In this document: positions 1-64,000 of the stretch, piece after piece | How positions within the stretch are numbered: the first letter of the stretch is position 1 | Layout: the number at the start of each line of letters is the position of its first letter | Assembly: GCA_017999985.1 (NCBI GenBank) | Contig: JAGNKU010000001.1 | Coordinates: 301,276-365,275, forward strand | Direction of reading: 5' to 3' | Origin: Phycisphaerae bacterium | GTDB taxonomy: Bacteria > Planctomycetota > Phycisphaerae > UBA1845 > Fen-1342 | Length of the DNA stretch: 64,000 nt | Notes under the pieces: model-generated | Seen by the model: the letters and a program-made list of their open reading frames with translations, nothing else | Databases searched by the model: none | What the model was told of the DNA's origin: nothing | Position numbers and translations under genes: made by a program

Positions 1-150
1 TCTTCGAGACCGTAGACGACGCGTCCATCCGTTCCCGGATTTCTACTTCCGCCGGTGCGGCACACGGCCCCGCTGTTCCGCCCAGAACCCCGCGCGGCAG
101 CGACCGGGCCCCCGCAGCGTGCAAGACAACGCAATACGCTGCACAATCCC
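1..150. other. left edge, no gene supported
   Basis: No ORF here has a ribosome site or a recognisable product. One plus-strand frame is open from base 3 to about 195 and could be the tail of a gene that starts outside the window, but nothing in its translation is recognisable. The stretch from 425 to 520, after the IS remnant, likewise shows nothing except the leader of the following dockerin gene. Confidence 0.4.
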
Positions 151-246
151 GTCAAGATTATAGGTGGCTGTCCCTCAATAAACCGTCAAGATTATAGGTG
201 GCTGTCCCTCAATAAACAAGATTATCGGTGGCTGTCCCTAAATAAA
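151..246. repeat. three tandem copies of a ~32-bp unit, IS-end-like
   Basis: Two identical 32-bp units lie at 151-182 and 185-216. A third, at 217-246, lacks the first two bases and differs at two positions. Each carries GGTGGCTGTCCC followed by an AATAAA tail. The inverted counterpart GGGGACAGCC occurs at 408-417, just past the transposase remnant. The units therefore look like repeated left ends of an insertion sequence whose right end is at 417. Repeats this close together, with almost no spacers and no cas genes, are not a CRISPR array. Confidence 0.7.
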
Positions 247-250
247 AGTA

Positions 251-388
251 CCCGAACGCACGCACGCGTGGTTCAACCGTTTCCGGCGGCTCCTGATCGG
301 CTGGGAGGGGAAGGTCGTCCACTGCGCCGCCCGGCTCTACTTGGCCTGCACGCATATCACCCCGCGGGCCGCACAGGTCATGGAATAA
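251..388 (+). pseudogene. IS5-family transposase, C-terminal remnant
   Basis: Read in the frame ending with TAA at 386-388, the sequence gives ERTHAWFNRFRRLLIGWEG and then a short LYLACTHI segment. This is the C-terminal signature of IS4/IS5-type DDE transposases, where E-R-x-H-x-W-x-N-R-F-R-R-L is conserved around the last catalytic Glu. Only about 45 codons survive. Upstream the frame runs straight into the tandem repeats and has no start codon. A GGGGACAGCC end lies 20 bp past the stop. The element is internally deleted and cannot encode a working transposase. Confidence 0.8.
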
Positions 389-539
389 ACCCCGAGAAAA
401 CCGTTTGGGGGACAGCCGGGGCGCGATAGAATGCCCCAGGATGGTCTGGCACGCTGCCGGGCCAAGTCAAATCGCCAATGTCGGTTGATGGGCTGAGGCG
501 GCCCGTGGGCTGAGCCTCTGGAACCAATGGAGATATAAG

Positions 540-1262
540 ATGCGAACATCAGCACTGCGGGGCGCAACCTTGGTGACGTGCCTGTCGTGGACAGCCTGGG
601 CCTTCGCTGCGACAGTGACCGTTTACACGGACAAGGCCGAATGGTTGAACGCCTTGTCAGGGCAGTTCCTGACGGAGGACTTTTGTGACGACCAGCTCAA
701 CGACGGCGTCAGCTTCGTTTCCACCGAGTCCGGCCACATAAACCCCACGCAGGAGTGCTACCAGGATGTCTTGGCGTCCCAGAGCCAGAATGAACCCATG
801 ACCACCTGGTATTTCACCCCGGCAATCATCGCGTACGGTGGCAACTGGACGCTGGGCGGGCCGGGCGGCTCCGGGAACAGCTTGTTGGTCTATGTGGTCG
901 ATCCGCCTCTGTATCTGGGAGCCATCTCCAACAACTATGGCGGAGAATTCTGGGGGTTTGTCTGCGACACGCCCTTCACGGCGGTGCAGTTGGTCGGCGG
1001 CGGAGGCACGAATCAGCAGCACTACTGTCTGGACGACATGGTGTACTCCCTGTCCAGCCCGCCACTGCTGGTCGGCGATCTGAACTGCGATGGCGTGGTC
1101 AACTTCGGTGACATCAATCCGTTTGTCCTCGCTCTCGCCAGCCCGGACGCCTACGCGGCCACATACGCCGACTGCGAAATCCTCGCCGCCGACATCAACG
1201 GCGACGGCGTGGTCAACTTCGGCGATATCAACGCGTTTGTGCAACTGCTGACGGGCGCGTAG
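540..1262 (+). CDS. secreted dockerin-type protein
   Basis: This is a 240-residue exported protein. Residues 1-23 form a Sec signal peptide ending AFA. The middle (about 24-175) is rich in Gly, Asn and aromatic residues and matches no family I recognise. The last 62 residues are a dockerin-like tail with two Ca-binding repeats, DLNCDGVVNFGDINPF and DINGDGVVNFGDINAF, separated by a short Ala/Tyr linker. Tails of this kind are common on planctomycete surface proteins and probably act in attachment or sorting; the partner is not visible here. The ATG follows GGAG at a normal distance. A perfect hairpin terminator follows, shared with the convergent dockerin gene. Confidence 0.85.
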   Translation: MRTSALRGATLVTCLSWTAWAFAATVTVYTDKAEWLNALSGQFLTEDFCDDQLNDGVSFVSTESGHINPTQECYQDVLASQSQNEPMTTWYFTPAIIAYGGNWTLGGPGGSGNSLLVYVVDPPLYLGAISNNYGGEFWGFVCDTPFTAVQLVGGGGTNQQHYCLDDMVYSLSSPPLLVGDLNCDGVVNFGDINPFVLALASPDAYAATYADCEILAADINGDGVVNFGDINAFVQLLTGA

Positions 1263-1337
1263 TCGCTGCGGGATCTCGTGTCGGCGGCCAGCCGGTCGGG
1301 TCGTGCGGCATCAACTTCCAGCCGCTATCCGGGGGAA

Positions 1338-1377
1338 AAGGGTCCAGCAACCTTTCTGTAAAGGTTGCTGGACCCTT
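1338..1377. terminator. bidirectional hairpin terminator between convergent genes
   Basis: Bases 1338-1355 and 1360-1377 are perfect 18-bp inverted arms around a 4-base loop, flanked by A and T runs, midway between two convergent dockerin genes. This fits an intrinsic terminator serving both strands. A third segment, 1387-1400, is perfectly complementary to 1333-1346, so the left arm can pair with either of two right arms. Confidence 0.85.
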
Positions 1378-1404
1378 CTTAGGGGTTGGACCCTTTTCCC
1401 GGGT

Positions 1405-3579
1405 CTACGGGCACACGATCGGCAGCGGCGCGGAGCTGAGCAGGGCCACGAACGGGTTGATGTCGTCGAAGCCGACTACGCCGTTGCCGTTGATGTCGGC
1501 GTTGTCCGGCGGGCAGTTCGGATACGCCGCCGCGTACGCCGCCGGACTGCTCAGCCGCAGCACGAACACGTTGATGTCGCGGAAGTCGATCAGCCCGTCG
1601 CAGTTCAGATCGCCGCGGCACACGACCGGCGGCGCGCTCGTGACGTACGGGCGCGGGAGCGCGGTGATCGCGTCGATGTCGTCCGGCAGCGGGTTGGCCG
1701 CCAGCTCAAAGCTGCTGCCGGTCAGGAACGAGCCATACAGCTTGTGCGGCGCGAGCCCGCCGGACTCGTCCACGCCGATCGTGAGGTAGTCATCCTCGGC
1801 GACGCTGAAGATGAGCGCCAGCGCGGGGCCGCACACGTCGCACGGCCGCAGCCAGACGAACTCGAACGCGTCGAGGTCCACGCCCGACGGCAACCCGAGG
1901 TGGACGCCCGGAATCACCACCGGGGACGGGAAGCCGCCGATGGAGGACGCCAGGTAAATCGTGCCCGGATCCAGCGGCCCGAAACCGACCCGGAGCCCCG
2001 TGGCCTCGTGATCGGCGGAGAAGTACCAGAGCGTGCCGTTGCCGGAGAGGTCAATGTCGAGCGCGTCCGTGTCGTCATCGCGGTCCTCGTCCGCGCCGGG
2101 ATTCGGCGCCAGGCTCGGATGCAGCTCCGCCTCGTTGTACACCGGGTAGCTCACCGTCATACTCACCGGCGACCCCGGACCGCCACTGCCCAGCAGGACC
2201 ACGCCGACGAGCTCATCGCGGCGGTTGGCGCGGCCCCACGTGTTCCCAGCCGGCGACGAGCGCGCCACGGGGATTTCACACAGCGCGCCCGCGTAGTGGC
2301 CGCTCCAGTCATCGTTGAACGACAACAGCAGGTACCGGCCGTCATGGATGGTGTCCGATGCAAACGCCGGAATCGGATCCGCGACCGGCACCAGCGGCGG
2401 AATGATGAACCGCAGATCGACGTCGAGCACATCCGTCCCGTCGAGGTCGAAGCGATCATCCAGCAGCGCCGGAATCTGCGCCGCCGGTACGCCCGCGCAC
2501 GTCCACGCGCCCGTCGACGGCGGGACGGTGTCCGGGGTGGCCGGCCAGTAGTCGACACCGAAGATCAGCGCATCGTCGAACGGGCCGTCCGCGCCGCCCG
2601 CCGGCAGCGGCGGTCCCTGCACCGGGTACAGGTCGCCGGGATCGAAAACCTCGTTGCCTTCGGGGGTGTTATCACTGAGTTCCGCGTCCGAGCCGATGTC
2701 GAGCGAGAAGAGCGCCTGGGCGCCGGCCTGTTGCGCGGGGTTGGTCGTGCTCGGCGGCGGCGTGTTGATGCTGAGGTACAGCGTGCCCTGGAACGACGCC
2801 TCGGCCCAGTCAGACCAACCGTAGTTGTCCTCGACGCCGGGCCAGCCGGCGAATCCGCCCGCCTGGCCGCCGAGCGTGATGGTGAATATGTCGCCATCGA
2901 ACGCCGTAATGACCAGCGGCGCGGCGCCGGGGGGCGGGTAATACGCCAGCGTCTTGATGCCGTTCGTGGTCAAGGACTGCCAACTCGGCGGCACGAGCTC
3001 CTGGCCATTGATCTGGAGCGAGAGTTGATCGACCCAGGCGATGTCCCCCGCGCCCTGCGCATCCATCAGCAGCATGCCCCACCAGTCCGCGGTGACGGTG
3101 ACGGTCTGCCCCGCCGGGATCGTGTTGATCTTCAGATCGACGGTGGTGGCGACGTTGGCCGTCCCGTTCACAAAGTTGTGTGGGCCGCCGGAGCCGGGCG
3201 GGCACTCGCAGTGCATCTCGCCGCCGCCCATGAGCATCCAGTTGAGCTGCGCGGTCTGGGCCCCCACGCCGTCCAGCAGCGCCCAGACGAGCCCCTCGCC
3301 GTCGTGCGCGCAGTTGAGCAGTCGGCAATTCGTATAGAGGTAGCCGCCGAAATCGTTGCCCCAGAACCCGGGCCAGACCACGTTGCGCGTATCCTGCAGC
3401 GCACATGATGCGGGCGGCATGGTGCAGTACGGGACCGTGTCATAGCCGACGTTCGTGTTGGCGTTGAACGCCGGCGGCGGGCCGGCCAGGTCCCAGTACT
3501 CCTGCGCGCCGGCAGACAGCGCGAGTGGAAGCCAGGCGATGATGGTGACAAGCCGAGTGCGCTGCGTGCAGATCAACAT
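1405..3579 (-). CDS. large secreted dockerin-type protein
   Basis: This is a 724-residue exported protein. It starts with a Sec signal peptide (MLICTQRTR, then a hydrophobic stretch ending SAGA at about residue 25). The body is Gly/Pro/Asp-rich and probably beta-structured, with no catalytic motif I recognise. Residues about 654-724 form a two-repeat dockerin tail (DLNCDGLIDFRDINVF, DINGNGVVGFDDINPF). The same tail type occurs on the convergent neighbour, although the bodies are unrelated. The start is well supported by AGGAGGA a few bases upstream. It is likely a surface or secreted structural protein; substrate and partner are unknown. Confidence 0.85.
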   Translation of the reverse strand: MLICTQRTRLVTIIAWLPLALSAGAQEYWDLAGPPPAFNANTNVGYDTVPYCTMPPASCALQDTRNVVWPGFWGNDFGGYLYTNCRLLNCAHDGEGLVWALLDGVGAQTAQLNWMLMGGGEMHCECPPGSGGPHNFVNGTANVATTVDLKINTIPAGQTVTVTADWWGMLLMDAQGAGDIAWVDQLSLQINGQELVPPSWQSLTTNGIKTLAYYPPPGAAPLVITAFDGDIFTITLGGQAGGFAGWPGVEDNYGWSDWAEASFQGTLYLSINTPPPSTTNPAQQAGAQALFSLDIGSDAELSDNTPEGNEVFDPGDLYPVQGPPLPAGGADGPFDDALIFGVDYWPATPDTVPPSTGAWTCAGVPAAQIPALLDDRFDLDGTDVLDVDLRFIIPPLVPVADPIPAFASDTIHDGRYLLLSFNDDWSGHYAGALCEIPVARSSPAGNTWGRANRRDELVGVVLLGSGGPGSPVSMTVSYPVYNEAELHPSLAPNPGADEDRDDDTDALDIDLSGNGTLWYFSADHEATGLRVGFGPLDPGTIYLASSIGGFPSPVVIPGVHLGLPSGVDLDAFEFVWLRPCDVCGPALALIFSVAEDDYLTIGVDESGGLAPHKLYGSFLTGSSFELAANPLPDDIDAITALPRPYVTSAPPVVCRGDLNCDGLIDFRDINVFVLRLSSPAAYAAAYPNCPPDNADINGNGVVGFDDINPFVALLSSAPLPIVCP

Positions 3580-3922
3580 GACGTGTCCTCCTGAGTGGGC
3601 ACAGGTAACCGGCGGCCAGCCTCCGGGCCGGCGGCCGCGTGGGGCGCTTTCGCAGCCGCCGGCCCGTTGGCGCTGCGACCCTCACGGAAAGTGGCGGGCA
3701 CTCCGGCCAGCTCGACGCCAGCCGATGCCGCAATGGGGGGGCGATCCGGAGTGGCAGCGCCACGCGAACCGGAAAGCCTCTGCCCCGCGCACCGTCGGCC
3801 CGATCCACGCTGCGCGGTTGACCGGGAGCACGGCGCGGTTGCCCGCACCACTCCCAATAGAGATCATAATAGTCCGATTTGACGCGAAATTGAAGATTTG
3901 TCGTTGGTGGCCGGGGGTTGAA
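3580..3922. other. intergenic region upstream of the large dockerin gene
   Basis: This holds the AGGAGG leader of the minus-strand dockerin gene and an AT-richer patch near 3856-3895 that is a plausible promoter zone, without a convincing -35/-10 pair. The overlapping ORFs in several frames lack ribosome sites and recognisable sequence, so no gene is called. Confidence 0.4.
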
Positions 3923-4300
3923 TCAGTTTGGCGCTGCTGACCGCAGGGCGGCGTGCCCCGTCGCCGACAGAGGCGGGGTGTCTGTGTCGAGATCCGGCGC
4001 TGTCGTGCGCTCGCAGGCGAACTCGACGCCGATCAGGCACATGCCGTCGTCATCGGGTGTCTGCCGCACCACGCGCGCGTCCCGCGCCACGTACCAGTGC
4101 TCGCCGGGGGCCAGCTCGACCTCGACGGTAATGCGCGGCCCGAGCCGGGTCGCCTTGCGCACGGGCATGCGCAACCCCACGCCACCCGGCGAGATGTCGC
4201 GCAGCTCGCAGTGTCCCGCTTGCGAGCCGGAGCAGAAGCGGGCTGGGCCGCACACCGGTACACGGATGAAGCGGCGACGTTCCCAGTAGCGCGTCAGCAT
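3923..4300 (-). CDS. PilZ-domain protein
   Basis: This is a 125-residue single PilZ domain. The two signature elements are present: an arginine cluster near the N terminus (WERRRFIRVPV) and DISPGGVGLR about 35 residues later. Together they correspond to RxxxR and (D/N)xSxxG, the cyclic-di-GMP contact motifs. It probably acts as a soluble c-di-GMP receptor. A longer frame opens with GTG at 4348, but the ATG at 4300 has GGAG six bases upstream and starts right before the domain, so it is preferred. It stands alone on this strand. Confidence 0.8.
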   Translation of the reverse strand: MLTRYWERRRFIRVPVCGPARFCSGSQAGHCELRDISPGGVGLRMPVRKATRLGPRITVEVELAPGEHWYVARDARVVRQTPDDDGMCLIGVEFACERTTAPDLDTDTPPLSATGHAALRSAAPN

Positions 4301-4628
4301 CTGGCTCTCCGGCTTTCCCCAGCATTCCGAGAAGGCCGGCCCTGGCACGTCTGACGCCGTGCGCAGCGGCCGGCCCCATAAGTCCGTTACCGCGAGCGGG
4401 CTGCAGTTGCCCGCACCCTGTGCTGTGCCATTCGGCTGACGGCGCGGTCGCGCTCACTTGTGCCCGGTGCCGCCGGTCGCGTGCCGGGCTTATCAGCCAA
4501 TCCGAAAACGACGCGCGCGGGGCGGCGCCCCGCCGCGCTATTTGCGGATGTAAGCCGGCTTACGGGACGTGCACATGCCACGTCCGAAGCTCACGTGGCC
4601 CATAAGTGCCCCCCGCCCAGAGATGACC
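4301..4628. other. intergenic region between PilZ and dapB
   Basis: No gene is supported. Visible structures are a 7-bp hairpin at 4517-4533 (GCGGGGC/GCCCCGC, 3-base loop), a 6-bp GCCCGG/CCGGGC pair at 4462-4489, and a 12-bp perfect palindrome, TAAGCCGGCTTA, at 4551-4562. The 4517-4533 hairpin could end transcription of the dapB operon, but it lacks a U-tract. Confidence 0.35.
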
Positions 4629-5426
4629 TCAGGAAAACAGGACCGCCTGCATGTCGTACAAGCCCGGCGCGCGGCCCTGCACCCAGCGCGCCGCGCGCAG
4701 CGCGCCGGCCGCGAACGTGTCCCGCGCAAACGCGCGATGCCGGATGGTCAGCGCCTCGGCGTCACTCGTGAAATGCACCTCATGCTCACCCACGAGCGCG
4801 CCCATGCGGAGCGCGTGCACGCCGATCTGCCCCGGCGGCCGCGGACCGCAATCCCCCGCACGGCCATAGACCGCCACATCCGCGGAGCGCTGCCCGCGGC
4901 CGGCGGACAGCGCCTCCAGCAGCGCCCGGGCCGTGCCGCTGGGCGCGTCGATCTTGCGCCGATGATGCGCCTCCACGATCTCGATATCCCAGCTCGCATC
5001 GAGACGGCGCGCGAGGTCGCGGACGATCGCCAGCAGGACATTCACCCCCACACTCATGTTCGGGGCCCACACCAGCGGAATCCGCCGGCCGGCAGCTTGC
5101 AACCGCGCCTGCTGCGCGTCGTTCAACCCCGTCGTGCCGCTGACCAGCGGTACGCCGTGCTCCGCGCACCAGTCCGCCCAGGCCGCGCAGCCCAGCGGCG
5201 CCGTGAACTCGAGGACAACGTCGCATGGCAATGGCACTTGTGTGCCGATGGAAACGTGCAGCGGCTCCACTCCCACCGCCAGCCCGGCGTCCTGACCGAT
5301 GCGCGGGTCCGTGGGCACGGACACCGCGCCGACGAGCTGGAGACCCGGGTCACTCGCGATCGCGCGCAACAGGGCGGCGCCCATCCGCCCGGTGCAACCG
5401 ATGACCACCACGCGCAGCGCGCTCAT
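4629..5426 (-). CDS. dapB: 4-hydroxy-tetrahydrodipicolinate reductase
   Basis: DapB reduces 4-hydroxy-tetrahydrodipicolinate with NAD(P)H in the diaminopimelate/lysine pathway, which feeds lysine and peptidoglycan synthesis in the cytoplasm. The 265 residues are the usual length. The N-terminal nucleotide fold has VVVIGCTGRMG (residues 6-16), the middle has SGTTG, and the substrate site shows EAHHRRKIDAPSGTA. A G-Q-I-G-V-H-A-L-R-M-G segment belongs to the C-terminal half. The ATG overlaps the stop of the upstream TPR gene (ATGA), so translation is probably coupled. Confidence 0.95.
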   Translation of the reverse strand: MSALRVVVIGCTGRMGAALLRAIASDPGLQLVGAVSVPTDPRIGQDAGLAVGVEPLHVSIGTQVPLPCDVVLEFTAPLGCAAWADWCAEHGVPLVSGTTGLNDAQQARLQAAGRRIPLVWAPNMSVGVNVLLAIVRDLARRLDASWDIEIVEAHHRRKIDAPSGTARALLEALSAGRGQRSADVAVYGRAGDCGPRPPGQIGVHALRMGALVGEHEVHFTSDAEALTIRHRAFARDTFAAGALRAARWVQGRAPGLYDMQAVLFS

Positions 5427-5731
5427 CCGAGCGTCTCCAACAGTTCCTGCATCTTGCTGACGGCGTGCGTCTCACCCCGCGCGGCCGCCACCGCCACGCC
5501 GGCCTGCAGCACCGCCGCCGCCTCGTCCCGCCGGCCGAGCTTCAAGAGCGTGCGTGCCTTCTGCAGGTAGGCCGCCGAATACTGGGCGTCGATCACCAGC
5601 GTCCGATCGAAGGCCGCCAGCGCGTCCATCCACAGTTCCAACCCCATGCACTCGAGACCCACCCCGTAGTGCGTCAGCGGATCATCCGGCTGCGCTGCGG
5701 CGAGTTGCCGGAGTTTCTCGAGGCGTGACAT
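5423..5731 (-). CDS. small TPR protein
   Basis: This is a protein of about 102 residues made of roughly three tetratricopeptide-like helix pairs (LTHYGVGLECMGLELWMDAL, then AAYLQKARTLLKLGRRDEA). It has no signal peptide or membrane segment, so it is probably a cytoplasmic scaffold. The ATG at 5731 is chosen; a GTG four codons upstream is the alternative, and neither has a strong ribosome site. It lies between a SPOR-like membrane protein gene and dapB on the same strand and overlaps dapB, so the three are probably one transcript. Confidence 0.75.
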   Translation of the reverse strand: MSRLEKLRQLAAAQPDDPLTHYGVGLECMGLELWMDALAAFDRTLVIDAQYSAAYLQKARTLLKLGRRDEAAAVLQAGVAVAAARGETHAVSKMQELLETLG

Positions 5732-5776
5732 GCGTCTGCACACCTGTGCTGCAGCGACTGCGACGTGCCCGCACGT

Positions 5777-6583
5777 CTAGAATTTGCGCGCCTTGGCCTG
5801 CGCGAAATCGTATCCGCCACCGCCGGCGCGGTACTCCTTCCCAAACTCCACGACCCGCCGGACGAGTTCCTGGGCGGCGCGCTCCGACGTGAAGGCCTCG
5901 GTCGCGACGAGCTCCAGGTCGCCGCCGCCCTTGCGCACCACGCACGCCACGCGCTTCGACATGAGGAACTGCTGTGCCGCCAGGGCCAGCTCCCGGTCCC
6001 GCGTGCGAAAATGCTGCACGACGACATAGTACGCGCCGGCGGTAAACGCGTAATCCTCCTGCGCCTCGGTCGGCTTCGGGGTGGGCGCGGGCCGGACCGG
6101 CGGCGGTGCCTTCGTGGCGTTTTCCTCCACCGACGGTCCGCTCGGCGTCGCGACTGGCCCGCTGGCGCGCCCCTGCCCTGGCGTCGGCGCCGCCATGGCT
6201 GTGCGCGCCGGTTCGACCGGGGGCGTCGGAACCGTCGCGGACGCCCCCATGATCTCGTCCAGCGCCGCCTGACCCTCGGCGGCGGGCCGGGCGCTGCGCC
6301 GGCCAGCCTGAAATACCGCCGCCAGCACGACCACCGCCCCCACCAGCACGACCGCCAGGTGTGGCCAGCCGAGCGTCAGCACCAGCCGGCCCCGTTCCGT
6401 CCGCGCGCGCTCGGACCGGGGCGCAGTCCCTCCAGACGGCTCGTTGCGCGGCGGCGCCGCAGCGCGCCCCGGCGCAGCCTCCGCCGGCGTGGCCGCGGGC
6501 CGCTGCGTCACACCGCGCCCGCGTGCCCGCTGTGAGCGCGAGAACACCTCAAACAGCACGGGCCGATTCTTGCGTGTCGCCAC
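5777..6583 (-). CDS. single-pass membrane protein with SPOR-like C-terminal domain
   Basis: This 268-residue protein has a basic cytoplasmic N terminus, one membrane helix near residues 90-112 (HLAVVLVGAVVVLAAVFQAG), a Pro/Ala-rich periplasmic linker, and a C-terminal module of about 75 residues starting YYVVVQHFRTRD. The C module has the beta-alpha-beta spacing of SPOR-type domains, which bind denuded peptidoglycan; family membership is inferred from pattern only. The GTG start at 6583 has GGAG seven bases upstream and fits better than an upstream in-frame start at 6628. It is the first gene of the dapB operon. Confidence 0.65.
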   Translation of the reverse strand: MATRKNRPVLFEVFSRSQRARGRGVTQRPAATPAEAAPGRAAAPPRNEPSGGTAPRSERARTERGRLVLTLGWPHLAVVLVGAVVVLAAVFQAGRRSARPAAEGQAALDEIMGASATVPTPPVEPARTAMAAPTPGQGRASGPVATPSGPSVEENATKAPPPVRPAPTPKPTEAQEDYAFTAGAYYVVVQHFRTRDRELALAAQQFLMSKRVACVVRKGGGDLELVATEAFTSERAAQELVRRVVEFGKEYRAGGGGYDFAQAKARKF

Positions 6584-6645
6584 GACAGATCTCCGTTTCC
6601 GTCGCACGCCGGCCGGGTCCGCCGGCACGCGCTGATGTAATCACG

Positions 6646-6673
6646 ATTGTAGGATACCACGTCCGGGGCACAA
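6646..6673 (-). promoter_or_regulatory. candidate sigma-70-type promoter for the SPOR/TPR/dapB operon
   Basis: On the minus strand TTGTGC (6673-6668) is followed after 16 bases by TACAAT (6651-6646). Transcription would begin near 6638, about 55 bases before the GTG start. This is by eye only. Confidence 0.45.
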
Positions 6674-6794
6674 TGGCTGTGCCCGGTGGAGTGGCCGCCC
6701 CCCGCTTGCGAATCGGCCGCCGACGGGCAACGATACGGCCGGCGCCCGGACTGCGGGCACGTTACACGGACACCAGCGGAACACGGAGCAGGCC

Positions 6795-8252
6795 ATGAAA
6801 ATCGGGATTGTCACGTTCACCGACGGCCGGGCGCGCGTCGCAAAGGCCACCGAGCGCGATTGCCGTACGTTTCAGGAGCGGCTGGTCACCCACTTCCGCC
6901 GCCGGCATGACGTCGTCGCGGCCAAGAAGATCGTCTGGAACTACGCCACCGCCCGCAGCGAGGCCCGCCGCATCGCCCTGACCTATCCCGATGTGGTCGT
7001 GTTCAACTTCTGCGTCTGGTCCTTCCCGGACCTGACCGCCCAGGTCGCAAACCTGATCCCCGAGGTGCCGATCCTGATGATCGGCAACATCCTGCCCTCG
7101 CACCCGGGCTGGGTCGCGTTTTTTGCTTCCGCCGGCACGCTCGACGAGATCGATCGCCCGTTCGGCCGCGTCCTCGGCGACATCCGCAGGCCCGACGTGC
7201 AGAAAGAAGTGGAACGGTTTCTGACCCTGCATGACCCCGACCAGCGTGCCCGCGGCGAGCGCGCTGCGGCCCTGCTCAACGGCCAGCGGTACGGCCAGTT
7301 CGACGGGCCGTCGATGGGCATGTACACGGGTCATGTCGATCCGTCGCAGTGGATGCAGCAGCTCGGCGTGCATGTCTATCACCGCGGCCAGCTTCATCTG
7401 TGGCAGATGGCACAGCGGATCGCGCCCGAGCGCGTCGAGGCGGGCCTGGCCTGGCTCGACAAATACTGCGGCGAGATTCACTGGGACAAGAAGAAACTCA
7501 CGCCCGGCCTCGACGGCACGCTCGCCCGGCAGGTTCGCATGTACCTGGCCATGAAGGATTTCTGCAAGCAGGAAGGCATCGACTTCTGCGGACTCACCGG
7601 CCAGCTCGACCTGACCGAGTGGCCCGATCTGTGCATCGCCGACCTGCAGGAAGCCCTGCTCAACGACACCGCCGACTGGGAAGAGAGCAAGAAGCACCCG
7701 CTGATCTGCGCCACCGAGTGCGACAGCAATGGCGCGCTGACCATGCAGCTCATGCACCATCTGACTGGCACGCCGGCGCTGTTCGCCGACCTGCGCCACT
7801 ACCACGCGCGCGAGGACCTCTACGACCTGGTCAACAGCGGCCAGCACGCCCCGTGGTTCGCGAAGCGCTCCGCGGATTTCCGCCGCAACTGGAACGAGGT
7901 GCACATTCGCCCGGCGTCGGAGTTCTACTTCCGCGGCGGCGGTGGCAGCGTGCAGTTCTACGCGGCGCCGGCGCCGCGAGTGACGTTCGGCCGGATCGTC
8001 CGTCGCAACGGGCGGTTCGTGATGCACATCTTCACCGGGTCCTTCGTGAAGGTGCCGCGTGCCAAGGAGGAGCGGCTCGCGAAGCAGACCACCTACGAAT
8101 GGCCGCACGCGTTCGCGCGGTTTGACATGCCGCTGGCGCGTCTGCGGGACAATTACAGCAGCAATCACATTCACGCGGTCATGGGCGACCACGTCGCCGC
8201 CCTGGTCGCCGCGTGCGAGTTCCTGGGTATCGAGCCGATCGTCCTCTCCTGA
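6795..8252 (+). CDS. L-fucose/L-arabinose isomerase family protein
   Basis: This 485-residue protein resembles the FucI-type sugar isomerase fold, which interconverts aldoses and ketoses with a divalent metal. The metal-site region ATECDSNGALTMQLMHHLTG and the C-terminal SNHIHAVMGDH are characteristic. The N-terminal half (MKIGIVTFTDGRARVA) is a Rossmann-like domain as in the family. The exact substrate cannot be read from sequence. No kinase, aldolase or transporter for fucose lies beside it, so a free-standing or salvage role is likely. The ATG has GGAG six bases upstream. It is convergent with argS. Confidence 0.8.
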   Translation: MKIGIVTFTDGRARVAKATERDCRTFQERLVTHFRRRHDVVAAKKIVWNYATARSEARRIALTYPDVVVFNFCVWSFPDLTAQVANLIPEVPILMIGNILPSHPGWVAFFASAGTLDEIDRPFGRVLGDIRRPDVQKEVERFLTLHDPDQRARGERAAALLNGQRYGQFDGPSMGMYTGHVDPSQWMQQLGVHVYHRGQLHLWQMAQRIAPERVEAGLAWLDKYCGEIHWDKKKLTPGLDGTLARQVRMYLAMKDFCKQEGIDFCGLTGQLDLTEWPDLCIADLQEALLNDTADWEESKKHPLICATECDSNGALTMQLMHHLTGTPALFADLRHYHAREDLYDLVNSGQHAPWFAKRSADFRRNWNEVHIRPASEFYFRGGGGSVQFYAAPAPRVTFGRIVRRNGRFVMHIFTGSFVKVPRAKEERLAKQTTYEWPHAFARFDMPLARLRDNYSSNHIHAVMGDHVAALVAACEFLGIEPIVLS

Positions 8253-8282
8253 AACTGGCGTCAGGAAGCGTTTCGGTCGGGA

Positions 8283-10202
8283 TCACATCCGCTCGATGAC
8301 CTCGATGCCCAGCAGGGCGAGGCCGAGCTTCAGCGTGCGCGCCGTGATATCGCAGAGCCGCATCCGGCTCAGTCGCGTGCTTTCGTCTTCCGCCGCCAGC
8401 ACCGGGCACGATTCGTAAAACCGCATGAAATCCGCCGCCAGGTCGTACAAGTAAGTGCACAGCGTGTGTGGCGTCAGCTCGCTCGCTACGTTGTCGATCG
8501 CCTCGCGCAGCCGCGCCAGGCGCAGGGCCAGGGCGCGTTCGGCGGCGTGTGACACGATCAGCCGCACGCCGGCCGCATAGACATCCGCCGCCCCCAGCCG
8601 CTCGGCCGCCTTGCGGTAGATCGACCGAATCCGCGCGTACGCATACAGCATGTACGGTGCCGTGTTGCCCTGGAACGAGATCATCTTGTCCCAACTGAAC
8701 ACGTACGGCGAATTGCGATCATTGCGCAGATCGGCGTATTTGACCGACGCAATGCCGATGCGCCGCGCGATCTCCCGTTTCTCATCCTCGGTGAACGGCG
8801 CCGCCGGCGGCTCCTCCCCTCGATCCCTCGATCCCTCGCTCCCTTGGTCCCTTTCATCCAGCAGTGCGCGCGCCCGCCCCTCTGCCTCATCGAGCAGCTC
8901 GCTCAGCTTGATCGTCCCGCCGGTCCTTGTCTTCAGCGGCTTGCGGTCCTCGCCCAGCACGGACCCGAACGTGACGTGATCGACCTCCTGGTCCGTGATC
9001 CAGCCCGCGGCCCGCGCACACGCCAGGAACTGCTGGAAATGCAGCTTCTGGCGATCATCGGTGACGTAGATCACCCGCTGCGCCCCAACGCCCGACGGGA
9101 ACCGCATCTCGGTCAGCCGGAAGCGGATCGCCGCCAGATCGGTCGTCGCGTAGAGAAACGCGCCGTCCGATTTCTGAATGATCATGCCGAGGGCGTCACC
9201 GTCCGCGTTTTTGAACAGAGGCGCGCCCTGCGCATCGTAGAGATACACGACGACGGCGCCGGCATCCTCGCGCACCACCGCACGCGATGCATTGCCGTCC
9301 CCCCTCCCAGGGGGGACCACAGGGGGGTTGTCGGGGAATCGCGCGCGCAACTCACCCACCAGCGGCGCAAGGCGCTCGTTGTAAAAGCTCTCGCCGCAGA
9401 CATCTGCGGTCCGCAGCAGCACGCCGAGCCGGCCGTAGATGCCGTGCACCGCGTCCAGCGACACGTCGCGAATCTGCTCCCACACGTGCCGGGCCTGCGC
9501 ATCGCCGGACTGCAATTCGCCGACCGCCCGCCGGGCTTCCGCGGCAAACGCCTCGTCGCGCTGAAACCGCTCGTTCGCGGCCTTGTAGTCCGCCTCGATC
9601 GCCTCCAGCACGTCTGTGTGCGTCTGCGGCGTCGGCAGCGCATGCTCGCGGTACCAGCGAATGAGCATGCCGAACTGCGTGCCCCAGTCGCCGATGTGGT
9701 TCTGCCGGATGACCTCGTGCCCTTCGAACGCGAGCACGCGGGCGAACACGTCGCCGATGATCGTGCTGCGGAGGTGCCCGACGTGCATCTGCTTGGCGAT
9801 GTTCGGCTGCGAATACTCGACGACGACACGCTGGGGGCGCTCGACCGGCGCCAGGCCGACGCGGTCGGAGTCGGCCGGCGGCGGGATTTCGCCCAGGTAC
9901 TCCGCGAGAAACGCATCCCGCAAGCGGATGTTGATGAACCCGGGGCCCGCGATTTCCAGTGGCTCCGCGATGTCGGCGAGCTGTGGCGTGACCGCGTCCA
10001 CGATCCGCTGCGCCACGTCGCGCGGTTTGCTCCTGAGCGTCCGCGCGAGCGCCATCGCCGCATTGCATTGATAATCGCCGAACTTCGGATCGCCCGCCGG
10101 CCGCACGCCCGCATCGGTGGTTTCCGGCGACGTGCCGGCGACCTGCGCAATGGCAGCGGCGAACCGCGCGGTGAGTAGATTCTGAAGGCTGTCGTGTTTC
10201 AT
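8283..10202 (-). CDS. argS: arginyl-tRNA synthetase
   Basis: ArgS charges tRNA-Arg with arginine in the cytoplasm. The 639 residues fit a class I enzyme. HVGHLRSTIIGD carries the HIGH-type motif, followed by IGDWGTQFGMLI, and the C-terminal anticodon-binding domain ends with a DALR-like helix set. Two oddities interrupt it. One is a low-complexity stretch (DERDQGSEGSRDRGEEPP) encoded at about 8810-8862. The other is a Pro/Gly patch (NPPVVPPGRGDG) encoded at about 9291-9330. Both coincide with DNA repeats and sit in loops, so function is probably kept. No strong ribosome site precedes the ATG. Confidence 0.95.
   Translation of the reverse strand: MKHDSLQNLLTARFAAAIAQVAGTSPETTDAGVRPAGDPKFGDYQCNAAMALARTLRSKPRDVAQRIVDAVTPQLADIAEPLEIAGPGFINIRLRDAFLAEYLGEIPPPADSDRVGLAPVERPQRVVVEYSQPNIAKQMHVGHLRSTIIGDVFARVLAFEGHEVIRQNHIGDWGTQFGMLIRWYREHALPTPQTHTDVLEAIEADYKAANERFQRDEAFAAEARRAVGELQSGDAQARHVWEQIRDVSLDAVHGIYGRLGVLLRTADVCGESFYNERLAPLVGELRARFPDNPPVVPPGRGDGNASRAVVREDAGAVVVYLYDAQGAPLFKNADGDALGMIIQKSDGAFLYATTDLAAIRFRLTEMRFPSGVGAQRVIYVTDDRQKLHFQQFLACARAAGWITDQEVDHVTFGSVLGEDRKPLKTRTGGTIKLSELLDEAEGRARALLDERDQGSEGSRDRGEEPPAAPFTEDEKREIARRIGIASVKYADLRNDRNSPYVFSWDKMISFQGNTAPYMLYAYARIRSIYRKAAERLGAADVYAAGVRLIVSHAAERALALRLARLREAIDNVASELTPHTLCTYLYDLAADFMRFYESCPVLAAEDESTRLSRMRLCDITARTLKLGLALLGIEVIERM
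8821..8852. repeat. 4 x 8-bp tandem repeat inside argS
   Basis: Four consecutive 8-bp units read CGATCCCT, CGATCCCT, CGCTCCCT and TGGTCCCT. They encode the low-complexity Asp/Arg/Gly/Ser/Glu stretch in ArgS. Unit length and copy number match the repeats in murD and lysS. Confidence 0.8.
9297..9317. repeat. 9-bp palindrome inside argS
   Basis: GTCCCCCCT (9297-9305) and AGGGGGGAC (9309-9317) are perfect inverted arms around CCC. A second AGGGGGG run follows at 9321-9327. The segment encodes the Pro/Gly patch in ArgS and looks like an inserted palindromic element. Confidence 0.7.
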
Positions 10203-10269
10203 GGGGCTAAGCGTAGCGGGTCAAGGGTGGCGAGTGAAGCCGGCTATGCTGTGTCAGCCAGTCGCCCGG

Positions 10270-10956
10270 TCAACGGAACAGCCCACGACGCTCGCGGAGC
10301 AGGTCGCGCCGCACGCGATCCCGAGCGATGGTCACCGCGACTTCTCGCTGCAACGGGATGAGTCGCGCAGTGGCCAGGCGATACAGCCAGCGCACCCAGA
10401 AATAGACCGCCGGTCCGCCCAACATGAGCGCGACCAGGAGCCAGACCAGCTCGGACCCGGGGAAGGCCGAGATATACCGATCTCCCAACCGGATCAGTTG
10501 CACCACAAGTAACGGGACGCCACCGATCGTGCTCACCAGCACCGCGAGGCCGTAGACGTGGTACATCAGCAGCGCCGTGCCCCAGCCCGGCTTGCGCAGG
10601 CACGAATCGCGAAACCGGCGACAGCACTCGTACCAGACGGCTGTCGCCAAGAGCGTCGGCAACGCCTCGCACACGATGCCATTGAGCTCGAAATGTGTCG
10701 CCGTCCCCGCCCATACGAGCGACCAGAACACGACGTGCAACGGCACGCCGACGATCAACGCGGCCAGGCACGCCGCCGGGCTCGTCTCCATCCGGCGAAG
10801 CTGGGTCGCGATGATCGGGGCGGGAATCTCGACGTCGCCGATCGGGTTCAGATTGCCGCATTCCGGACAGCGCACCGGATCGCCGGTCAGTCCACGCAGG
10901 TTGTAGCCGCACGTCAGGCAGTACAGGTCGCGGTCCAGGCTCGGCGTGTCGGACAT
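10270..10956 (-). CDS. zinc-ribbon membrane protein
   Basis: This 228-residue protein opens with a four-cysteine ribbon, YCLTCGYNLRGLTG then VRCPECG (residues about 11-32), followed by four or so hydrophobic helices. The ribbon type is widespread in Planctomycetota membrane proteins of unknown role. The ATG at 10956 is chosen because the ribbon begins ten residues later; the longer open frame upstream is GC-driven and covers the adjacent GNAT gene. Another protein of this class lies at 19845-20267. Confidence 0.75.
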   Translation of the reverse strand: MSDTPSLDRDLYCLTCGYNLRGLTGDPVRCPECGNLNPIGDVEIPAPIIATQLRRMETSPAACLAALIVGVPLHVVFWSLVWAGTATHFELNGIVCEALPTLLATAVWYECCRRFRDSCLRKPGWGTALLMYHVYGLAVLVSTIGGVPLLVVQLIRLGDRYISAFPGSELVWLLVALMLGGPAVYFWVRWLYRLATARLIPLQREVAVTIARDRVRRDLLRERRGLFR

Positions 10957-11012
10957 GCACTCACACCTGTGAATCTCGCGTGCCCGTTGGAGCGCCTCCC
11001 CGTCGAAGCGAC

Positions 11013-11492
11013 TCAGCGGGGCTGCTCCCCGGCCCGGGTCCAATCGTTCTCGTACACGCAGTAGTCGGTCTGCCGCATCCCCAGGCTCTGGTACACCTGC
11101 TGCGCCGCCAGGTTGTGCCGGACGACGTACAGCCGCAGCCCGCAGACGTGCCCCGCCGCCCGCGCCGCCCGCTCGACGTGCTCGTGCAGCGCCCGGTATA
11201 TCTGTCTCCGCCGGGCCGCCGGGTGCACGTAGACGCTCTGAATCCACCAGAACACGCCATCGCGCCAGTCGCTGTATTCCGTCGTGATCAGAAGTTGCCC
11301 CACGACACTCCCGTCGCGCTCGGCGAGGTAGTACACTCCCAGCGCCGGGTCGGCCAGCAGGCGACGGACGCCGCTGGCCACGATGGCCGGATCGAGACGC
11401 CGGCCCTCGGTCTCCTCCGCGAGCGCGCGGTTAAAGGCCGCGATGGTGTCGGCATCGGCGAGCTGTGCCCGGCGTACAATGATCGTGCTCAT
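11013..11492 (-). CDS. GNAT family N-acetyltransferase
   Basis: This 159-residue protein has the GNAT fold, which transfers acetyl from acetyl-CoA to an amine. Motif A is seen as IQSVYVHPAARRRQIYRAL, the pyrophosphate-binding loop being R-R-R-Q-I-Y in place of Q/RxxGxG/A. LYVVRHNLAAQQVYQSLGM is the typical C-terminal strand-helix. The acceptor is unknown. The ATG at 11492 begins at the first beta strand. It is transcribed divergently from murD with only 27 bases between start codons, so the two share a compact control region. Confidence 0.85.
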   Translation of the reverse strand: MSTIIVRRAQLADADTIAAFNRALAEETEGRRLDPAIVASGVRRLLADPALGVYYLAERDGSVVGQLLITTEYSDWRDGVFWWIQSVYVHPAARRRQIYRALHEHVERAARAAGHVCGLRLYVVRHNLAAQQVYQSLGMRQTDYCVYENDWTRAGEQPR

Positions 11493-11519
11493 ATAAGTAG
11501 AGTAGCTGCGAACTTCGAC

Positions 11520-12929
11520 ATGATCCAGAATTGGCAGAACAAACGTGTGACCGTCATGGGGCTCGGCGGGTTCGGCGGCGGTGTCGGCGTGACCCGCTGG
11601 CTGGCGGCCAATGGCGCCCGGATCACGCTCACTGACAAGTCGCCAGCGGAGAAGCTCCGGCCCGCCCTGGCGCAGCTCGCCGGCCTGGACCTCACGCTGC
11701 ACCTCGGCGCGCACGATGTGCAGGATTTCAAGGCCACCGACCTCGTCGTCGTAAACCCCGCCGTGCCCGAGTCGTCCGAGTTTCTACACGCCGCCCGCGA
11801 CGCCGGCGTGCCGATCACGACGGAGATCAACCTCTTCGTCGAACGCTGCCCGGCCCGCTGCGTCGGCATCACCGGGAGCGTGGGCAAGAGCACCGTGACC
11901 GCGATGATCGGGCATGTGCTCACGGAAGGCACGCAGGCACGCAGGCACGGAGGCACGCAGGGTAGGGTGTGGGTTGGTGGGAACATCGGGAAGTCACTGC
12001 TCGACGGGCTGGGGCAGATCAACGCCGATGATCTGGTCGTGCTGGAATTGTCCAGCTTCCAGCTTGAGCGCACGCCGCTGGTGCGCTGGAGCCCGCACGT
12101 GGCCGTCATCACGAACATCACGCCGAACCACCTGGATTGGCACGGCAGCTTCGCGGCGTACGTGGCGGCGAAGCTCAACCTTGTGCGCTTCCAAGACCCG
12201 CGACGCGACTTCGTCGTCATTCAGAACACGCCGGACCTGTGTAAGACATTTGACGAGCTTCATGGCGACTTGTCCGGGCTGTGGCGCTACGGGCTCGACG
12301 GCGACGTGCCGACGGCCGTACAGCAATCTACCCCTGCTGCCGATTGCGATGACCGTCGGCTCCGCTGGGACGGACTGCAGCTTGGCGTGCCGGGGCGGCA
12401 CAACCGCGAGAACGCCGCGGCGGCGTTGACCGTTGCGCACGCACTTGGTGTGCCGGACGAAGTGGCTGTCGCGGCGCTGGCGACGTTCGAGGCCCTGCCG
12501 CACCGGCTGCAAAAGGTGGCCGAGCGCGACCGGGTCACGTACTACGACGATTCGAAGTCCACGACGCCGGAGGCTGCGCTCACCGCGCTGCGTGCGATTG
12601 AAGCACCATTGCTCGTGATCCTCGGCGGCTACGACAAGGGCAGCGATCTTACGCCGGTCGCGCGCGAGGCCGCCCGGCGCGCGAAGTTTGCCGCGTGCAT
12701 CGGCAAGACCGGCCCCGGGCTGGTCGCCGCGATCCGCGCCGCCGGCGGACAGGCCGAGCTCTGCGCCGATCTGACCGCGGCGGTCGCGGCCTGCCGCCAG
12801 CGCGCCCAGGCCGGCGACGCCGTGCTGCTGTCGCCCGCCTGCGCATCGTGGGACCAGTTCGTCGACTACCGGGCGCGTGGGACGCAGTTTGCCGAGCTCG
12901 CCAGGGGGGCGGGCGGTCTCGCCAGATGA
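11520..12929 (+). CDS. murD: UDP-N-acetylmuramoyl-L-alanine--D-glutamate ligase
   Basis: MurD adds D-glutamate to UDP-MurNAc-L-Ala in cytoplasmic peptidoglycan precursor synthesis. The 469 residues include the N-terminal MGLGGFGGGVGV loop, the ATP loop GITGSVGKSTVTAMIG, LELSSFQLE, the NHLDWHGS segment, and the C-terminal YYDDSKSTTPEAA and ILGGYDKGSD motifs. An extra segment at residues about 136-148 (EGTQARRHGGTQGR), just after the P-loop helix, is encoded by a 4 x 8-bp repeat and is absent from usual MurD proteins. The stop overlaps the mutY start (ATGA). Confidence 0.95.
   Translation: MIQNWQNKRVTVMGLGGFGGGVGVTRWLAANGARITLTDKSPAEKLRPALAQLAGLDLTLHLGAHDVQDFKATDLVVVNPAVPESSEFLHAARDAGVPITTEINLFVERCPARCVGITGSVGKSTVTAMIGHVLTEGTQARRHGGTQGRVWVGGNIGKSLLDGLGQINADDLVVLELSSFQLERTPLVRWSPHVAVITNITPNHLDWHGSFAAYVAAKLNLVRFQDPRRDFVVIQNTPDLCKTFDELHGDLSGLWRYGLDGDVPTAVQQSTPAADCDDRRLRWDGLQLGVPGRHNRENAAAALTVAHALGVPDEVAVAALATFEALPHRLQKVAERDRVTYYDDSKSTTPEAALTALRAIEAPLLVILGGYDKGSDLTPVAREAARRAKFAACIGKTGPGLVAAIRAAGGQAELCADLTAAVAACRQRAQAGDAVLLSPACASWDQFVDYRARGTQFAELARGAGGLAR
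11927..11958. repeat. 4 x 8-bp tandem repeat inside murD
   Basis: Four units, AGGCACGC, AGGCACGC, AGGCACGG and AGGCACGC, encode the TQARRHGGTQ insertion between the ATP loop helix and the VWVGGNIGKS strand. The frame is maintained across the insertion. Confidence 0.85.
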
Positions 12930-14011
12930 GCGCGCAGTCGGCGACCGCGATGGGCATCACCACGTCAGCGCGGGCCGCGGTCCGTCGAGCGCTGCTCGCG
13001 TGGTATCGCCGGACGGCCCGCGACCTGCCCTGGCGCCGCACGCGCGCCCCCTACTGCATCTGGCTCTCCGAAATCCTGCTACAACAGACGCGCGTCGAGA
13101 CCGTCGAGCCGTATTACGAGCGCTTCATGGCTGCCTTGCCGACGGTCGCCGCGCTGGCCGCCGCGCCGCTCGAGCGTGTCCTGCGACTCTGGGCCGGCCT
13201 GGGCTACTACACGCGCGCCCGCAGCCTGCATCGCGCCGCACGGATCATCGTGGCCGAACACGGCGGCGCGTTCCCACGCACCGCCGCCGAGTGGCAGCGA
13301 TTGCCCGGCATCGGACGCTACACCGCGGGCGCAGTCGCGAGCATCGCGTACGGCGAACCGGTCCCTGCCATCGACGGCAACGTGCGGCGCGTGCTCGCGC
13401 GCCTGTGCAACTACACGGCACCACTGAACACGCAAGCCGGCCAGGACGCGATCTGGGAGCGGGCGGAGTGGCTTCTACCCCGACAGGCCCCCGGCGATTT
13501 CAACCAAGCACTGATGGAGCTCGGGGCGCGCGTCTGCACACCGCGCCGGCCACGGTGTCCAGACTGCCCGGTGCAGCGCTGGTGCGCGGGCCTGTCCGCC
13601 GGTCAGCCGGAGCATCTTCCCGTCCGGCGAAACCGCCGGCGTGTGCCGGAGGTCGAGGCGGTCGCGGGTGTCCTGCGTCGGCGTGGCCAGATCCTGCTGG
13701 TGCGACGTCCGCCGGGGTTGTTGGGTGGCATGTGGACGTTGCCGACGGCGGAGCTGCGGGTTGGACAATCGCCGGTACGACGGTTGCGGGCGCTGTTGCA
13801 TCCTGGGCTCATCGTCGGTGCACAGCGCGCGACCGTCGGGCATCAATTCACACACCGCCGGCTGCGCGTGCACGTCCACGCGTGCGAATGGCCGCGCGGC
13901 GTGGTGCATCCGCGCGGCAATCTCGATCGGCGCTGGGTACCCCCCGCCGAACTGGACGCTTACGTGCTGACCACGCTTGATCGCAAGCTGCTGCGGGCCG
14001 CGCTGGATTGA
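12926..14011 (+). CDS. mutY: A/G-specific adenine glycosylase
   Basis: MutY removes adenine paired with 8-oxoguanine. The 361 residues hold the whole architecture. The catalytic Glu is in LSEILLQQTRVETV (E49). The helix-hairpin-helix is LPGIGRYTAGAVAS, followed by the catalytic Asp in VPAIDGNVRR (D150). The [4Fe-4S] ligands are C204, C211, C214 and C220 with C-x6-C-x2-C-x5-C spacing. The C-terminal domain (about 235-361) is the NUDIX-like 8-oxoG recognition module. It overlaps murD by ATGA, so the two are co-translated. Confidence 0.95.
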   Translation: MSAQSATAMGITTSARAAVRRALLAWYRRTARDLPWRRTRAPYCIWLSEILLQQTRVETVEPYYERFMAALPTVAALAAAPLERVLRLWAGLGYYTRARSLHRAARIIVAEHGGAFPRTAAEWQRLPGIGRYTAGAVASIAYGEPVPAIDGNVRRVLARLCNYTAPLNTQAGQDAIWERAEWLLPRQAPGDFNQALMELGARVCTPRRPRCPDCPVQRWCAGLSAGQPEHLPVRRNRRRVPEVEAVAGVLRRRGQILLVRRPPGLLGGMWTLPTAELRVGQSPVRRLRALLHPGLIVGAQRATVGHQFTHRRLRVHVHACEWPRGVVHPRGNLDRRWVPPAELDAYVLTTLDRKLLRAALD

Positions 14012-14020
14012 GGTCGCGGG

Positions 14021-15352
14021 CTACCCTTTGTCGCCGGCCGCCGCCTCGTCTTCCCCAGCGTCCTCGGCCGGCGGCGGCACCTCGTCCGGCTTCTCTTCAG
14101 GCAGTTTTTCCAGCCGCTCCTTGGCGAGTCGCGCGGCGGGGGCATCGCCGTGTGCATCCACGATGCGCTGGTAGAACTCCCGCGCCTTGCCGTACAGCTC
14201 GACCTTCGCAAACCGGTCGGCGATGTCCAGCCAGCGGTCTGCTTCCTGTTCGCTGCTGACTTTCTGGATGGTCTGCTGCACTTCCGCGTCGCCATCCAGA
14301 CGCTCGAGGGCCGTGCTGGCCGCCCGCGCGGCCTCCGTGTCCGGGTACTCCTCGGTCACCGAACGGTACAGGCGCAGGGCCTCTAGGTAGCGCTTCGCGT
14401 TCTCATGCTCGGCGGCCTGGTCGTTCACCATTTCGCCCTTGGCGTTTTCCATCGCGGCGAGCACTTTCGGCTTGACTTTGCCGTCGCCCATCAGCCGCCC
14501 GCGCTCCTCATCCGCCTGGGAGCCCAGCTCGGTCCCGGCCATGCGCACACTCAGGTCCGCCAGAATCTTGCAGGCCTCGTCGAACTTATCCGCCCGGGCC
14601 GCGGCCCTCGCTTCCTCGAGCCATTGCCGCGCGGCCTCCTCGATCTTCTTCATCAGCTCGCCGGCGTCCTTCGCGGCGTTGCCCTCGGCCAGCTTGTTCA
14701 CCCCCTGCGCCAGCGTATAGGCGCGGCCATACTGCTTCTCCTTCAGCGCCGCGCGCGCCCGCTCCAGCCGTTTCTTCAGGCTGGTGTTGTCGGCGCCGGC
14801 GGGGGGCGTCTTGCGCATCTGCGCTCGAATGTGCCCCTCCAGGTCGTCGTCCGGGTGGAAGCGGGTGGCCAGCCGCCCGGCCGTGTCGAGCAGGTACACC
14901 TTGGGGAACGAGGACACCTCGTACCGGTCCTCCGTATCCACGCCGTACCCGACCACGAACTTGATCTCCTTGCCCTTCACGACGTCCTCGGCCGCCTCCT
15001 TCTTCTGCGGCGTCATGCCAACCACCACCACGCCCAGCGGCTGGAACTTCTTGTGGATTTCGTTGACCTTGGCGATCGAGTCCGCGGATGAATCGTCCGT
15101 GCGGAAAAAGAACAGCACGACAATCCGGTCGCGGAAGCGGTCCAGCCGGGGCGTGCCCTCGATGTTGGTCCACCCGTCCGCGCTCAGCTCCGGCGCGCGC
15201 TCGCCGAGCGCAACGGTGACCGGACCCTCGGGGGCCTTCTCTTCTTCCTTGTCCTGCTCGCGGCGCTGCTCACCGCGCCGCCCCTGTGCCAGCGCCGCGC
15301 TGCTCACCAGCAACACCAGCATTAATCCGAATGCACGCCATGGACGTCGCAT
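14021..15352 (-). CDS. exported redoxin-like/TPR protein lacking CxxC
   Basis: This 443-residue exported protein has a signal peptide (MRRPWRAF, then LMLVLLVSSAALAQG), a charged linker, a thioredoxin-fold domain at about residues 60-190 of the TlpA/AhpC-TSA type, and then helical TPR-like repeats to an acidic tail. At the place where TlpA-like proteins carry a CxxC active site the sequence reads FFFRTDDSSADS, with no cysteine, so it is probably not a disulfide oxidoreductase. The ATG at 15352 has AAGGAG seven bases upstream. Upstream in-frame starts would place about 45 non-exported residues before the signal. Confidence 0.8.
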   Translation of the reverse strand: MRRPWRAFGLMLVLLVSSAALAQGRRGEQRREQDKEEEKAPEGPVTVALGERAPELSADGWTNIEGTPRLDRFRDRIVVLFFFRTDDSSADSIAKVNEIHKKFQPLGVVVVGMTPQKKEAAEDVVKGKEIKFVVGYGVDTEDRYEVSSFPKVYLLDTAGRLATRFHPDDDLEGHIRAQMRKTPPAGADNTSLKKRLERARAALKEKQYGRAYTLAQGVNKLAEGNAAKDAGELMKKIEEAARQWLEEARAAARADKFDEACKILADLSVRMAGTELGSQADEERGRLMGDGKVKPKVLAAMENAKGEMVNDQAAEHENAKRYLEALRLYRSVTEEYPDTEAARAASTALERLDGDAEVQQTIQKVSSEQEADRWLDIADRFAKVELYGKAREFYQRIVDAHGDAPAARLAKERLEKLPEEKPDEVPPPAEDAGEDEAAAGDKG

Positions 15353-15448
15353 CGCCGCACTCCTTGGTCCCAGCCCAAGCGGTACCATGACCCTCCCGTA
15401 ACAGTCTAGCGGCCCCCGCCCGCGCTGCCAACCGCGCCCGCCGGCGCG

Positions 15449-15477
15449 TTGCCCGGGCCGCCCCTCGCTCCTATGAT
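15449..15477 (+). promoter_or_regulatory. promoter of the SelW-like gene
   Basis: TTGCCC (15449-15454), a 17-base spacer and TATGAT (15472-15477) form a good sigma-70-type promoter. The predicted start is near 15484 and the ATG is at 15513. Confidence 0.6.
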
Positions 15478-15512
15478 CGAAAACCAACGGTGTCGCTTAC
15501 CGGAGTCGCACG

Positions 15513-15731
15513 ATGAAAATCAGCATCACCTACTGCTCGCAGTGAAACTACCTGCCCCGCGCCGCCGGTCTGGCGGCCGCCATCCAGCAAGCCCTTGGCA
15601 TCGAGCCGCAGTTGATCGCGGGATCCGGCGGAATCTTTGACGTGAAGGTCGATGGCCGCCTCGTTTTCAGCAAGCATGAAACTGGACGTTTCCCGGACGA
15701 CGCCGAAGTGCTCGCGGCCCTCGGCACCTGA
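15513..15731 (+). CDS. SelW-like selenoprotein (Rdx family), UGA read as Sec
   Basis: This is a 72-residue thioredoxin-fold protein of the SelW/SelT/SelH (Rdx) family, if the TGA at 15543-15545 is read as selenocysteine. The N terminus is MKISITYCSQ-U-NYLPRAA, with U at residue 11 in a C-x-x-U motif exactly where the family has its CxxU/CxxC redox site. Past the UGA the frame continues with family features: IFDVKVDGRLVFSK and ETGRFPDDAEVLAAL. The true stop is TGA at 15729. GGAG lies seven bases before the ATG, and a promoter and a SECIS-type hairpin are present. Conventional ORF finding splits it. It ends two bases before the convergent zinc-ribbon gene. The role is probably a thiol/selenol redox function; partners are unknown. 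Confidence 0.88.
15543..15577 (+). promoter_or_regulatory. bacterial SECIS element
   Basis: Starting at the in-frame UGA (15543), a hairpin with arms GCCGCC (15561-15566) and GGCGGC (15572-15577) presents the apical loop GGUCU. The loop begins 21 bases after the UGA. The E. coli fdhF SECIS also presents GGUCU at its tip, at a similar distance, where SelB binds. The match is by eye. Confidence 0.75.
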
Positions 15732-15733
15732 GT

Positions 15734-16873
15734 CTATTCGTCCGCATTGCTGCCGTGCGCGAACGCCAGTCCGCTCGAGCCAACCTTGTACGCGGTACTC
15801 AAGGCCAACAGGATGAAAACGACATCCATGAAGCCGAAGAGCGCCCAGAACATCTCCCCCACGGCCTCCGCCGGGCCGTCGTCGGCGGCAATATCCTCAC
15901 CGGCGGCGAGTTCGACGTCCGCGCGGTCCGGTGTCGGCTGCTCGGCTGCCGGTCCCTGGTCCCCGGCGGCCACCTGCGCGGCGGCTTCATCGTCGGCCCG
16001 GTAGCGCTCGATCGCGCGCTCCAGCTCGGCTTTCTTCATGGCCTCCACCCGCCGCTCGGCTGTCCGCCCGGCGCGCTCCCACTGCGCATCGGTGGCCTGC
16101 TCGGGGTCAACGCCCTGCTCCGTCAGCACCTCCGCTGCAACGTGGCGCATCACATACGCCTTCTTCAGTTCAGTGTTGCTGGTGTCCCCCGTGAGAATGG
16201 CAGCCAACACGACCACCGCGAGCAGTATCTTGGCGACGATGATCGCGAGCAGCGCCACCGTCGCCGCGACCACGCCCGGCAGCACACCACTCATGCGCGA
16301 GCCCAGCGCCATGCCAAACCCGGTGATCAGCCCGATGCCCCACGCAACGTAGCCCACTTCGTAGCCCGTCTTGTACGCGATGAAGCACCACAGCGCCGCC
16401 CCGATCGCGGCCCCCACCAGGCTCAGCACGCAGCCAAGCACGAACGTCCCCGCCCATTGGGCTGCCTTGCTTGCCACCGCGGCGGCGCCCGGGCCCAGCG
16501 CGGCCGCTTTCATGATGCGCCCCGTCTGGGCGTTGTACCCGCACGATGTACACAGCACGGCCCCGCCGACCAGCGTCGCGCCGCAATGTGGACACGGGCG
16601 CGGCATGCCGCCCCCCGCCGGCAGCCCCGCCGCCGGCCCGGTCGCGGCGGCCGCGTGCTCCTTCGCGGCCAGATCGTCCAGCCAGCCCGCGCTCTCATCC
16701 GTGGCGGGTGACGCCGTGGGCGCGCGGGCCGGCGCCGCCGCGGCGTGCGGCACGGTGAACTTCTGATGGCACTTCGGGCATTGGCCTGTGCGTCCCGCGG
16801 CCTGCGCCGCGACTTTCAGTTTCGCGCCGCACGCGCACCGCACGACGATTCGATCGACGCCCACATCCGCCAT
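15734..16873 (-). CDS. double zinc-ribbon membrane protein
   Basis: This 379-residue protein has one ribbon at the N terminus (VRCACGAKLKV then GQCPKCHQKF, residues about 12-40), an Ala/Pro linker, a second ribbon near residue 93 (CPHCGATL, then LCTSCGYNAQTG), three to four hydrophobic helices at about 135-235, a charged coiled segment, and a final hydrophobic helix. The first ribbon resembles the MJ0042-type finger common in planctomycetes. Function is unknown. The start is firm: GGAGGAG precedes the ATG. It converges on the SelW-like gene with a 2-base gap. Confidence 0.8.
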   Translation of the reverse strand: MADVGVDRIVVRCACGAKLKVAAQAAGRTGQCPKCHQKFTVPHAAAAPARAPTASPATDESAGWLDDLAAKEHAAAATGPAAGLPAGGGMPRPCPHCGATLVGGAVLCTSCGYNAQTGRIMKAAALGPGAAAVASKAAQWAGTFVLGCVLSLVGAAIGAALWCFIAYKTGYEVGYVAWGIGLITGFGMALGSRMSGVLPGVVAATVALLAIIVAKILLAVVVLAAILTGDTSNTELKKAYVMRHVAAEVLTEQGVDPEQATDAQWERAGRTAERRVEAMKKAELERAIERYRADDEAAAQVAAGDQGPAAEQPTPDRADVELAAGEDIAADDGPAEAVGEMFWALFGFMDVVFILLALSTAYKVGSSGLAFAHGSNADE

Positions 16874-16997
16874 GACGCTCCTCCCGCATCACTGGCCGCT
16901 GATTCGTGTTTCACGCGCTACAACCCCTGGCAGCGGAACAAGAACGGATCCGCACCGCCATCATACCAGGCGGCATTCGCAGAAAAAAGTCGTTTTG

Positions 16998-17016
16998 TGT
17001 TTCACCGGGTGAAACA
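16998..17016. terminator. 9-bp palindrome, terminator or operator
   Basis: TGTTTCACC and GGTGAAACA are perfect arms around one base, downstream of the alcohol dehydrogenase stop. On the minus strand a T6 run follows about ten bases later, which suits a weak intrinsic terminator. It also lies upstream of the zinc-ribbon gene, so an operator role is possible. Confidence 0.45.
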
Positions 17017-17034
17017 TCCGGCACAGCGCCCGCG

Positions 17035-18033
17035 TCACATCACCAGCACGCCGGTGCCGTTGATCCGATCGGCCTTCAGGTCCTGCAACGCGCGGTTTGC
17101 GTCGTGGAGGTCATACCGCGTCACGTGCGGGCGAATGGGGATCTCGGCCGCTTCGGCCAGCAGCGCGCGGCCGTCCGCCCGCGTGTTCGCGGTGACCGAA
17201 TGTACATTCCGCTCATAAAAGAGGTGCTTTTCGTAATCCAATTCGGGGATCGCCGACATGTGAATGCCAGCCAGCGCCAGCGTACCGCCCTTCTCCAGGT
17301 GCTCGAGCGCGGGCAGCACCAGCGCGCCGGCCGGGGCGAAGATGATCGCACTATCAACCCGCACGGGCATCTGGGTCGCATCGAGCCCGGCCCATTTCGC
17401 CCCGAGCGCTCGCGCCAGCTCCACGTGCCCCGCCGCCCGACTCACTACGTACACATCGCAGCCCCGCCGCCGCGCGATCTGCAGCACGACGTGTGCCGAG
17501 GAGCCAAACCCGTAGAGCGCCAGTGTCCCACCGGGCGGCACCTGGCTGCGCTCCAGTGCGCGGTACCCGATGATCCCGGCACACAGCAGCGGCGCCGCGT
17601 CAACGTCCGCAAACGCCGCCGGAATTTCGTACGCGAAGTCCTCCGGCACTACGGCGTACTCCGCGTATCCGCCGTCCGCGTGATAGCCCGTAAACGCCGA
17701 CTGCTGACACAGGTTTTCGCGCCCCGCGCGGCAGAAGCGGCAACATCCGCACGTGCCGCGCAGCCACGCCACGCCGATCCGCTGGCCCACCCGCCACCGC
17801 GCGCAGCCGGGACCGAGCGCGTCCACCACGCCCACCACCTGGTGCCCGGGCACGATCGGCAGCGTGTGCCGCGGCAGATCGCCCTCGATCACGTGCAGGT
17901 CCGTCCGGCAAATCGCACAACAACGCACGCGCAGCCGGACTTCGCCGGCTCCCGGCGCCGGCACCGGTCGCTCGTCCGCCCGCAGCGGCGATGTCTCAAT
18001 CGGACTGATTTCGTTTAGCACCATCGCCAGCAT
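17035..18033 (-). CDS. zinc-dependent alcohol dehydrogenase
   Basis: This 332-residue medium-chain dehydrogenase would oxidise alcohols or reduce aldehydes with NAD(P). The catalytic zinc region has CAICRTDLHVIEG (C42) and VPGHQVVG (H64), with Gln where most members have Glu. The structural zinc site is CGCCRFCRAGRENLC, four cysteines spaced as in the family. The cofactor loop reads YGFGSSAHVVLQ. The start at 18033 has GGAG six bases upstream; a later Met at 18024 is possible. It is divergent from the PEBP gene. The substrate is unknown. Confidence 0.88.
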   Translation of the reverse strand: MLAMVLNEISPIETSPLRADERPVPAPGAGEVRLRVRCCAICRTDLHVIEGDLPRHTLPIVPGHQVVGVVDALGPGCARWRVGQRIGVAWLRGTCGCCRFCRAGRENLCQQSAFTGYHADGGYAEYAVVPEDFAYEIPAAFADVDAAPLLCAGIIGYRALERSQVPPGGTLALYGFGSSAHVVLQIARRRGCDVYVVSRAAGHVELARALGAKWAGLDATQMPVRVDSAIIFAPAGALVLPALEHLEKGGTLALAGIHMSAIPELDYEKHLFYERNVHSVTANTRADGRALLAEAAEIPIRPHVTRYDLHDANRALQDLKADRINGTGVLVM

Positions 18034-18116
18034 GACGTGCTCCGCGCAAACGGATTGCCGTGCCCCGCGCGCATAGAATACCATGCGCCGTGGCCGATCA
18101 CACGGAGAACGGAGTC

Positions 18117-18740
18117 ATGCCCAGGCACTCGCACGACCTACGCGGCGTTGGCCCGCAGATGCTCAGCGTGCTGGTCGTGGCCGGCACGTGGAGCGCATGC
18201 ATCCGGTCGCCGGCGACGCCCACGGGCGCGCCCACCAGCGACCGCGAACAAACGGGAGCCGCCACCATGAAACTCATCATCGCCAGTACCGCCTTCGACG
18301 CCGGACAACGCATTCCCAAGCAATACACCGGCGAAGGACCGGATGTGTCGCCCGCGCTCACCTGGACCGGCGTGCCCCAGAACACCGCCGAACTCGCGCT
18401 GATCATGGATGACCCCGATGCGCCGACGCCGGAGCCATGGATCCACTGGGTGCTCGCCAAGATTCCGCCCACCGTGACCAGTCTGCGCGCGGGCATTCCG
18501 CGCGACGAGCAGCTCGACGACCCGGCGGGCGCGATTCAGGGTAAGAACTCGTGGAACACGGTCGGGTATCGCGGGCCGCTGCCGCCGCCCGGCCACGGCA
18601 CGCACCACTACCATTTCAAGCTCTACGCGCTCGACCAGGCGTTGTCGCTTTCGCCCGGCCTGACGAAGAAGCAACTGCTCGACGCCATGCGCGGCCACAT
18701 CGTGGCCGAGGGCGAGCTGATCGGCACGTACTCGCGCTAG
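18117..18740 (+). CDS. YbhB/YbcL-family (PEBP/RKIP-like) protein
   Basis: The conserved part starts at MKLIIASTAFDAGQRIPKQY and carries the PEBP ligand-pocket motifs DDPDAPTPEPWIHWV and GHGTHHYHFKLYAL. Bacterial members are small proteins of unclear role that bind anionic ligands. The longer frame from ATG 18117 (207 residues, two GGAG sites upstream) adds a hydrophobic segment ending in Cys and a Pro/Thr linker, as in an exported or lipid-anchored form. A cytosolic start at ATG 18267, with GGAG eight bases upstream, is equally plausible. It lies 36 bases before thiD on the same strand. Confidence 0.8.
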   Translation: MPRHSHDLRGVGPQMLSVLVVAGTWSACIRSPATPTGAPTSDREQTGAATMKLIIASTAFDAGQRIPKQYTGEGPDVSPALTWTGVPQNTAELALIMDDPDAPTPEPWIHWVLAKIPPTVTSLRAGIPRDEQLDDPAGAIQGKNSWNTVGYRGPLPPPGHGTHHYHFKLYALDQALSLSPGLTKKQLLDAMRGHIVAEGELIGTYSR

Positions 18741-18776
18741 TCGTCAACCGCCGGTCGAGGCCCTAAAGTACCCCGC

Positions 18777-19577
18777 ATGATTTCCGTTGCCCTCACGATC
18801 GCCGGCTCCGACCCTTCCGGTGGCGCCGGCCTGCAGGCCGATCTCAAGACGTTTCATCAGCACGGCGTGTACGGCGAAAGCGTCGTCACGCTGCTGACCG
18901 TGCAGAACACGCGCGGCGTCAGCGAAGTGCAGACGCTCGAACCGCGCTTCGTGCTGGCGCAGCTCGACGCTGTCCTCAGCGACATTCCGCCCGTGGCCGC
19001 CAAGACCGGCGCGCTCGGCAGCGCCGCGCTGATCGAAGCCATCGGCGCCCGCGCCGCGGACTTCGGCTTTCCGCTCGTCGTTGATCCCGTGATGATCAGC
19101 AAGCACGGCGCGCCGCTGATGGAGCCCGAGGCCGCCGCCGTCCTCCGCCGCAAGCTGCTCCCGCACGCGCTGCTCGTGACGCCGAACATGCCCGAGGCCG
19201 CCGCCCTGGCGGAGATGGAAGTCGCCGACCTGCCGGCAATGGAGCGGGCCGCAGCGGCGATCGCCCTCTGCGGTGTCCCGAACGTGCTGGTCAAGGGCGG
19301 GCGACTGGAAGGGGTGACAGTGGACGTCTTATACGCAGAGGGTGACATCCACCGCTTCGCGGCGCCGCGCATCGACACATCGCACACGCACGGCACGGGC
19401 TGCGTATTCTCGGCGGCGATCACCGCCCGGCTGGCGCGCGGGGAGGACCTGCCGAGCGCGGTGCAGGCGGCGAAGGCGTTCGTGACGCACGCGATCCGCA
19501 CCAGCCCAAAGCTCGGCGGCGGCCGCGGGCCGACGAATATGCTTGCGGAGGGAGCGGACGGAAGCCAGAAGGCCTGA
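18777..19577 (+). CDS. thiD: hydroxymethylpyrimidine/phosphomethylpyrimidine kinase
   Basis: ThiD phosphorylates HMP and HMP-phosphate in thiamine synthesis. The 266 residues match the ribokinase-fold family: VALTIAGSDPSGGAGLQADLK at the N terminus, AAKTGALGS and VVDPVMISKHG in the middle, TPNMPEAAAL, VKGGRLEG, and the anion hole with catalytic base in THGTGCVFSAAI near residue 205. No TPP riboswitch is visible upstream. It may be co-transcribed with the preceding PEBP-family gene. Confidence 0.93.
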   Translation: MISVALTIAGSDPSGGAGLQADLKTFHQHGVYGESVVTLLTVQNTRGVSEVQTLEPRFVLAQLDAVLSDIPPVAAKTGALGSAALIEAIGARAADFGFPLVVDPVMISKHGAPLMEPEAAAVLRRKLLPHALLVTPNMPEAAALAEMEVADLPAMERAAAAIALCGVPNVLVKGGRLEGVTVDVLYAEGDIHRFAAPRIDTSHTHGTGCVFSAAITARLARGEDLPSAVQAAKAFVTHAIRTSPKLGGGRGPTNMLAEGADGSQKA

Positions 19578-19603
19578 GCCATGAGCCTTGAGCCATAGGC
19601 CAT
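19576..19603. repeat. 4 x 7-bp tandem repeat at the thiD stop
   Basis: Four units, GAGCCAT, GAGCCTT, GAGCCAT and AGGCCAT, overlap the thiD stop codon and run into the intergenic region. They resemble in design the 8-bp repeats found within argS, murD and lysS. Confidence 0.7.
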
Positions 19604-19712
19604 ACGCCAAAGTTGCATGCAGGGCACCATGTGCCGGATTCGCAGCGCGGCACCGGACCACACCCATCTCCCTTCTAATCTCCACTTTTTACGCTCCACT
19701 CTCTCGACGCCC

Positions 19713-19759
19713 GGCCGGGCTTTAGCCGGCCAGTGTTTGCCACCGACTTCAGTCGGTGG
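19713..19759. repeat. two adjacent palindromic elements
   Basis: The first, 19713-19731, pairs GGCCGG with CCGGCC around GCTTTAG. The second, 19740-19759, pairs CCACCGACT with AGTCGGTGG perfectly around two bases. They sit between thiD and the zinc-ribbon gene and look like REP-type intergenic repeats. Confidence 0.65.
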
Positions 19760-19844
19760 GGTCAGTGGCACCCGCGACTCTCTCCCTTTATTCTTCAGGC
19801 GCATCAGCCGGGCTTCAGCGGGCTTTGCGCATGGAATGGCCCGC

Positions 19845-20267
19845 ATGCCAACCCCCAAAAGCAAGCGCTGCCTCGGCTGCGGCTACATCCTCGATGGCCT
19901 ACCTGAGCCGCGCTGCCCGGAGTGCGGGCGGTCCTTCGACCTCTCGGACGTTGCGACGTACTCGACTGTCGCGCCGCGTGCTGGACCGGGCTGGGCATGC
20001 TTTGTCGGGGCGCTGGTCGGCGTCACCCTCAACTGGACGCCGTTTCTTGGCACGATCGACCGCCGGGCGTTTCCTTTGCTAGGCCTGGCCGGGCTGGCGG
20101 TGCAGATTGCCGTTATTCTCACCTCCGTCGCCTTATTGCGAATCTGGACGCCAGCGCACGGGTCGCGTGCACCAGTAATCGCCGCGGCAGTCATGGCGAC
20201 GCTAAGCCTCGTTGGCTGCTGCGGGATCACGACAGTGGCCATGCTCACATACCGATGGATTGACTGA
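19845..20267 (+). CDS. zinc-ribbon membrane protein
   Basis: This 140-residue protein has the four-cysteine ribbon RCLGCGYILDG...RCPECG at residues about 7-28, then three hydrophobic helices (around residues 50, 75 and 110-130). It is a smaller relative in design of the protein at 10270-10956. No strong ribosome site is visible, so the start is chosen at the Met nearest the ribbon; ATG 19836 is the alternative. Function is unknown. Confidence 0.65.
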   Translation: MPTPKSKRCLGCGYILDGLPEPRCPECGRSFDLSDVATYSTVAPRAGPGWACFVGALVGVTLNWTPFLGTIDRRAFPLLGLAGLAVQIAVILTSVALLRIWTPAHGSRAPVIAAAVMATLSLVGCCGITTVAMLTYRWID

Positions 20268-20386
20268 CGTCCAACGCAAGTAGCGCACAATCACGTCGCT
20301 GGCGTTCCGCGCGATTCGCGATCGCGGCCCCCAGCACCCGGCTTCAGCCAAGACCGGCTGCCATCCCCCCGGTTCGCCGGTTCCAG

Positions 20387-20887
20387 TCATCGGGGCCGAC
20401 GCCACTCCAACTCCAGAGTTGCAGTCTGGCCCGCGACCAGATCCGCGTGTGACGCCGGGTACACGGTCTTGATTCTGGCCAGCGTGTACTGTCCGTTCTT
20501 GGACTTGACCCAAAACGCCAATCCCTCTTTGTCCTTGGTGAGCGGCAAGATTCCGCCCACGGATTCGCGATCTTCCGCGGGAGGCTTGAGCGTCATCAGC
20601 TCACTCCAGGACTTGTGACCGACCGGAAAGAGATAACCCGGACGATCATCATGACCGATGAGCGCACCTCGGGAGCAGTCGTTGCCGTCAAAATAATACA
20701 CAAGGTCGACTGGGCCGGGATCTGCCAGCGGCGGCTTCAACTCGCCGGCTGCGAACGAGTAGAAGCCGAAGCATTTCTCCTCACGGGCCTGGCAGCGCAG
20801 CATCACGCGCTGGACGTCGGGCACCTCCGAACAGCCGACCCCCAGAAATACAGTGATGCCCGCAAGCGCCACGTACACATGCTTCAT
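20387..20887 (-). CDS. putative lipoprotein
   Basis: This 166-residue protein starts with a lipoprotein signal, MKHVYVALAGITVFLGVGC, with the lipobox Cys at residue 19. The mature part contains several cysteines and a YYFDGNDCSRGALIGHDD segment, and ends with beta-strand-like Lys/Glu-rich sequence. No family is recognised. The ATG at 20887 has a GGGG-type purine run upstream and directly precedes the signal. The neighbouring genes suggest no function. Confidence 0.7.
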   Translation of the reverse strand: MKHVYVALAGITVFLGVGCSEVPDVQRVMLRCQAREEKCFGFYSFAAGELKPPLADPGPVDLVYYFDGNDCSRGALIGHDDRPGYLFPVGHKSWSELMTLKPPAEDRESVGGILPLTKDKEGLAFWVKSKNGQYTLARIKTVYPASHADLVAGQTATLELEWRRPR

Positions 20888-21121
20888 GGTCGTGCCCCTG
20901 GTGTTCGCCAGCCATCGTCGGCTTAGGATGTGCCAGGCATCGCCGCCCGACCAAACCCTCATACGAGACCCCGGCTGTGTGGTTCAACATGGCTCAGATG
21001 ATTTTGCCTGGTCCCGCCACCGAGCCGCGACAACGCGGCCGTGCCACACTACTCGCGCTGCGCGGGCCCGGCACTGCCGCTTCGGGCTCTGACCGCCGTC
21101 GCGCTGACCGGCGGCCTGCCG

Positions 21122-23329
21122 CTATGGCGCCGAGGTCGGCTGCGTGTCGGCGGGCGGCGTGGCCCGCAGTTGTTGCACCTTGAGCAGCCCCCGCCGATTC
21201 GGATCGGACGCCGGATCGATCGCCAGTGCCTTCCGGAAAGTCTCCTCGGCCTCGTCGAGCCGCGCCTGCTTCACATACAAGACACCGAGGTCGTACAGCA
21301 GCTCGGGGCTTTGCGGTCGCAGCGCTACCGCGCGCTCCAAGCTCACACTCGCCGCCGACAGATCACCCAGTTGCGCCTGGATCACGCCCAGCCGGTGATG
21401 GACCTCCGGCTCCGATGGCAACGCCTGCGCCACCCGCAGGAACTCTTCCCGCGCCTCCGCCCAGCGCTGCATCTGCCCGAGCAGATCGGCGTACGCCATC
21501 CGCAGCCGCGCGTCGTCCGGCGCGAGCCACAGCGCCTTCTTAAACAACTCCAGCGCTTCCGCTGTCTGCCCAAGGCCCTGCTTCGCGTCGGCGAGCAGGC
21601 CCAGTAGCACGGGCTCCGCGGGGTGGCGCTGCAGTGCGCGGCTCAGCCGGCGTTCAGCTTCCGCCGGTTGCCGCTGCTGGAGCAGGAGCTTGCCGATGCG
21701 GCCGGGCAACGTGGCATCGTCGGGCAGCAGCGCCTCCGCAGCTTCGAACTCCACGCGGGCTTCGTCCAGCCGTTCCAGGCTCATCAGGAAATCGCCGAGC
21801 GTGACGTGCGCGGCCCCGTCGTGCGGCTTGGCTTTCAGGCCCAGCCGCCACATCTCGATGGCCTGCTCGTTCTGTCCCTGTTGCTGCAGCGCGCCGCCCG
21901 CGTTGAAGAACGCGCTCGACGGATCCTGCAGGTCGAAACCGATCCGCTGGTGAATCGGACCCGACGCGAAGCCGAGCACGAGCAGGACCGCGACTGCCAA
22001 CGTCAGGTACGGCCGCCGCCGCCAGTCCGCCGCCTGCACCAGCGCCCACGCCGCCGCGACCACGATGACCGGCACGGCGGGAATCCGGAAGCGCGGCGAA
22101 TACCAGAAGGCCGCCGTCACGATGAACGGCACGATGAACAGCAGCCACTCCGGGCCGTAGTGCATCGGTCGGCGCAACATGAGCAGCAGGCCGACCAGCG
22201 CCGCGCCCATGATCCAGGGCACGTGCACCGGCGCCAATCGCAGCCAGGGCGACAGCCCGTAGGTGATCTCGGAGTTCGGCTGGTAGATGTCGCCGTAGTT
22301 GCGACCGGCAAGGAAGTAGTACGCCTTGCGCGCCGCCAAGCCCACCGCATGCCACGGATCCGAGCGCCAGTACTCCAGTGTCTGCTCACGGAAGTAGCGG
22401 TCCACCGCAGCCCAGGTCGGGTCACGGCCGGTCGCCTCGCGGTACACGCGGGCGGCATCGGCGTGCATCTCGTCGCGGCGCGTGCTGATGCCCGGCAGCG
22501 GTGCGTACGTCCCATCGGCACCGGGGTGATTGCCCAGCCGCAGCGTGATCCCGCCCACCGCCTGCACCCAGAAGAGGTCGCGGCTGACCCACCAGTTGTG
22601 CAGTGTCGCAGGGGCGATGACAGCCACGCACGTTACTACGGCCAGCGCCGCGCGCCGCAGCCCGGCCAGGCGCTGCGGACTCTGCCAGATCAACCAGACG
22701 CCCGCGAGCGGCACCAGCAACGTGGCTGGCGCGTACGCGAGACACAGCAGTCCCAGGGCCGCGCCCGCGGCGACATGGCGTTGCCAGGTGGGCTTCGTCT
22801 GTACCGCCAGCAGCAACGCCCACGCGATCGTGACCAGTGCGAGTTGCAGCGAGCTCGCAAGCAGCCGCAGCGACAGCGACGCCGGGTCTTGCAGCAAAAG
22901 GAAAAACGCGGCCGCGAGCAAGCCCGCGCCGCTGCTGAACCGGCGACGGCCAATGCACGCCAGCAGGCAGGCGGTGCCGATGTCGGCGAGGATTTGCAGA
23001 ATATACGCGGCGACCAGTGTGCCGCCGACCGCGCGCAACACTCCCAGCAGGTATGGATAAAGTGGCGCGGAGAAGAAGGGTTGCGTCTGCAGCCAGTGTC
23101 CGTTGGCTACGCGGGCCGCCCAGTCCCAGTAGACCGCTGCGTCGTTGAGCGGCGCGCCGGCCATCGGGTTATGCAGCATGTAGTCGGTGAGCATGATCCC
23201 CCGCGCGACGAGTGCCAGCACGCAAACGACAGTCAGGATCAGCCCGAAACGCCGGGCGGCCCAGGATGTCGGTGGCGCGGCACTGTCCGCCGGGCTGGGC
23301 GAGAGGCGCTGGCTGTCGTGCGCACGCAT
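21122..23329 (-). CDS. polytopic membrane glycosyltransferase-like protein with TPR tail
   Basis: This 735-residue protein has a first membrane helix at about residues 28-48, followed by a periplasmic loop with an acidic pair (APLNDAAVYWDWAARV). About ten further helices run to residue ~480, as in GT39/ArnT/PMT-type transferases. The last 250 residues are at least six TPR repeats (for example HRLGVIQAQLGDLSAASVSL). The fold suggests a lipid-linked sugar transferase or a sensor of similar topology. The TPR tail probably recruits a protein acceptor. It is upstream of no clear partner; an MFS exporter gene lies behind it on the same strand. Confidence 0.75.
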   Translation of the reverse strand: MRAHDSQRLSPSPADSAAPPTSWAARRFGLILTVVCVLALVARGIMLTDYMLHNPMAGAPLNDAAVYWDWAARVANGHWLQTQPFFSAPLYPYLLGVLRAVGGTLVAAYILQILADIGTACLLACIGRRRFSSGAGLLAAAFFLLLQDPASLSLRLLASSLQLALVTIAWALLLAVQTKPTWQRHVAAGAALGLLCLAYAPATLLVPLAGVWLIWQSPQRLAGLRRAALAVVTCVAVIAPATLHNWWVSRDLFWVQAVGGITLRLGNHPGADGTYAPLPGISTRRDEMHADAARVYREATGRDPTWAAVDRYFREQTLEYWRSDPWHAVGLAARKAYYFLAGRNYGDIYQPNSEITYGLSPWLRLAPVHVPWIMGAALVGLLLMLRRPMHYGPEWLLFIVPFIVTAAFWYSPRFRIPAVPVIVVAAAWALVQAADWRRRPYLTLAVAVLLVLGFASGPIHQRIGFDLQDPSSAFFNAGGALQQQGQNEQAIEMWRLGLKAKPHDGAAHVTLGDFLMSLERLDEARVEFEAAEALLPDDATLPGRIGKLLLQQRQPAEAERRLSRALQRHPAEPVLLGLLADAKQGLGQTAEALELFKKALWLAPDDARLRMAYADLLGQMQRWAEAREEFLRVAQALPSEPEVHHRLGVIQAQLGDLSAASVSLERAVALRPQSPELLYDLGVLYVKQARLDEAEETFRKALAIDPASDPNRRGLLKVQQLRATPPADTQPTSAP

Positions 23330-23395
23330 CGGCGGTTCTCGCTGACTGGCAAGCGCCGCGGGGCACGCAGACCCGTGGCGGCGCGCGGTCGCAGT

Positions 23396-24763
23396 CTAGC
23401 GGTCCGCCGGCGGAGCAGCAATCAACGTCGCGCCATGCGCGTCGGCGGGCGCGGCACCCGCGACGTCGGCGATCAGGCCTTTGCGCACATAGACCGGCCA
23501 GGCCAGCGCGCGCAGCGCCGGCAGTTGCAGGGCAGAGACGGCCGCCCCAACCATGCAGACGATGCCGCTAAGCAGCAGCGCAGGGGTGGTGCCGACCCAG
23601 TTCGCCAGCGCGCCGGCCAGCAGACTGCTCAGCGGCGCCATGCCCATGAAGGCCATCGTGTAGAAGCTCATCACGCGCCCGCGCATGTGGTCCTCGACGA
23701 TCGTCTGCAACACCGTGTTGCTGGCCGCCAGTTGCAGCATCGCCGCAAACCCGATCACCACCATCAGCCCGAGCGCCAACCATTCCAGCCGCGCCCACGA
23801 CAGCACCGCCAGCCCCGCCCCGAGCAGCAGCGTGGCGCGCGTGATCGTGTCACCGAGCCCGACCACGCTCTGCCGCCCGGCGAGATAGAACGCGCCGGCA
23901 ACGGCCCCACCGCCGGCCGCGGCCATCAAGAACCCCAGCGTGTGGGGCCCGCCGTGCAGGACATCGGTCGCGAAGATCGGCATCAGCACGACGTAGGTCA
24001 TGCCGACCAGGCTGACCAAGGCCAGCAGCAGCAGCACGCCGCGGATCGGCGCGAAACCGAACGCATAACGGAATCCCTGCGTCAGGTCGCGCAACACATG
24101 CGTCTGCGGCGGACGCGCGCGGCGGGCGGGCAACTGCATCGCCAGCAGCGCCGCCACGACGGCCACGTAGCTCAGCCCGTTCGCGAGGAAGCACACGCCC
24201 TCGCCGACCAGGCCGATGAGAATGCCGGCCAGCGACGGCCCGATCAGCCGGGCGGAATTCACCAGCAACGAGTTCAGGGCTATCGCATTCGGCACGTCTT
24301 CCACTTTTGGCACCATCTGCACGACGAAGGTCTGCCGCGCCGGGACATCGAAGCCGTTGATCGCCCCCAGGGCAATGCCCAGCGCGAAGACGTGCCAGAC
24401 GGCTACCGTGTCGGTGAGCGTCAGGACCGCCAGGGCCAGCGCCTGGACCATCGCGAGCACCTGCGTCACGACCAGCACTTTTCGCAGGTTCCAGCGGTCG
24501 GACAACACGCCCGCCAGCGGCGCGAGCAGGAACGTCGGGACCTGGCTCGCGAATCCGACCGCCCCAAGCATCATCGCCGAACCGGTCAGGCGGTAGACCA
24601 GCCAGCTCAGCGCAATCCGCTGCATCCATGTGCCGATCAGCGAGATCCCCTGGCCGCCAAAGAACAGGCGGTAGTTGCGCGAGCGCAGCGCGCGCCAGAG
24701 CTGCGCCAGGTGCATTCGCCGCGAGCAATTCGGAATCGACGCCATCGACAGCTCTGCGAGCAT
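23396..24763 (-). CDS. MFS transporter, EntS/MFS_3 type
   Basis: This 455-residue protein has twelve predicted membrane helices. The N-terminal LRSRNYRLFFGGQGISLIGTW and the motif-A-like loop LAGVLSDRWNLRKVLV are characteristic of the EntS-like MFS_3 subfamily of exporters. HMRGRVMSFYTMAFMGMAPL in the second half is the matching internal repeat. The substrate cannot be read from sequence. The ATG at 24763 is the first start after a G-rich run; a downstream Met at the subfamily's normal N terminus is possible. Confidence 0.85.
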   Translation of the reverse strand: MLAELSMASIPNCSRRMHLAQLWRALRSRNYRLFFGGQGISLIGTWMQRIALSWLVYRLTGSAMMLGAVGFASQVPTFLLAPLAGVLSDRWNLRKVLVVTQVLAMVQALALAVLTLTDTVAVWHVFALGIALGAINGFDVPARQTFVVQMVPKVEDVPNAIALNSLLVNSARLIGPSLAGILIGLVGEGVCFLANGLSYVAVVAALLAMQLPARRARPPQTHVLRDLTQGFRYAFGFAPIRGVLLLLALVSLVGMTYVVLMPIFATDVLHGGPHTLGFLMAAAGGGAVAGAFYLAGRQSVVGLGDTITRATLLLGAGLAVLSWARLEWLALGLMVVIGFAAMLQLAASNTVLQTIVEDHMRGRVMSFYTMAFMGMAPLSSLLAGALANWVGTTPALLLSGIVCMVGAAVSALQLPALRALAWPVYVRKGLIADVAGAAPADAHGATLIAAPPADR

Positions 24764-24952
24764 ACCCCGCCGGTCGCCGGCGGTACGGACGGCAAGACCA
24801 CGATTTTAGTGCACCGGCGCGCAAAAGCCTGCCGGCCCCCGGGTGGGTCACAACGCCGGCCCCGGGGGCCGTCCGCCTGCAAGAAGGCAGACACGGGCAA
24901 CCACGGTACGTTGGGATAAATGCGGGGGGGCGCGGACGCCAGCCGGCGACAA

Positions 24953-26557
24953 TCAGGCGTTCATGTCGTGCCAGCGCTTAGCCATCTGGCCGAAGACCGC
25001 CAGCGCAATCGCCGCCACGACGCCAATCGCCGCAAACGGGATCCAGACATAAAACTGGGGCGAATAGGCGTTCCAGAGCAGCTCCGTCGCGGCGTGCGCG
25101 TCGAGGCCCGTGAGCACCTGCAACTTTGTGAAGGCCTCCGGCCGCGGAACGCCGACGCACTCGACCAGGCTCTCGATCTTCCCGTTCCACGGTGCCTGGA
25201 GCGCCTGCGGGAATCGGTCCGCGATGTAGCGCAGCGCCAGCGTCGCCTTTTCACCATAGCGGCCGTACACCTCGCCCGCGATCCACGAGCCGGCGAACAC
25301 GCCGACGCCAACGGGGATGTTAACGTAACCGAGGTAGAGGCCCTTCTTGCCGGGCGGGGCGATGAGCCCGAGGTACTCGTTCTTTTTCGGGCCCGTCGTC
25401 ATCTCGCCGAGCGAGAAGAACACGATGCCCAGGACGAGCATCCAGGGGCTCATGGTCAGGCCGGCCACCAGCACGCCCGCCGTGGCCAGGATCATGCCGC
25501 CACACATGGCCGTCAGCGTGCGCATGCGGCGCGTCAGCCAGGCCATCCCGACGACGCCGGCGATGATGAAGAGCGAGTTCAGGCTGAGCAGGACCTGCTG
25601 GGGGATTTGCGGGCCGCGCGGTGTCTCATCGGTGACGGCGGCGTAGAGCGGACCGGGGAGCCATTTCAGACCGTGGGCGAGCGGCGAGCTGTCGATCCAG
25701 TCGGAGATGAAGTTCGGTTGCAAGTCCCAGAGCTGGTACATCATCAGCCAGAAGCATGACATGATGATGAGCCAGGTAATCAGCCGCGGCTCCAGGATAT
25801 TGACTACCGTGCGCCAGAGCACCGCGAGCGGCGAGCCGTGCTTCTCGGCCCCGCTCGGCACATCCTTGAACGTGAACAGCAGGATGAAATTGCACGACAT
25901 GAAAACGGCGGAGAGCAGGAACAGATTGCGCCAGGCTTCCTTCGAGTGCTCGCCGGCCAGCGCAAAGACGACCGCTGGAATCCAGTGCCCGACGAACGCG
26001 CCGACGTTGACGACCCAGTAAAAGATCCCCCAGCCCACCGACGACCTGTCCTTGGTCAGGTTCTGGGCGAGTGAGCCCTGGATGCTCGGCTTGAAAAACG
26101 CGGTGCCGGTCGCCAGCACCATGATCGAAATGAACAGCGACCAGAAGTTGGAGCGGTCGAGCGCGGAGATTAGCTCCAGACCGTTGCCGTCCAGCTTCGC
26201 GGGCAGCCACACAATGTCGCGGAGCAGCGCCACGAGCACGTAGCCGACCGTCATCATCGAGATCGAGAAGGTCATCGTGGCCTTGTAGCCGTACCGGTCC
26301 GCGAACCCGCCGGTCGCCATCGGCAGAATGGACTGGAACACGGCCCACCACGCGTAGATGACGCCCTTGTTCTGGGCCGTCAGGTGCAGCCCGCCCGGGT
26401 CGTCGGCCTGCATGATGTAGATCGGCGCCATGACACGCAGCGTGTAGAACGCCAGGCGCTCAAACATCTCGATAGAATTAAGCATCCAGAACGCACGGCC
26501 AAAGCCGTGTGCCGGCGGCGCGGCGGTCTGGCCGGGGGCAGGCGGGTTGGTCGTCAT
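24953..26557 (-). CDS. POT/PTR-type MFS transporter
   Basis: This 534-residue protein with about twelve helices has features of proton-coupled oligopeptide transporters: EMFERLAFYTLRVMAPIYIM in helix 1, GGFADRYGYKATM at the helix 2-3 loop, and TGTAFFKPSIQGSLAQNL in helix 4-5. FFSLGEMTTGPKKNEYLGLI marks the C-terminal half. It has some extra loop sequence between helices, as in larger planctomycete members. The ATG at 26557 has AAGGAG five bases upstream. Peptide uptake is the likely role; the substrate is not proven by motif alone. Confidence 0.75.
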   Translation of the reverse strand: MTTNPPAPGQTAAPPAHGFGRAFWMLNSIEMFERLAFYTLRVMAPIYIMQADDPGGLHLTAQNKGVIYAWWAVFQSILPMATGGFADRYGYKATMTFSISMMTVGYVLVALLRDIVWLPAKLDGNGLELISALDRSNFWSLFISIMVLATGTAFFKPSIQGSLAQNLTKDRSSVGWGIFYWVVNVGAFVGHWIPAVVFALAGEHSKEAWRNLFLLSAVFMSCNFILLFTFKDVPSGAEKHGSPLAVLWRTVVNILEPRLITWLIIMSCFWLMMYQLWDLQPNFISDWIDSSPLAHGLKWLPGPLYAAVTDETPRGPQIPQQVLLSLNSLFIIAGVVGMAWLTRRMRTLTAMCGGMILATAGVLVAGLTMSPWMLVLGIVFFSLGEMTTGPKKNEYLGLIAPPGKKGLYLGYVNIPVGVGVFAGSWIAGEVYGRYGEKATLALRYIADRFPQALQAPWNGKIESLVECVGVPRPEAFTKLQVLTGLDAHAATELLWNAYSPQFYVWIPFAAIGVVAAIALAVFGQMAKRWHDMNA

Positions 26558-26682
26558 GCGGGCTCCTTGCCGATTTCCAGGCGCCGCCCCGGCCGCGGCC
26601 CGGACTGGACGCGGCGGCATGGTAGCGTGCGAGCCGGGCTGTGGCGATCTGAGGGGTGGAAGTTGCGCCGCGGGTAGGACCG

Positions 26683-26889
26683 TCAGCCACCGGCACCCGT
26701 GAAGCGCACTGGTGTGCCCGCGCGCACCCGCCGGCCGAGCCGCTGCGCGTCCCAGTTCGTCAACCGGATGCAGCCGTGCGAGCTCGTCTTGCCGATCAGC
26801 TCGGGGTTCGGCGTGCCGTGGATGCCGTAGCCGGGTAACCCGAGGTCAATCCAACACCGGCCAACCGGGTTGCGCGGCCCGGGTGGAAT
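26683..26889 (-). pseudogene. L,D-transpeptidase (YkuD), C-terminal fragment
   Basis: The frame reads IPPGPRNPVGRCWIDLGLPG, GIHGTPNPELIGKTSSHGC and IRLTNWDAQRLGRRV, ending TGA at 26683. This is the catalytic C-terminal half of a YkuD domain, with the invariant HGC-x-R motif intact. A TAG stop immediately precedes the first codon of the fragment, so the signal peptide and N-terminal half are missing. Sequence further upstream contains a large palindromic repeat rather than the rest of the gene. It is a truncated relic unless translation starts in an unusual way. Confidence 0.8.
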
Positions 26890-27000
26890 CTAGAGTGGCT
26901 TACGCACGCCGTGATCTTGTAGGCGAATGTCGCAGGTACACTCTGCACGCCCAGGTCGGCGGGCCTGAATCACCGTGCGCAAAGGTGCAACACGGGATCC

Positions 27001-27075
27001 GAGCCCGAAGCGCAAGCGAGGGCCCCAGCGCGGCTGGGGCCACGGACGGAAGGCCCTCGCTTGCGCTTCGGGCTC
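27001..27075. repeat. 24-bp perfect inverted repeat, REP/MITE-like
   Basis: Bases 27001-27024 and 27052-27075 are exact inverted copies (beginning GAGCCCGAAGCGCAAGCGAG). The left arm also overlaps an inner 8-bp palindrome, GGCCCCAG/CTGGGGCC (27021-27041). Such cruciform-forming elements occur repeatedly in planctomycete genomes. It lies directly upstream of the truncated YkuD gene. Confidence 0.85.
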
Positions 27076-27173
27076 TGTATCTGTCGCCGACTCGCGCACG
27101 GTCATTTAGAAGCTATCCCATGACCCCCTCCCTGGCAGGGCGGGGTGAGGGGAGGGTCGAAATCCCCGGCGCT

Positions 27174-28652
27174 TTACGGCGTGAGCTTGAACTGAGCGCG
27201 CAGCCACGTCGTGACTTCGTCCAGCGCCGCTTTGTCCAGCGTTTGTTCGATCGTGGCGTACTCGGCCACCTGCCCGGTGGTGGCCTCCTGGAACAGGTGG
27301 TTCAGCTTCGGCAGTTCCTTGACCGTCGCCGCCCCGTTGCCCGCTTTCTTCAAGGCCGCCTCCAGCTCCGGCAGGTTCGCAGCCGGGGGGACCTGCAGAT
27401 CGAGCGACCCGATCAGTGCCAGCACGGGGCACGACACCTTTTCCAGCACCGGCCGCGGGTCGTGCTTCAGGAACCACACCATCCACGGCGCCTGCACCTG
27501 CGCGACAGCCGCATCGATCTGCGCTTTGAGCGTCTCGGCCGCGGGAGCGGACATGCCGTTCATTTCGAGTTGGATGCGCACCAGCGTCTCAGTCGCGGCC
27601 CGCACGTCGGCCTGGTCCGCGTCGCCGACGACCAGCTCCAGCAAATGACGCTGCGCCGCCGATTGGCGCTCCACGTCCGCGTCCTTCACGCCGGCCGCGC
27701 GCAGGATCGCCTCGAGCTGCAGGTTGAGCAGTTTCGCCCCCGGCAGCCCCGGCCCCGCCAGCAGCACGATGCAGGCCACGTCCTTCACGCGCGACGCCAC
27801 GAGTGGCGCGATCAGCCCGCCCTCGCTGTGGCCGACCAGACCGATCCGCGCGCGGTCAATCTCCGGTTGCTTCTGCAGGAATTTCAGCCCGGCGATGACA
27901 TCATTCGCAAAGTCCTTTGAGGTCGAGTCGGAGACGGAGCCCGACGAACCACCCACGCCGCGATCATCGACGCGCAACACGGCGATGCCATGCCGCGTCA
28001 GATGATCGGCCCAGACCAGGAAGGGCTTGTGTCCGAAGATCGTCTCGTCGCGGTCCTGTGTACCCGAGCCACTGATGAGAATGACGGCTGGGTGCGGCCC
28101 CGCCCCCTCCGGAATCGTCAGCGCGCCAGCGAGCTTCGTGTTGTCCATCGGGTTTTCGTAGGTCACCTCGCGAACGGCGTATGGGAACGGGGGCTTGGGC
28201 GTCTGCGGCCGCGCTGGACCAACGGCCTGCGCCCCGGCTTCGGTGGTGCGCTCCAGGTGCACCGGCATGGTGAGGCCCGACTGCTTCATGTCGCCCGTCG
28301 CCGTCTTGCCATCCGCCGACCGCTTCAACTCGAACACCGCGGCCCGGGCTGGCGGTGCGCCGGGTGGCGGCGGCAACGTGAATCGCAACGCGTCCGCCGT
28401 GATCTCGATCGCGGTCAGCGCCAGTCCGCGCGCGCCCTGTACGGGGATGTCGATCGTGCCGTGCCCCCCGGTGCCGCCGGCCTCGGGCACGAGCTTGACC
28501 GCGATGTCCAGGACCTGCCCCGGAGCTTCGATCGCGCCCTTCCACCATTCGGCTTCGGATGGCTGTCCGTCGGCGCGATGAGTGCTCCACAGCGCGACGG
28601 CTAACGCCCCGACGACCAGCAGCCCCGTGCGACCCGTCGTCAGCGTCCGCAT
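27174..28652 (-). CDS. exported alpha/beta hydrolase
   Basis: This 492-residue protein has a signal peptide (MRTLTTGRTGLLVVGALAV, ending near SAHRADG-type residues at about 30). An N-terminal beta-rich domain of about 140 residues follows, then an alpha/beta hydrolase domain. The nucleophile elbow is VGHSEGG; VILISGSGTQDRDE is the oxyanion strand; the acid and base lie near LIGSLDLQVPP and KLNHLFQ. This layout matches planctomycete and proteobacterial secreted esterase/peptidase-like hydrolases. The ATG at 28652 has GGAGG eight bases upstream. The substrate is unknown. Confidence 0.85.
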   Translation of the reverse strand: MRTLTTGRTGLLVVGALAVALWSTHRADGQPSEAEWWKGAIEAPGQVLDIAVKLVPEAGGTGGHGTIDIPVQGARGLALTAIEITADALRFTLPPPPGAPPARAAVFELKRSADGKTATGDMKQSGLTMPVHLERTTEAGAQAVGPARPQTPKPPFPYAVREVTYENPMDNTKLAGALTIPEGAGPHPAVILISGSGTQDRDETIFGHKPFLVWADHLTRHGIAVLRVDDRGVGGSSGSVSDSTSKDFANDVIAGLKFLQKQPEIDRARIGLVGHSEGGLIAPLVASRVKDVACIVLLAGPGLPGAKLLNLQLEAILRAAGVKDADVERQSAAQRHLLELVVGDADQADVRAATETLVRIQLEMNGMSAPAAETLKAQIDAAVAQVQAPWMVWFLKHDPRPVLEKVSCPVLALIGSLDLQVPPAANLPELEAALKKAGNGAATVKELPKLNHLFQEATTGQVAEYATIEQTLDKAALDEVTTWLRAQFKLTP

Positions 28653-28772
28653 GGTCCAGACCTCCAGCGCCCCCGGCGGCGTACATCGTAGCAGCACTCC
28701 CGGCCGCTCACCGCCCCCGCCCGACGAGAATCGACACCGGCGTGACGGCGGCGAATTTCCGGGACAGAATCC

Positions 28773-28801
28773 GGAACCGATTCGCCGCTGGCCCGGTCCA
28801 A
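28773..28801 (+). promoter_or_regulatory. ECF-type promoter upstream of the sigma gene
   Basis: GGAACC (28773-28778), a 17-base spacer and GTCCAA (28796-28801) resemble promoters of ECF sigma factors, which have GGAAC at -35 and a GTC-type -10. The -35 overlaps an inverted repeat TTCCGG-N8-CCGGAA (28756-28775). Autoregulation of the sigma gene is inferred. Confidence 0.5.
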
Positions 28802-28820
28802 TGTGTGGATCGAGGTGCTT

Positions 28821-29402
28821 GTGACAACGCCCGGCACAGACGAGCAGCTTTTGGCGGACTTTCTTGGCGGCCGCCGCGCGGCCCTGGGCGAACTGGCCCG
28901 GCGCTATGAACGCCCGCTCTTGGGATTGGCGCTGGGACTGCTCGGCGGGCGGCGGGACCTGGCCTGCGACGCGGTCCAGGAAACCTGGCTGCGGGTGATC
29001 CGCTTCGGCCAACAGTTCTCCGGCCAAAGCCGCTTCAAGACGTGGCTCTACCGCATCGGCATCAACCAGTGCCGCAACTTGCAGTCGGCGACCGGACGCT
29101 CGGCCGCCGGCGACGGAGAGCCCGCGCTCGCCGGTAAGCCGGCACCCGACCCCGCGCCGGAGACGGTCGCCGCCCGCACGGATCAAAACGACGCGGTGCG
29201 GCACGCGGTTGCCCAGTTGGCGCCCGACCGGCGCGCGATCGTGCTGCTCTGTTATCACGGCGGCCTGACGCATGTGGAAGCCGCTGAAATCCTGGAATTG
29301 CCGCTGGGCACGCTCAAATCGCGCCTGCACGCCGCGCTCGAAGAGCTGCGCGGGATGCTGGGCGCAACGTGCCGCACGAGCGAAACGGAGGCTGGGCCAT
29401 GA
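28821..29402 (+). CDS. ECF-family RNA polymerase sigma factor
   Basis: This 193-residue sigma-70-family factor has only regions 2 and 4. Region 2 includes ACDAVQETWLRVIRF and FKTWLYRIGINQCRN. Region 4 includes the helix-turn-helix THVEAAEILELPLGTLKSRL. The GTG at 28821 has GAGG five bases upstream and lies after the ECF-type promoter; an in-frame GTG at 28803 would sit almost on the predicted transcription start. It overlaps the next gene by ATGA. That gene is the probable membrane-bound anti-sigma or target. Confidence 0.9.
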   Translation: MTTPGTDEQLLADFLGGRRAALGELARRYERPLLGLALGLLGGRRDLACDAVQETWLRVIRFGQQFSGQSRFKTWLYRIGINQCRNLQSATGRSAAGDGEPALAGKPAPDPAPETVAARTDQNDAVRHAVAQLAPDRRAIVLLCYHGGLTHVEAAEILELPLGTLKSRLHAALEELRGMLGATCRTSETEAGP

Positions 29403-30625
29403 ACGACGCTGCGGCCCTCAATCTTGAACAAGTTCTCGGCGAGTTGACGACGTGGAGCGGACCGGCGCCGGCACTCTGGCGCCGGGCGTTGGCCGCGGCC
29501 GGCGTGCCACGCGTCCGCCGGTGGCCGGCCTTCCTGCAGAGCCCGCTGACGAAGCGATTGGCGATCGGCGGGGTGGCCGCGGCGGTCTTGCTGACGATCG
29601 GCGTCGTGTCGCACGAGATGCTGGGCGCGCGGCGGAACCACTCCTGGGGTTATTTTGCGGCGCCGGCGGATGTCCCTAGGGCCGAACACTGGTTCGCCGG
29701 AGCCGAGGGGAGAGATGGATCGTTTGGCGTCAAATACGTCCAAGAGAATGTCGAGGGCGTCGGCGTGCAGGAAATGGCCGGACGCGCGATTCGCCGGGTC
29801 CAGGAGCGCGTGGGCGAAGTCCCCGGCAGCCCAGTCCGCGGCGGCGCCCGTGGGCGGTACTCACTGGGCGATGCCGTCGTCGAGCGGTACGCGGGCTACC
29901 CGGTCCAAGGCGTGTCGGAAACCGAGCCGACCGGTGAGCGACAGGTGGTCCGCAAGGCCACGATCGAGCTCGTCGCCACGGACGTTCGCACGGCGTTCTT
30001 CAAGGCTTCACACCTGGTCAGCGCCGCGCAGGGCGAATACGTCCAGGATTCCAGCCTCACCGGCACGGGCACGCAACTGCAGGGCACACTCACCTTGCGG
30101 GTCGCCGTCGCCCGGCTTTCGGACGTGCTCAACGAGTTGCGGACGCTGGGCGAGGTCCGCGTGGAGACCAACGGCGGCGAAGACGTGACGGCCCAGGTCG
30201 TCGACGTCGAGGCTCGCCTGCGCAACGAGCGGCGCGTCGAGCAGGAGCTGCTGGAGCTGCTCGACAAGCGCTCCGACGCCCCCTTGAAGGAGATCCTCGA
30301 CCTGCGCACCTCGCTGGGCAACGTGCGCCAGAGTATCGAGCAACTGATCGCCCAGCGCGAGCAGCTCAGCCGGCTCGTCGCCCTCGCCACCGTCCTGGTG
30401 GTGATTCACCCAGCCGACGCCAAGCCGCTGCCGCCCGCGGGCCTGGCGGCGTATTTCCGCGACACGCTCCAGCGGGCCTGGCGCGGCGGCCTGACGTTCC
30501 TGGTGGACACGGTCGCGGGCCTGGTGGCCGTGGTGATCGGCGGGCTCATCTGGTGGGTTCTGCTGCTGGTGGTGGTGCTGAGCGTGCGCATCTATGTGCG
30601 CCGCCGGCGGGCCACCGCGGCCTGA
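29399..30625 (+). CDS. DUF4349 membrane protein, probable anti-sigma partner
   Basis: This 408-residue protein has a cytoplasmic N terminus of about 50 residues, a membrane helix near 55-72 (LAIGGVAAAVLLTIGVV), a large extracytoplasmic DUF4349 domain (about 180-335: RQVVRKATIELVATDV, then a coiled coil with RNERRVEQELLELL), and a last helix at about 365-395. Overlap by ATGA with the ECF sigma gene and the single N-terminal helix suggest that its N terminus binds the sigma factor, as membrane anti-sigmas do. That role is inferred from context; DUF4349 itself has no known biochemical activity. Confidence 0.8.
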   Translation: MNDAAALNLEQVLGELTTWSGPAPALWRRALAAAGVPRVRRWPAFLQSPLTKRLAIGGVAAAVLLTIGVVSHEMLGARRNHSWGYFAAPADVPRAEHWFAGAEGRDGSFGVKYVQENVEGVGVQEMAGRAIRRVQERVGEVPGSPVRGGARGRYSLGDAVVERYAGYPVQGVSETEPTGERQVVRKATIELVATDVRTAFFKASHLVSAAQGEYVQDSSLTGTGTQLQGTLTLRVAVARLSDVLNELRTLGEVRVETNGGEDVTAQVVDVEARLRNERRVEQELLELLDKRSDAPLKEILDLRTSLGNVRQSIEQLIAQREQLSRLVALATVLVVIHPADAKPLPPAGLAAYFRDTLQRAWRGGLTFLVDTVAGLVAVVIGGLIWWVLLLVVVLSVRIYVRRRRATAA

Positions 30626-30630
30626 TCACG

Positions 30631-32139
30631 TCATGCGGTTGGAGCCTGTCGCCTGTCCGAACCCGGCACGAGCCGACTCACGACGATATTCACCAGCAGT
30701 GCCGCGACAAACGCGAGCGGCAGGTTGTAGACTTCGACGCCGGTCGCCGCGGGATTGTAGGTGAGCTGCCACACCAGCGCGACGACGAAGCCGGTGAGCA
30801 TACCGGCCAGGCACCCGGCGTAGGACGCCCGCCGCCAGAGCAGAATCAGGATGGTCTGCGGGCCGAACGCGGCCCCGAGCAGCGCCCAGCCATACGTCAG
30901 CACATACTTGTAGATCTGCACCTGCTGGTCGTACACCAGCCACACGGCCAATAGCCCCAGGACCGCGACAACAATCCGATTCAGCCAGGGGTGCGCACCG
31001 GCCTGGTTCCTCGTGAACAGCCGTGCGTAAACGTCGTTGGCGGCCGAGCTGGCGGCGACGACGAGCTGGCTGTCCGCCGTGGAGCAGATCGCCGCCAGCA
31101 CCGCCGCCAGCACCATGCCGGAGAGCACGCCGGGCAGCAGGTTGAGCGCCGCCACGACGAGGCTCAGTTCGCCGTCAAAGAGTTGCGCGGTCCACGCGTC
31201 GTGTTCCTCGGACATGGCGCGTGCGAACAGGCCGACCGTCACCGCGCCCCAGTAGACCAGCAAGCCCCACATGAATGAGACGATGCCGGCGACGCGCGCT
31301 TCGCGCCGGTTGCGCAGCGCCATGAACCGCACCAGCACGTGCGGCTGGCCGGGATAGCCGAAGTTGATGCCCAGCGCGCCGGCGCCGAGCAGGAATCCGA
31401 TGAACGCGGGCCCGGCCAGGTCCGGCAGAAACCGCAGCAAGTCGCCGGCCTGCCCCTCGGGCGGCGTCACCGGCGCGAGCAGGTTCGTCACGAAGCCGTA
31501 GCCGCCGTGCGCCATCAGCAGGTACACGGGAAACAGCACGAGCGTGCCGACCATGAGCAGCGCCTGGAGAAAATCCGTCCAGCACACCGCGCGGAATCCG
31601 CCGCTGACGGTGTAGATGAGCACAATGGCGGCCCCGATCCACACGCCCTGCTGATAGGTGATATTGAACGTCTCCGCGGTGAACGTCGCGGCAAAGGCCT
31701 TGCCCGCCGCTGCGAATTGCGCCGCGACGTAGAGCACCATCGCCACCAGGATCACCACCACCGACAGGACGCGCAATAGCGGCCAGCGTTCGCGGAAATG
31801 AAAGGCAAAGAAGTCCGGCAAGGTCAGCGCGTTCAACGCCCGCGAGTGATCGCTCATCCGCCCCGCGAGGACGAACCAGTTGAACAGGTAGCCGAGCAGG
31901 CAGCCCGGAATGATCCAGTAGGCCTGCACGCCATTCGTGTACGCCCAGCCCACCAGCCCGAGCGTGACCCACCCCGACTCGCTGGAAGCCGACGCCGAGA
32001 GCGCGGCGACCCACGCCCCCAGCGAGCGCCCGGCCAGAAAGAAATCCTCGTTGCTGCGCCGGGCGTACCGCGCGGAATACAACCCCAGCAGGACGATGGC
32101 CAGCGTATACGCCGCGAACGAAAGGACAACAACCCACAT
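30631..32139 (-). CDS. Na+/solute symporter (SSS family, PutP-like)
   Basis: This is a 502-residue sodium:solute symporter with about thirteen helices. The sodium-site helices are visible: LSASASSESGWVTLGLVGWA and AAICSTADSQLVVAASS. GINFGYPGQPHVLVRFMAL is typical of proline-type members, so it may import proline or a related amino or organic acid. The ATG at 32139 has GGGAG six bases upstream; in-frame upstream sequence is not conserved. It is downstream of icd on the same strand and convergent with the DUF4349 gene. Confidence 0.88.
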   Translation of the reverse strand: MWVVVLSFAAYTLAIVLLGLYSARYARRSNEDFFLAGRSLGAWVAALSASASSESGWVTLGLVGWAYTNGVQAYWIIPGCLLGYLFNWFVLAGRMSDHSRALNALTLPDFFAFHFRERWPLLRVLSVVVILVAMVLYVAAQFAAAGKAFAATFTAETFNITYQQGVWIGAAIVLIYTVSGGFRAVCWTDFLQALLMVGTLVLFPVYLLMAHGGYGFVTNLLAPVTPPEGQAGDLLRFLPDLAGPAFIGFLLGAGALGINFGYPGQPHVLVRFMALRNRREARVAGIVSFMWGLLVYWGAVTVGLFARAMSEEHDAWTAQLFDGELSLVVAALNLLPGVLSGMVLAAVLAAICSTADSQLVVAASSAANDVYARLFTRNQAGAHPWLNRIVVAVLGLLAVWLVYDQQVQIYKYVLTYGWALLGAAFGPQTILILLWRRASYAGCLAGMLTGFVVALVWQLTYNPAATGVEVYNLPLAFVAALLVNIVVSRLVPGSDRRQAPTA

Positions 32140-32289
32140 CCCGTGCTCCCGCGCAGCCGGACCCGAATGCCAGCCCACATGTGTCGGGGGCAATTATCGC
32201 GGCCGCCCGCGCAGCCGGCAACTTTGCGCCGCCAGACCGCACGGCGCGGCAGGGGGTGTGTCATGTGTGTGCGGGCGAAACTCGGAGAA

Positions 32290-33567
<1,278 letters not shown>

Positions 33568-33919
33568 CGGGGACGCTCCTCTGGAGACGAAGTCGCGTTG
33601 CTGGTCGCCTATGTCCTCAATGATAGCCTTTCGCCGACAGCACAGCCGACTCCGGAACCGATAAGGGAGCTGGAGCATCGGCCGATTCCAGTCTGCTGGC
33701 GGTATCCGTAAGCGATAACGCTCGTTCCGAGCCGGCTTCCGCCCGCGGGTCGGTTTTGACACCCCGCCACTAGGCTTATATCCTCCTTGGTGGTGGAACG
33801 GATTTTGCTAGACACGGGCTTCGCGAATGCCCCGCAGTCGGTTAAGCTCATGCGGGCCGAGGCTTACGATGACCGCCGTTGAGTGGCGGCGGTGCCCTGA
33901 CGGAAGACGGTAGCAGGCT
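33568..33919. other. icd-rpoN divergent control region
   Basis: No gene is supported. The plus strand carries a possible sigma-70 site (TTGACA at 33756, TATATC at 33777, spacer 15), the sigma-54-type site listed separately, an 11-codon leader ORF (MRAEAYDDRR, 33850-33882), and a 7-bp hairpin ACCGCCG/CGGCGGT at 33872-33893. The leader ORF and hairpin overlap, so a leader-controlled structure is possible but unproven. Confidence 0.45.
33794..33809 (+). promoter_or_regulatory. sigma-54 (-24/-12) promoter upstream of rpoN
   Basis: TGGAACGGATTTTGCT matches the sigma-54 consensus TGGCACGN4TTGCW at every defined position except one. GG and GC are separated by exactly ten bases. It points at rpoN; transcription would start near 33820, about 100 bases before the GTG. 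Confidence 0.65.
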
Positions 33920-35404
33920 GTGTCGCAGATCCTGTCACAAATCCCGCGCCAAGTCATGCAACTGCAGCAACGTCTCACGCCGCAGTTGATTCAGGCGATG
34001 GATATTCTCCAGCTTAACACGCTCGCGCTGGAGTCGCGCATCTCGCAGGAGCTGGACGGGAATCCGGCACTTGAAGTTATGCCGGGTGACGATGAACTTA
34101 CGGTCGCCCCCGAACCGGCGTCGGCGGCCGACGAGGGGACCGACGGGGAACAGGCGCTAGTCGTCAACGAAGGGGGCGCCGCGGACTTCGAGCGGCTCGA
34201 CAACCTGGTCCGCGAGTACGACTGGATCGATGACGACGGGGAGTACCACGGGACACGCTCGCGGGCGCGGACGCTCGAAGACGCGGACAACAAGCTCGAC
34301 GCGATGGCCAACACGGCCGCGCGGCCGATCAGCCTGCAGGAACACATCCTGCAGCAATGGCACCTGGTGGAGGTGGACGAGCGGACCCGTTTGCTCGGCG
34401 CCCGGATCATCGATCACATCGACGACACGGGGCGCGTCACGACGCCCCTCGAGCAGATTGCCCGCGAGGCCGACCCGCCCGCAACGGTGGCGGAGATGAA
34501 CGCGGCGCTGACCGCCCTGCAACAACTCGACCCGCCCGGTATCGCGGCGCGCTCGTTGCAGGAATGCCTGCTGCTGCAACTGGCGGCCCTGCCGGGGAAC
34601 AACGAGCTCGAGCAGCGCATCGTCCGCGAGCACCTGGATGATTTGCAGAAAAATCGGCTGCCGGTGATGGCACGCGCGCTGGGCGTTGACCTCGACGAGG
34701 TGAAGGCCGCCATTCAGGTCATCAGCACGCTGTCGCTGCACCCGGGCACGGACGTGGTGGAGCGGCACCAGCCCCCGATCGTGCCGGACGTCATCGTCGA
34801 GTACAGCGAAAGGGACGACCAGTACGAGGTGCGGCTGGCGCGGGGCAACACGCGCGAGCTGCGCATTTCGCCGGAGTTCCGCGAGCTGCTGGAGCGGGCC
34901 CGCGGCGACCGCAACACGCGCGAGTTCATCCGGCAGAAGATCGAAGCGGCCAGCGCGATCATCGACGCGGTGCGCTACCGGCGCGAGCGCCTGCTGGACG
35001 TGGCCCGCGCGGTCGTGGAGGCGCAGCGCGAGTTTCTCGATCACGGCGAGCAGCACCTGAAGGTACTGCGGATGAGCGATCTGGCGGTGCGTTTCAACTG
35101 CGACCCGTCCACGATCAGCCGCACCGTCGACGAGAAGTACATGCAAACGCCGCGCGGCATCTATCCATTGCGGTACTTCTTCACCGGCGGCGCCGAGACG
35201 GAAAACGGCGACGCCCTGGGGTGGGCCAGCATCAAGGCAAAGGTGCAGGAAATCGTCGCCAGCGAGGACAAGCGCAACCCGCTGAGCGATGACGAGATCG
35301 TCACGCGCTTGAAAAACGAGGGCGTCGAGATCAAACGTCGCACCGTGGCGAAGTACCGCGCCCAGCTCGCGATTCCGCCCGCCCGCCAGCGGCGGCAGTA
35401 CTAA
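33920..35404 (+). CDS. rpoN: RNA polymerase sigma-54 factor
   Basis: RpoN directs RNA polymerase to -24/-12 promoters that need enhancer-binding activators. The 494 residues show region I (QLQQRLTPQLIQAMDILQLN), an acidic region II, the core-binding domain (LDPPGIAARSLQECLLLQ), the helix-turn-helix (LRMSDLAVRFNCDPSTISRT), and the C-terminal RpoN box in RRTVAKYRAQLAIPPARQRR. The GTG start places region I close to the N terminus, as usual. It is preceded by a sigma-54-type site, so autoregulation is likely. No enhancer-binding protein gene is in the window. Confidence 0.95.
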   Translation: MSQILSQIPRQVMQLQQRLTPQLIQAMDILQLNTLALESRISQELDGNPALEVMPGDDELTVAPEPASAADEGTDGEQALVVNEGGAADFERLDNLVREYDWIDDDGEYHGTRSRARTLEDADNKLDAMANTAARPISLQEHILQQWHLVEVDERTRLLGARIIDHIDDTGRVTTPLEQIAREADPPATVAEMNAALTALQQLDPPGIAARSLQECLLLQLAALPGNNELEQRIVREHLDDLQKNRLPVMARALGVDLDEVKAAIQVISTLSLHPGTDVVERHQPPIVPDVIVEYSERDDQYEVRLARGNTRELRISPEFRELLERARGDRNTREFIRQKIEAASAIIDAVRYRRERLLDVARAVVEAQREFLDHGEQHLKVLRMSDLAVRFNCDPSTISRTVDEKYMQTPRGIYPLRYFFTGGAETENGDALGWASIKAKVQEIVASEDKRNPLSDDEIVTRLKNEGVEIKRRTVAKYRAQLAIPPARQRRQY

Positions 35405-35419
35405 AGCTGCGGGCAATCA

Positions 35420-36997
35420 TCATTCCGGCACGGGGGCTGGCCGATCGAAGTAGCGCTGCTCCGCCAAGCGCGTTTCCGCTTCGCGCATGTCCATGAAGGA
35501 CCAGTGCAGCGCCGCGACCGCCAGGTGCACGCCGACCAGCGTTCCCAGCAACAACGCCGCGCGCGGCCCCGGACGCCGCCAGTGGGCCACCTGCAGCGCG
35601 GCGCCCAGCACCAAGAGCGGCACGAACGGAATCCACAGACGCGGCGTCTCGATGTTCGTGAACCCCGCGGTCGCGAGTAACACCGCCACCGTGAGCCAAA
35701 ACAGGTATCGGCCGAATCGCGCCCCCGTGTCCGCGGAGCGCGGCGCACCATCCGACGGCATAGCCCACCACAGCATGGCACACCACGACGCCGGCCCGAC
35801 AAACAGCATGAAGAGCGGCACGCCCAGCAATTGCCAGACAAGCGGCATGGCCTGCGGACCGCGCGTGACCTCGCGCTGCGCCTGCGACACGGCCAGTACC
35901 GTGGCCGGCAGATTCAGATCGCAGATGGCATAGAGAACCAGCGTGGTGAGCAGCGCTGCGCCGCCCGCCGGCAACACGCCGTACAGCAGCGCGCGGCGCA
36001 GCGCCCCCGCTTCTGCACGGGCCGCCAGCAACGTGGCCAGCAACACGGTCCCCGCAATCCAAATGGGGACAAGACTCGCCAGGCACGCCAGCACGAACGC
36101 GCACCCCGCCAGACCGGCCGCCCAAGCGTGTGTGCGCCGGATCGCGAAGAGCCACAGCAGCAGCGGCAACGCCACCATCAGCAGCTGGGCCGGATCCTTG
36201 CCGGGCGTCAGCAACAGCGTCGCCGGCGTGAAGACGCTGACCAGGCTGAATGCCGTCGCACCCGCCGGCGGCAGGTACAGCCGACCGACCCCGTACAGCA
36301 CGGGGACGGCCAGAACCCAGAGCAGCGTGCAGCCCCAGAACAGAAGCAGGCCAACGGCGGACGACCGGCGAAAGGCCTGGTATTCCGCGGTCGGCGGCAA
36401 CGTCTGGGCCTTCGTGCCGAGCACCACGTCACGCAGCCCGGGATAGCGCTGCGTCAGCCGTTCCATCCCGACCGCCAGCAGCGTCGTGCCCGGCGGATTG
36501 CTGACCACGCGCGTGCCGCGCATCTCCGCCGGCGGCGTATGTGCCCGCGCAGGAAAATCGCGGAGGTACGCGCGCACATCGTCCATGCGCACGGCTTCAC
36601 GCACAAACGCCCCATCCTGCGACGGCGAATGCGCGTTGAAGACATGCTGATTGAAGTAATGTGGTGGCGCGCAATACGACCAGATGCCCAGGGCTGCCGC
36701 GGTCACGGCAATCACAACCAACCCGATATACCGCCGCCCGGCCGTCGCGCCACCGGTCAACCACGTCCCGACGCCCAGCAACAAGGCGAGCGCCAGCGCA
36801 ACCGGCACCGCCATCAAGCGCCACATGCTCACCGGCGAGTACAGATAGACGAAGCGCCCGGGACAACCCAGCGGCACTTCGGCCACGTGCAGCGCAACCG
36901 CAATCGCGAGCGGCACCATGCTGCCGACGGCGAGCAGGCGCCAGGCGCGCGCGGTGACGGCCGGCTGCGGTTCCACGCATGCCACGTCACGCGGCAT
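35420..36997 (-). CDS. polytopic membrane protein, glycosyltransferase-like
   Basis: This 525-residue protein has roughly eleven to twelve hydrophobic helices (for example LMAVPVALALALLLGVGTWL, and LLLFWGCTLLWVLAVPVLYG). A long first loop contains an acidic and aromatic stretch, HYFNQHVFNAHSPSQDGAF. The topology is like GT-C-type transferases, but I see no diagnostic motif, so function is open. The ATG at 36997 overlaps the 3' end of the MFS-PlsC gene by about 11 bases, suggesting coupled translation; an in-frame GTG at 37015 is the alternative. Confidence 0.7.
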   Translation of the reverse strand: MPRDVACVEPQPAVTARAWRLLAVGSMVPLAIAVALHVAEVPLGCPGRFVYLYSPVSMWRLMAVPVALALALLLGVGTWLTGGATAGRRYIGLVVIAVTAAALGIWSYCAPPHYFNQHVFNAHSPSQDGAFVREAVRMDDVRAYLRDFPARAHTPPAEMRGTRVVSNPPGTTLLAVGMERLTQRYPGLRDVVLGTKAQTLPPTAEYQAFRRSSAVGLLLFWGCTLLWVLAVPVLYGVGRLYLPPAGATAFSLVSVFTPATLLLTPGKDPAQLLMVALPLLLWLFAIRRTHAWAAGLAGCAFVLACLASLVPIWIAGTVLLATLLAARAEAGALRRALLYGVLPAGGAALLTTLVLYAICDLNLPATVLAVSQAQREVTRGPQAMPLVWQLLGVPLFMLFVGPASWCAMLWWAMPSDGAPRSADTGARFGRYLFWLTVAVLLATAGFTNIETPRLWIPFVPLLVLGAALQVAHWRRPGPRAALLLGTLVGVHLAVAALHWSFMDMREAETRLAEQRYFDRPAPVPE

Positions 36998-38906
36998 GGT
37001 TGGGTCCGTCCGCACTGAGCGCGCGAATCTCCCGCATGATCAGGTCGGCAACGAGCTGGGGCGCGTCCGGATCGCGCTCGCGCCCGCGAAACGCGGTGAG
37101 ATCCACGGGTCTGCCGTAGCGAATGCGCACGTTATGCCAGCGGAAGAGCGCGCGAAACGGGTGATAGTCATAGTGCGTGCCGGAGATGTGACACGGAATG
37201 ACCGTCGCCCCGGTGCGCAGCGCCAGCAGGCCCACGCCGGACTTGGCCTCCGGCTCCGGCTCGTCCGGACCAACATAGGTGCCCTGCGGGAAGATGCCCA
37301 GGCAGCCGCCCTCCTTGAGCAGGCGCAGGCAGCCGGTCAGGAACGACTTGCCCGGGTTTTCGCGATCGACCGGAATGCAGCGCGCCAGCCGCATGAACGC
37401 GCCGAACAACGGCGCCTGGTAGTACTTCTGCTCGACGAGGAAGCTGACCACGCGGTGTGTGCACGTACCCAGGATCACGAGCGGGTCGATGCCCGCCGTG
37501 TGGTTCGCCGCCAGTATCACCGGCCCATCGCGCGGCACCGTGCACGGACCAACGCGGCGGGTGCGGCACCAGAAGGCGGTATGGAAGCGGATCACGCGCC
37601 AGATCAGCCAGACGCGCGCCGGGAACGGATCACCACGCCGATAGGCGCGCCAGGCAAAGACGGCCGCGACCAGCAGCCCCGCCGCCGTCGCACCCAGCAG
37701 CCAGGGGATGTACCGATCGAGGTGCGCGATGTGCGGCAGGCCCAGCAGCCCCGCGGTCGCAACAATCGCGGCCATCGTGCACATGTCGGATACCCCGAAC
37801 ACGCGGCCACGGCGCGCGTCAGGCACAAACCGTTGAATGACAACCATCGCGGTGACCAGGATGCCCGCGCCATGCACGCCGACCATGAACAGGCACAGGC
37901 CGCTGAACAGGCGCCCCAACTTGAACAGCAGCGCCGCATCGAGCGCCAGCACCCAAATGCCGCCCCCGAGCAACGCCACCAGGACCGCCAGCGGCACCGG
38001 CAGGGCGCGGCCGATGAGCGTCAGAATCGCCGCCCCGCCCGCCAGCCCGGCCGCGATCAGTCCGCGATACATGCCGGCGTCCGAATACTGCCCGCCGAAT
38101 ATGTCGCGCACGATGGCCGGCACGACCGAAATGATGATGCCGGCCCCGGCCCAGAATACCGTCGCCAGCAGGATGATCTGCAGCACGCGGCGGTGCTGGC
38201 GCACGTACCGGAAACCCTGTGCCACCGGCGTCCACACGCCCGCCGGGATCGCGTGTGGCACGGCCCGCGAGCGCGACATCGCGATGCCCACCAGCAGCAG
38301 CGCGCTGGCGATGAACGTGAGCGCGTCGAGATAGTAGTTCCAGTGCAGATGCAGGTGCCCGGCCGTGCTCAGGTCGACCAGGTGGCCGCCGATGACGGCG
38401 CTCAGGATCGCACCGATCGTGCCCAGCGCGCTGATCATCGCGTTCGCGCGGACAAGCTGGTCGTCGCGGATCAGCGTCGGCACCATCGCCTGGCGGGCCG
38501 GCGAGAAGAACGCGGCAAACGCGCCGGCCAGCGCCAACGGCAGCGTGATCGCAAAGTCGCCCAGCCCCAGCCCCAACAGGTATGGCAGCGTGAAAGGCAA
38601 CGTGCCCATGATCACGGCGCGAACGAGGTCCGCCGCGATCATCGTCCACTTGCGGCTGAAACGGTCCGCCCACCACCCGGCCAGCGGGCCGAACACGACG
38701 AAGGGCGCGAAAAAGCAAAACGTCATCAGCGCCTGCACGCGCGTGATGTCATCGCGTTCGAATCCGCCGGACTCGGACAGCAGCGCCATCTCGCTCAGAT
38801 GGTCGCCGAGCGCGCTGATCCCGTACGCCGCCCACAACAGGACGAAGTTGGGGTTCTGGACCAGCCAGTCCGGCAAACGCCGCTCGGGTCGCGACGGGGT
38901 CGACAT
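36987..38906 (-). CDS. MFS transporter fused to PlsC-type acyltransferase
   Basis: This is a 639-residue two-domain protein. Residues about 15-420 are an MFS transporter with twelve helices (LWAAYGISALGDHLSEMALL, FGPLAGWWADRFSRKW). Residues about 440-639 are a 1-acylglycerol-3-phosphate acyltransferase domain with NHTAGIDP (the HX4D catalytic motif), RCIPVDRENPG and FPQGTY (the FPEGT block, with Gln for Glu). The arrangement recalls LplT joined to Aas-type enzymes that flip and re-acylate lysophospholipids; that role is inferred. It is translationally coupled to the next membrane protein gene. Confidence 0.88.
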   Translation of the reverse strand: MSTPSRPERRLPDWLVQNPNFVLLWAAYGISALGDHLSEMALLSESGGFERDDITRVQALMTFCFFAPFVVFGPLAGWWADRFSRKWTMIAADLVRAVIMGTLPFTLPYLLGLGLGDFAITLPLALAGAFAAFFSPARQAMVPTLIRDDQLVRANAMISALGTIGAILSAVIGGHLVDLSTAGHLHLHWNYYLDALTFIASALLLVGIAMSRSRAVPHAIPAGVWTPVAQGFRYVRQHRRVLQIILLATVFWAGAGIIISVVPAIVRDIFGGQYSDAGMYRGLIAAGLAGGAAILTLIGRALPVPLAVLVALLGGGIWVLALDAALLFKLGRLFSGLCLFMVGVHGAGILVTAMVVIQRFVPDARRGRVFGVSDMCTMAAIVATAGLLGLPHIAHLDRYIPWLLGATAAGLLVAAVFAWRAYRRGDPFPARVWLIWRVIRFHTAFWCRTRRVGPCTVPRDGPVILAANHTAGIDPLVILGTCTHRVVSFLVEQKYYQAPLFGAFMRLARCIPVDRENPGKSFLTGCLRLLKEGGCLGIFPQGTYVGPDEPEPEAKSGVGLLALRTGATVIPCHISGTHYDYHPFRALFRWHNVRIRYGRPVDLTAFRGRERDPDAPQLVADLIMREIRALSADGPNHAA

Positions 38907-39011
38907 AGGCACTCGCGTCGGGCAGGAGTCAGTGCACAGCGCCGGGAAAAACTGTATGCAGTCCCGGCGCGGACGTAAAGCGCGCGCTGCCGCCACGGAG
39001 CCGCGGTGCGG

Positions 39012-39017
39012 TACAAT
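39012..39017 (+). promoter_or_regulatory. candidate -10 element for the lipoprotein gene
   Basis: TACAAT lies about 42 bases before the lipoprotein ATG. No good -35 is seen, so support is modest. Confidence 0.3.
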
Positions 39018-39058
39018 GGATGCGGCCACAACTTCGGACAGCCACAGGAGGACCGCAC

Positions 39059-39592
39059 ATGCCGTGTCACACACCGGGTCGGTCGGGTTTGGTGCTGTGC
39101 CTGCTGGCGGCCATCCTCGCCGGCTGCGACAGCGCCCCGCCGCCGGCCGGCCGCGTACCGCAAAGCAGCCCGGCCACCGAACCCGGCCGCCCCGCCGTCC
39201 CGGAGAAACCCGCGGCCAGCGTCCCGGTCACGACGCCTCCCGCGGCCAGCGTCCCGGCGACGACCCAGCCACCCGCCAGCGTGCCCGCCGCGACACAGCC
39301 CGTCGCACCGGAACCGGAGCTGCCGGACTACGTGGAAATCCTGGAGCGCTTCGACCCGCAACGGCCGGCCAGCGTCACCGTCCACGCGGAGGCCAGCAAC
39401 CGGCTGGTCGTCCTGACGCGCAACGTCCGGCGCATGCGGATCGACCGCGAGCGCGTGCCCCTCGATCGCCGGCGGAGCATTTCCCTGCAACTCGACGGGC
39501 AAGGCATGGAATGGCTCGCCCGCTCGCCCGTGGACGAGTTCATCCGCTCCGTCAACGGCCCCTGGGATGTGGCCAAACCGGACAAACGCTGA
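39059..39592 (+). CDS. putative lipoprotein with Pro/Ala/Thr repeats
   Basis: This 177-residue protein has the signal MPCHTPGRSGLVLCLLAAILAGC with the lipobox LAGC. Next comes a low-complexity linker holding three imperfect copies of an A-S-V-P-(A/V)-(A/T)-T unit. The mature C-terminal part of about 100 residues (from YVEILERFDPQRPASVTV) has a beta-rich pattern with no family recognised. AGGAGG lies seven bases before the ATG. It precedes the LPS-core cluster by two bases and may be its first gene; it could be an envelope accessory factor. Confidence 0.75.
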   Translation: MPCHTPGRSGLVLCLLAAILAGCDSAPPPAGRVPQSSPATEPGRPAVPEKPAASVPVTTPPAASVPATTQPPASVPAATQPVAPEPELPDYVEILERFDPQRPASVTVHAEASNRLVVLTRNVRRMRIDRERVPLDRRRSISLQLDGQGMEWLARSPVDEFIRSVNGPWDVAKPDKR

Positions 39593-39594
39593 GC

Positions 39595-40161
39595 ATGTCG
39601 GACGCGGCGGCGCAGTATGTCTCGCGGGCGGGGCTCAAGCTCGCGGCGGCCCTGCAGGCGTTCAAGCTGGACGTGCGTGACTGGGTCTGCACGGACTTCG
39701 GCAGCCATGTCGGCGGCTTCGTCGATTGCCTGCTGCAGCACGGCGCAGCGAAGGTGTACGCCGTCGAGCCGGGCTATGGGGTCCTCGATTATCGCCTGCG
39801 CCGCGACCCGCGCGTCGTGACGTGTGAGCGCACGAACGCCCTGCACTACGTCTGCCCAGAGCCCTGCGCGCTGGTGACGATCGACGTGGGCTGGACGCCG
39901 CAGCGGCTGATCCTGCCCGCGGCGCGCCGCTGCCTGCAGCCCGGCACCGGCTGCGTCGTCACGTTGATCAAGCCGCAGTACGAGGCCCCGTCCGAATGGC
40001 TGTACGCTGGCGTGCTGCCGCCGGAGCGTCAGGATGACACGTTGGCGACCTGCCGGGCGGACATTCGGGGCTTGGGGTGGGAGATCGCAGGCGAGCTCGA
40101 GAGCCCGCTCCGGGGGCAGGGCGGGAACACCGAGTATCTGTGGTGGTTGCGGGGTGCATGA
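39595..40161 (+). CDS. TlyA-like methyltransferase lacking the S4 domain
   Basis: This 188-residue protein matches the catalytic half of TlyA-type 2'-O-ribose methyltransferases. YVSRAGLKLAAALQAFKLDV is the start of the FtsJ-like domain, followed by GSHVGGFVDCLLQHGAAKVY (SAM loop, with variation from GASTGGF), DPRVVTCERTNAL, and LIKPQYEA. The N-terminal S4 RNA-binding domain of about 60 residues present in TlyA is absent, and the start codon immediately precedes the Rossmann fold. RNA or another substrate could be methylated. It lies at the head of the LPS-core cluster. Confidence 0.75.
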   Translation: MSDAAAQYVSRAGLKLAAALQAFKLDVRDWVCTDFGSHVGGFVDCLLQHGAAKVYAVEPGYGVLDYRLRRDPRVVTCERTNALHYVCPEPCALVTIDVGWTPQRLILPAARRCLQPGTGCVVTLIKPQYEAPSEWLYAGVLPPERQDDTLATCRADIRGLGWEIAGELESPLRGQGGNTEYLWWLRGA

Positions 40162-40223
40162 CGGGCCGCAATCCGCCGCGGCACCGCTGGCGCCCCGCCG
40201 GCGTTCGGTTACACTCTGTCGTC

Positions 40224-41339
40224 ATGTCGTCGACCGCGACCGCGGATTCGTTCCGTCGCCTGCTGGTGGTGATCCCGAACTGGGTGGGCGACGTCGTGCT
40301 GGCCACGCCGGTGCTGGCGGCGTTGCGCGCCCGGTACACCCATGCCCGCATCACGTACCTGATGCGGCGTTACGTGGCGGAGATCGTGGACGGCGGCGGC
40401 TGGCACGATGCGGCCGTGCACTGGCCCGAAGGACGTGGGCTCACGCGCGAAGTACGAACACTGCGGTTGGCGGGCCGGCTGAACCGCGAGCGGTTCGAGG
40501 TCGCGTTGCTGCTCACGAACTCCTTCCGCTCGGCGCTGGTCGCGTGCCAGGCCCGCATCCCGCGCCGCGTCGGCTACGCCCGCGACGGACGCGGCTGGCT
40601 GCTCACGGACCGCTTGCGGCCCGTGCGGCGGGACGGGGATTTCGTGCCGAGTCCCGTGCTGCCGTACTACATCGCGCTGGCCGAGCGTATCGGCTGCCCG
40701 GTCGGCGACCGGCACCTGCGCCTGGGGATCACCCCCGCGCAGGAGCGCGCCGGGCAGGAGCTGTTGCAGCATTACGGACTGGACGACGGCCGGCCATACG
40801 CGCTGGTGAACCCGGGGGCGGCGTTTGGCGCCGCGAAATGCTGGCTACCGGAGCGTTTCGCCGAAGTGTGCGATCGGCTGGCCGAGCAGCACGGGCTGCG
40901 GGCAGTCCTTGTGGGGGCACCCGGTGAGGCAGCGTTGATGCGCACCATCGCCGGCCAAGCGCACACGCCGGTGATCTGCTGTGACCAGCCGGGCACGACC
41001 CTCGGCACGCTGAAGGTGCTGGCCCGCGGCGCGGCATTGTTGGTGTGCAACGACACCGGGCCGCGCCACTACGGCAGTGCGTTCGACGTGCCGACCGTGA
41101 CGATCTTCGGCCCGACGCACCAGGAATGGACCGACACGGACTATGCGGGCGAGATCAAGCTCCAGGTGCCCGTGGAATGCGGCCCCTGTCAGCTCCGGGT
41201 GTGCCCACTGGACCTGCGTTGCATGACCGGGCTGACCACGGATATGGTGATGCACGCGGTGGCGGCGGTGCTGGCGCGGCGCCGCGGACCGCGCGACCAG
41301 ACGACGACGGTGCCCGTGAACGTGAGGAGCGGGGCATGA
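40224..41339 (+). CDS. heptosyltransferase family (GT9)
   Basis: This 371-residue GT9 enzyme resembles WaaF/WaaC, which add heptose to the lipopolysaccharide inner core from ADP-heptose. Key features are RLLVVIPNWVGDVVLATPVL at the N terminus and the nucleotide-sugar site CNDTGPRHYGSAFDVPTVTI with FGPTHQEWT. The ATG at 40224 starts just before the first strand; an ATG at 40158 overlapping the upstream stop is the alternative. It overlaps the next kinase gene by ATGA. The acceptor sugar is not determined. Confidence 0.85.
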   Translation: MSSTATADSFRRLLVVIPNWVGDVVLATPVLAALRARYTHARITYLMRRYVAEIVDGGGWHDAAVHWPEGRGLTREVRTLRLAGRLNRERFEVALLLTNSFRSALVACQARIPRRVGYARDGRGWLLTDRLRPVRRDGDFVPSPVLPYYIALAERIGCPVGDRHLRLGITPAQERAGQELLQHYGLDDGRPYALVNPGAAFGAAKCWLPERFAEVCDRLAEQHGLRAVLVGAPGEAALMRTIAGQAHTPVICCDQPGTTLGTLKVLARGAALLVCNDTGPRHYGSAFDVPTVTIFGPTHQEWTDTDYAGEIKLQVPVECGPCQLRVCPLDLRCMTGLTTDMVMHAVAAVLARRRGPRDQTTTVPVNVRSGA

Positions 41340-42256
41340 TGGGCACGGAAACCATGCGGAGCGACCCGGCGTACCGCGAGCGGCTGCGCGCCTGCGGCTT
41401 GGACTCGGTCGCCCGCATCCTCAGCCGCGTGGACGGGCGGGTCTCGGCTTGGAGCCGCACGACGGACACGCTGTACGTACCGGGTACGCAGGGCACGCCG
41501 GGCTTTTACGTGAAGCGCTACTTCTTCCCCACGTGGGTCAAGCGGCTGCGCGGCACGCTGCGCGGCACGTTTTTCGGCATGCACCGTGGCCAGGCCGAAT
41601 ACCGCGCGTTGAACGCCATGCGGGCGGTGGGCGTGCCCGCGGTGCGGCCGGTGGCTTACGGCGCCCGGCGCGTGGGCCACTTCCTGACCGCGTGCTTTCT
41701 GATCACCGAGGAAGTGCCCGAAGCACCGAACCTGACGGCGTTCGCGCTCGACGTGGCGGCCGGCCGGCGCGTGCTGTCGGCTGCCGGGCGCGCGGTCCTG
41801 CTCAGCACGCTCGCCGAGCAGCTCGCTGCCATGCACGCCGCCGGCTGCTCGCATGGCAACTTGTACTGGCGCAACGTGCTCGTCCGGTACGGCCCCGACG
41901 GCCGCCCGGAATTCTTCTTCCTGGACGCCCAGCCGCTGCGCGCGTGGCAGCGCCTCAGCCCGGGCGGCAACTGGTGGCTGCGCGAGCTGGCGCAGGTCAC
42001 GGTGTCGGCCATGCCGTTCACGACGCGCACCGAACGGTTGCGTTTCATGCGGCACTACCTGGGGCCGACGCACCCGCCGGCGGACCTGAAGGCCCGGCTC
42101 CGGCAGATCGAACGCCTGGCCGGCACCTGGCACAAGCACGAGCTGCGTCGCATCCGCATGACGGACCTGTTCGAGGCCTGGAACCACCAGTTGGCCGACG
42201 AGGTCCGCCGATCCGCGGACAGCACCGCGCTGGGCGTGGCGGAGCCGGCGCGGTGA
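41336..42256 (+). CDS. LPS core kinase-like protein (Kdo/WaaP fold)
   Basis: This 306-residue kinase-like protein belongs to the Kdo/WaaP group, which phosphorylates LPS core sugars. It shows the catalytic loop AAGCSHGNLYWRNVLV (with HGN in place of HRD) and the metal-binding segment EFFFLDAQPL. The N-terminal part has a glycine-poor loop and the phosphate-binding lysine region VKRYFFPTWVKRL. It overlaps both neighbours (ATGA upstream, GTGA downstream), so it is part of one translation-coupled operon. A second kinase follows, so two core residues may be phosphorylated. Confidence 0.8.
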   Translation: MMGTETMRSDPAYRERLRACGLDSVARILSRVDGRVSAWSRTTDTLYVPGTQGTPGFYVKRYFFPTWVKRLRGTLRGTFFGMHRGQAEYRALNAMRAVGVPAVRPVAYGARRVGHFLTACFLITEEVPEAPNLTAFALDVAAGRRVLSAAGRAVLLSTLAEQLAAMHAAGCSHGNLYWRNVLVRYGPDGRPEFFFLDAQPLRAWQRLSPGGNWWLRELAQVTVSAMPFTTRTERLRFMRHYLGPTHPPADLKARLRQIERLAGTWHKHELRRIRMTDLFEAWNHQLADEVRRSADSTALGVAEPAR

Positions 42257-43131
42257 CGCGCCGCGTCGCGGTCGCAGCGCACTGGGCGGAGCGCCTCGCG
42301 CACGCCGGGCTGCCGGATGTGACCGACCTGCTGGTGCGCTCGCCGGCCGCGCGGGGCGGGCTGGGGCGCTGGGAGGCACTAACCAAGCCAGGCCTCGGCG
42401 GCCGTGAACGTTGGCGCTGGGAGCTGAACGCCGCGGACGGGGCCGTCCTCTATGTCAAACGCTACACGCACACGCCGCTGAAAGAGCAGCTCGATCGTCT
42501 GCGGCGCCAGACCTGCCGCCACAGCCGGGCCTGGTGGGAGTACCAGCAGTCGGCCCGGCTCACGCGCCAGTATGTTCCCGTGGTGCAGGCCATCGCCGTG
42601 GCGGAAGACATGGATTTCGCACTCGAGCGGCGCAGCGTCGTGCTGTTCGAAGCTGTGCCCGGCGACGCCCTCGACCGCGTCTGGCGGCGCCTGACGGCGG
42701 CCGGCGCAGCGCTGACACGGGGGCCGGCGCGGCACGACCTGACGCGCCGCCTCGCGCGCTTCGTCTCGGCCTTTCACCAGTCCGGCGTATGTCACCGCGA
42801 CCTGTACCTCTGTCACATCTTTGCGGATCTCGATCCCGCCGCCGGTCGGCCGCCGCGTTTTACGCTGATCGACCTGGCCCGCACGCACTGTCCGCGCCTG
42901 CGCCGCACGCGCTGGCTGCTCAAGGATCTGGCCCAACTCGATGCCTCCGCCCGCGCGGTCGCCGCCACGCGCACCGACCGCTTGCGCTTCCTGTGCACCT
43001 ACCTGGGCCTGGCGGCCGGTGCCCCGCGCGTGCGCTGGTACGCCCGCCGGATCGCCCGCTGGAGCAACCGCATCCTGCGCCGGATCGCCCGCCAGGCACA
43101 GCGGGCCGCCGCGAGAGGACCCGCCGCATGA
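42253..43131 (+). CDS. second LPS core kinase-like protein (WaaP/InaA fold)
   Basis: This 292-residue kinase-like protein has the loop QSGVCHRDLYLCHIF (CHRD catalytic motif) and FTLIDLARTHCPRLRRTRW as the metal-binding segment. RRTRWLLKDLAQLDAS follows, as in WaaP/InaA-type kinases. Its sequence differs clearly from the preceding kinase, with an HRD loop instead of HGN, so this is not a recent duplication. GTG start in a GTGA overlap. It is part of the same core-biosynthesis operon. Confidence 0.85.
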   Translation: MTRRVAVAAHWAERLAHAGLPDVTDLLVRSPAARGGLGRWEALTKPGLGGRERWRWELNAADGAVLYVKRYTHTPLKEQLDRLRRQTCRHSRAWWEYQQSARLTRQYVPVVQAIAVAEDMDFALERRSVVLFEAVPGDALDRVWRRLTAAGAALTRGPARHDLTRRLARFVSAFHQSGVCHRDLYLCHIFADLDPAAGRPPRFTLIDLARTHCPRLRRTRWLLKDLAQLDASARAVAATRTDRLRFLCTYLGLAAGAPRVRWYARRIARWSNRILRRIARQAQRAAARGPAA

Positions 43132-44291
43132 AGGTGGCCATCGTTCAGCAGCAAGTGGACGTACGTCGCGGCGGCGCCGAGACGTCCACGGTGGAAATGG
43201 CCCGCCAGCTCGCCGCGCTGGGGCTGGATGTGACCGTGGTCTGCGCGGGGCAGACGGCGCGCCCCTTCGTGGAGCACAACGTCACGTTTCTGCCCGTGGT
43301 GTGCGCCGGCCTGACGCGCGCGCTGCGGACGTATCGCTTCGTGCAGGCTGCCCGGGCGCTGTGCCATGCCGAGCATTTCGACATCGTGCACGCGATCACG
43401 CCCTGCCTCGCGGCCAACGTGTACCAGCCGCGCGGCGGGACGTACGCCGAGACCATGGCCCGCAGCCTGGCGCCGGTCCGCTGGCCGGTCTGGCGCCAGC
43501 TCAAGCAACTGGGCCGGCGCTTCAATGTCAGTCAGCGGTTTCTCGCACGAGTTGAGCGGCTGCTGCTCGGCAAGTATCAGCAGCGCGTTCACGTGGCCGC
43601 CATCTCGGACTACGTGCGGCGGCAGGTTGAAGTCGGCCACGGCTTCCCGGCTGCGCGCGTCCGGGTCGTGTTCAACGGGGTGGAGGTGGTCCCGCTCAGT
43701 CCGCCGGAGCGGGCCGCGGAGCGCGCCCGCCGCCGCGCGGAGCTGGGCCTGGTGCACGATGCCCCGCTGGTGCTGTTCGCGGCCCACAATTTCCGGCTCA
43801 AGGGCCTGGCCGAGCTGGTGCGCGCCATGGCCGCGGCCCAGCCCGGACGCTGGACGCTGGCCGTGCTCGGGCGCGACGATCCGCACTACTACCGCGGACT
43901 GGCCCGCCGGCTGGGCATCGCGACGCGCGTGCGCTTCATCGGCGCCCAGGCCGCGATCCGCAGTTGGTACGCGGCAGCGGACGCGCTGGCGCACCCGACC
44001 TGGTATGACCCGTGCAGCCGCGTGGCGCTCGAAGCCCTGGCCCTGGGGCTGCCGGTGGTCACGACGCGCTACAACGGGGCGGCAGAGATCATGCAGCCAG
44101 GGCGACACGGGCTGGTCGTGGACGAGCCGGACAATATCTCTGCGCTGGCCGCGGCACTGGAGGACGTGCTGCGCCCCGAGTTGCGCGCCGCCTGCCGCGC
44201 CGATGCGCCACGCCTGCACGCCCAGCTCTCGATGGCCCGCCACGCGCGCGAGTTGCGCGCCTTCTACGAGCATGTGCTGGCTACGCGGTGA
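43128..44291 (+). CDS. glycosyltransferase family 4, WaaG-like
   Basis: This 387-residue GT-B enzyme starts MKVAIVQQQVDVRRGGAETS, like WaaG/RfaG-type transferases that extend the LPS core. The nucleotide-binding C-terminal domain has FAAHNFRLKGLAELVRAM and the EX7E-type motif in SRVALEALALGLPVVTTRYNG. It is joined to the upstream kinase by ATGA overlap and ends the operon, four bases from the convergent hypothetical gene. Donor and acceptor are not readable from sequence. Confidence 0.88.
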   Translation: MKVAIVQQQVDVRRGGAETSTVEMARQLAALGLDVTVVCAGQTARPFVEHNVTFLPVVCAGLTRALRTYRFVQAARALCHAEHFDIVHAITPCLAANVYQPRGGTYAETMARSLAPVRWPVWRQLKQLGRRFNVSQRFLARVERLLLGKYQQRVHVAAISDYVRRQVEVGHGFPAARVRVVFNGVEVVPLSPPERAAERARRRAELGLVHDAPLVLFAAHNFRLKGLAELVRAMAAAQPGRWTLAVLGRDDPHYYRGLARRLGIATRVRFIGAQAAIRSWYAAADALAHPTWYDPCSRVALEALALGLPVVTTRYNGAAEIMQPGRHGLVVDEPDNISALAAALEDVLRPELRAACRADAPRLHAQLSMARHARELRAFYEHVLATR

Positions 44292-44294
44292 AGC

Positions 44295-45863
44295 CTACTC
44301 GGCCAGTGCCTGGCGCAGGGCCGTGATTAGCGCGACCAGCGATTCGCGGGGGTGCAGCGCGTAGAAGTACTCACGGTCGAGTGCGATCCGGTCCAGCCGC
44401 CACTGGCTCTCCAGCGTCTGGACGCGCTGGTCGTATTCCGCGACGCGCCATGGATCGGTCTCCAGCATTTGCTCATTGACGCGGCGCAGCTCGCGAAACA
44501 GCACGCGCCGGCCGGCCCGGTCGCGCGGCTGGCGGGCGCGCCGCTCCGCGGACAGACGCACCAGCTCGCTCCGTTGGTCCAGCAGTTCGACCGGTACCGC
44601 GCGGAGGTGACGCTGCGGGTTGTAGCGGAGGTCGCGGCTCCGCTGGCGCGCGGCAGCCAAATCGGCGGCCCGGATACCGTGCCGGGGCAACGGCAGGTGC
44701 AGGGTGGCACTGACACAACACGCGGGGCCCGCAGCGACGCCCAGCCAGGCGCCGACGAAATCCTCCATGATTTCGTCGTACTTCGCGCCGCCAATGCCGT
44801 GGATGAACAGGTCGCCGAGGAACAGCCGGGCGAACGCGGAGAGCGCCAGGGCCCGCGGCCGAATGCGCCAGCCCGCGCGCTCAAGCGGCCAGGCCTCCGC
44901 GTGGGTCGCAAACCGCGCCAGCGCTTCGCACGCCAAGGTGTCAACGACCTCCTGGTCGGCACGCAGCGTCAGCCGCGCGCCCTGCCTGTGGACAAACATC
45001 CGGCGGCGCGGCTCACCGGCCCGCCCCAGCCAGAACGGCAACTCCACTGCCTCGTCGTGCACCACCAGCGGCGGCACCGGCCGGCCGCGCGCGCGGACCT
45101 TGTGGCGCGCACGGTACGCCGCCTGCGCCGCGTTGTAGTGCTCGATCACACGGTGCGCGTCCAGCAACAGGCTCGCCACGAACGCCCGGAAGGCCGGCGT
45201 CGCGCACAGGTGCGACATGCGCAACTCGCGGACCCCGTCCAGGCCCAGCGCCGCCTCCGCCGCCGCGTGCCCACGCGCCAGCGCGTCACAGTACAGCGGG
45301 TGCGCGTCCGGCGTCGTCAGCCACGCCCGGGCGAACGTCGGCAACAGCGAGTGCTGCCCGAACTCGTGCAGCGAGGTGACGCCGGCGAAGAACTGCAGCC
45401 AGTCCGCGCGCGAGACCCGCGGCTGCGACTCGAAATCCCGCTGCGGGTCACAGCCGGGGATTGACACGTCGACCCGCCGCAGGCCTCGGGACGTCGTCTG
45501 CGGCAACGCCAGTTGCGCGGTCTTCGGCACATCCGAATCAACCGTGAGAAACGCGGCCTGCCCGCCCAGGCGCGCCGCCAGCGCGTGCGCCGCGATCGTC
45601 TTTGCCAGCACGCCGGCGTGAAAGAACTCCGCCTGGTGCCCCGTCAGGATCAGCGGGCCGGACAGCCCCAGCTCCGCCCGCAACGCGGCGCGACCGGCCC
45701 CCAGCGTCGTGTCCAGCAGCGGCACCGCCGCGAGCCGCGCGGCCGGCGGCTCCGCCAGCAGCGCGTGCAACTGCGCCGCCGGCGGCTCCACCAGCACCGC
45801 CAAGTGTTCCGGCGGCGTCTGCAAACGGTCGTAACGAATCAGTCGTGTTGCGGCAAACGACAT
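44295..45863 (-). CDS. conserved-type hypothetical protein, BshC-like segment
   Basis: This 522-residue cytoplasmic-looking protein has no signal or membrane helix. The segment GPLILTGHQAEFFHAGVLAK resembles the N-terminal BshC block (TGQQxGLFxGPLYTxxKA) and is followed by LTVDSDVPKT. Later blocks, such as DLFIHGIGGAKYDEIMEDF, are strongly motif-like but not known to me. A bacillithiol-type role is a guess only. It is last in the rnpA-glycosyltransferase operon and overlaps the upstream GT2 gene by 25 bases, consistent with coupled translation. Confidence 0.65.
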   Translation of the reverse strand: MSFAATRLIRYDRLQTPPEHLAVLVEPPAAQLHALLAEPPAARLAAVPLLDTTLGAGRAALRAELGLSGPLILTGHQAEFFHAGVLAKTIAAHALAARLGGQAAFLTVDSDVPKTAQLALPQTTSRGLRRVDVSIPGCDPQRDFESQPRVSRADWLQFFAGVTSLHEFGQHSLLPTFARAWLTTPDAHPLYCDALARGHAAAEAALGLDGVRELRMSHLCATPAFRAFVASLLLDAHRVIEHYNAAQAAYRARHKVRARGRPVPPLVVHDEAVELPFWLGRAGEPRRRMFVHRQGARLTLRADQEVVDTLACEALARFATHAEAWPLERAGWRIRPRALALSAFARLFLGDLFIHGIGGAKYDEIMEDFVGAWLGVAAGPACCVSATLHLPLPRHGIRAADLAAARQRSRDLRYNPQRHLRAVPVELLDQRSELVRLSAERRARQPRDRAGRRVLFRELRRVNEQMLETDPWRVAEYDQRVQTLESQWRLDRIALDREYFYALHPRESLVALITALRQALAE

Positions 45864-46612
45864 ACGGCCAACGTGTCTGCGTGCCACGGCAACCCGATCC
45901 GGCAGGGGCACTGCGCCCCCGCCCGCCCGAGTTCGCGGACGAAGACCGTCAGGTAGTGCTGCAAGCGGGCAGCCGGGTCGTCCAGGGTCCCGCCGAACTC
46001 GCGGCTCTGGTCGCGATAAATCCGCCGGACCGGCAGCTCGCGGATGCGCAGCCCGGCACGCGCACACTGTACCCAGAATTGCAGCGGAAAGGCATAGCCC
46101 GGCTCATCGAGCCGCAGACGCCGCAGCGCCGCCACCCGGTGGGCCTTGAACCCGCAGAACGAGTCCGTCAGCGCCAGCCCCAGCACCTGGCGCAGGACGC
46201 GGTTGATCGTGAAATTGATCTGCTGCCGGTCCGGCGGGGCCGCGTCGTCATCCGGCCGCGCCTGCAGGTAGCGCGAGCCGCTGATGATGTCCGCGCCGCC
46301 CGCCCCGGCCTGGGCGATGAACTCGGGAATCTGCGCCGGCTCGTGCTGCTCGTCGCAGTCGATAGTGATGACCCAGTCGTACCGGTGCCGGTCCGCGAAC
46401 GCAAATGCGTCGATCAAGCTCCGGCCGTACCCGCGATTCTCGCGGTGCGTGATGACGCGCACGCCCGGCTCCAGCCGCAGCAGCGCCGGCGTCGCGTCGG
46501 TCGAGCCGTCATCCACGACCAGGATATCGGAGGTGTACCGGCGGACCGCCGTCAGCACGCCCGGCAGGTAACGCTCCTCGTTGTACACCGGGATGGCTAC
46601 GAGAAATCTCAT
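45839..46612 (-). CDS. glycosyltransferase family 2, DPM-like
   Basis: This 257-residue GT-A enzyme starts MRFLVAIPVYNEERYLPGVL. VVDDGSTDAT and ITIDCDEQHEPAQ supply the nucleotide and metal aspartates, and DSFCGFKAHRVAALRRL is a typical polyprenyl-phosphate sugar synthase block. No C-terminal membrane helices are seen. It may transfer a sugar to a lipid carrier. The ATG at 46612 has GGAG eight bases upstream and is preferred over an in-frame GTG at 46621. It is in the same operon as a GT28-type enzyme. Confidence 0.85.
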   Translation of the reverse strand: MRFLVAIPVYNEERYLPGVLTAVRRYTSDILVVDDGSTDATPALLRLEPGVRVITHRENRGYGRSLIDAFAFADRHRYDWVITIDCDEQHEPAQIPEFIAQAGAGGADIISGSRYLQARPDDDAAPPDRQQINFTINRVLRQVLGLALTDSFCGFKAHRVAALRRLRLDEPGYAFPLQFWVQCARAGLRIRELPVRRIYRDQSREFGGTLDDPAARLQHYLTVFVRELGRAGAQCPCRIGLPWHADTLAVCRLPQHD

Positions 46613-46690
46613 CCACCGCACTCCACAAGCCGGCCCGCGGCCGCAACGCCCTGCGACCCACAGTGGATTGTTGCCGGCCGCTGGCCATTG

Positions 46691-47836
46691 TCAAACGGCG
46701 TGTGGAACGGGGAGCAGACGCAGGGCGTCGGCGACGATGTCGCGCGCCGCGTGCGGGCGGGCGATCGCCCGGGCCGCGTGCTGCAGGCCCCGCAGGCGGG
46801 CGGTGTCCGCCAGCAGCTTGCCTACCCGGTAACCGAGCAGGCGGGGATTGTTGACCTTGATCGCAGCGCCGTGCTCGAGCAGGTAGTCGCTGTTCCGCGT
46901 CTCCTGGCCAGGGATCGGGTTGACGATGACCAGCGGCAGCCCGCACGCGAGCGCTTCGGCCACGGTCAGCCCCCCAGGCTTCGTCACCACGACATCGGCC
47001 GCCTGCATCCACTCGTGCATCTTGTCGGTGAAGCCGACCACGCGCACGCGGGGTGGCCCCGCCTGAGCCTGTTCGGCGAGCCGCGCGCGGAGCGCCTCGT
47101 TGCGGCCAGCGATCACCACCACCTGCGCATCCGTGGGCATGTGCATCAGCTCGTGCAGCAATTCGCCGATCGGCCCAACGCCGAACCCGCCGCACAGGAG
47201 CAACACGACCGGTCGGCCGGCGTCGAGCCCGCAGCGCTGCCGCGCCGCGTTCACGCCCAGCTCCGCATCGAAACCGGGGCGCACCGGAATGCCGGTCACC
47301 AGGACCTGCTCCGGCCGCACGCCGGCGGTGACCAGGTACGCCTTGCCATCCTCGGTCGCGGTGTAGTAGCGCTCCGTCGGCGACTGCACCCAGATACGGT
47401 GCGTCTCGTAGTCGGTCGTGATCGTGACCTGCGGGCACTCGAATTGACCCGCGCGGCGCATCTGGCCGACGATTTCCGCCGGCAGGTAGTGCGTGTTCAG
47501 GATCAGCCGCGGCCGCCGCTGCAGCACGAATCGCACCGTCGGCAGCTTGTTGAAGTTCTGGATCCAGATACGGACCGAGTTCTGGATGTAGCCGTTGGGC
47601 CGATCCATCGCATCGTAGAGCCAGCCCATCGCCGCTGGGGCGTGCCGCACCAACCCGAGGTAGCCCCCGGCGTACAGCCGGCGAAATACCACATTCGAGA
47701 TCGAGAGCACGTCGAGCACTTCGACCGCGACGCCCGGCGCCTGCGCGCGCAGCTCGTGGGCGAGGGCCTCCGCGGCAATCAGGTGCCCGGCGCCGGCGGA
47801 TGCGGTGAGAACCAGGATGGGACCCTGTGTGGCCAA
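46691..47836 (-). CDS. MGDG-synthase/UgtP-type glycosyltransferase (GT28)
   Basis: This 381-residue GT-B enzyme resembles diacylglycerol glycosyltransferases and MurG. ILVLTASAGAGHLIAAEAL is the N-terminal acceptor-side loop with the GAGH motif. VVVTKPGGLTVAEALACGLP is the C-terminal nucleotide-sugar site. It probably makes a glycolipid at the inner membrane. The start is TTG at 47836 with GGAG nine bases upstream; no ATG lies near the conserved N terminus. It is 31 bases downstream of rnpA. Confidence 0.83.
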   Translation of the reverse strand: MATQGPILVLTASAGAGHLIAAEALAHELRAQAPGVAVEVLDVLSISNVVFRRLYAGGYLGLVRHAPAAMGWLYDAMDRPNGYIQNSVRIWIQNFNKLPTVRFVLQRRPRLILNTHYLPAEIVGQMRRAGQFECPQVTITTDYETHRIWVQSPTERYYTATEDGKAYLVTAGVRPEQVLVTGIPVRPGFDAELGVNAARQRCGLDAGRPVVLLLCGGFGVGPIGELLHELMHMPTDAQVVVIAGRNEALRARLAEQAQAGPPRVRVVGFTDKMHEWMQAADVVVTKPGGLTVAEALACGLPLVIVNPIPGQETRNSDYLLEHGAAIKVNNPRLLGYRVGKLLADTARLRGLQHAARAIARPHAARDIVADALRLLPVPHAV

Positions 47837-47867
47837 CGCCCTCTGCTCCGTTGCCGGCGGCGCGGCG

Positions 47868-48257
47868 CTACGTCTCGGAGAACCGCCGTGCCAGCCGTTC
47901 TGCTAACCGAACCAGCGCCTCCGTGCAAGCCGCTAGGTCCGCCGTCCCGCCCGCGCGCGGTGCGCACACGATGTCAAAACCCGCCGGCAGATCGTATTGC
48001 GACAGCCGGAACGCCGTCCGCAGGACGCGTTTCCAGCGATTGCGCTGCACGGCGCAGCCGCACTTGCGCCCCACGACCAAGCCCAGCCGGGGATGCGGCC
48101 GGTCATTCGGCAACACCCACATCGTGAGCACCCGGTCGGTCCCCCGTCGCCCCGCGCGCATGACGCGCTCGAACTCGCTGTGCCTTGTGATGCGCAGGTG
48201 GCGCTGGAAGCGGTAGCACCGTGGGCGGGCGGGCGTGGGGTGGGGCTCGGGCGTCAT
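47868..48257 (-). CDS. rnpA: ribonuclease P protein component
   Basis: RnpA is the protein subunit of RNase P, which matures tRNA 5' ends. The 129 residues include FQRHLRITRHSEFERVMRAG and the RNA-binding signature VGRKCGCAVQRNRWKRVLR. In most bacteria rnpA follows rpmH (L34); here no rpmH lies upstream and the gene is followed by glycosyltransferases, a rearranged context. The RNase P RNA gene is not in this window. The ATG at 48257 lacks a strong ribosome site. Confidence 0.93.
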   Translation of the reverse strand: MTPEPHPTPARPRCYRFQRHLRITRHSEFERVMRAGRRGTDRVLTMWVLPNDRPHPRLGLVVGRKCGCAVQRNRWKRVLRTAFRLSQYDLPAGFDIVCAPRAGGTADLAACTEALVRLAERLARRFSET

Positions 48258-48343
48258 GGGGTCGATCCGGGGCGCTCTGACCGAGACGTAGCCCGCATTC
48301 TATGAGCGGGGCCCGCGCAGCGGCAACGCGACGGCGACTGTGC

Positions 48344-48349
48344 TACAAT
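48344..48349 (+). promoter_or_regulatory. candidate -10 element
   Basis: TACAAT lies 45 bases before the small membrane-protein gene; the -35 is weak. Confidence 0.3.
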
Positions 48350-48393
48350 GCCGCCGCCACCGCGTCGGTGGCGCACCTGAACGGACGACACAC

Positions 48394-48663
48394 GTGACCG
48401 GTCGACTCCTTTACGCAGCGGCCCATCTTGTGGCAGCGCTCTGCCTGCTCCTGCTCCTGGGGGCGGCGCTGGGAGTCGTGGCTCTGGGCATCTTCCGACC
48501 GCCGCCGTACGTCGAGTGGGCCGGGCTGGGCTGGTGGGGGCTGCCAGCGGACATCGTACTCGCGGTGGGTACGGTGTTGTGGGGCGTGCTGGCGGTCAGC
48601 TCCGTCGTGTGGCTGGTCCGGTGTTTCGGGCGCATCGCGCACGCCCTGGCGGGCCCGGAATAG
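48394..48663 (+). CDS. small two-helix membrane protein
   Basis: This 89-residue protein has two strong hydrophobic helices, AALCLLLLLGAALGVVALG and DIVLAVGTVLWGVLAVSSVV, joined by a short Pro/Gly loop. No family is recognised. The start is GTG at 48394 without a clear ribosome site, so the start and even the gene are tentative. Hydrophobic periodicity and a promoter-like TACAAT upstream give some support. It converges on the ABC ATPase gene. Confidence 0.45.
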   Translation: MTGRLLYAAAHLVAALCLLLLLGAALGVVALGIFRPPPYVEWAGLGWWGLPADIVLAVGTVLWGVLAVSSVVWLVRCFGRIAHALAGPE

Positions 48664-48692
48664 CATCTCGCGGTCGCCGCGGGGCGGTTCCT

Positions 48693-49442
48693 TCAGGGCT
48701 GGACCTGCCGGAGCACGCCGTCTTCGAGTCGCAGGATGCGATCCGCCTGGGCGGCGATTCCCGCATCGTGCGTCACCATCACGATCGTCTGACCCTCGCC
48801 GTGCAGCCCCTTCAGCAGCGCCATCAGCTCGGCGCCGGCGGCCGCGTCGAGATTACCGGTCGGTTCATCCGCGAACAGGATCTTTGGCCCGTGCACGAGC
48901 GCCCGGGCGATGGCCACGCGCTGCCGTTCGCCACCCGAGAGCTCGGCTGGCCGGTGGCGCAGCCGCTCCTGCAGGCCAACGCGCTGCAGGACCGCGAGCG
49001 CCGCGCGCCGCGCCGCGGCCCGCTTGCGAAACCACTCGAACAGGCTGGTTCCCACCATCCGCGTGAGCAGGACGTTCTCCAGCACGTCCAGCTCGGGCAG
49101 CAGGTGGTAGAACTGGAACACGAAGCCGAACGCGTGCCGCCGGAACGCGATCCGGCGGCGCTCGTAGGACGAGAGCACGTCAAGCGCCGTGGCGTAGAAC
49201 CAGCGCTCGCGCGGCGGCGCGAAGACCGGCATGTTCTGAAAGAGCACTTCGCCGTGCTGCGGGACGTCGAGCGCGCCAAGGATGTGGAGCAGCGTGCTCT
49301 TGCCGCTGCCGGACTTGCCCATGATGGCGACGAACTCGCCGGCCGCGACGCGGAGGTTGCAGCCACGGAGGACCTGCAGGCGTACCCGCCCCATGGTGTA
49401 GGTCTTGTGGATGCCCTCGGCGCTGAGCAGCGGGCTACTCAT
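48693..49442 (-). CDS. ABC transporter ATP-binding protein, LolD-like
   Basis: This 249-residue ATPase has Walker [12 protein letters not shown], a Q-loop region, the signature [15 protein letters not shown], Walker [14 protein letters not shown] and a switch His in MVTHDAG. The length and the MacB/LolD-type insertion fit the family that powers FtsX-fold permeases. It overlaps the permease gene by 8 bases, so the two form one complex. By analogy to LolCDE it may release lipoproteins from the inner membrane; other MacB-type roles are possible. Confidence 0.9.
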
Positions 49443-51084
49443 AGCGCATCGCCTCCACCGGCTGCATGCCGCCCGCCCGCCACGCCGCCGCCAGCGAGCC
49501 GAGCGTCGACGTCAGGACCGCCACCGCGACGACGGTGACCAGGTCTTCGACGCGCACCGTGCTGGGGATCATGTCGAAGGTGTACACGGAGCGGTCCCAG
49601 ACCTGCCAGCGCGGGTCCAGCGCGATCAGGGCGTCCTGCACCGTGTTGATGTAGCGGACGAAGTAGTAACCCATTACCGAGCCGAGCGTGCTGCCGACCA
49701 GCCCCACCGCCGCCCCGTAGATCACGAAGATCAGCGCCACGCCGCCCGACGAGCCGCCGATGGCCTTCACGATGCCGATGTCGCGCGTTTTCTGCAGCAC
49801 GATCATGTAGAGGATGCACAGCACCAGTACGGCGGCGACGAGCGAGATGATGGCGAACAGGATCGTCACCAGCTTCCGCTCCTTCTCGATCGGGGCGATC
49901 ATGTGGGCCTGCGACTGCTCCCAGGTCATCCCCTCGATGTAGCCGATGAGCTGCATGTCGCTGAGGCTGAGCCGCTCCTGAAAGCGCGCATCGGAGACGA
50001 AGCCGTGGTAGTGCTGCTGCAGCCGATAGGCCAGGGCAGAGGCGTCCACGCCGGGCTTGATCTTGATCTGGATCTGTGAGCAGCGGGCCGGCACCGTGCC
50101 GAGCACGCGGCCCGTGTCAGGGTCCACGCGCTCCGCCGCGCCCATTTGCAGCAGCCGCTGGAGCAGATCGAAGTCACAGTACACGTGCTGCGAGTCGATG
50201 TCGTAAATGCCGGTGCGCGAATCGTCCGCGTAGCGGAACAGCGGCTTCACGGGCGTGTCGATGCTGCCGGTCTCCGACGCCGGCAGCAGCGTCACGGACA
50301 CGACGCAGCCGCGCGGGTAGTGCCAGTAGCGCTGGTAGCGGCCGTCCGGCAGCCGCTTCGCGAGGATGTCGCGGCCGATGATCAAGCCGGGCAGCGGGTC
50401 GCCGGCGAGTTCCGGCGGCCCGGCGCCCGGGACCACCTCATACCGGCCAACGATCAACGGCAGGTTCGCCGCCCGGCAGGTCGCGGTCCAGTCGGTCGCC
50501 GGCGACTCGTCGTCCACGACGCCCGCGGCGCTGCTGCGGACCAGGGCCTGCTGGTAGTCCGGCGGCAGGAGCGGGCGCGGCCCCTGGCCGAGCACGCGGT
50601 CCTCCTCGTCGCGCCACTCGATCAGGGGCGCGCTCGTGTCGAATCCCAGCAGCGGCTGCTGCTGCTCCGCCAGCATGGTTGTGCCGGGGTAGTGGCGCTC
50701 GTAGTACAGCCCGCTCTTGAAGGCGTTGATCTCGTAGACCTCGGCCAGCCGCAGGCCGACGACCCGGACGGTGTTGGTTTGCGGTGTGCCGTGAAAACGG
50801 AGCAGGCCGTATGAGTACAGGACGGGAGTCGCCTTCTCGATCTCGGGCCAGGCGGAGATGTCCCTGATGAACTCCTCGTACAGCGGGAAGCCGCTGTACG
50901 AGCGGTTGTCGATGATGATGTCGCCGAGCAACCCGCGGGCCTTGAGCTTGAGCTGGTCCAGGAAGCCGCCCATGACCGACATGACGATCAGCACCATGGC
51001 GGTGCACAGCGTCACCGCTGCGATCGCGAAATACGCGATGCGGCGTTTGCGGAGGTAGCGGAGGGTGAGGAAGAGCTTATACAC
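49435..51084 (-). CDS. FtsX-family permease, LolC/E-like
   Basis: This 549-residue permease has helix 1 at about 18-38 (YFAIAAVTLCTAMVLIVMSV), a large extracytoplasmic region (about 60-400), and three helices in the C-terminal third, including AVLVLCILYMIVLQKTRDIG. The last part ends [12 protein letters not shown], the conserved FtsX C terminus. Start GTG at 51084. A 34-bp promoter-like repeat ends eight bases before it, so the transcript would have almost no leader. Paired with the ATPase downstream. Confidence 0.85.
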   Translation of the reverse strand: MYKLFLTLRYLRKRRIAYFAIAAVTLCTAMVLIVMSVMGGFLDQLKLKARGLLGDIIIDNRSYSGFPLYEEFIRDISAWPEIEKATPVLYSYGLLRFHGTPQTNTVRVVGLRLAEVYEINAFKSGLYYERHYPGTTMLAEQQQPLLGFDTSAPLIEWRDEEDRVLGQGPRPLLPPDYQQALVRSSAAGVVDDESPATDWTATCRAANLPLIVGRYEVVPGAGPPELAGDPLPGLIIGRDILAKRLPDGRYQRYWHYPRGCVVSVTLLPASETGSIDTPVKPLFRYADDSRTGIYDIDSQHVYCDFDLLQRLLQMGAAERVDPDTGRVLGTVPARCSQIQIKIKPGVDASALAYRLQQHYHGFVSDARFQERLSLSDMQLIGYIEGMTWEQSQAHMIAPIEKERKLVTILFAIISLVAAVLVLCILYMIVLQKTRDIGIVKAIGGSSGGVALIFVIYGAAVGLVGSTLGSVMGYYFVRYINTVQDALIALDPRWQVWDRSVYTFDMIPSTVRVEDLVTVVAVAVLTSTLGSLAAAWRAGGMQPVEAMRYE

Positions 51085-51090
51085 GGGGGG

Positions 51091-51124
51091 ATGTTATACG
51101 GCGGGGCCGGGCGGGGGTCCAACG
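51091..51124 (-). promoter_or_regulatory. 34-bp promoter-like direct repeat, copy 1
   Basis: On the minus strand it reads TTGGAC, 18 bases, TATAAC. It differs from copy 2 at one base of 34. The -10 ends nine bases before the permease GTG. Confidence 0.6.
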
Positions 51125-51134
51125 GGGCTAGCGG

Positions 51135-52661
51135 CTAGCGCAACAGCAAGAGCGACGACAGCGGCACGGACACGATGCGGGGGTCGTCGGTGGCCGGCTC
51201 GTCCAGTAGCGTGACGATCACGCCAAACGGCGCGTTGTAGTGGGCCCGCTCGATGAATGACCGAAGGCCGCGGGTGTCGTCGTGGTCAATGCGGCGGCGG
51301 TATTTCACCTCCACCGGGATGCGCTGTTCACCGACCGTCAACACGAAATCGACCTCCGGTTCAGGCCCGCGCTCGGGGAAGTGCGCCACATCGAGACCGA
51401 TGATAGACCGGAAGAAATATCCGACCGTGCTCTCTGCGAGTCGGCCGGCCAGATCAGCCAAATGTGGGTGCTGCTCGAGCGTCGCAGGCGCCAGCGGCAC
51501 AACCTCCTGAAGCCAGGCAGCGCGCAAAGCATGGTCGCACAAGCAGAGCTTGGACGGCCCGCGTTTGCGCTTCAGCCGTAGCTCCAATGGTTCAATCAGG
51601 CGTACCAGCAGGGTGCCGTCCAGAAAGCGCAGGTAGGCCAGCACGCGTTGCCAGCCGATGTTGGCGTGCAGCGCCTGCCGCAACTCCTCCAGGTAGAGGG
51701 CCTGCTTGGGGGACTGACCGGCATAACGGCACGCGAGCCGGAAGACTTCCGCGAGCAGGGTTTCGTCGCGCTTCTGGCCGCGCGGTCCCATGCGCAGATC
51801 GTGTTGGATGGCGCGCCGGATGACGGTCTCGTTGAGGAAATCAGCGACGCGTTCCCAGGGCATGTCCGCGCGGGCCTGGGCCACCGGATAGGTGCCGCGG
51901 GCGGAGAACGCTTCGAAGGCCTGCATTCGGAGGTCGCGCTGCTGCTGCCCGAAATCACGCAGGCCGGTCCAGAACGTCTTGTCGCGCAACGGTGAGAGCC
52001 CGTTTTCGGGCAGGAACGCCGGGAGGTGCCCGAACGACCGAATCTGCGCGACTTCCCGGAGCAAGAGCGGCCCCATCTCGATCGACGTCACGCGGCCAGC
52101 CAGACTGTCACGGCCGGCCTCGATCCGGAGCGCCGAGCTTCCGGTCACCAGCACCCGCAGCGGATTCAGGTCAACCAGGCTCTTGAGTTGCGGAGCCCAG
52201 TCGCGGAGGTTCTGCACTTCATCCAGGAAGATGAACGCCTTTTGGCCCGTCCGCGCCGCCTGATGCAGGGACATGCCGAGCACGCTTTCGGCGTACCATC
52301 CGCACATTTCGATGATGGGCATCGACAGGCGCCGCAGGTCGGGCAAGTCGTCGAACTGCACGCGGAAAATCCGGGTCGGATCGATGCCGTCGTCCAGCAG
52401 CGCATGAATCACTTGGTTCAGCAGAGTGGTCTTACCCACCTGCCGCGGACCGCGCAGCACTACGGCCGGCGTCAGACCTTTCGTGAGACCACTCAAAACC
52501 GAACCGAACGCCCAGCGCCGGACTGGCGGCAGATCGACGATTCGTTCACCCTGCCACCAAGGGTTCGCGGCGCGCACGGTGGCTTCCAGTCCCCGTGAGA
52601 CCAGCAGATCCCGAAAGGTCATCTGTCGCGGTCGCTTCCCGGGCACGCGCGACTCCTCCAC
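51135..52661 (-). CDS. AAA ATPase with DUF4143 C-terminal domain
   Basis: This 508-residue protein has an AAA core with Walker A VVLRGPRQVGKTTLL, Walker B AFIFLDEVQNL and a sensor-like LVTGSSALRI. The C-terminal half is DUF4143-type, ending in VDFVLTVGEQRIPVEVKYRRR, a nuclease-like E-x-K block. Such proteins are common in variable regions of bacterial genomes. The gene lies between two copies of a 34-bp promoter-like repeat and looks like an inserted cassette. GTG 52661 gives the longest product; ATG 52622 is the alternative, and neither has a good ribosome site. Confidence 0.8.
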   Translation of the reverse strand: MEESRVPGKRPRQMTFRDLLVSRGLEATVRAANPWWQGERIVDLPPVRRWAFGSVLSGLTKGLTPAVVLRGPRQVGKTTLLNQVIHALLDDGIDPTRIFRVQFDDLPDLRRLSMPIIEMCGWYAESVLGMSLHQAARTGQKAFIFLDEVQNLRDWAPQLKSLVDLNPLRVLVTGSSALRIEAGRDSLAGRVTSIEMGPLLLREVAQIRSFGHLPAFLPENGLSPLRDKTFWTGLRDFGQQQRDLRMQAFEAFSARGTYPVAQARADMPWERVADFLNETVIRRAIQHDLRMGPRGQKRDETLLAEVFRLACRYAGQSPKQALYLEELRQALHANIGWQRVLAYLRFLDGTLLVRLIEPLELRLKRKRGPSKLCLCDHALRAAWLQEVVPLAPATLEQHPHLADLAGRLAESTVGYFFRSIIGLDVAHFPERGPEPEVDFVLTVGEQRIPVEVKYRRRIDHDDTRGLRSFIERAHYNAPFGVIVTLLDEPATDDPRIVSVPLSSLLLLR

Positions 52662-52718
52662 CCTTCGGCCGCTACCGCAGGGCCTTCGAAGCTCCAGAAA
52701 CGGCTCGTACTCGGCGGC

Positions 52719-52752
52719 ATGTTATACGGCGGGGCGGGGCGGGGGTCCAACG
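52719..52752 (-). promoter_or_regulatory. 34-bp promoter-like direct repeat, copy 2
   Basis: Same sequence as copy 1 at 33 of 34 positions, with TTGGAC at 52750-52745 and TATAAC at 52726-52721. Transcription would start near 52713, about 50 bases before the ATPase gene. Confidence 0.6.
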
Positions 52753-52892
52753 ACGGCCGTAACCGGTGAACGGTCACCCGGCGGCGCGTACGGGTGAGTG
52801 CACAACGAGGTGCACGGCAACCGGGCGGACTCATTATCGGGCGCCGACGTCCCGAGCCGCGTGACGGCTGTTCCTGCGCACGCGGTCTGTCG

Positions 52893-52898
52893 TATAAT
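52893..52898 (+). promoter_or_regulatory. -10 element of hicB
   Basis: A perfect TATAAT lies 15 bases before the hicB ATG. The -35 is not well matched. Confidence 0.4.
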
Positions 52899-52913
52899 GG
52901 ACTAGGAGCAACG

Positions 52914-53135
52914 ATGCCGACAGAGCTGACCATCATCTTCGAGCGTGGCGAGCAAGGCTGGTGGATCGCCAGCATCCCAGAGGTTCCTGGCGCCTTCTCC
53001 CAGGGACAAACCAAAGAAGAAGCACGCGCGAACGTCATCGATGCGCTGGCTGAACTGATGGCGGCCCGGCGCGAGTCGGCGCTGCGTGACCGGACCGCAT
53101 CCTCCGAAGTCGAAAGCGTTCCGCTCGCGAGCTAG
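52914..53135 (+). CDS. hicB: HicB-family antitoxin
   Basis: This 73-residue protein has the HicB core: LTIIFERGEQGWWIASIPEV, PGAFSQGQTKEEARANVIDA and an Ala-rich helix. HicB binds and neutralises the HicA ribonuclease. It lacks an appended DNA-binding domain, so repression may rely on a partner. AGGAG lies five bases before the ATG. The hicA gene is on the opposite strand, tail to tail, and is frameshifted, so this antitoxin may now be unneeded. Confidence 0.85.
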   Translation: MPTELTIIFERGEQGWWIASIPEVPGAFSQGQTKEEARANVIDALAELMAARRESALRDRTASSEVESVPLAS

Positions 53136-53325
53136 CGCTCGGCGGGCGGCTCAATCCCTAGTTCTTTGCAGATCATTCGAACAAGCCGCGAGTCAATGTC
53201 TGGATGTCGCGGTACCGGCGCGGTCTGATGGTTGCCAGGTTGAGGTAGATCGAGTGTCTCTTGCCCTCGCGCAGCAGTTCGCAGGCATTGGCCGTCAGGT
53301 GTTGGATCAGCTTCTGCCGCTTCAC
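53132..53325 (-). pseudogene. hicA: HicA toxin, frameshifted
   Basis: The minus strand encodes VKRQKLIQHLTANACELLRE and GKRHSIYLN in one frame, then PGNHQTAPVPRHPDIDSRLV and RMICKELGIEPPAER in the next. Together they match HicA along its full length, including the catalytic His region (GKRH). The switch lies near 53238, where one C is missing relative to the expected coding sequence. GAGG precedes the GTG at 53325. Either the toxin is inactivated or a frameshift restores it. Its stop overlaps the hicB stop on the other strand. Confidence 0.85.
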
Positions 53326-53401
53326 GCCGGCGACCTCACCGTCGCGTCATATCCCGCGGGAGCATCACGACCAACAGAATTGCACGCGTCTGACTAACTC
53401 C

Positions 53402-55057
53402 TCACGCCTGCGGCCGTTGCAGCGGGAACAGGATCACGTCCCGAATGCTGGGGCTGCTGGTCAGCAACATCACCAGGCGGTCGATGCCGATACCCAGTCC
53501 GCCCGCCGGCGGCATACCGCACTCCAGCGCCTCGACGTAGTCCTCATCCATGACCGCCATCGTCTCCCCCTCTTCGCCGCGGAGTTGCCGGCTGAACGTG
53601 GCCCGCTGCACGTCCGGGTCATTCAGCTCGCTGTACGCGTTGCCCAGCTCCATCCGGTTCACGAAGACCTCGAACCGCAGCGCCACGTTTGGGTCGCCGG
53701 GGTCGCGCTTCGTGAGCGGGCACAGCGGCGCCGGGTAGTCCAGCACGAACGTCGGGTTCACCAGGTGCGCCTCGACGTAATGCTCGAACAGCGCATTGAT
53801 CACGATGGCGTCGTCCGCCTTGCGCTCGTCCAGCGTAAGCTGTTTCGTCGCGAACAGCTCGCGCGCCCGCTGCCGCACCGCCGCCACGTCCGTCAACGGA
53901 AAGCCGACGTACTCCGCAAACAGGTCGGCGTATTTCCGCCGCGGCCACGGCGGCGTGAAGTCGATGACCGGCTCGGCGGGAGCCTCGCCCTCCCGAGTGG
54001 CCTCGCCGCTCGGCTCAGCAGCAGCTTCGCCCGTCCGTGCCGCACCCGCCCCCTCCGTGGCTTCGTGGCTGCGTGGCTTCGTGGCTATCCGGTACGTCCC
54101 CGCCACCAGCTTCGCCGCCCCCGCGAAGATCTCCTCGGTGATGTCCATCATGTCGTGGTAATCGCCGTACGCCTGGTACAGCTCCAGCATGGTGAACTCG
54201 GGGTTGTGCCGCGGACTGATGCCCTCGTTGCGGAAGCAGCGCGCGAACTCGTACACCCGCTCCAGCCCGCCAACCAGGCAGCGCTTCAAATACAGCTCCG
54301 GCGAAATCCTCAAGTACAGATCCATGTCCAGCGTGTTGTGGTGCGTCATGAACGGCCGTGCCGCCGCCCCGCCGTAGATCGGCTGCAGCACCGGCGTATC
54401 GACTTCGATGAACCCGCGCCGCGCCAGCACCGCGCGGGCATGGTCCATGATCCGCGCCCGCAACAGGAACACGCGCTGCGAATCTGGGTTGCTCAGCAAA
54501 TCCACATATCGCCGGCGATAGCGGGCTTCGACATCGGTCAACCCGTGCCACTTCTCCGGCGGCGGCCGCAGGGCCTTGCTCAGCAGCGTGAGCGAACGCG
54601 CCCACAGCGTCAGCTCCCCGGTCTTGGTCCGCCCGAGCTGTCCCTCAACGCCAACGACATCGCCAAGATCCAGCAGCTTGGCCACTTTCCACTGCACGTC
54701 GCCCGCAGCGGGCGCAGGCCCCCCTCCGTCGCTCCCCTGCGTAGCTTCGTGGCTACGTGGCTGCGTGGCTTCCAAGAGCATCTTCTTACTCAGCCCGAAC
54801 TGCAGCTCGCCCGTCCGGTCGCGCACGGTCATGAAGATCAGGCTGCCGATGTCGCGGTACAGCACCACGCGGCCGGCGGCGCGAAAATGTGCATCCGCCT
54901 CCGCGCGAATCTGCCCGGCCTCCAGCGGTAACTTCTCCGCCGCCGCCCGGATGACGGCGTTCGGCGTGATATCGACGAACCGTGCCCCGTACGGGTCCAC
55001 GCCCAGGGCCCGAATCTTCTCCAGCTTGGCTCGGCGGTCGGTAATCTGGTCACTCAT
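53402..55057 (-). CDS. lysS: lysyl-tRNA synthetase, class II
   Basis: LysS charges tRNA-Lys in the cytoplasm. The class II core is intact: the motif 2 region FRNEGISPRHNPEFTMLELY and motif 3 GLGIGIDRLVMLL, with DTPVLQPIYGGAAARPF before them. The N-terminal OB domain carries an insertion at residues about 97-120 (ATQPRSHEATQG...). Another lies at about 325-363 (ATKPRSHEATEG...REGEAPAEP). Neither is present in usual LysS proteins, and each is encoded by a 4 x 8-bp repeat plus flanking repeat DNA. At 551 residues it is longer than typical. Activity should survive if the loops are surface-exposed. Confidence 0.93.
   Translation of the reverse strand: MSDQITDRRAKLEKIRALGVDPYGARFVDITPNAVIRAAAEKLPLEAGQIRAEADAHFRAAGRVVLYRDIGSLIFMTVRDRTGELQFGLSKKMLLEATQPRSHEATQGSDGGGPAPAAGDVQWKVAKLLDLGDVVGVEGQLGRTKTGELTLWARSLTLLSKALRPPPEKWHGLTDVEARYRRRYVDLLSNPDSQRVFLLRARIMDHARAVLARRGFIEVDTPVLQPIYGGAAARPFMTHHNTLDMDLYLRISPELYLKRCLVGGLERVYEFARCFRNEGISPRHNPEFTMLELYQAYGDYHDMMDITEEIFAGAAKLVAGTYRIATKPRSHEATEGAGAARTGEAAAEPSGEATREGEAPAEPVIDFTPPWPRRKYADLFAEYVGFPLTDVAAVRQRARELFATKQLTLDERKADDAIVINALFEHYVEAHLVNPTFVLDYPAPLCPLTKRDPGDPNVALRFEVFVNRMELGNAYSELNDPDVQRATFSRQLRGEEGETMAVMDEDYVEALECGMPPAGGLGIGIDRLVMLLTSSPSIRDVILFPLQRPQA
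54056..54087. repeat. 4 x 8-bp tandem repeat in lysS (insertion 2)
   Basis: CGTGGCTT, CGTGGCTG, CGTGGCTT and CGTGGCTA encode the ATKPRSHEAT segment. The adjoining 53969-54030 stretch is a GC-rich, partly palindromic segment encoding TREGEAPAEP. Confidence 0.85.
54740..54771. repeat. 4 x 8-bp tandem repeat in lysS (insertion 1)
   Basis: CGTAGCTT, CGTGGCTA, CGTGGCTG and CGTGGCTT encode the ATQPRSHEAT segment, using the same unit as insertion 2 about 0.7 kb away. Confidence 0.85.
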
Positions 55058-55283
55058 AAGGCCCGGCACTATATCGCATTCCCGCTGCCAGCGGGAGCAT
55101 TTGTCCTTCTGCCAAACCAGTGTGCCGTCACTCTGACGCGGCGCCGCGCGGCGGCCGACCGGTGCCACCGCCCTCGAGCGGTGCCGCTAAGCCGGCCGGC
55201 CGCGCTATAGTCCCGTAGTCCGTTGCGGGCCGTTCAGGTAATCCGCCCGGCATCCGATGGCAGCCAGGCTCCAGGAGCCGTCA

Positions 55284-55760
55284 ATGCACAGCAAAACTCA
55301 GACCGTGGCAGCGTACCTCGCCGAGTTGCCTGCCGACCGCCGGGCCGCGCTCGAGGCGGTCCGCGACGTGATTCGAGCGAACCTCGGCGACGGCTACGAA
55401 GAGGGCATGCAGTACGGCATGATCGGCTACTACGTCCCGCACCGCGTCTATCCGCCCGGGTACCACTGCGACCCGAAACAGCCCCTGCCCTTCGCTGGCC
55501 TCGCGTCGCAGAAGAACCACATGTCGGTCCACCTCATGTGCGTGTACGGCCACCCCGAGCATGAGGCTTGGTTCCGGGCAGCGTGGGCCAAGACCGGCAA
55601 GAAGCTCGACATGGGTAAATCGTGCGTGCGGTTCAAGAAGCTCGACGATCTGCCGCTCGAAGTGATCGGCGCGGCCGTAGCCCGCGTCCCGGTCGAGAAG
55701 TTCATCGCCTACTATGAGTCGGCCATCAAGGGCGGCGGAGCCAAACGCGGAAAGTCGTAG
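55284..55760 (+). CDS. DUF1801 protein
   Basis: This 158-residue protein has the DUF1801 pattern: VAAYLAELPADRRAALEAVR, then EEGMQYGMIGYYVP, and LDMGKSCVRFKKLDDLPLE near the C terminus. The fold is YdhG-like, with unknown biochemistry; some members bind iron or nucleotides. AGGAG lies six bases before the ATG at 55284. A second, more distant DUF1801 gene is at 58984-59367. Confidence 0.85.
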   Translation: MHSKTQTVAAYLAELPADRRAALEAVRDVIRANLGDGYEEGMQYGMIGYYVPHRVYPPGYHCDPKQPLPFAGLASQKNHMSVHLMCVYGHPEHEAWFRAAWAKTGKKLDMGKSCVRFKKLDDLPLEVIGAAVARVPVEKFIAYYESAIKGGGAKRGKS

Positions 55761-55787
55761 CGGGCGCATGCCCTGCCGACGATCGAC

Positions 55788-55890
55788 GTCCTCCCGAGAG
55801 CGGCGCGACAAACGGATTGATGTCGCCGCACGAGGGATATGCGCCGTTGCCTCCGCCGTCGCCCTTGGTAACCGGGCAGTCGGGGCGGGT
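55788..55890 (-). pseudogene. dockerin-tail remnant
   Basis: The frame reads GDINPFVAPLSGG, preceded by DCPVTKGDGGGNGAYPSC. This matches the end of the dockerin tails of the first two proteins in the window (DINPFVALLS). No signal peptide, first Ca-repeat or ribosome site is present. It is a short scrap of a former dockerin gene. Confidence 0.55.
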
Positions 55891-55999
55891 CGCAAGGTCG
55901 CGAGATTCAAGCCCCACCCCGCGAGTTAAATGTGAAGGTAGTCTGATACCAGCGCCCGGCAGGCACAGACCCTCGGTCACGGCCACCGGCATTGAGGAC

Positions 56000-56749
56000 T
56001 TACGCGCCCGGGGAAAGCCCGGCGGCCAGGCGCTTGGCGTGGCGGGCGACGGGGGCGCGCGGATTGGCCTGTTGACGGCGGATGAACGCAGCCACATCTG
56101 GGCGATTGCACACGGCGGGGCCGAGGTCCGCGACGACTCTCAGCACGTGGCCGAGAGCGACGTTTCGACATTCATCCGTCTCGTACGTGGCGCGCTCGGT
56201 CGCGAGGAGCGCGGGGATGATGCGGTCGAGCAGGTCAGGCCGGCAGGCGGCGATGCGGCCCGCGCCGCCGATCGCGTTGGCGGCGCTGATCAGGTTTCCG
56301 CCGGCGATGAACGCGAGGTAGGTGTCGAGCAGCGCGTCGATTTTCCGGGCGCTATCCGCGGGGGTCAGCGCGGCGATGATCTGGAGAGCGTTCCAGCGGA
56401 CGACTTTACTGTCGCTGTTGAGCAGCGCCGCGAAGGCGTCGAAGTGGGGATAGACGTGCGCGGGGTCTTTCGCGGCGGTGACGCACAGCACCTTGCCGGC
56501 ACCGAACCGGGCGGTGCCCGACGGAGCGGACATGGTCGCGACGGCCGCAGCGACGCGTGCCGGCGGCAGCGCGCGCGGCGCAGGGCGCTTGCCGGCTTTC
56601 GGCCAAGACGACTTCGACCGCTTGACCGAACCCGCCGCACCGGTGGCGGGCCGAGCGGCCCCGCGCTGGCGTGCGGGGTTCTGATTGGCACGCTTGGTGC
56701 GAGACGTCTTCGAAGCCGGCCGTTTGGAACGCGAACGCGATGTAGCCAT
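56000..56749 (-). CDS. basic protein with helical-repeat C terminus
   Basis: This 249-residue protein has an N-terminal region of about 70 residues rich in Lys, Arg and Ser (MATSRSRSKRPASKTSRTKR). Helical pairs follow that look like HEAT repeats (VVRWNALQIIAALTPADSAR, then NVALGHVLRVVADLG). The basic tail suggests nucleic-acid or polyanion binding, and the repeats a protein surface. AAAGGAG is five bases before the ATG. Function is unknown; there is no recognisable neighbour partner. Confidence 0.65.
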   Translation of the reverse strand: MATSRSRSKRPASKTSRTKRANQNPARQRGAARPATGAAGSVKRSKSSWPKAGKRPAPRALPPARVAAAVATMSAPSGTARFGAGKVLCVTAAKDPAHVYPHFDAFAALLNSDSKVVRWNALQIIAALTPADSARKIDALLDTYLAFIAGGNLISAANAIGGAGRIAACRPDLLDRIIPALLATERATYETDECRNVALGHVLRVVADLGPAVCNRPDVAAFIRRQQANPRAPVARHAKRLAAGLSPGA

Positions 56750-56882
56750 GGGGGCTCCTTTGTGCGGGAAGTGCCGAAGCACAATGAACATGGTTACCCC
56801 ATGCGAGCGCAACGTCAACGCGGACGCGTCGCATCCCTCCCGCCACTTACTCGGCGCGCGCTTGGCGGCAAATGCGGCTCGT

Positions 56883-56911
56883 GCAATTTGAACATTCGAT
56901 GTTCAATTTGC
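56883..56911. promoter_or_regulatory. AT-rich palindrome, operator-like
   Basis: Arms GCAATTTGAACAT and ATGTTCAATTTGC match at 12 of 13 pairs around TCG. The core TTGAACAT-TCG-ATGTTCAA is perfect. An AT-rich island in high-GC DNA upstream of a minus-strand gene fits a repressor operator. No T-tract is present. Confidence 0.5.
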
Positions 56912-57021
56912 GGGGGCGGTTCCTGCCGAAACCCAAGCCGGCTTCGGATCGAGCGTGAGTCCGCCGGACGGTCGCCAGTGACTTCTGCGCGGCGCCCGAT
57001 TATTGGCGAGGATACCTCGTA

Positions 57022-57234
57022 TCAGCGGCGCGGCGTGTCGGTAATGTTCTGGATGGAATGGGCGTAAGCCGACGCGCTGCGTTTCGCGGGCGCGCGGGCG
57101 GGCAACTCGGCGACCGCCTTGCGCGGCTTGACCGCGTGCGCAGCGAACCGCTTGGCGGCGGCCTTGTCGCCGCCCGCCACGGCGGGCGAACGCTGACCGA
57201 CCTTCGCCGCCTTCTGAGATGTCCTTCTGGCCAT
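57022..57234 (-). CDS. small Lys/Arg/Ala-rich protein
   Basis: This 70-residue protein starts MARRTSQKAAKVGQRSPAVA and stays basic throughout. No family is recognised, and histone-like or disordered are the only broad options. GGAG lies eight bases before the ATG at 57234. Its ribosome site and first ten codons are duplicated at 57924-57973. It sits immediately downstream of the bracketed zinc-protein gene. Confidence 0.6.
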   Translation of the reverse strand: MARRTSQKAAKVGQRSPAVAGGDKAAAKRFAAHAVKPRKAVAELPARAPAKRSASAYAHSIQNITDTPRR

Positions 57235-57304
57235 GACGTTCACTCCAGGACCTCGGTGACTTCGACCTCGAAGGGCATGTTGTCACTCGCCAACCCAAAA
57301 CCGT

Positions 57305-57883
57305 TCAGTGGCCGGAATCCTTCACGTAAATGAAGTCGAGCGAACGTGGAACGACAAAGTTCTCATAGCACTTGCGGCAAACCCAGTGGTCCGGCTCCGA
57401 GAACATCGCGATCGGATCGGTCTGTGGGGAGATCGTTTCCCAGCAAATACTGCAGTGCTCATGGTCCCAGCCGCCTTTGATGACCCTGCCGCCCTCGGGC
57501 AGGTTCTGATTCGTCACCTTGCCGACTAACGTGACGCTACGGCGCTTGAACGTCACTGCGTCGACAGGTTCAAACACCCGCTGGCTCCAACGTCGCTGAC
57601 GGTCAAGAACCAGGGCGGCACGCTCCCCCCAGTAGCCATCAAAACGGGAATACGTCATACCAGGCAGCAATTTACTGATGTCCTCGGCTGCCGTCGGGAC
57701 AAAAGCAGCGGAGTGGGACTGCAGATCGACATTCACGAACCGGCCGCTGACGAATTGTTCATCCGGCAACAGCAAGTCCCCCAAGTGCCGCTCACCGATC
57801 CAGAGCGGCTTGTCGAACGTGCCGATTGCTCGGCCGTGCTCTAGTCGGTTAATCGTAAAAGTGGGGAGTTGATCGATTGTCAT
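57305..57883 (-). CDS. unknown protein with two CxxC motifs
   Basis: This 192-residue protein starts MTIDQLPTFTINRLEHGRAI. Its last third has EHCSICWETI and HWVCRKCYENFV, two CxxC pairs that probably bind zinc. The middle is mixed beta sequence. No family is recognised. The gene is bracketed by a 50-bp direct repeat that carries the start of the neighbouring basic gene, so it may be a recent insertion. A TTG start 12 codons upstream is possible. Confidence 0.7.
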   Translation of the reverse strand: MTIDQLPTFTINRLEHGRAIGTFDKPLWIGERHLGDLLLPDEQFVSGRFVNVDLQSHSAAFVPTAAEDISKLLPGMTYSRFDGYWGERAALVLDRQRRWSQRVFEPVDAVTFKRRSVTLVGKVTNQNLPEGGRVIKGGWDHEHCSICWETISPQTDPIAMFSEPDHWVCRKCYENFVVPRSLDFIYVKDSGH

Positions 57884-57909
57884 GCCGCGGTCGCCGGGCG
57901 AGGAATGAC

Positions 57910-57960
57910 TTACGGCCAATCAGCGACCTTTGCCGACTTCTGAGATGTCCTTCTGGCCAT
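57910..57960 (-). pseudogene. truncated copy of the small basic gene
   Basis: The minus strand encodes MARRTSQKSAKVADWP followed by TAA. The first ten residues match the gene at 57022-57234 with one difference. The 50-bp region 57924-57973 is 46/50 identical to 57198-57247. It is the residual 5' end of a duplicated gene, or a short leader peptide ahead of the zinc-protein gene. Confidence 0.75.
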
Positions 57961-58055
57961 GCGGTTCACTCCAACTGAAGGAATGATATGGCTCCTGGAC
58001 GCGCGCGTGTCAAACCGCGCGGTGTTCCACCATCCGAGCCGCGACGACTGCCGAC

Positions 58056-58331
58056 GTGCGCAACGCCATCGCCGAATTCCGGCGGCGCGTGATCATCGGG
58101 CGCCTCGCCGGTGGGCTGGCATACACGGTCGGGACGCTCGAGCGGACGCTGCGTTCTCCGCAGCCCGCCGTGTCGAATCACCTCGGCGTGCTACGGCAGG
58201 TTGCCCGGGCAACAACGCAGAAGCAGGGCCAACAATGCTTGTATTGACTCAATCCCCGGAAATTGGCGCCGGTGCGCAGCTGGGTGCGGAAATTCGAGCG
58301 CTGCCGGAGAAACGAGCACCATAGAATCAGA
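58056..58331 (+). pseudogene. ArsR-type regulator, interrupted by TGA
   Basis: One frame reads AIAEFRRRVIIGRLAGG, PQPAVSNHLGVLRQ and QGQQCLY, then TGA at 58245-58247, then LNPRKLAPVRSWVRKFERCR. This matches the winged-helix ArsR pattern, whose wing and tail read LYRLNPEPL...W...YERF. The TGA replaces the usual Arg codon (CGA to TGA). The start is a GTG, with no clean upstream region. It lies directly before a DUF1579 gene, a common partner of ArsR-type regulators. Confidence 0.75.
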
Positions 58332-58399
58332 CCGCGGGCCGAGGATCAGGTGACCGACAGGATCGAACATCCGATCCGCTGTTCGGGAGGAAGCGACCA

Positions 58400-58882
58400 A
58401 TGCAAGCAGAACCGCGCAAGGAACACCACTGGCTGCAGAAGCTGGTCGGCAAATGGACCTACGAAAGCGAATGCACCATGGGGCCGGACCAGCCGCCGAT
58501 GAAGAGCACCGGCTCTGAAAGCGTGCGCTCGCTTGGCGACCTCTGGGTACTGTGCGATGGCACGGGCGAGATGCCCGGCGACGGCACCGCGACGATGCTG
58601 ATGACACTCGGCTACGACCCGCGGACGCGGCGCTTCGTGGGCACTTGGATCGGCTCGATGATGACGTACCTGTGGGTGTACGACGGCGAGCTGGACGCGA
58701 CAGAGAAGATTCTCACACTCAGTGCCGAAGGCCCCAACATGGCCGCCGAGGGCAAGCTGGCAAAGTACAAGGACGTGATCGAATTCAAGAGCGACGATCA
58801 CCGCACGCTGACCTCGCACATCTTCGGCGAGGACGGCCAGTGGCAGCGTTTCATGACTGCGCATTACCGGCGGAAGAAGTAA
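58400..58882 (+). CDS. DUF1579 protein
   Basis: This 160-residue protein starts with EHHWLQKLVGKWTYESEC, a DUF1579 hallmark. VRSLGDLWVLCDGTGEMPG and TLGYDPRTRRFVGTWIGSMM follow. The fold is lipocalin- or START-like, with unknown function; such genes often sit beside ArsR regulators. GGAGG lies upstream of the ATG. The adjacent ArsR gene is broken, so regulation by it is probably lost. Confidence 0.85.
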   Translation: MQAEPRKEHHWLQKLVGKWTYESECTMGPDQPPMKSTGSESVRSLGDLWVLCDGTGEMPGDGTATMLMTLGYDPRTRRFVGTWIGSMMTYLWVYDGELDATEKILTLSAEGPNMAAEGKLAKYKDVIEFKSDDHRTLTSHIFGEDGQWQRFMTAHYRRKK

Positions 58883-58983
58883 TCGGACGCCACAAGCGCG
58901 GCGAATGTCGTTGGAGTCGGCCACGGGCGAGGGTTGGCGCAAAAGGGGTTGACCGCTGCCGAGAGGCGCAGCTGTGTATCGCG

Positions 58984-59367
58984 CTATGTTGAAGCTCCGC
59001 GCCGCGCCGCATTCTCCGCCAGGCGTGCCTCGACCAGCTTCCGCACCAGGGCGGCCGGGAGCGGCTTGTCCGGCGGAAAGCGGATCGTGCATTTGCCGAC
59101 GTCGTAGTCCCGCAGCTCGTCCCTGAAACGATCCAGCGTGGTCGCGCTCACCAGATAGAACGCGCAGTGGCGGTCGGTCGCCCCCATCGCCACCAGCATG
59201 CCGTTCCGCCGGAACGCCGCGAGCTGGTAGCTGATGCACTCCTCCGCCCGTGGCGCCGCAGCCCGGATCGTCCTGCGCAGCTTCGTCAGCGCGGCACGCT
59301 GCTCCGGCCCCAACGCGGCGAGGTACTCGTCAATGGTCTTGGCTCGGGTCTTCGCTTGGGCGGCCAT
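58984..59367 (-). CDS. DUF1801 protein
   Basis: This 127-residue protein has TIDEYLAALGPEQRAALTKL, ECISYQLAAFRRNGMLVAMG and YDVGKCTIRFPPDKPLP, the DUF1801 pattern of small YdhG-type proteins. The ATG at 59367 has AGGAG eight bases upstream. It is distinct from the other DUF1801 protein at 55284 in length and sequence. Function is unknown. Confidence 0.85.
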   Translation of the reverse strand: MAAQAKTRAKTIDEYLAALGPEQRAALTKLRRTIRAAAPRAEECISYQLAAFRRNGMLVAMGATDRHCAFYLVSATTLDRFRDELRDYDVGKCTIRFPPDKPLPAALVRKLVEARLAENAARRGAST

Positions 59368-59685
59368 GGCTTGAACTCCTGCGTATGCAGGCGGCTGTGC
59401 GCTGGCATCGCCGCCAACGGCCCGTCCAAGCGATCGTAGCCCGCCGCCGGGCCGGGTTCCACTCCGGATGTCACCGGCGTGGCGCGGGGCATCCTGACTT
59501 CTTACTTCTGACTTCACCACCGTGATTCCGGCCATCGGTCGCCCGCCTGCACTGCGGCCGTTTCCGCCTGCGGGCGGTTGTGGTATCCTATTCGCTCGGG
59601 CGGGCACGCGCTGGGCTGGTCGCACGGTCGCGATCGGACGCCCGCCGCGGCGGCCCCGACCCGCGGAACCTGGGAAAACACAGAC
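59368..59685. other. intergenic region before gcvT, with a short tandem repeat
   Basis: No gene is supported. A 3 x 7-bp repeat, CTGACTT, CTTACTT, CTGACTT, lies at 59494-59514. A weak promoter-like pair (TTTCCG at 59561, TATCCT at 59584, spacer 17) could serve gcvT. No glycine riboswitch is recognisable. Confidence 0.4.
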
Positions 59686-60774
59686 ATGCTGCAAACGCCG
59701 CTCAACACTTATCACCGCGACTGTCACGCCCGCCTCGTGGATTTCGCCGGCTGGGAAATGCCCGTCATCTACACGAGCATCATCGAAGAGCACAACTACT
59801 GCCGCCAGCACTGCGCCCTGTTCGACGTCTCGCACATGGGCCGCGTCGAGTTCCGCGGGCCCGACGCCGAGAAGCTCCTGGAGCGGCTCAACACGCGCAA
59901 CATCGCCGCCGCGACCCCCGGCATGTGCCGTTACAGCCACATGTGCAAAGACGACGGTGGCATTCTGGACGACGTGATCGTCTCGAAGTTCGAGGACCAC
60001 TTCCTCGTCGTCTGCAACGCGTCCAACCGCGAGAAGCTGCTCGGCTGGTGGGAGCGGCAGCGGCAGGGCTTCAACGTCGAGATCGTCGACCGCACGTTCG
60101 AGACCGCGATGGTCGCGCTGCAGGGCCCCGAAGCGCTGGAGACGATGGGCCAGCTCCTGCCGTTCCCGCTCGATGACCTGAAGCGCTACCGCTTCAAGAC
60201 CGGCAACGTCATGGGCGTGGAGTACTTCGTCGCCCGCAGCGGCTACACCGGCGAGGACGGCGTCGAGATCATCATCCCCGGCAACCTGGCCCTGATGGCG
60301 GTGCGCATGCTGATCGAGCGCGCGGAGCAGCTCGGCCGGCCGATCAAGCCCGCCGGCCTGGGCGCCCGCGACACGCTGCGGCTCGAAGCCGGCATGCCGC
60401 TCTACGGCCACGAGCTGACCGAGGACTGGGACTCGCTCACCGCCGGCCAGGAATGGGCCGTGGACCTGACCAAGGACTTCATCGGCGCCACCGTGCTGAA
60501 GCGCATCAAGGCCGAAGGCCCGCGCCGCAAGATCACCGGCTTCGAGCTCGACGGCAAGCGCATCGCCCGCCAGGGCGCGCCAATCCTCCAGGCCGGCCAG
60601 GAAGTTGGCGTCGTCACCAGCGGCACGCAAAGCCCGACGCTGGACAAGAACATCGCCATGGGCCTGCTGCGGGCCGACCTGGCGGTACCCGGCACGCGGC
60701 TGGAGATCGACATCCGCGGCAACCGCAGCCCGGCCAAGGTGACCCCGCTCCCGTTCTACAAGCTGAAGAAGTAG
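59686..60774 (+). CDS. gcvT: aminomethyltransferase (glycine cleavage T protein)
   Basis: GcvT transfers the methylene of the glycine-derived aminomethyl group to tetrahydrofolate. The 362 residues match the family: VDFAGWEMPVIYTS and LFDVSHMGRVEFRGPDAEKL at the N terminus, the RSGYTGEDGVEIIIP and ARDTLRLEAGMPLYGHEL motifs in the centre, and TSGTQSPTLDKNIAMGLL at the C terminus. No gcvH or gcvP is adjacent, so the remaining subunits must be elsewhere. The ATG follows a GGGA run; a weak promoter lies upstream. Confidence 0.93.
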   Translation: MLQTPLNTYHRDCHARLVDFAGWEMPVIYTSIIEEHNYCRQHCALFDVSHMGRVEFRGPDAEKLLERLNTRNIAAATPGMCRYSHMCKDDGGILDDVIVSKFEDHFLVVCNASNREKLLGWWERQRQGFNVEIVDRTFETAMVALQGPEALETMGQLLPFPLDDLKRYRFKTGNVMGVEYFVARSGYTGEDGVEIIIPGNLALMAVRMLIERAEQLGRPIKPAGLGARDTLRLEAGMPLYGHELTEDWDSLTAGQEWAVDLTKDFIGATVLKRIKAEGPRRKITGFELDGKRIARQGAPILQAGQEVGVVTSGTQSPTLDKNIAMGLLRADLAVPGTRLEIDIRGNRSPAKVTPLPFYKLKK

Positions 60775-61109
60775 CGCCCGCCCCGCAATACGGTACGCGT
60801 GTTTCCAGTAGGACAGGCCGCCGTGCTTGCCTGCGGGCTTCGCGCTTGCCGCACGGGCACGGACGCCCGCCCCATTCTTCGAGAAGCCTGGCGCAGCTCT
60901 TGCGCCGCCATTCTGCGCCGCCCATTACGCGGACGGCGCGAGCCGCTCGGCCCCCGCGCGCCGCTTCAGACCCCGCGCGCCCGGTTCCGATAGAACTCGC
61001 ACGAAGACCCCTGCGCGGACGATCCGGACGCGGGAAAGCGGGCGCGCGGCTCTCCGGCCGCCGCTCACGCTCCACCCGCCGATCGCCCGCGGTATGTGAG
61101 GTAGGGCGC
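60775..61109. other. intergenic region between gcvT and pseB
   Basis: No gene, repeat or clear promoter is seen. Overlapping frames are GC-driven, without ribosome sites. The leader just before pseB contains GAGG. Confidence 0.4.
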
Positions 61110-62108
61110 GTGTTCGACTGGCACACCGCAACCGTCCTGGTCACCGGCGGCACCGGCTCGTTCGGCCAGAAATTCGTCGAGATCATGCTCGCCGAGTACC
61201 ATCCGCGCAAGCTGATCGTCTACAGCCGCGACGAGTGGAAACAGCATGTCATGCGCACCAGCGGCTTCGACGACCCGAGCATGCGCTACTTCCTCGGCGA
61301 CGTGCGCGACCGCGACCGGCTGCGCCGGGCGATGCAGGACGTCGATGTCGTCGTGCACGCCGCGGCGTTGAAGCAGGTGCCCGCCTGCGAATACAACCCG
61401 ATCGAGGCGGTCGCGACGAACATCAACGGCTCGGCCAACGTGATCGAGGCGGCCCTCGACAACCACGTCCAGCGCGTGATCGCACTCTCGACCGACAAGG
61501 CCACCGCCCCGCTCAACATCTACGGCGCCACGAAGCTGGTTGCCGAGAAGCTGTTCGTCCACGCGAACCACTACAACCGCGCGCCCGCCACGCGCTTTTC
61601 GTGCGTGCGCTACGGCAACGTGGTCGGCAGTCGCGGCAGCGTCGTCCCGCTCTTCGCCGAGCAGCGCGTCAACGGCCGCATCAGCGTCACCGACCCACGC
61701 ATGACCCGCTTCTGGATGACACTCGATCAGGGCGTCCGTTTCGTCGTCTCGTGCCTCGAATGCATGGTCGGCGGCGAGGTCTTCATCCCCAAGCTGCCCA
61801 GCATGAAAGTCGTCGACCTGGCCCAGGCCGTCGCCCCCGAGGCCGAGATCGAGTGCATCGGCATCCGCCCCGGCGAAAAGCTGCACGAGTCGCTCGTCTC
61901 CGAGGATGAGGCGCGCGTCACCCGCGACGTCGGCGACCGCTACGTGATCCTCCCGTCCGATCAACCCTGGCTCGCGCGTCCCTGGCAACAGCAGGGCCGC
62001 GCACTGCCCGACGGCTTCGCTTATTGCAGCGGCACGAACCAGCGCTGGCTGACGTCGGCGGAAATCCTGGAGATGATCGATGGCGTCGCCGAACCTTGCC
62101 CCGCCTGA
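61110..62108 (+). CDS. pseB: UDP-N-acetylglucosamine 4,6-dehydratase (PseB type)
   Basis: PseB converts UDP-GlcNAc to the 4-keto-6-deoxy-L-arabino sugar, the first step of pseudaminic acid synthesis. The 332-residue extended SDR has the cofactor loop TGGTGSFG (12-19), D129-K130 in LSTDKA, and the YxxxK pair Y138/K142. This is the catalytic triad spacing of inverting dehydratases. Start GTG at 61110, with GAGG eight bases upstream. It overlaps pseC by 29 bases, and pseC, a methyltransferase and another gene follow. Confidence 0.88.
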   Translation: MFDWHTATVLVTGGTGSFGQKFVEIMLAEYHPRKLIVYSRDEWKQHVMRTSGFDDPSMRYFLGDVRDRDRLRRAMQDVDVVVHAAALKQVPACEYNPIEAVATNINGSANVIEAALDNHVQRVIALSTDKATAPLNIYGATKLVAEKLFVHANHYNRAPATRFSCVRYGNVVGSRGSVVPLFAEQRVNGRISVTDPRMTRFWMTLDQGVRFVVSCLECMVGGEVFIPKLPSMKVVDLAQAVAPEAEIECIGIRPGEKLHESLVSEDEARVTRDVGDRYVILPSDQPWLARPWQQQGRALPDGFAYCSGTNQRWLTSAEILEMIDGVAEPCPA

Positions 62109-63276
62109 GCGCCGCGCCGCCCGCCGCACGCTGCTGCCCTACGGCCGGCAGCACATCGACGACGACGACATCGCCGCCGTCGCCGCCGCGCTGCGCGACC
62201 CGCTGATTACCACCGGGCCGCGCGTCGCCGCGTTCGAGCGAGCCATCGCCGAGCGCGTCGGGGCCGCGCACGCCGTCGCGGTCAGCAGCGGCACCGCCGC
62301 TTTGCACGCCGCGATGTACGCGCTCGGAATCGGGCCGGGCGACGAGGTGATCGTCCCCACGCTGACCTTCGCCGCGACCGCCAACGCCGTCGTCTTCCAG
62401 GGCGGCACGCCGGTGTTCGCGGACGTGGACCCCGACACGCTGCTGCTCGGCCCGGACCAGGCCGCCGAGCGGCTGACCACGCGCACGCGGGCAATTGTGG
62501 CCGTCGATTATGCCGGCCAGCCGTGCGACTACGAAGGGCTGCGTGCGCTGGCGCAGCGCTGCCGTCTGCCATTGGTCGCCGACGCGTGCCACGCCCTGGG
62601 CGGCTTGTATCGCGGCCGGCCCGTCGGCAGCCTGGGCGATCTCACGACCTTCAGCTTCCATCCGGTCAAGCACATCACGACCGGCGAAGGCGGCTTGATC
62701 ACGACGGACGACGCGGACCTCGCTGGCCGCATGCGCCGCTTTCGCAATCACGGCATCACGACCGACCATCACGACCGCAGTGCGCAGGGCGACTGGTTCT
62801 ACGAGATGGTCGATCTGGGTTACAACTACCGGATCACCGACATCCAGTGCGCGCTCGGGCTGCAACAACTGACGCACCTGGATGCCTGGATCGCCCGCCG
62901 CCAGGCCATCGCACAGCAATACGCTGACGCGTTCGCCGACTCGGACGCCGTGCGGCCGCTGACCGTGCGGCCCGACGTGTCGCACGCGTATCACCTGTAC
63001 GTCGTCCGGCTGGACCCGCACGCCTGCCCGGTGCCGCGCGCCGCTGCCTTCAAGGCGCTGCGGGCCGCGGGCATCGGCGTCAACGTTCATTACATCCCAG
63101 TCCATCTACATCCGTTTTACCGGGAGCGTTTCGGCTGGCGCCCCGGCACCTGCCCGGTCGCCGAGGCCGCGTACGAGCAACTGCTGAGCCTGCCGATCTT
63201 CCCGGCCATGAGTGACGCGGACGTCGCCGACGTGATTGCGGCCTTCCGCGCGGTGGTGAGTGGCGATGCCAGTTGA
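62080..63276 (+). CDS. pseC: UDP-4-amino-sugar transaminase (PseC type)
   Basis: PseC transfers an amino group to the PseB product, giving the 4-amino intermediate. The 398 residues are a DegT/DnrJ/EryC1 aminotransferase, with the PLP lysine in FSFHPVKHITTGEGG (K197), AVSSGTAALHAAM and DYAGQPCDYEGL. The ATG at 62080 has GGAG seven bases upstream. Strong linkage to pseB supports the pseudaminic pathway; a related 4-amino sugar route cannot be excluded from sequence alone. Confidence 0.88.
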   Translation: MASPNLAPPERRAARRTLLPYGRQHIDDDDIAAVAAALRDPLITTGPRVAAFERAIAERVGAAHAVAVSSGTAALHAAMYALGIGPGDEVIVPTLTFAATANAVVFQGGTPVFADVDPDTLLLGPDQAAERLTTRTRAIVAVDYAGQPCDYEGLRALAQRCRLPLVADACHALGGLYRGRPVGSLGDLTTFSFHPVKHITTGEGGLITTDDADLAGRMRRFRNHGITTDHHDRSAQGDWFYEMVDLGYNYRITDIQCALGLQQLTHLDAWIARRQAIAQQYADAFADSDAVRPLTVRPDVSHAYHLYVVRLDPHACPVPRAAAFKALRAAGIGVNVHYIPVHLHPFYRERFGWRPGTCPVAEAAYEQLLSLPIFPAMSDADVADVIAAFRAVVSGDAS

Positions 63277-63949
63277 CCAGGTCGCGATCTTCGCCCAGAC
63301 CGAGGGGGATCGCTGGTTCGAACGCAACCGCGCGAGCCTGACGCGCTGCGACGTCGCGCACGATTTCCCGCTCCGGCTCATCGAGCTGTACAACCTGCAG
63401 CCGCGCTCCGTGCTCGAAATAGGTGCGAGCAACGGCTTCCGCGTGGCGGCCCTGGCGGCGCGCGGCGTGCGGGACGCCGTCGCGGTCGAAGCCTCTGCCG
63501 CCGCGATTCGGGATGGCGAGGCCCGCTTCCCCGACGTGCAGTTCATCCGTGCGACGGCGGATGCGATCCCACTGCACCGCACGTTCGAGCTGGTGATCGT
63601 CAACTTCGTGCTGCACTGGGTGGATCGCACGCGGCTGCTCACATCGGTGGGCGAGATCGACCGGCTGGTCGCCGACGGCGGCTACCTGCTGCTCGGGGAT
63701 TTCCATCCCGCCCGGCCAACGCGCGTGCCGTATCACCATCTGCCAGACCAGGCGGTGTACACGTACAAGCAGGCCTACGGGATTGTGTTTCGGGCGTCGG
63801 GGTTGTACCAGCCGGTCGCGATGCTGAGTGGCGACCACGCCGATCATGACCTGCGGGCGGATGTCCCCGAGGATGACCGCGTCGCGACCTGGCTGCTGCG
63901 GAAGTCGCTGCAGGGCAACTACGCGGAACGGCGGCGGGAGCAGCCATGA
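63266..63949 (+). CDS. class I SAM-dependent methyltransferase
   Basis: This 227-residue Rossmann-fold methyltransferase has the SAM-binding motif I SVLEIGASNGFRVAALAARG, acidic motif II AVEASAAAIR, and the NFVLHWVDR segment. Its position within the pse operon suggests methylation of a sugar or of a glycosylated surface component. The ATG at 63266 overlaps the pseC stop by 11 bases; a GTG two codons earlier is possible. It overlaps the next gene by ATGA. Confidence 0.8.
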   Translation: MPVDQVAIFAQTEGDRWFERNRASLTRCDVAHDFPLRLIELYNLQPRSVLEIGASNGFRVAALAARGVRDAVAVEASAAAIRDGEARFPDVQFIRATADAIPLHRTFELVIVNFVLHWVDRTRLLTSVGEIDRLVADGGYLLLGDFHPARPTRVPYHHLPDQAVYTYKQAYGIVFRASGLYQPVAMLSGDHADHDLRADVPEDDRVATWLLRKSLQGNYAERRREQP

Positions 63950-64000
63950 GCAAGGCGTGCGAAGCACGGCTGGATGCGAAACCCTCCGCCTGCCCCCGTC
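63946..64000 (+). CDS. partial gene in the pse operon
   Basis: The first 18 codons (MSKACEARLDAKPSACPR) are visible before the window ends. GGGAG is five bases upstream, and the ATG overlaps the methyltransferase stop. Too little is present to name it. Operon position makes a pseudaminic acid or surface glycan gene likely. Confidence 0.6.
   Translation, partial: MSKACEARLDAKPSACPR

Follow-up and report, generated by a model that had tools for sequence, protein, structure and literature searches.

Our analysis of a 64,000 nucleotide window of Phycisphaerae bacterium DNA (contig JAGNKU010000001.1; "the window" below means this whole stretch) shows a short gene that, with very high probability, encodes a SelW-like selenoprotein of the Rdx family; we call it selW here, and its features are collected in Table 1. 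The frame begins with an ATG and nine further codons, has a TGA as codon 11, and then runs through 61 sense codons to a second TGA; its translation is MKISITYCSQ-U-NYLPRAAGLAAAIQQALGIEPQLIAGSGGIFDVKVDGRLVFSKHETGRFPDDAEVLAALGT, in which no signal peptide was seen. A preliminary description of this DNA had reported a TGA at the redox position of a C-x-x-U motif followed by 61 in-frame codons and a second TGA, and this is what we read from the sequence. Candidates for the ribosome site and promoter that it also reported are present as well. The former is a Shine-Dalgarno-like motif at a spacing of 7 nt, and a purine-rich motif resembling GGAG lies upstream of the selW ATG in most relatives; the latter is a sigma-70-like candidate that agrees with the consensus at 9 of 12 positions (mean in shuffles of the region, 0.0). 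The gene lies between a divergent gene at 14021-15370 (-) and a convergent gene at 15734-16873, whose stop is 2 bases past the selW stop. The in-frame pieces of selW are absent from the table-11 list of open reading frames (≥50 amino acids), and three spurious ORFs overlap it (15449-15640 (+), 15471-15677 (-) and 15548-15727 (-)); ordinary gene finders would truncate the gene at its in-frame UGA. Read-through of the second TGA was also considered and is rejected, because the relatives terminate there with TAA, TAG or TGA.

Table 1. Features of the selW locus (positions are those of the window)
Feature	Position	Strand	Basis
Sigma-70-like promoter candidate, TTGCCC-17-TATGAT	15449..15477	+	Consensus match alone
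Shine-Dalgarno-like GGAG, 7 nt 5' of the ATG	15502..15505	+	Read from sequence
SelW-like selenoprotein gene (very probable), 72 amino acids plus stop	15513..15731	+	Pfam Rdx, NCBIfam, predicted fold
In-frame UGA, predicted Sec 11 of C-x-x-U	15543..15545	+	Codon 11; TGA conserved across homologues
Bacterial SECIS hairpin, 6 bp, loop GGUCU	15561..15577	+	Fold, covariation, codon fixation, bSECIS constraints
Terminal TGA, real stop	15729..15731	+	Homologues end at near-equal length with TAA, TAG or TGA

The selW product matches the Pfam Rdx family (PF10262) with E = 7.1e-20 and 71.4 bits (cut-off 22.6) when cysteine is placed at the UGA. The UGA was also masked as X, so that the answer was not already built into the query, and the match is then still 64.4 bits (E = 1.1e-17); residues 12-72 alone match with E = 3.1e-12. 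Since Rdx is found both with the UGA masked and with the downstream part by itself, the reading frame codes for protein before as well as after the UGA. Two NCBIfam models are likewise matched, TIGR02174 at 56.0 bits (cut-off 34.2) and NF041051 (SelTWH_Campy) at 88.4 bits (cut-off 88). An AlphaFold2 model built with window and locus sequences (pLDDT 93.6) has the SelW-like thioredoxin-like fold, its top PDB matches being SelW-related proteins, and it places the motif C8-S-Q-U11 after the first strand (strand 3-8, helix from 14). At E ≤ 0.001 the model has 23 PDB matches, which comprise SelW-related proteins from bacteria as well as MIEN1 and mouse SelW; the relatives by sequence with solved structures, 2fa8 among them, are SelW-related proteins of the Cys type. 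Rdx homologues thus align across the TGA by profile, by sequence and by fold, as the preliminary description had anticipated, with UGA at this position in the relatives and Cys in the solved Rdx proteins.

A hairpin of sequence GCCGCC-GGUCU-GGCGGC lies at +19 to +35 from the T of the UGA, with a predicted energy of -11.6 kcal/mol and with its 5-nt loop spaced 21 nt from the UGA. The constraints on bacterial SECIS elements (bSECIS) published in a recent review are a stem of 4-16 bp, a loop of 3-9 nt with a G within its first two positions (mostly of the form N1-G-[G/U]-N-N2 in which N1 and N2 are paired), a UGA spacing of 16-37 nt and a minimum free energy of at most -7.5 kcal/mol (PMC13188914); the selW hairpin agrees with all of them. 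Over 45 aligned sequences the stem positions pair in 91.7% of cases, and in four of the six pairs both partners have changed. The covariation score of the stem, 0.178, compares with 0.036 for shuffles and with a maximum of 0.062 when the stem is slid along the alignment. The loop consensus, (A/G)GU(U/C)U, is reflected in the codon usage at position 19: Ser19 is AGT in all 34 genes that have it, whereas AGT makes up 6 of the 149 other Ser codons of the same genes (4%; p = 4e-31). All 10 genes with Gly19 use GGT there, compared with 17% elsewhere; two genes (L029 and L035) are exceptions with another residue at codon 19. Because the sequences are related, the p-values of the codon and covariation counts overstate their independence. 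No Rfam match was found at the hairpin at gathering or relaxed thresholds. Folding a longer stretch of 48 nt gives z = -0.7, which is not significant, and shuffles often fold almost as well; this reflects the high G+C content of the region, and the comparison between sequences is the appropriate test here. The hairpin is a conserved, covarying SECIS-type element, and the one claimed in the preliminary description is supported by the published constraints, by covariation and by codon fixation.

The gene and its UGA are widespread among the relatives. In a survey of 101 genomes (its own and 100 related ones from its family and order) a SelW gene is present in 83, every one of which has TGA at codon 11 in at least one copy. 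TGA also occupies codon 11 in all 46 genes compared, which span many genera and several phyla, and in 16 of 16 public-genome loci (labelled Planctomycetota, Myxococcota, Gemmatimonadetes, Gammaproteobacteria, Zixiibacteriota and Desulfurivibrionaceae), and the protein downstream of the UGA is conserved among the homologues. The sole tblastn match without the UGA is a second SelW copy (L069, G076:C676:11390-11608), in which Arg and Asp replace Cys and Sec; its codon 19 is CGC, so the AGT/GGT loop codon was lost along with the UGA, and this copy is a natural control for the SECIS. One SelW gene of the same order (L058, genome G049) is identical to that of an uncultured planctomycete contig (L025), which makes Planctomycetota the most likely phylum of the window.

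The preliminary description held that the gene implies a selenocysteine machinery elsewhere in the chromosome, and selA, selB, selD and tRNA-Sec are all found in the genome (98.65% complete) above curated cut-offs: selB at 301 bits (325.6 with its neighbour; cut-off 242), selA at 526.5 bits with its neighbour (cut-off 267.9), selD at 360 bits (cut-off 125) and tRNA-Sec at 68.8 (cut-off 47), the last also called by ARAGORN as tRNA-SeC with anticodon TCA. The selD gene (L020:1501-2424 (-), G000:C12) is a selenoprotein gene itself, with one in-frame TGA (...YASCGG-U-AGK...) at the place of the known catalytic Cys/Sec of SelD. Among surveyed genomes that are at least 90% complete, 57 have SelW together with an over-cut-off selB, none has SelW without it, eight have selB alone and four have neither (Fisher p = 6e-4); the eight with selB and without SelW make this a one-way link. 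The six genomes with SelW and without an over-cut-off selB are all at most 84% complete.

Could codon 11 be something other than a selenocysteine codon? A single base change (TGC or TGT to TGA) turns a Cys codon into TGA, and other bacteria commonly have Rdx proteins of the Cys type, so one might suppose that selW is a Cys-type gene disabled by a nonsense mutation. Such a pseudogene would not, however, share its TGA with all of the 46 genes compared and with all 83 genomes that have the gene, nor would the protein after the TGA be conserved and the SECIS hairpin maintained, and we regard this as extremely improbable. That the UGA is read as another residue (Trp, for example, through suppression or a changed code), or that the two parts are separate peptides, is very improbable too, if somewhat less so. 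An in-frame UGA does not by itself tell which residue is inserted, but UGA is the stop codon of selW itself and of many relatives, its position here is that of the redox Cys/Sec of the Rdx family, the Sec machinery is complete, and Sec decoding accounts for the fixed hairpin loop; a separate downstream peptide would be without the first strand of the fold.

There is, finally, practically no chance that the open frame is fortuitous and that one of the overlapping ORFs is the real gene. Long spurious ORFs do occur in G+C-rich DNA, as the three at this locus illustrate, but a chance frame would not be conserved in 82 relatives, nor would it match Rdx at E = 1.1e-17 once the UGA is masked. The Rdx match, the complete Sec machinery, the conserved UGA and the covarying hairpin together make it nearly certain, judging from these sequence comparisons, that selenocysteine is inserted at UGA 11.

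In the mechanism that we propose, SelB loaded with Sec-tRNA(Sec) would bind the hairpin directly 3' of the UGA and selenocysteine would be delivered at codon 11, after which the ribosome would proceed to the second TGA, the usual C-terminus of the family, and terminate there. The product would be a small cytosolic thioredoxin-like protein with Cys8-x-x-Sec11 at the end of strand 1, before helix 1, and most likely a selenol/thiol oxidoreductase that acts through a reversible Se-S bond; redox catalysis is inferred.

The divergent gene upstream of selW encodes a protein with a TlpA/AhpC-like domain, a TPR-like region and a signal-peptide-like start, and 12 relatives within the same family likewise have a gene of this type divergently upstream of SelW. 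This is modest evidence for a shared function or regulation of the pair. The place of its C-x-x-C site reads FFFRTDD and similar, without cysteine, and so the protein is not an obvious redox partner of SelW. It is conceivable, if rather unlikely, that SelW and this probably secreted protein are regulated together and act in a single, as yet undescribed, process of stress response or redox chemistry. A search of the window by codon usage for further genes interrupted by UGA gave a few candidates, and Pfam searches of six supported read-through in none; what they matched are ordinary domains, namely glycosyltransferases at 45839-47719 and GcvT at 59479-60774. At 45839-47719 (-) an MGDG-synthase-like region is followed head to tail by a GT2 region in the same frame with one TGA between them, and this looks like two ordinary genes.

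A 2006 survey of bacterial genomes recorded ten SelW-like selenoproteins and found their Cys homologues to be scarce or absent in organisms that use Sec (PMC1794560, Zhang et al. 2006), a pattern also seen among the relatives here. SelW-like proteins were the most frequent selenoprotein family in the Global Ocean Sampling data, with 427 sequences (PMC2398784). The window protein shares with them the Rdx-type domain, the C-x-x-U motif, its shortness, the UGA followed by a bSECIS and the Sec machinery (PMC1794560, PMC2398784); we found no architectural difference, and the host alone differs. SelW genes completely missed by annotation have been reported for Epsilonproteobacteria, whose SelW likewise has an apical SECIS hairpin of 5/6 bp with an invariant loop G (PMC4607533); the bacterial group is different, and the window protein barely exceeds the NF041051 cut-off. 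The fold is shared by Agrobacterium Atu0228 (2fa8; TM ~0.9), but this protein and further PDB entries for Cys-type Rdx proteins have C-x-x-C in place of C-x-x-U and are somewhat longer. Mouse SelW (2npb) belongs to the same fold class (Foldseek E = 9.9e-4) and is distant in sequence (21%); its motif is C-x-x-U, as in the window protein, and its SECIS is a eukaryotic one in the 3' UTR, whereas that of the window gene lies just 3' of the UGA. Our literature search found Planctomycetes, selenoproteins and SelW named together nowhere beyond the 2006 survey, which then covered one or two Planctomycetes genomes (PMC1794560).

The identification of selW is thus correct but ordinary, as the bacterial SelW family and its missed annotation are already known. 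It is a clean example of a real gene that is shortened by annotation with the standard code table. The practical gain lies in improved annotation and in a SECIS consensus that is ready for use; the biology holds no surprise, and selenocysteine is used in SelW by the majority of the genomes searched from one bacterial order (83 of 101).
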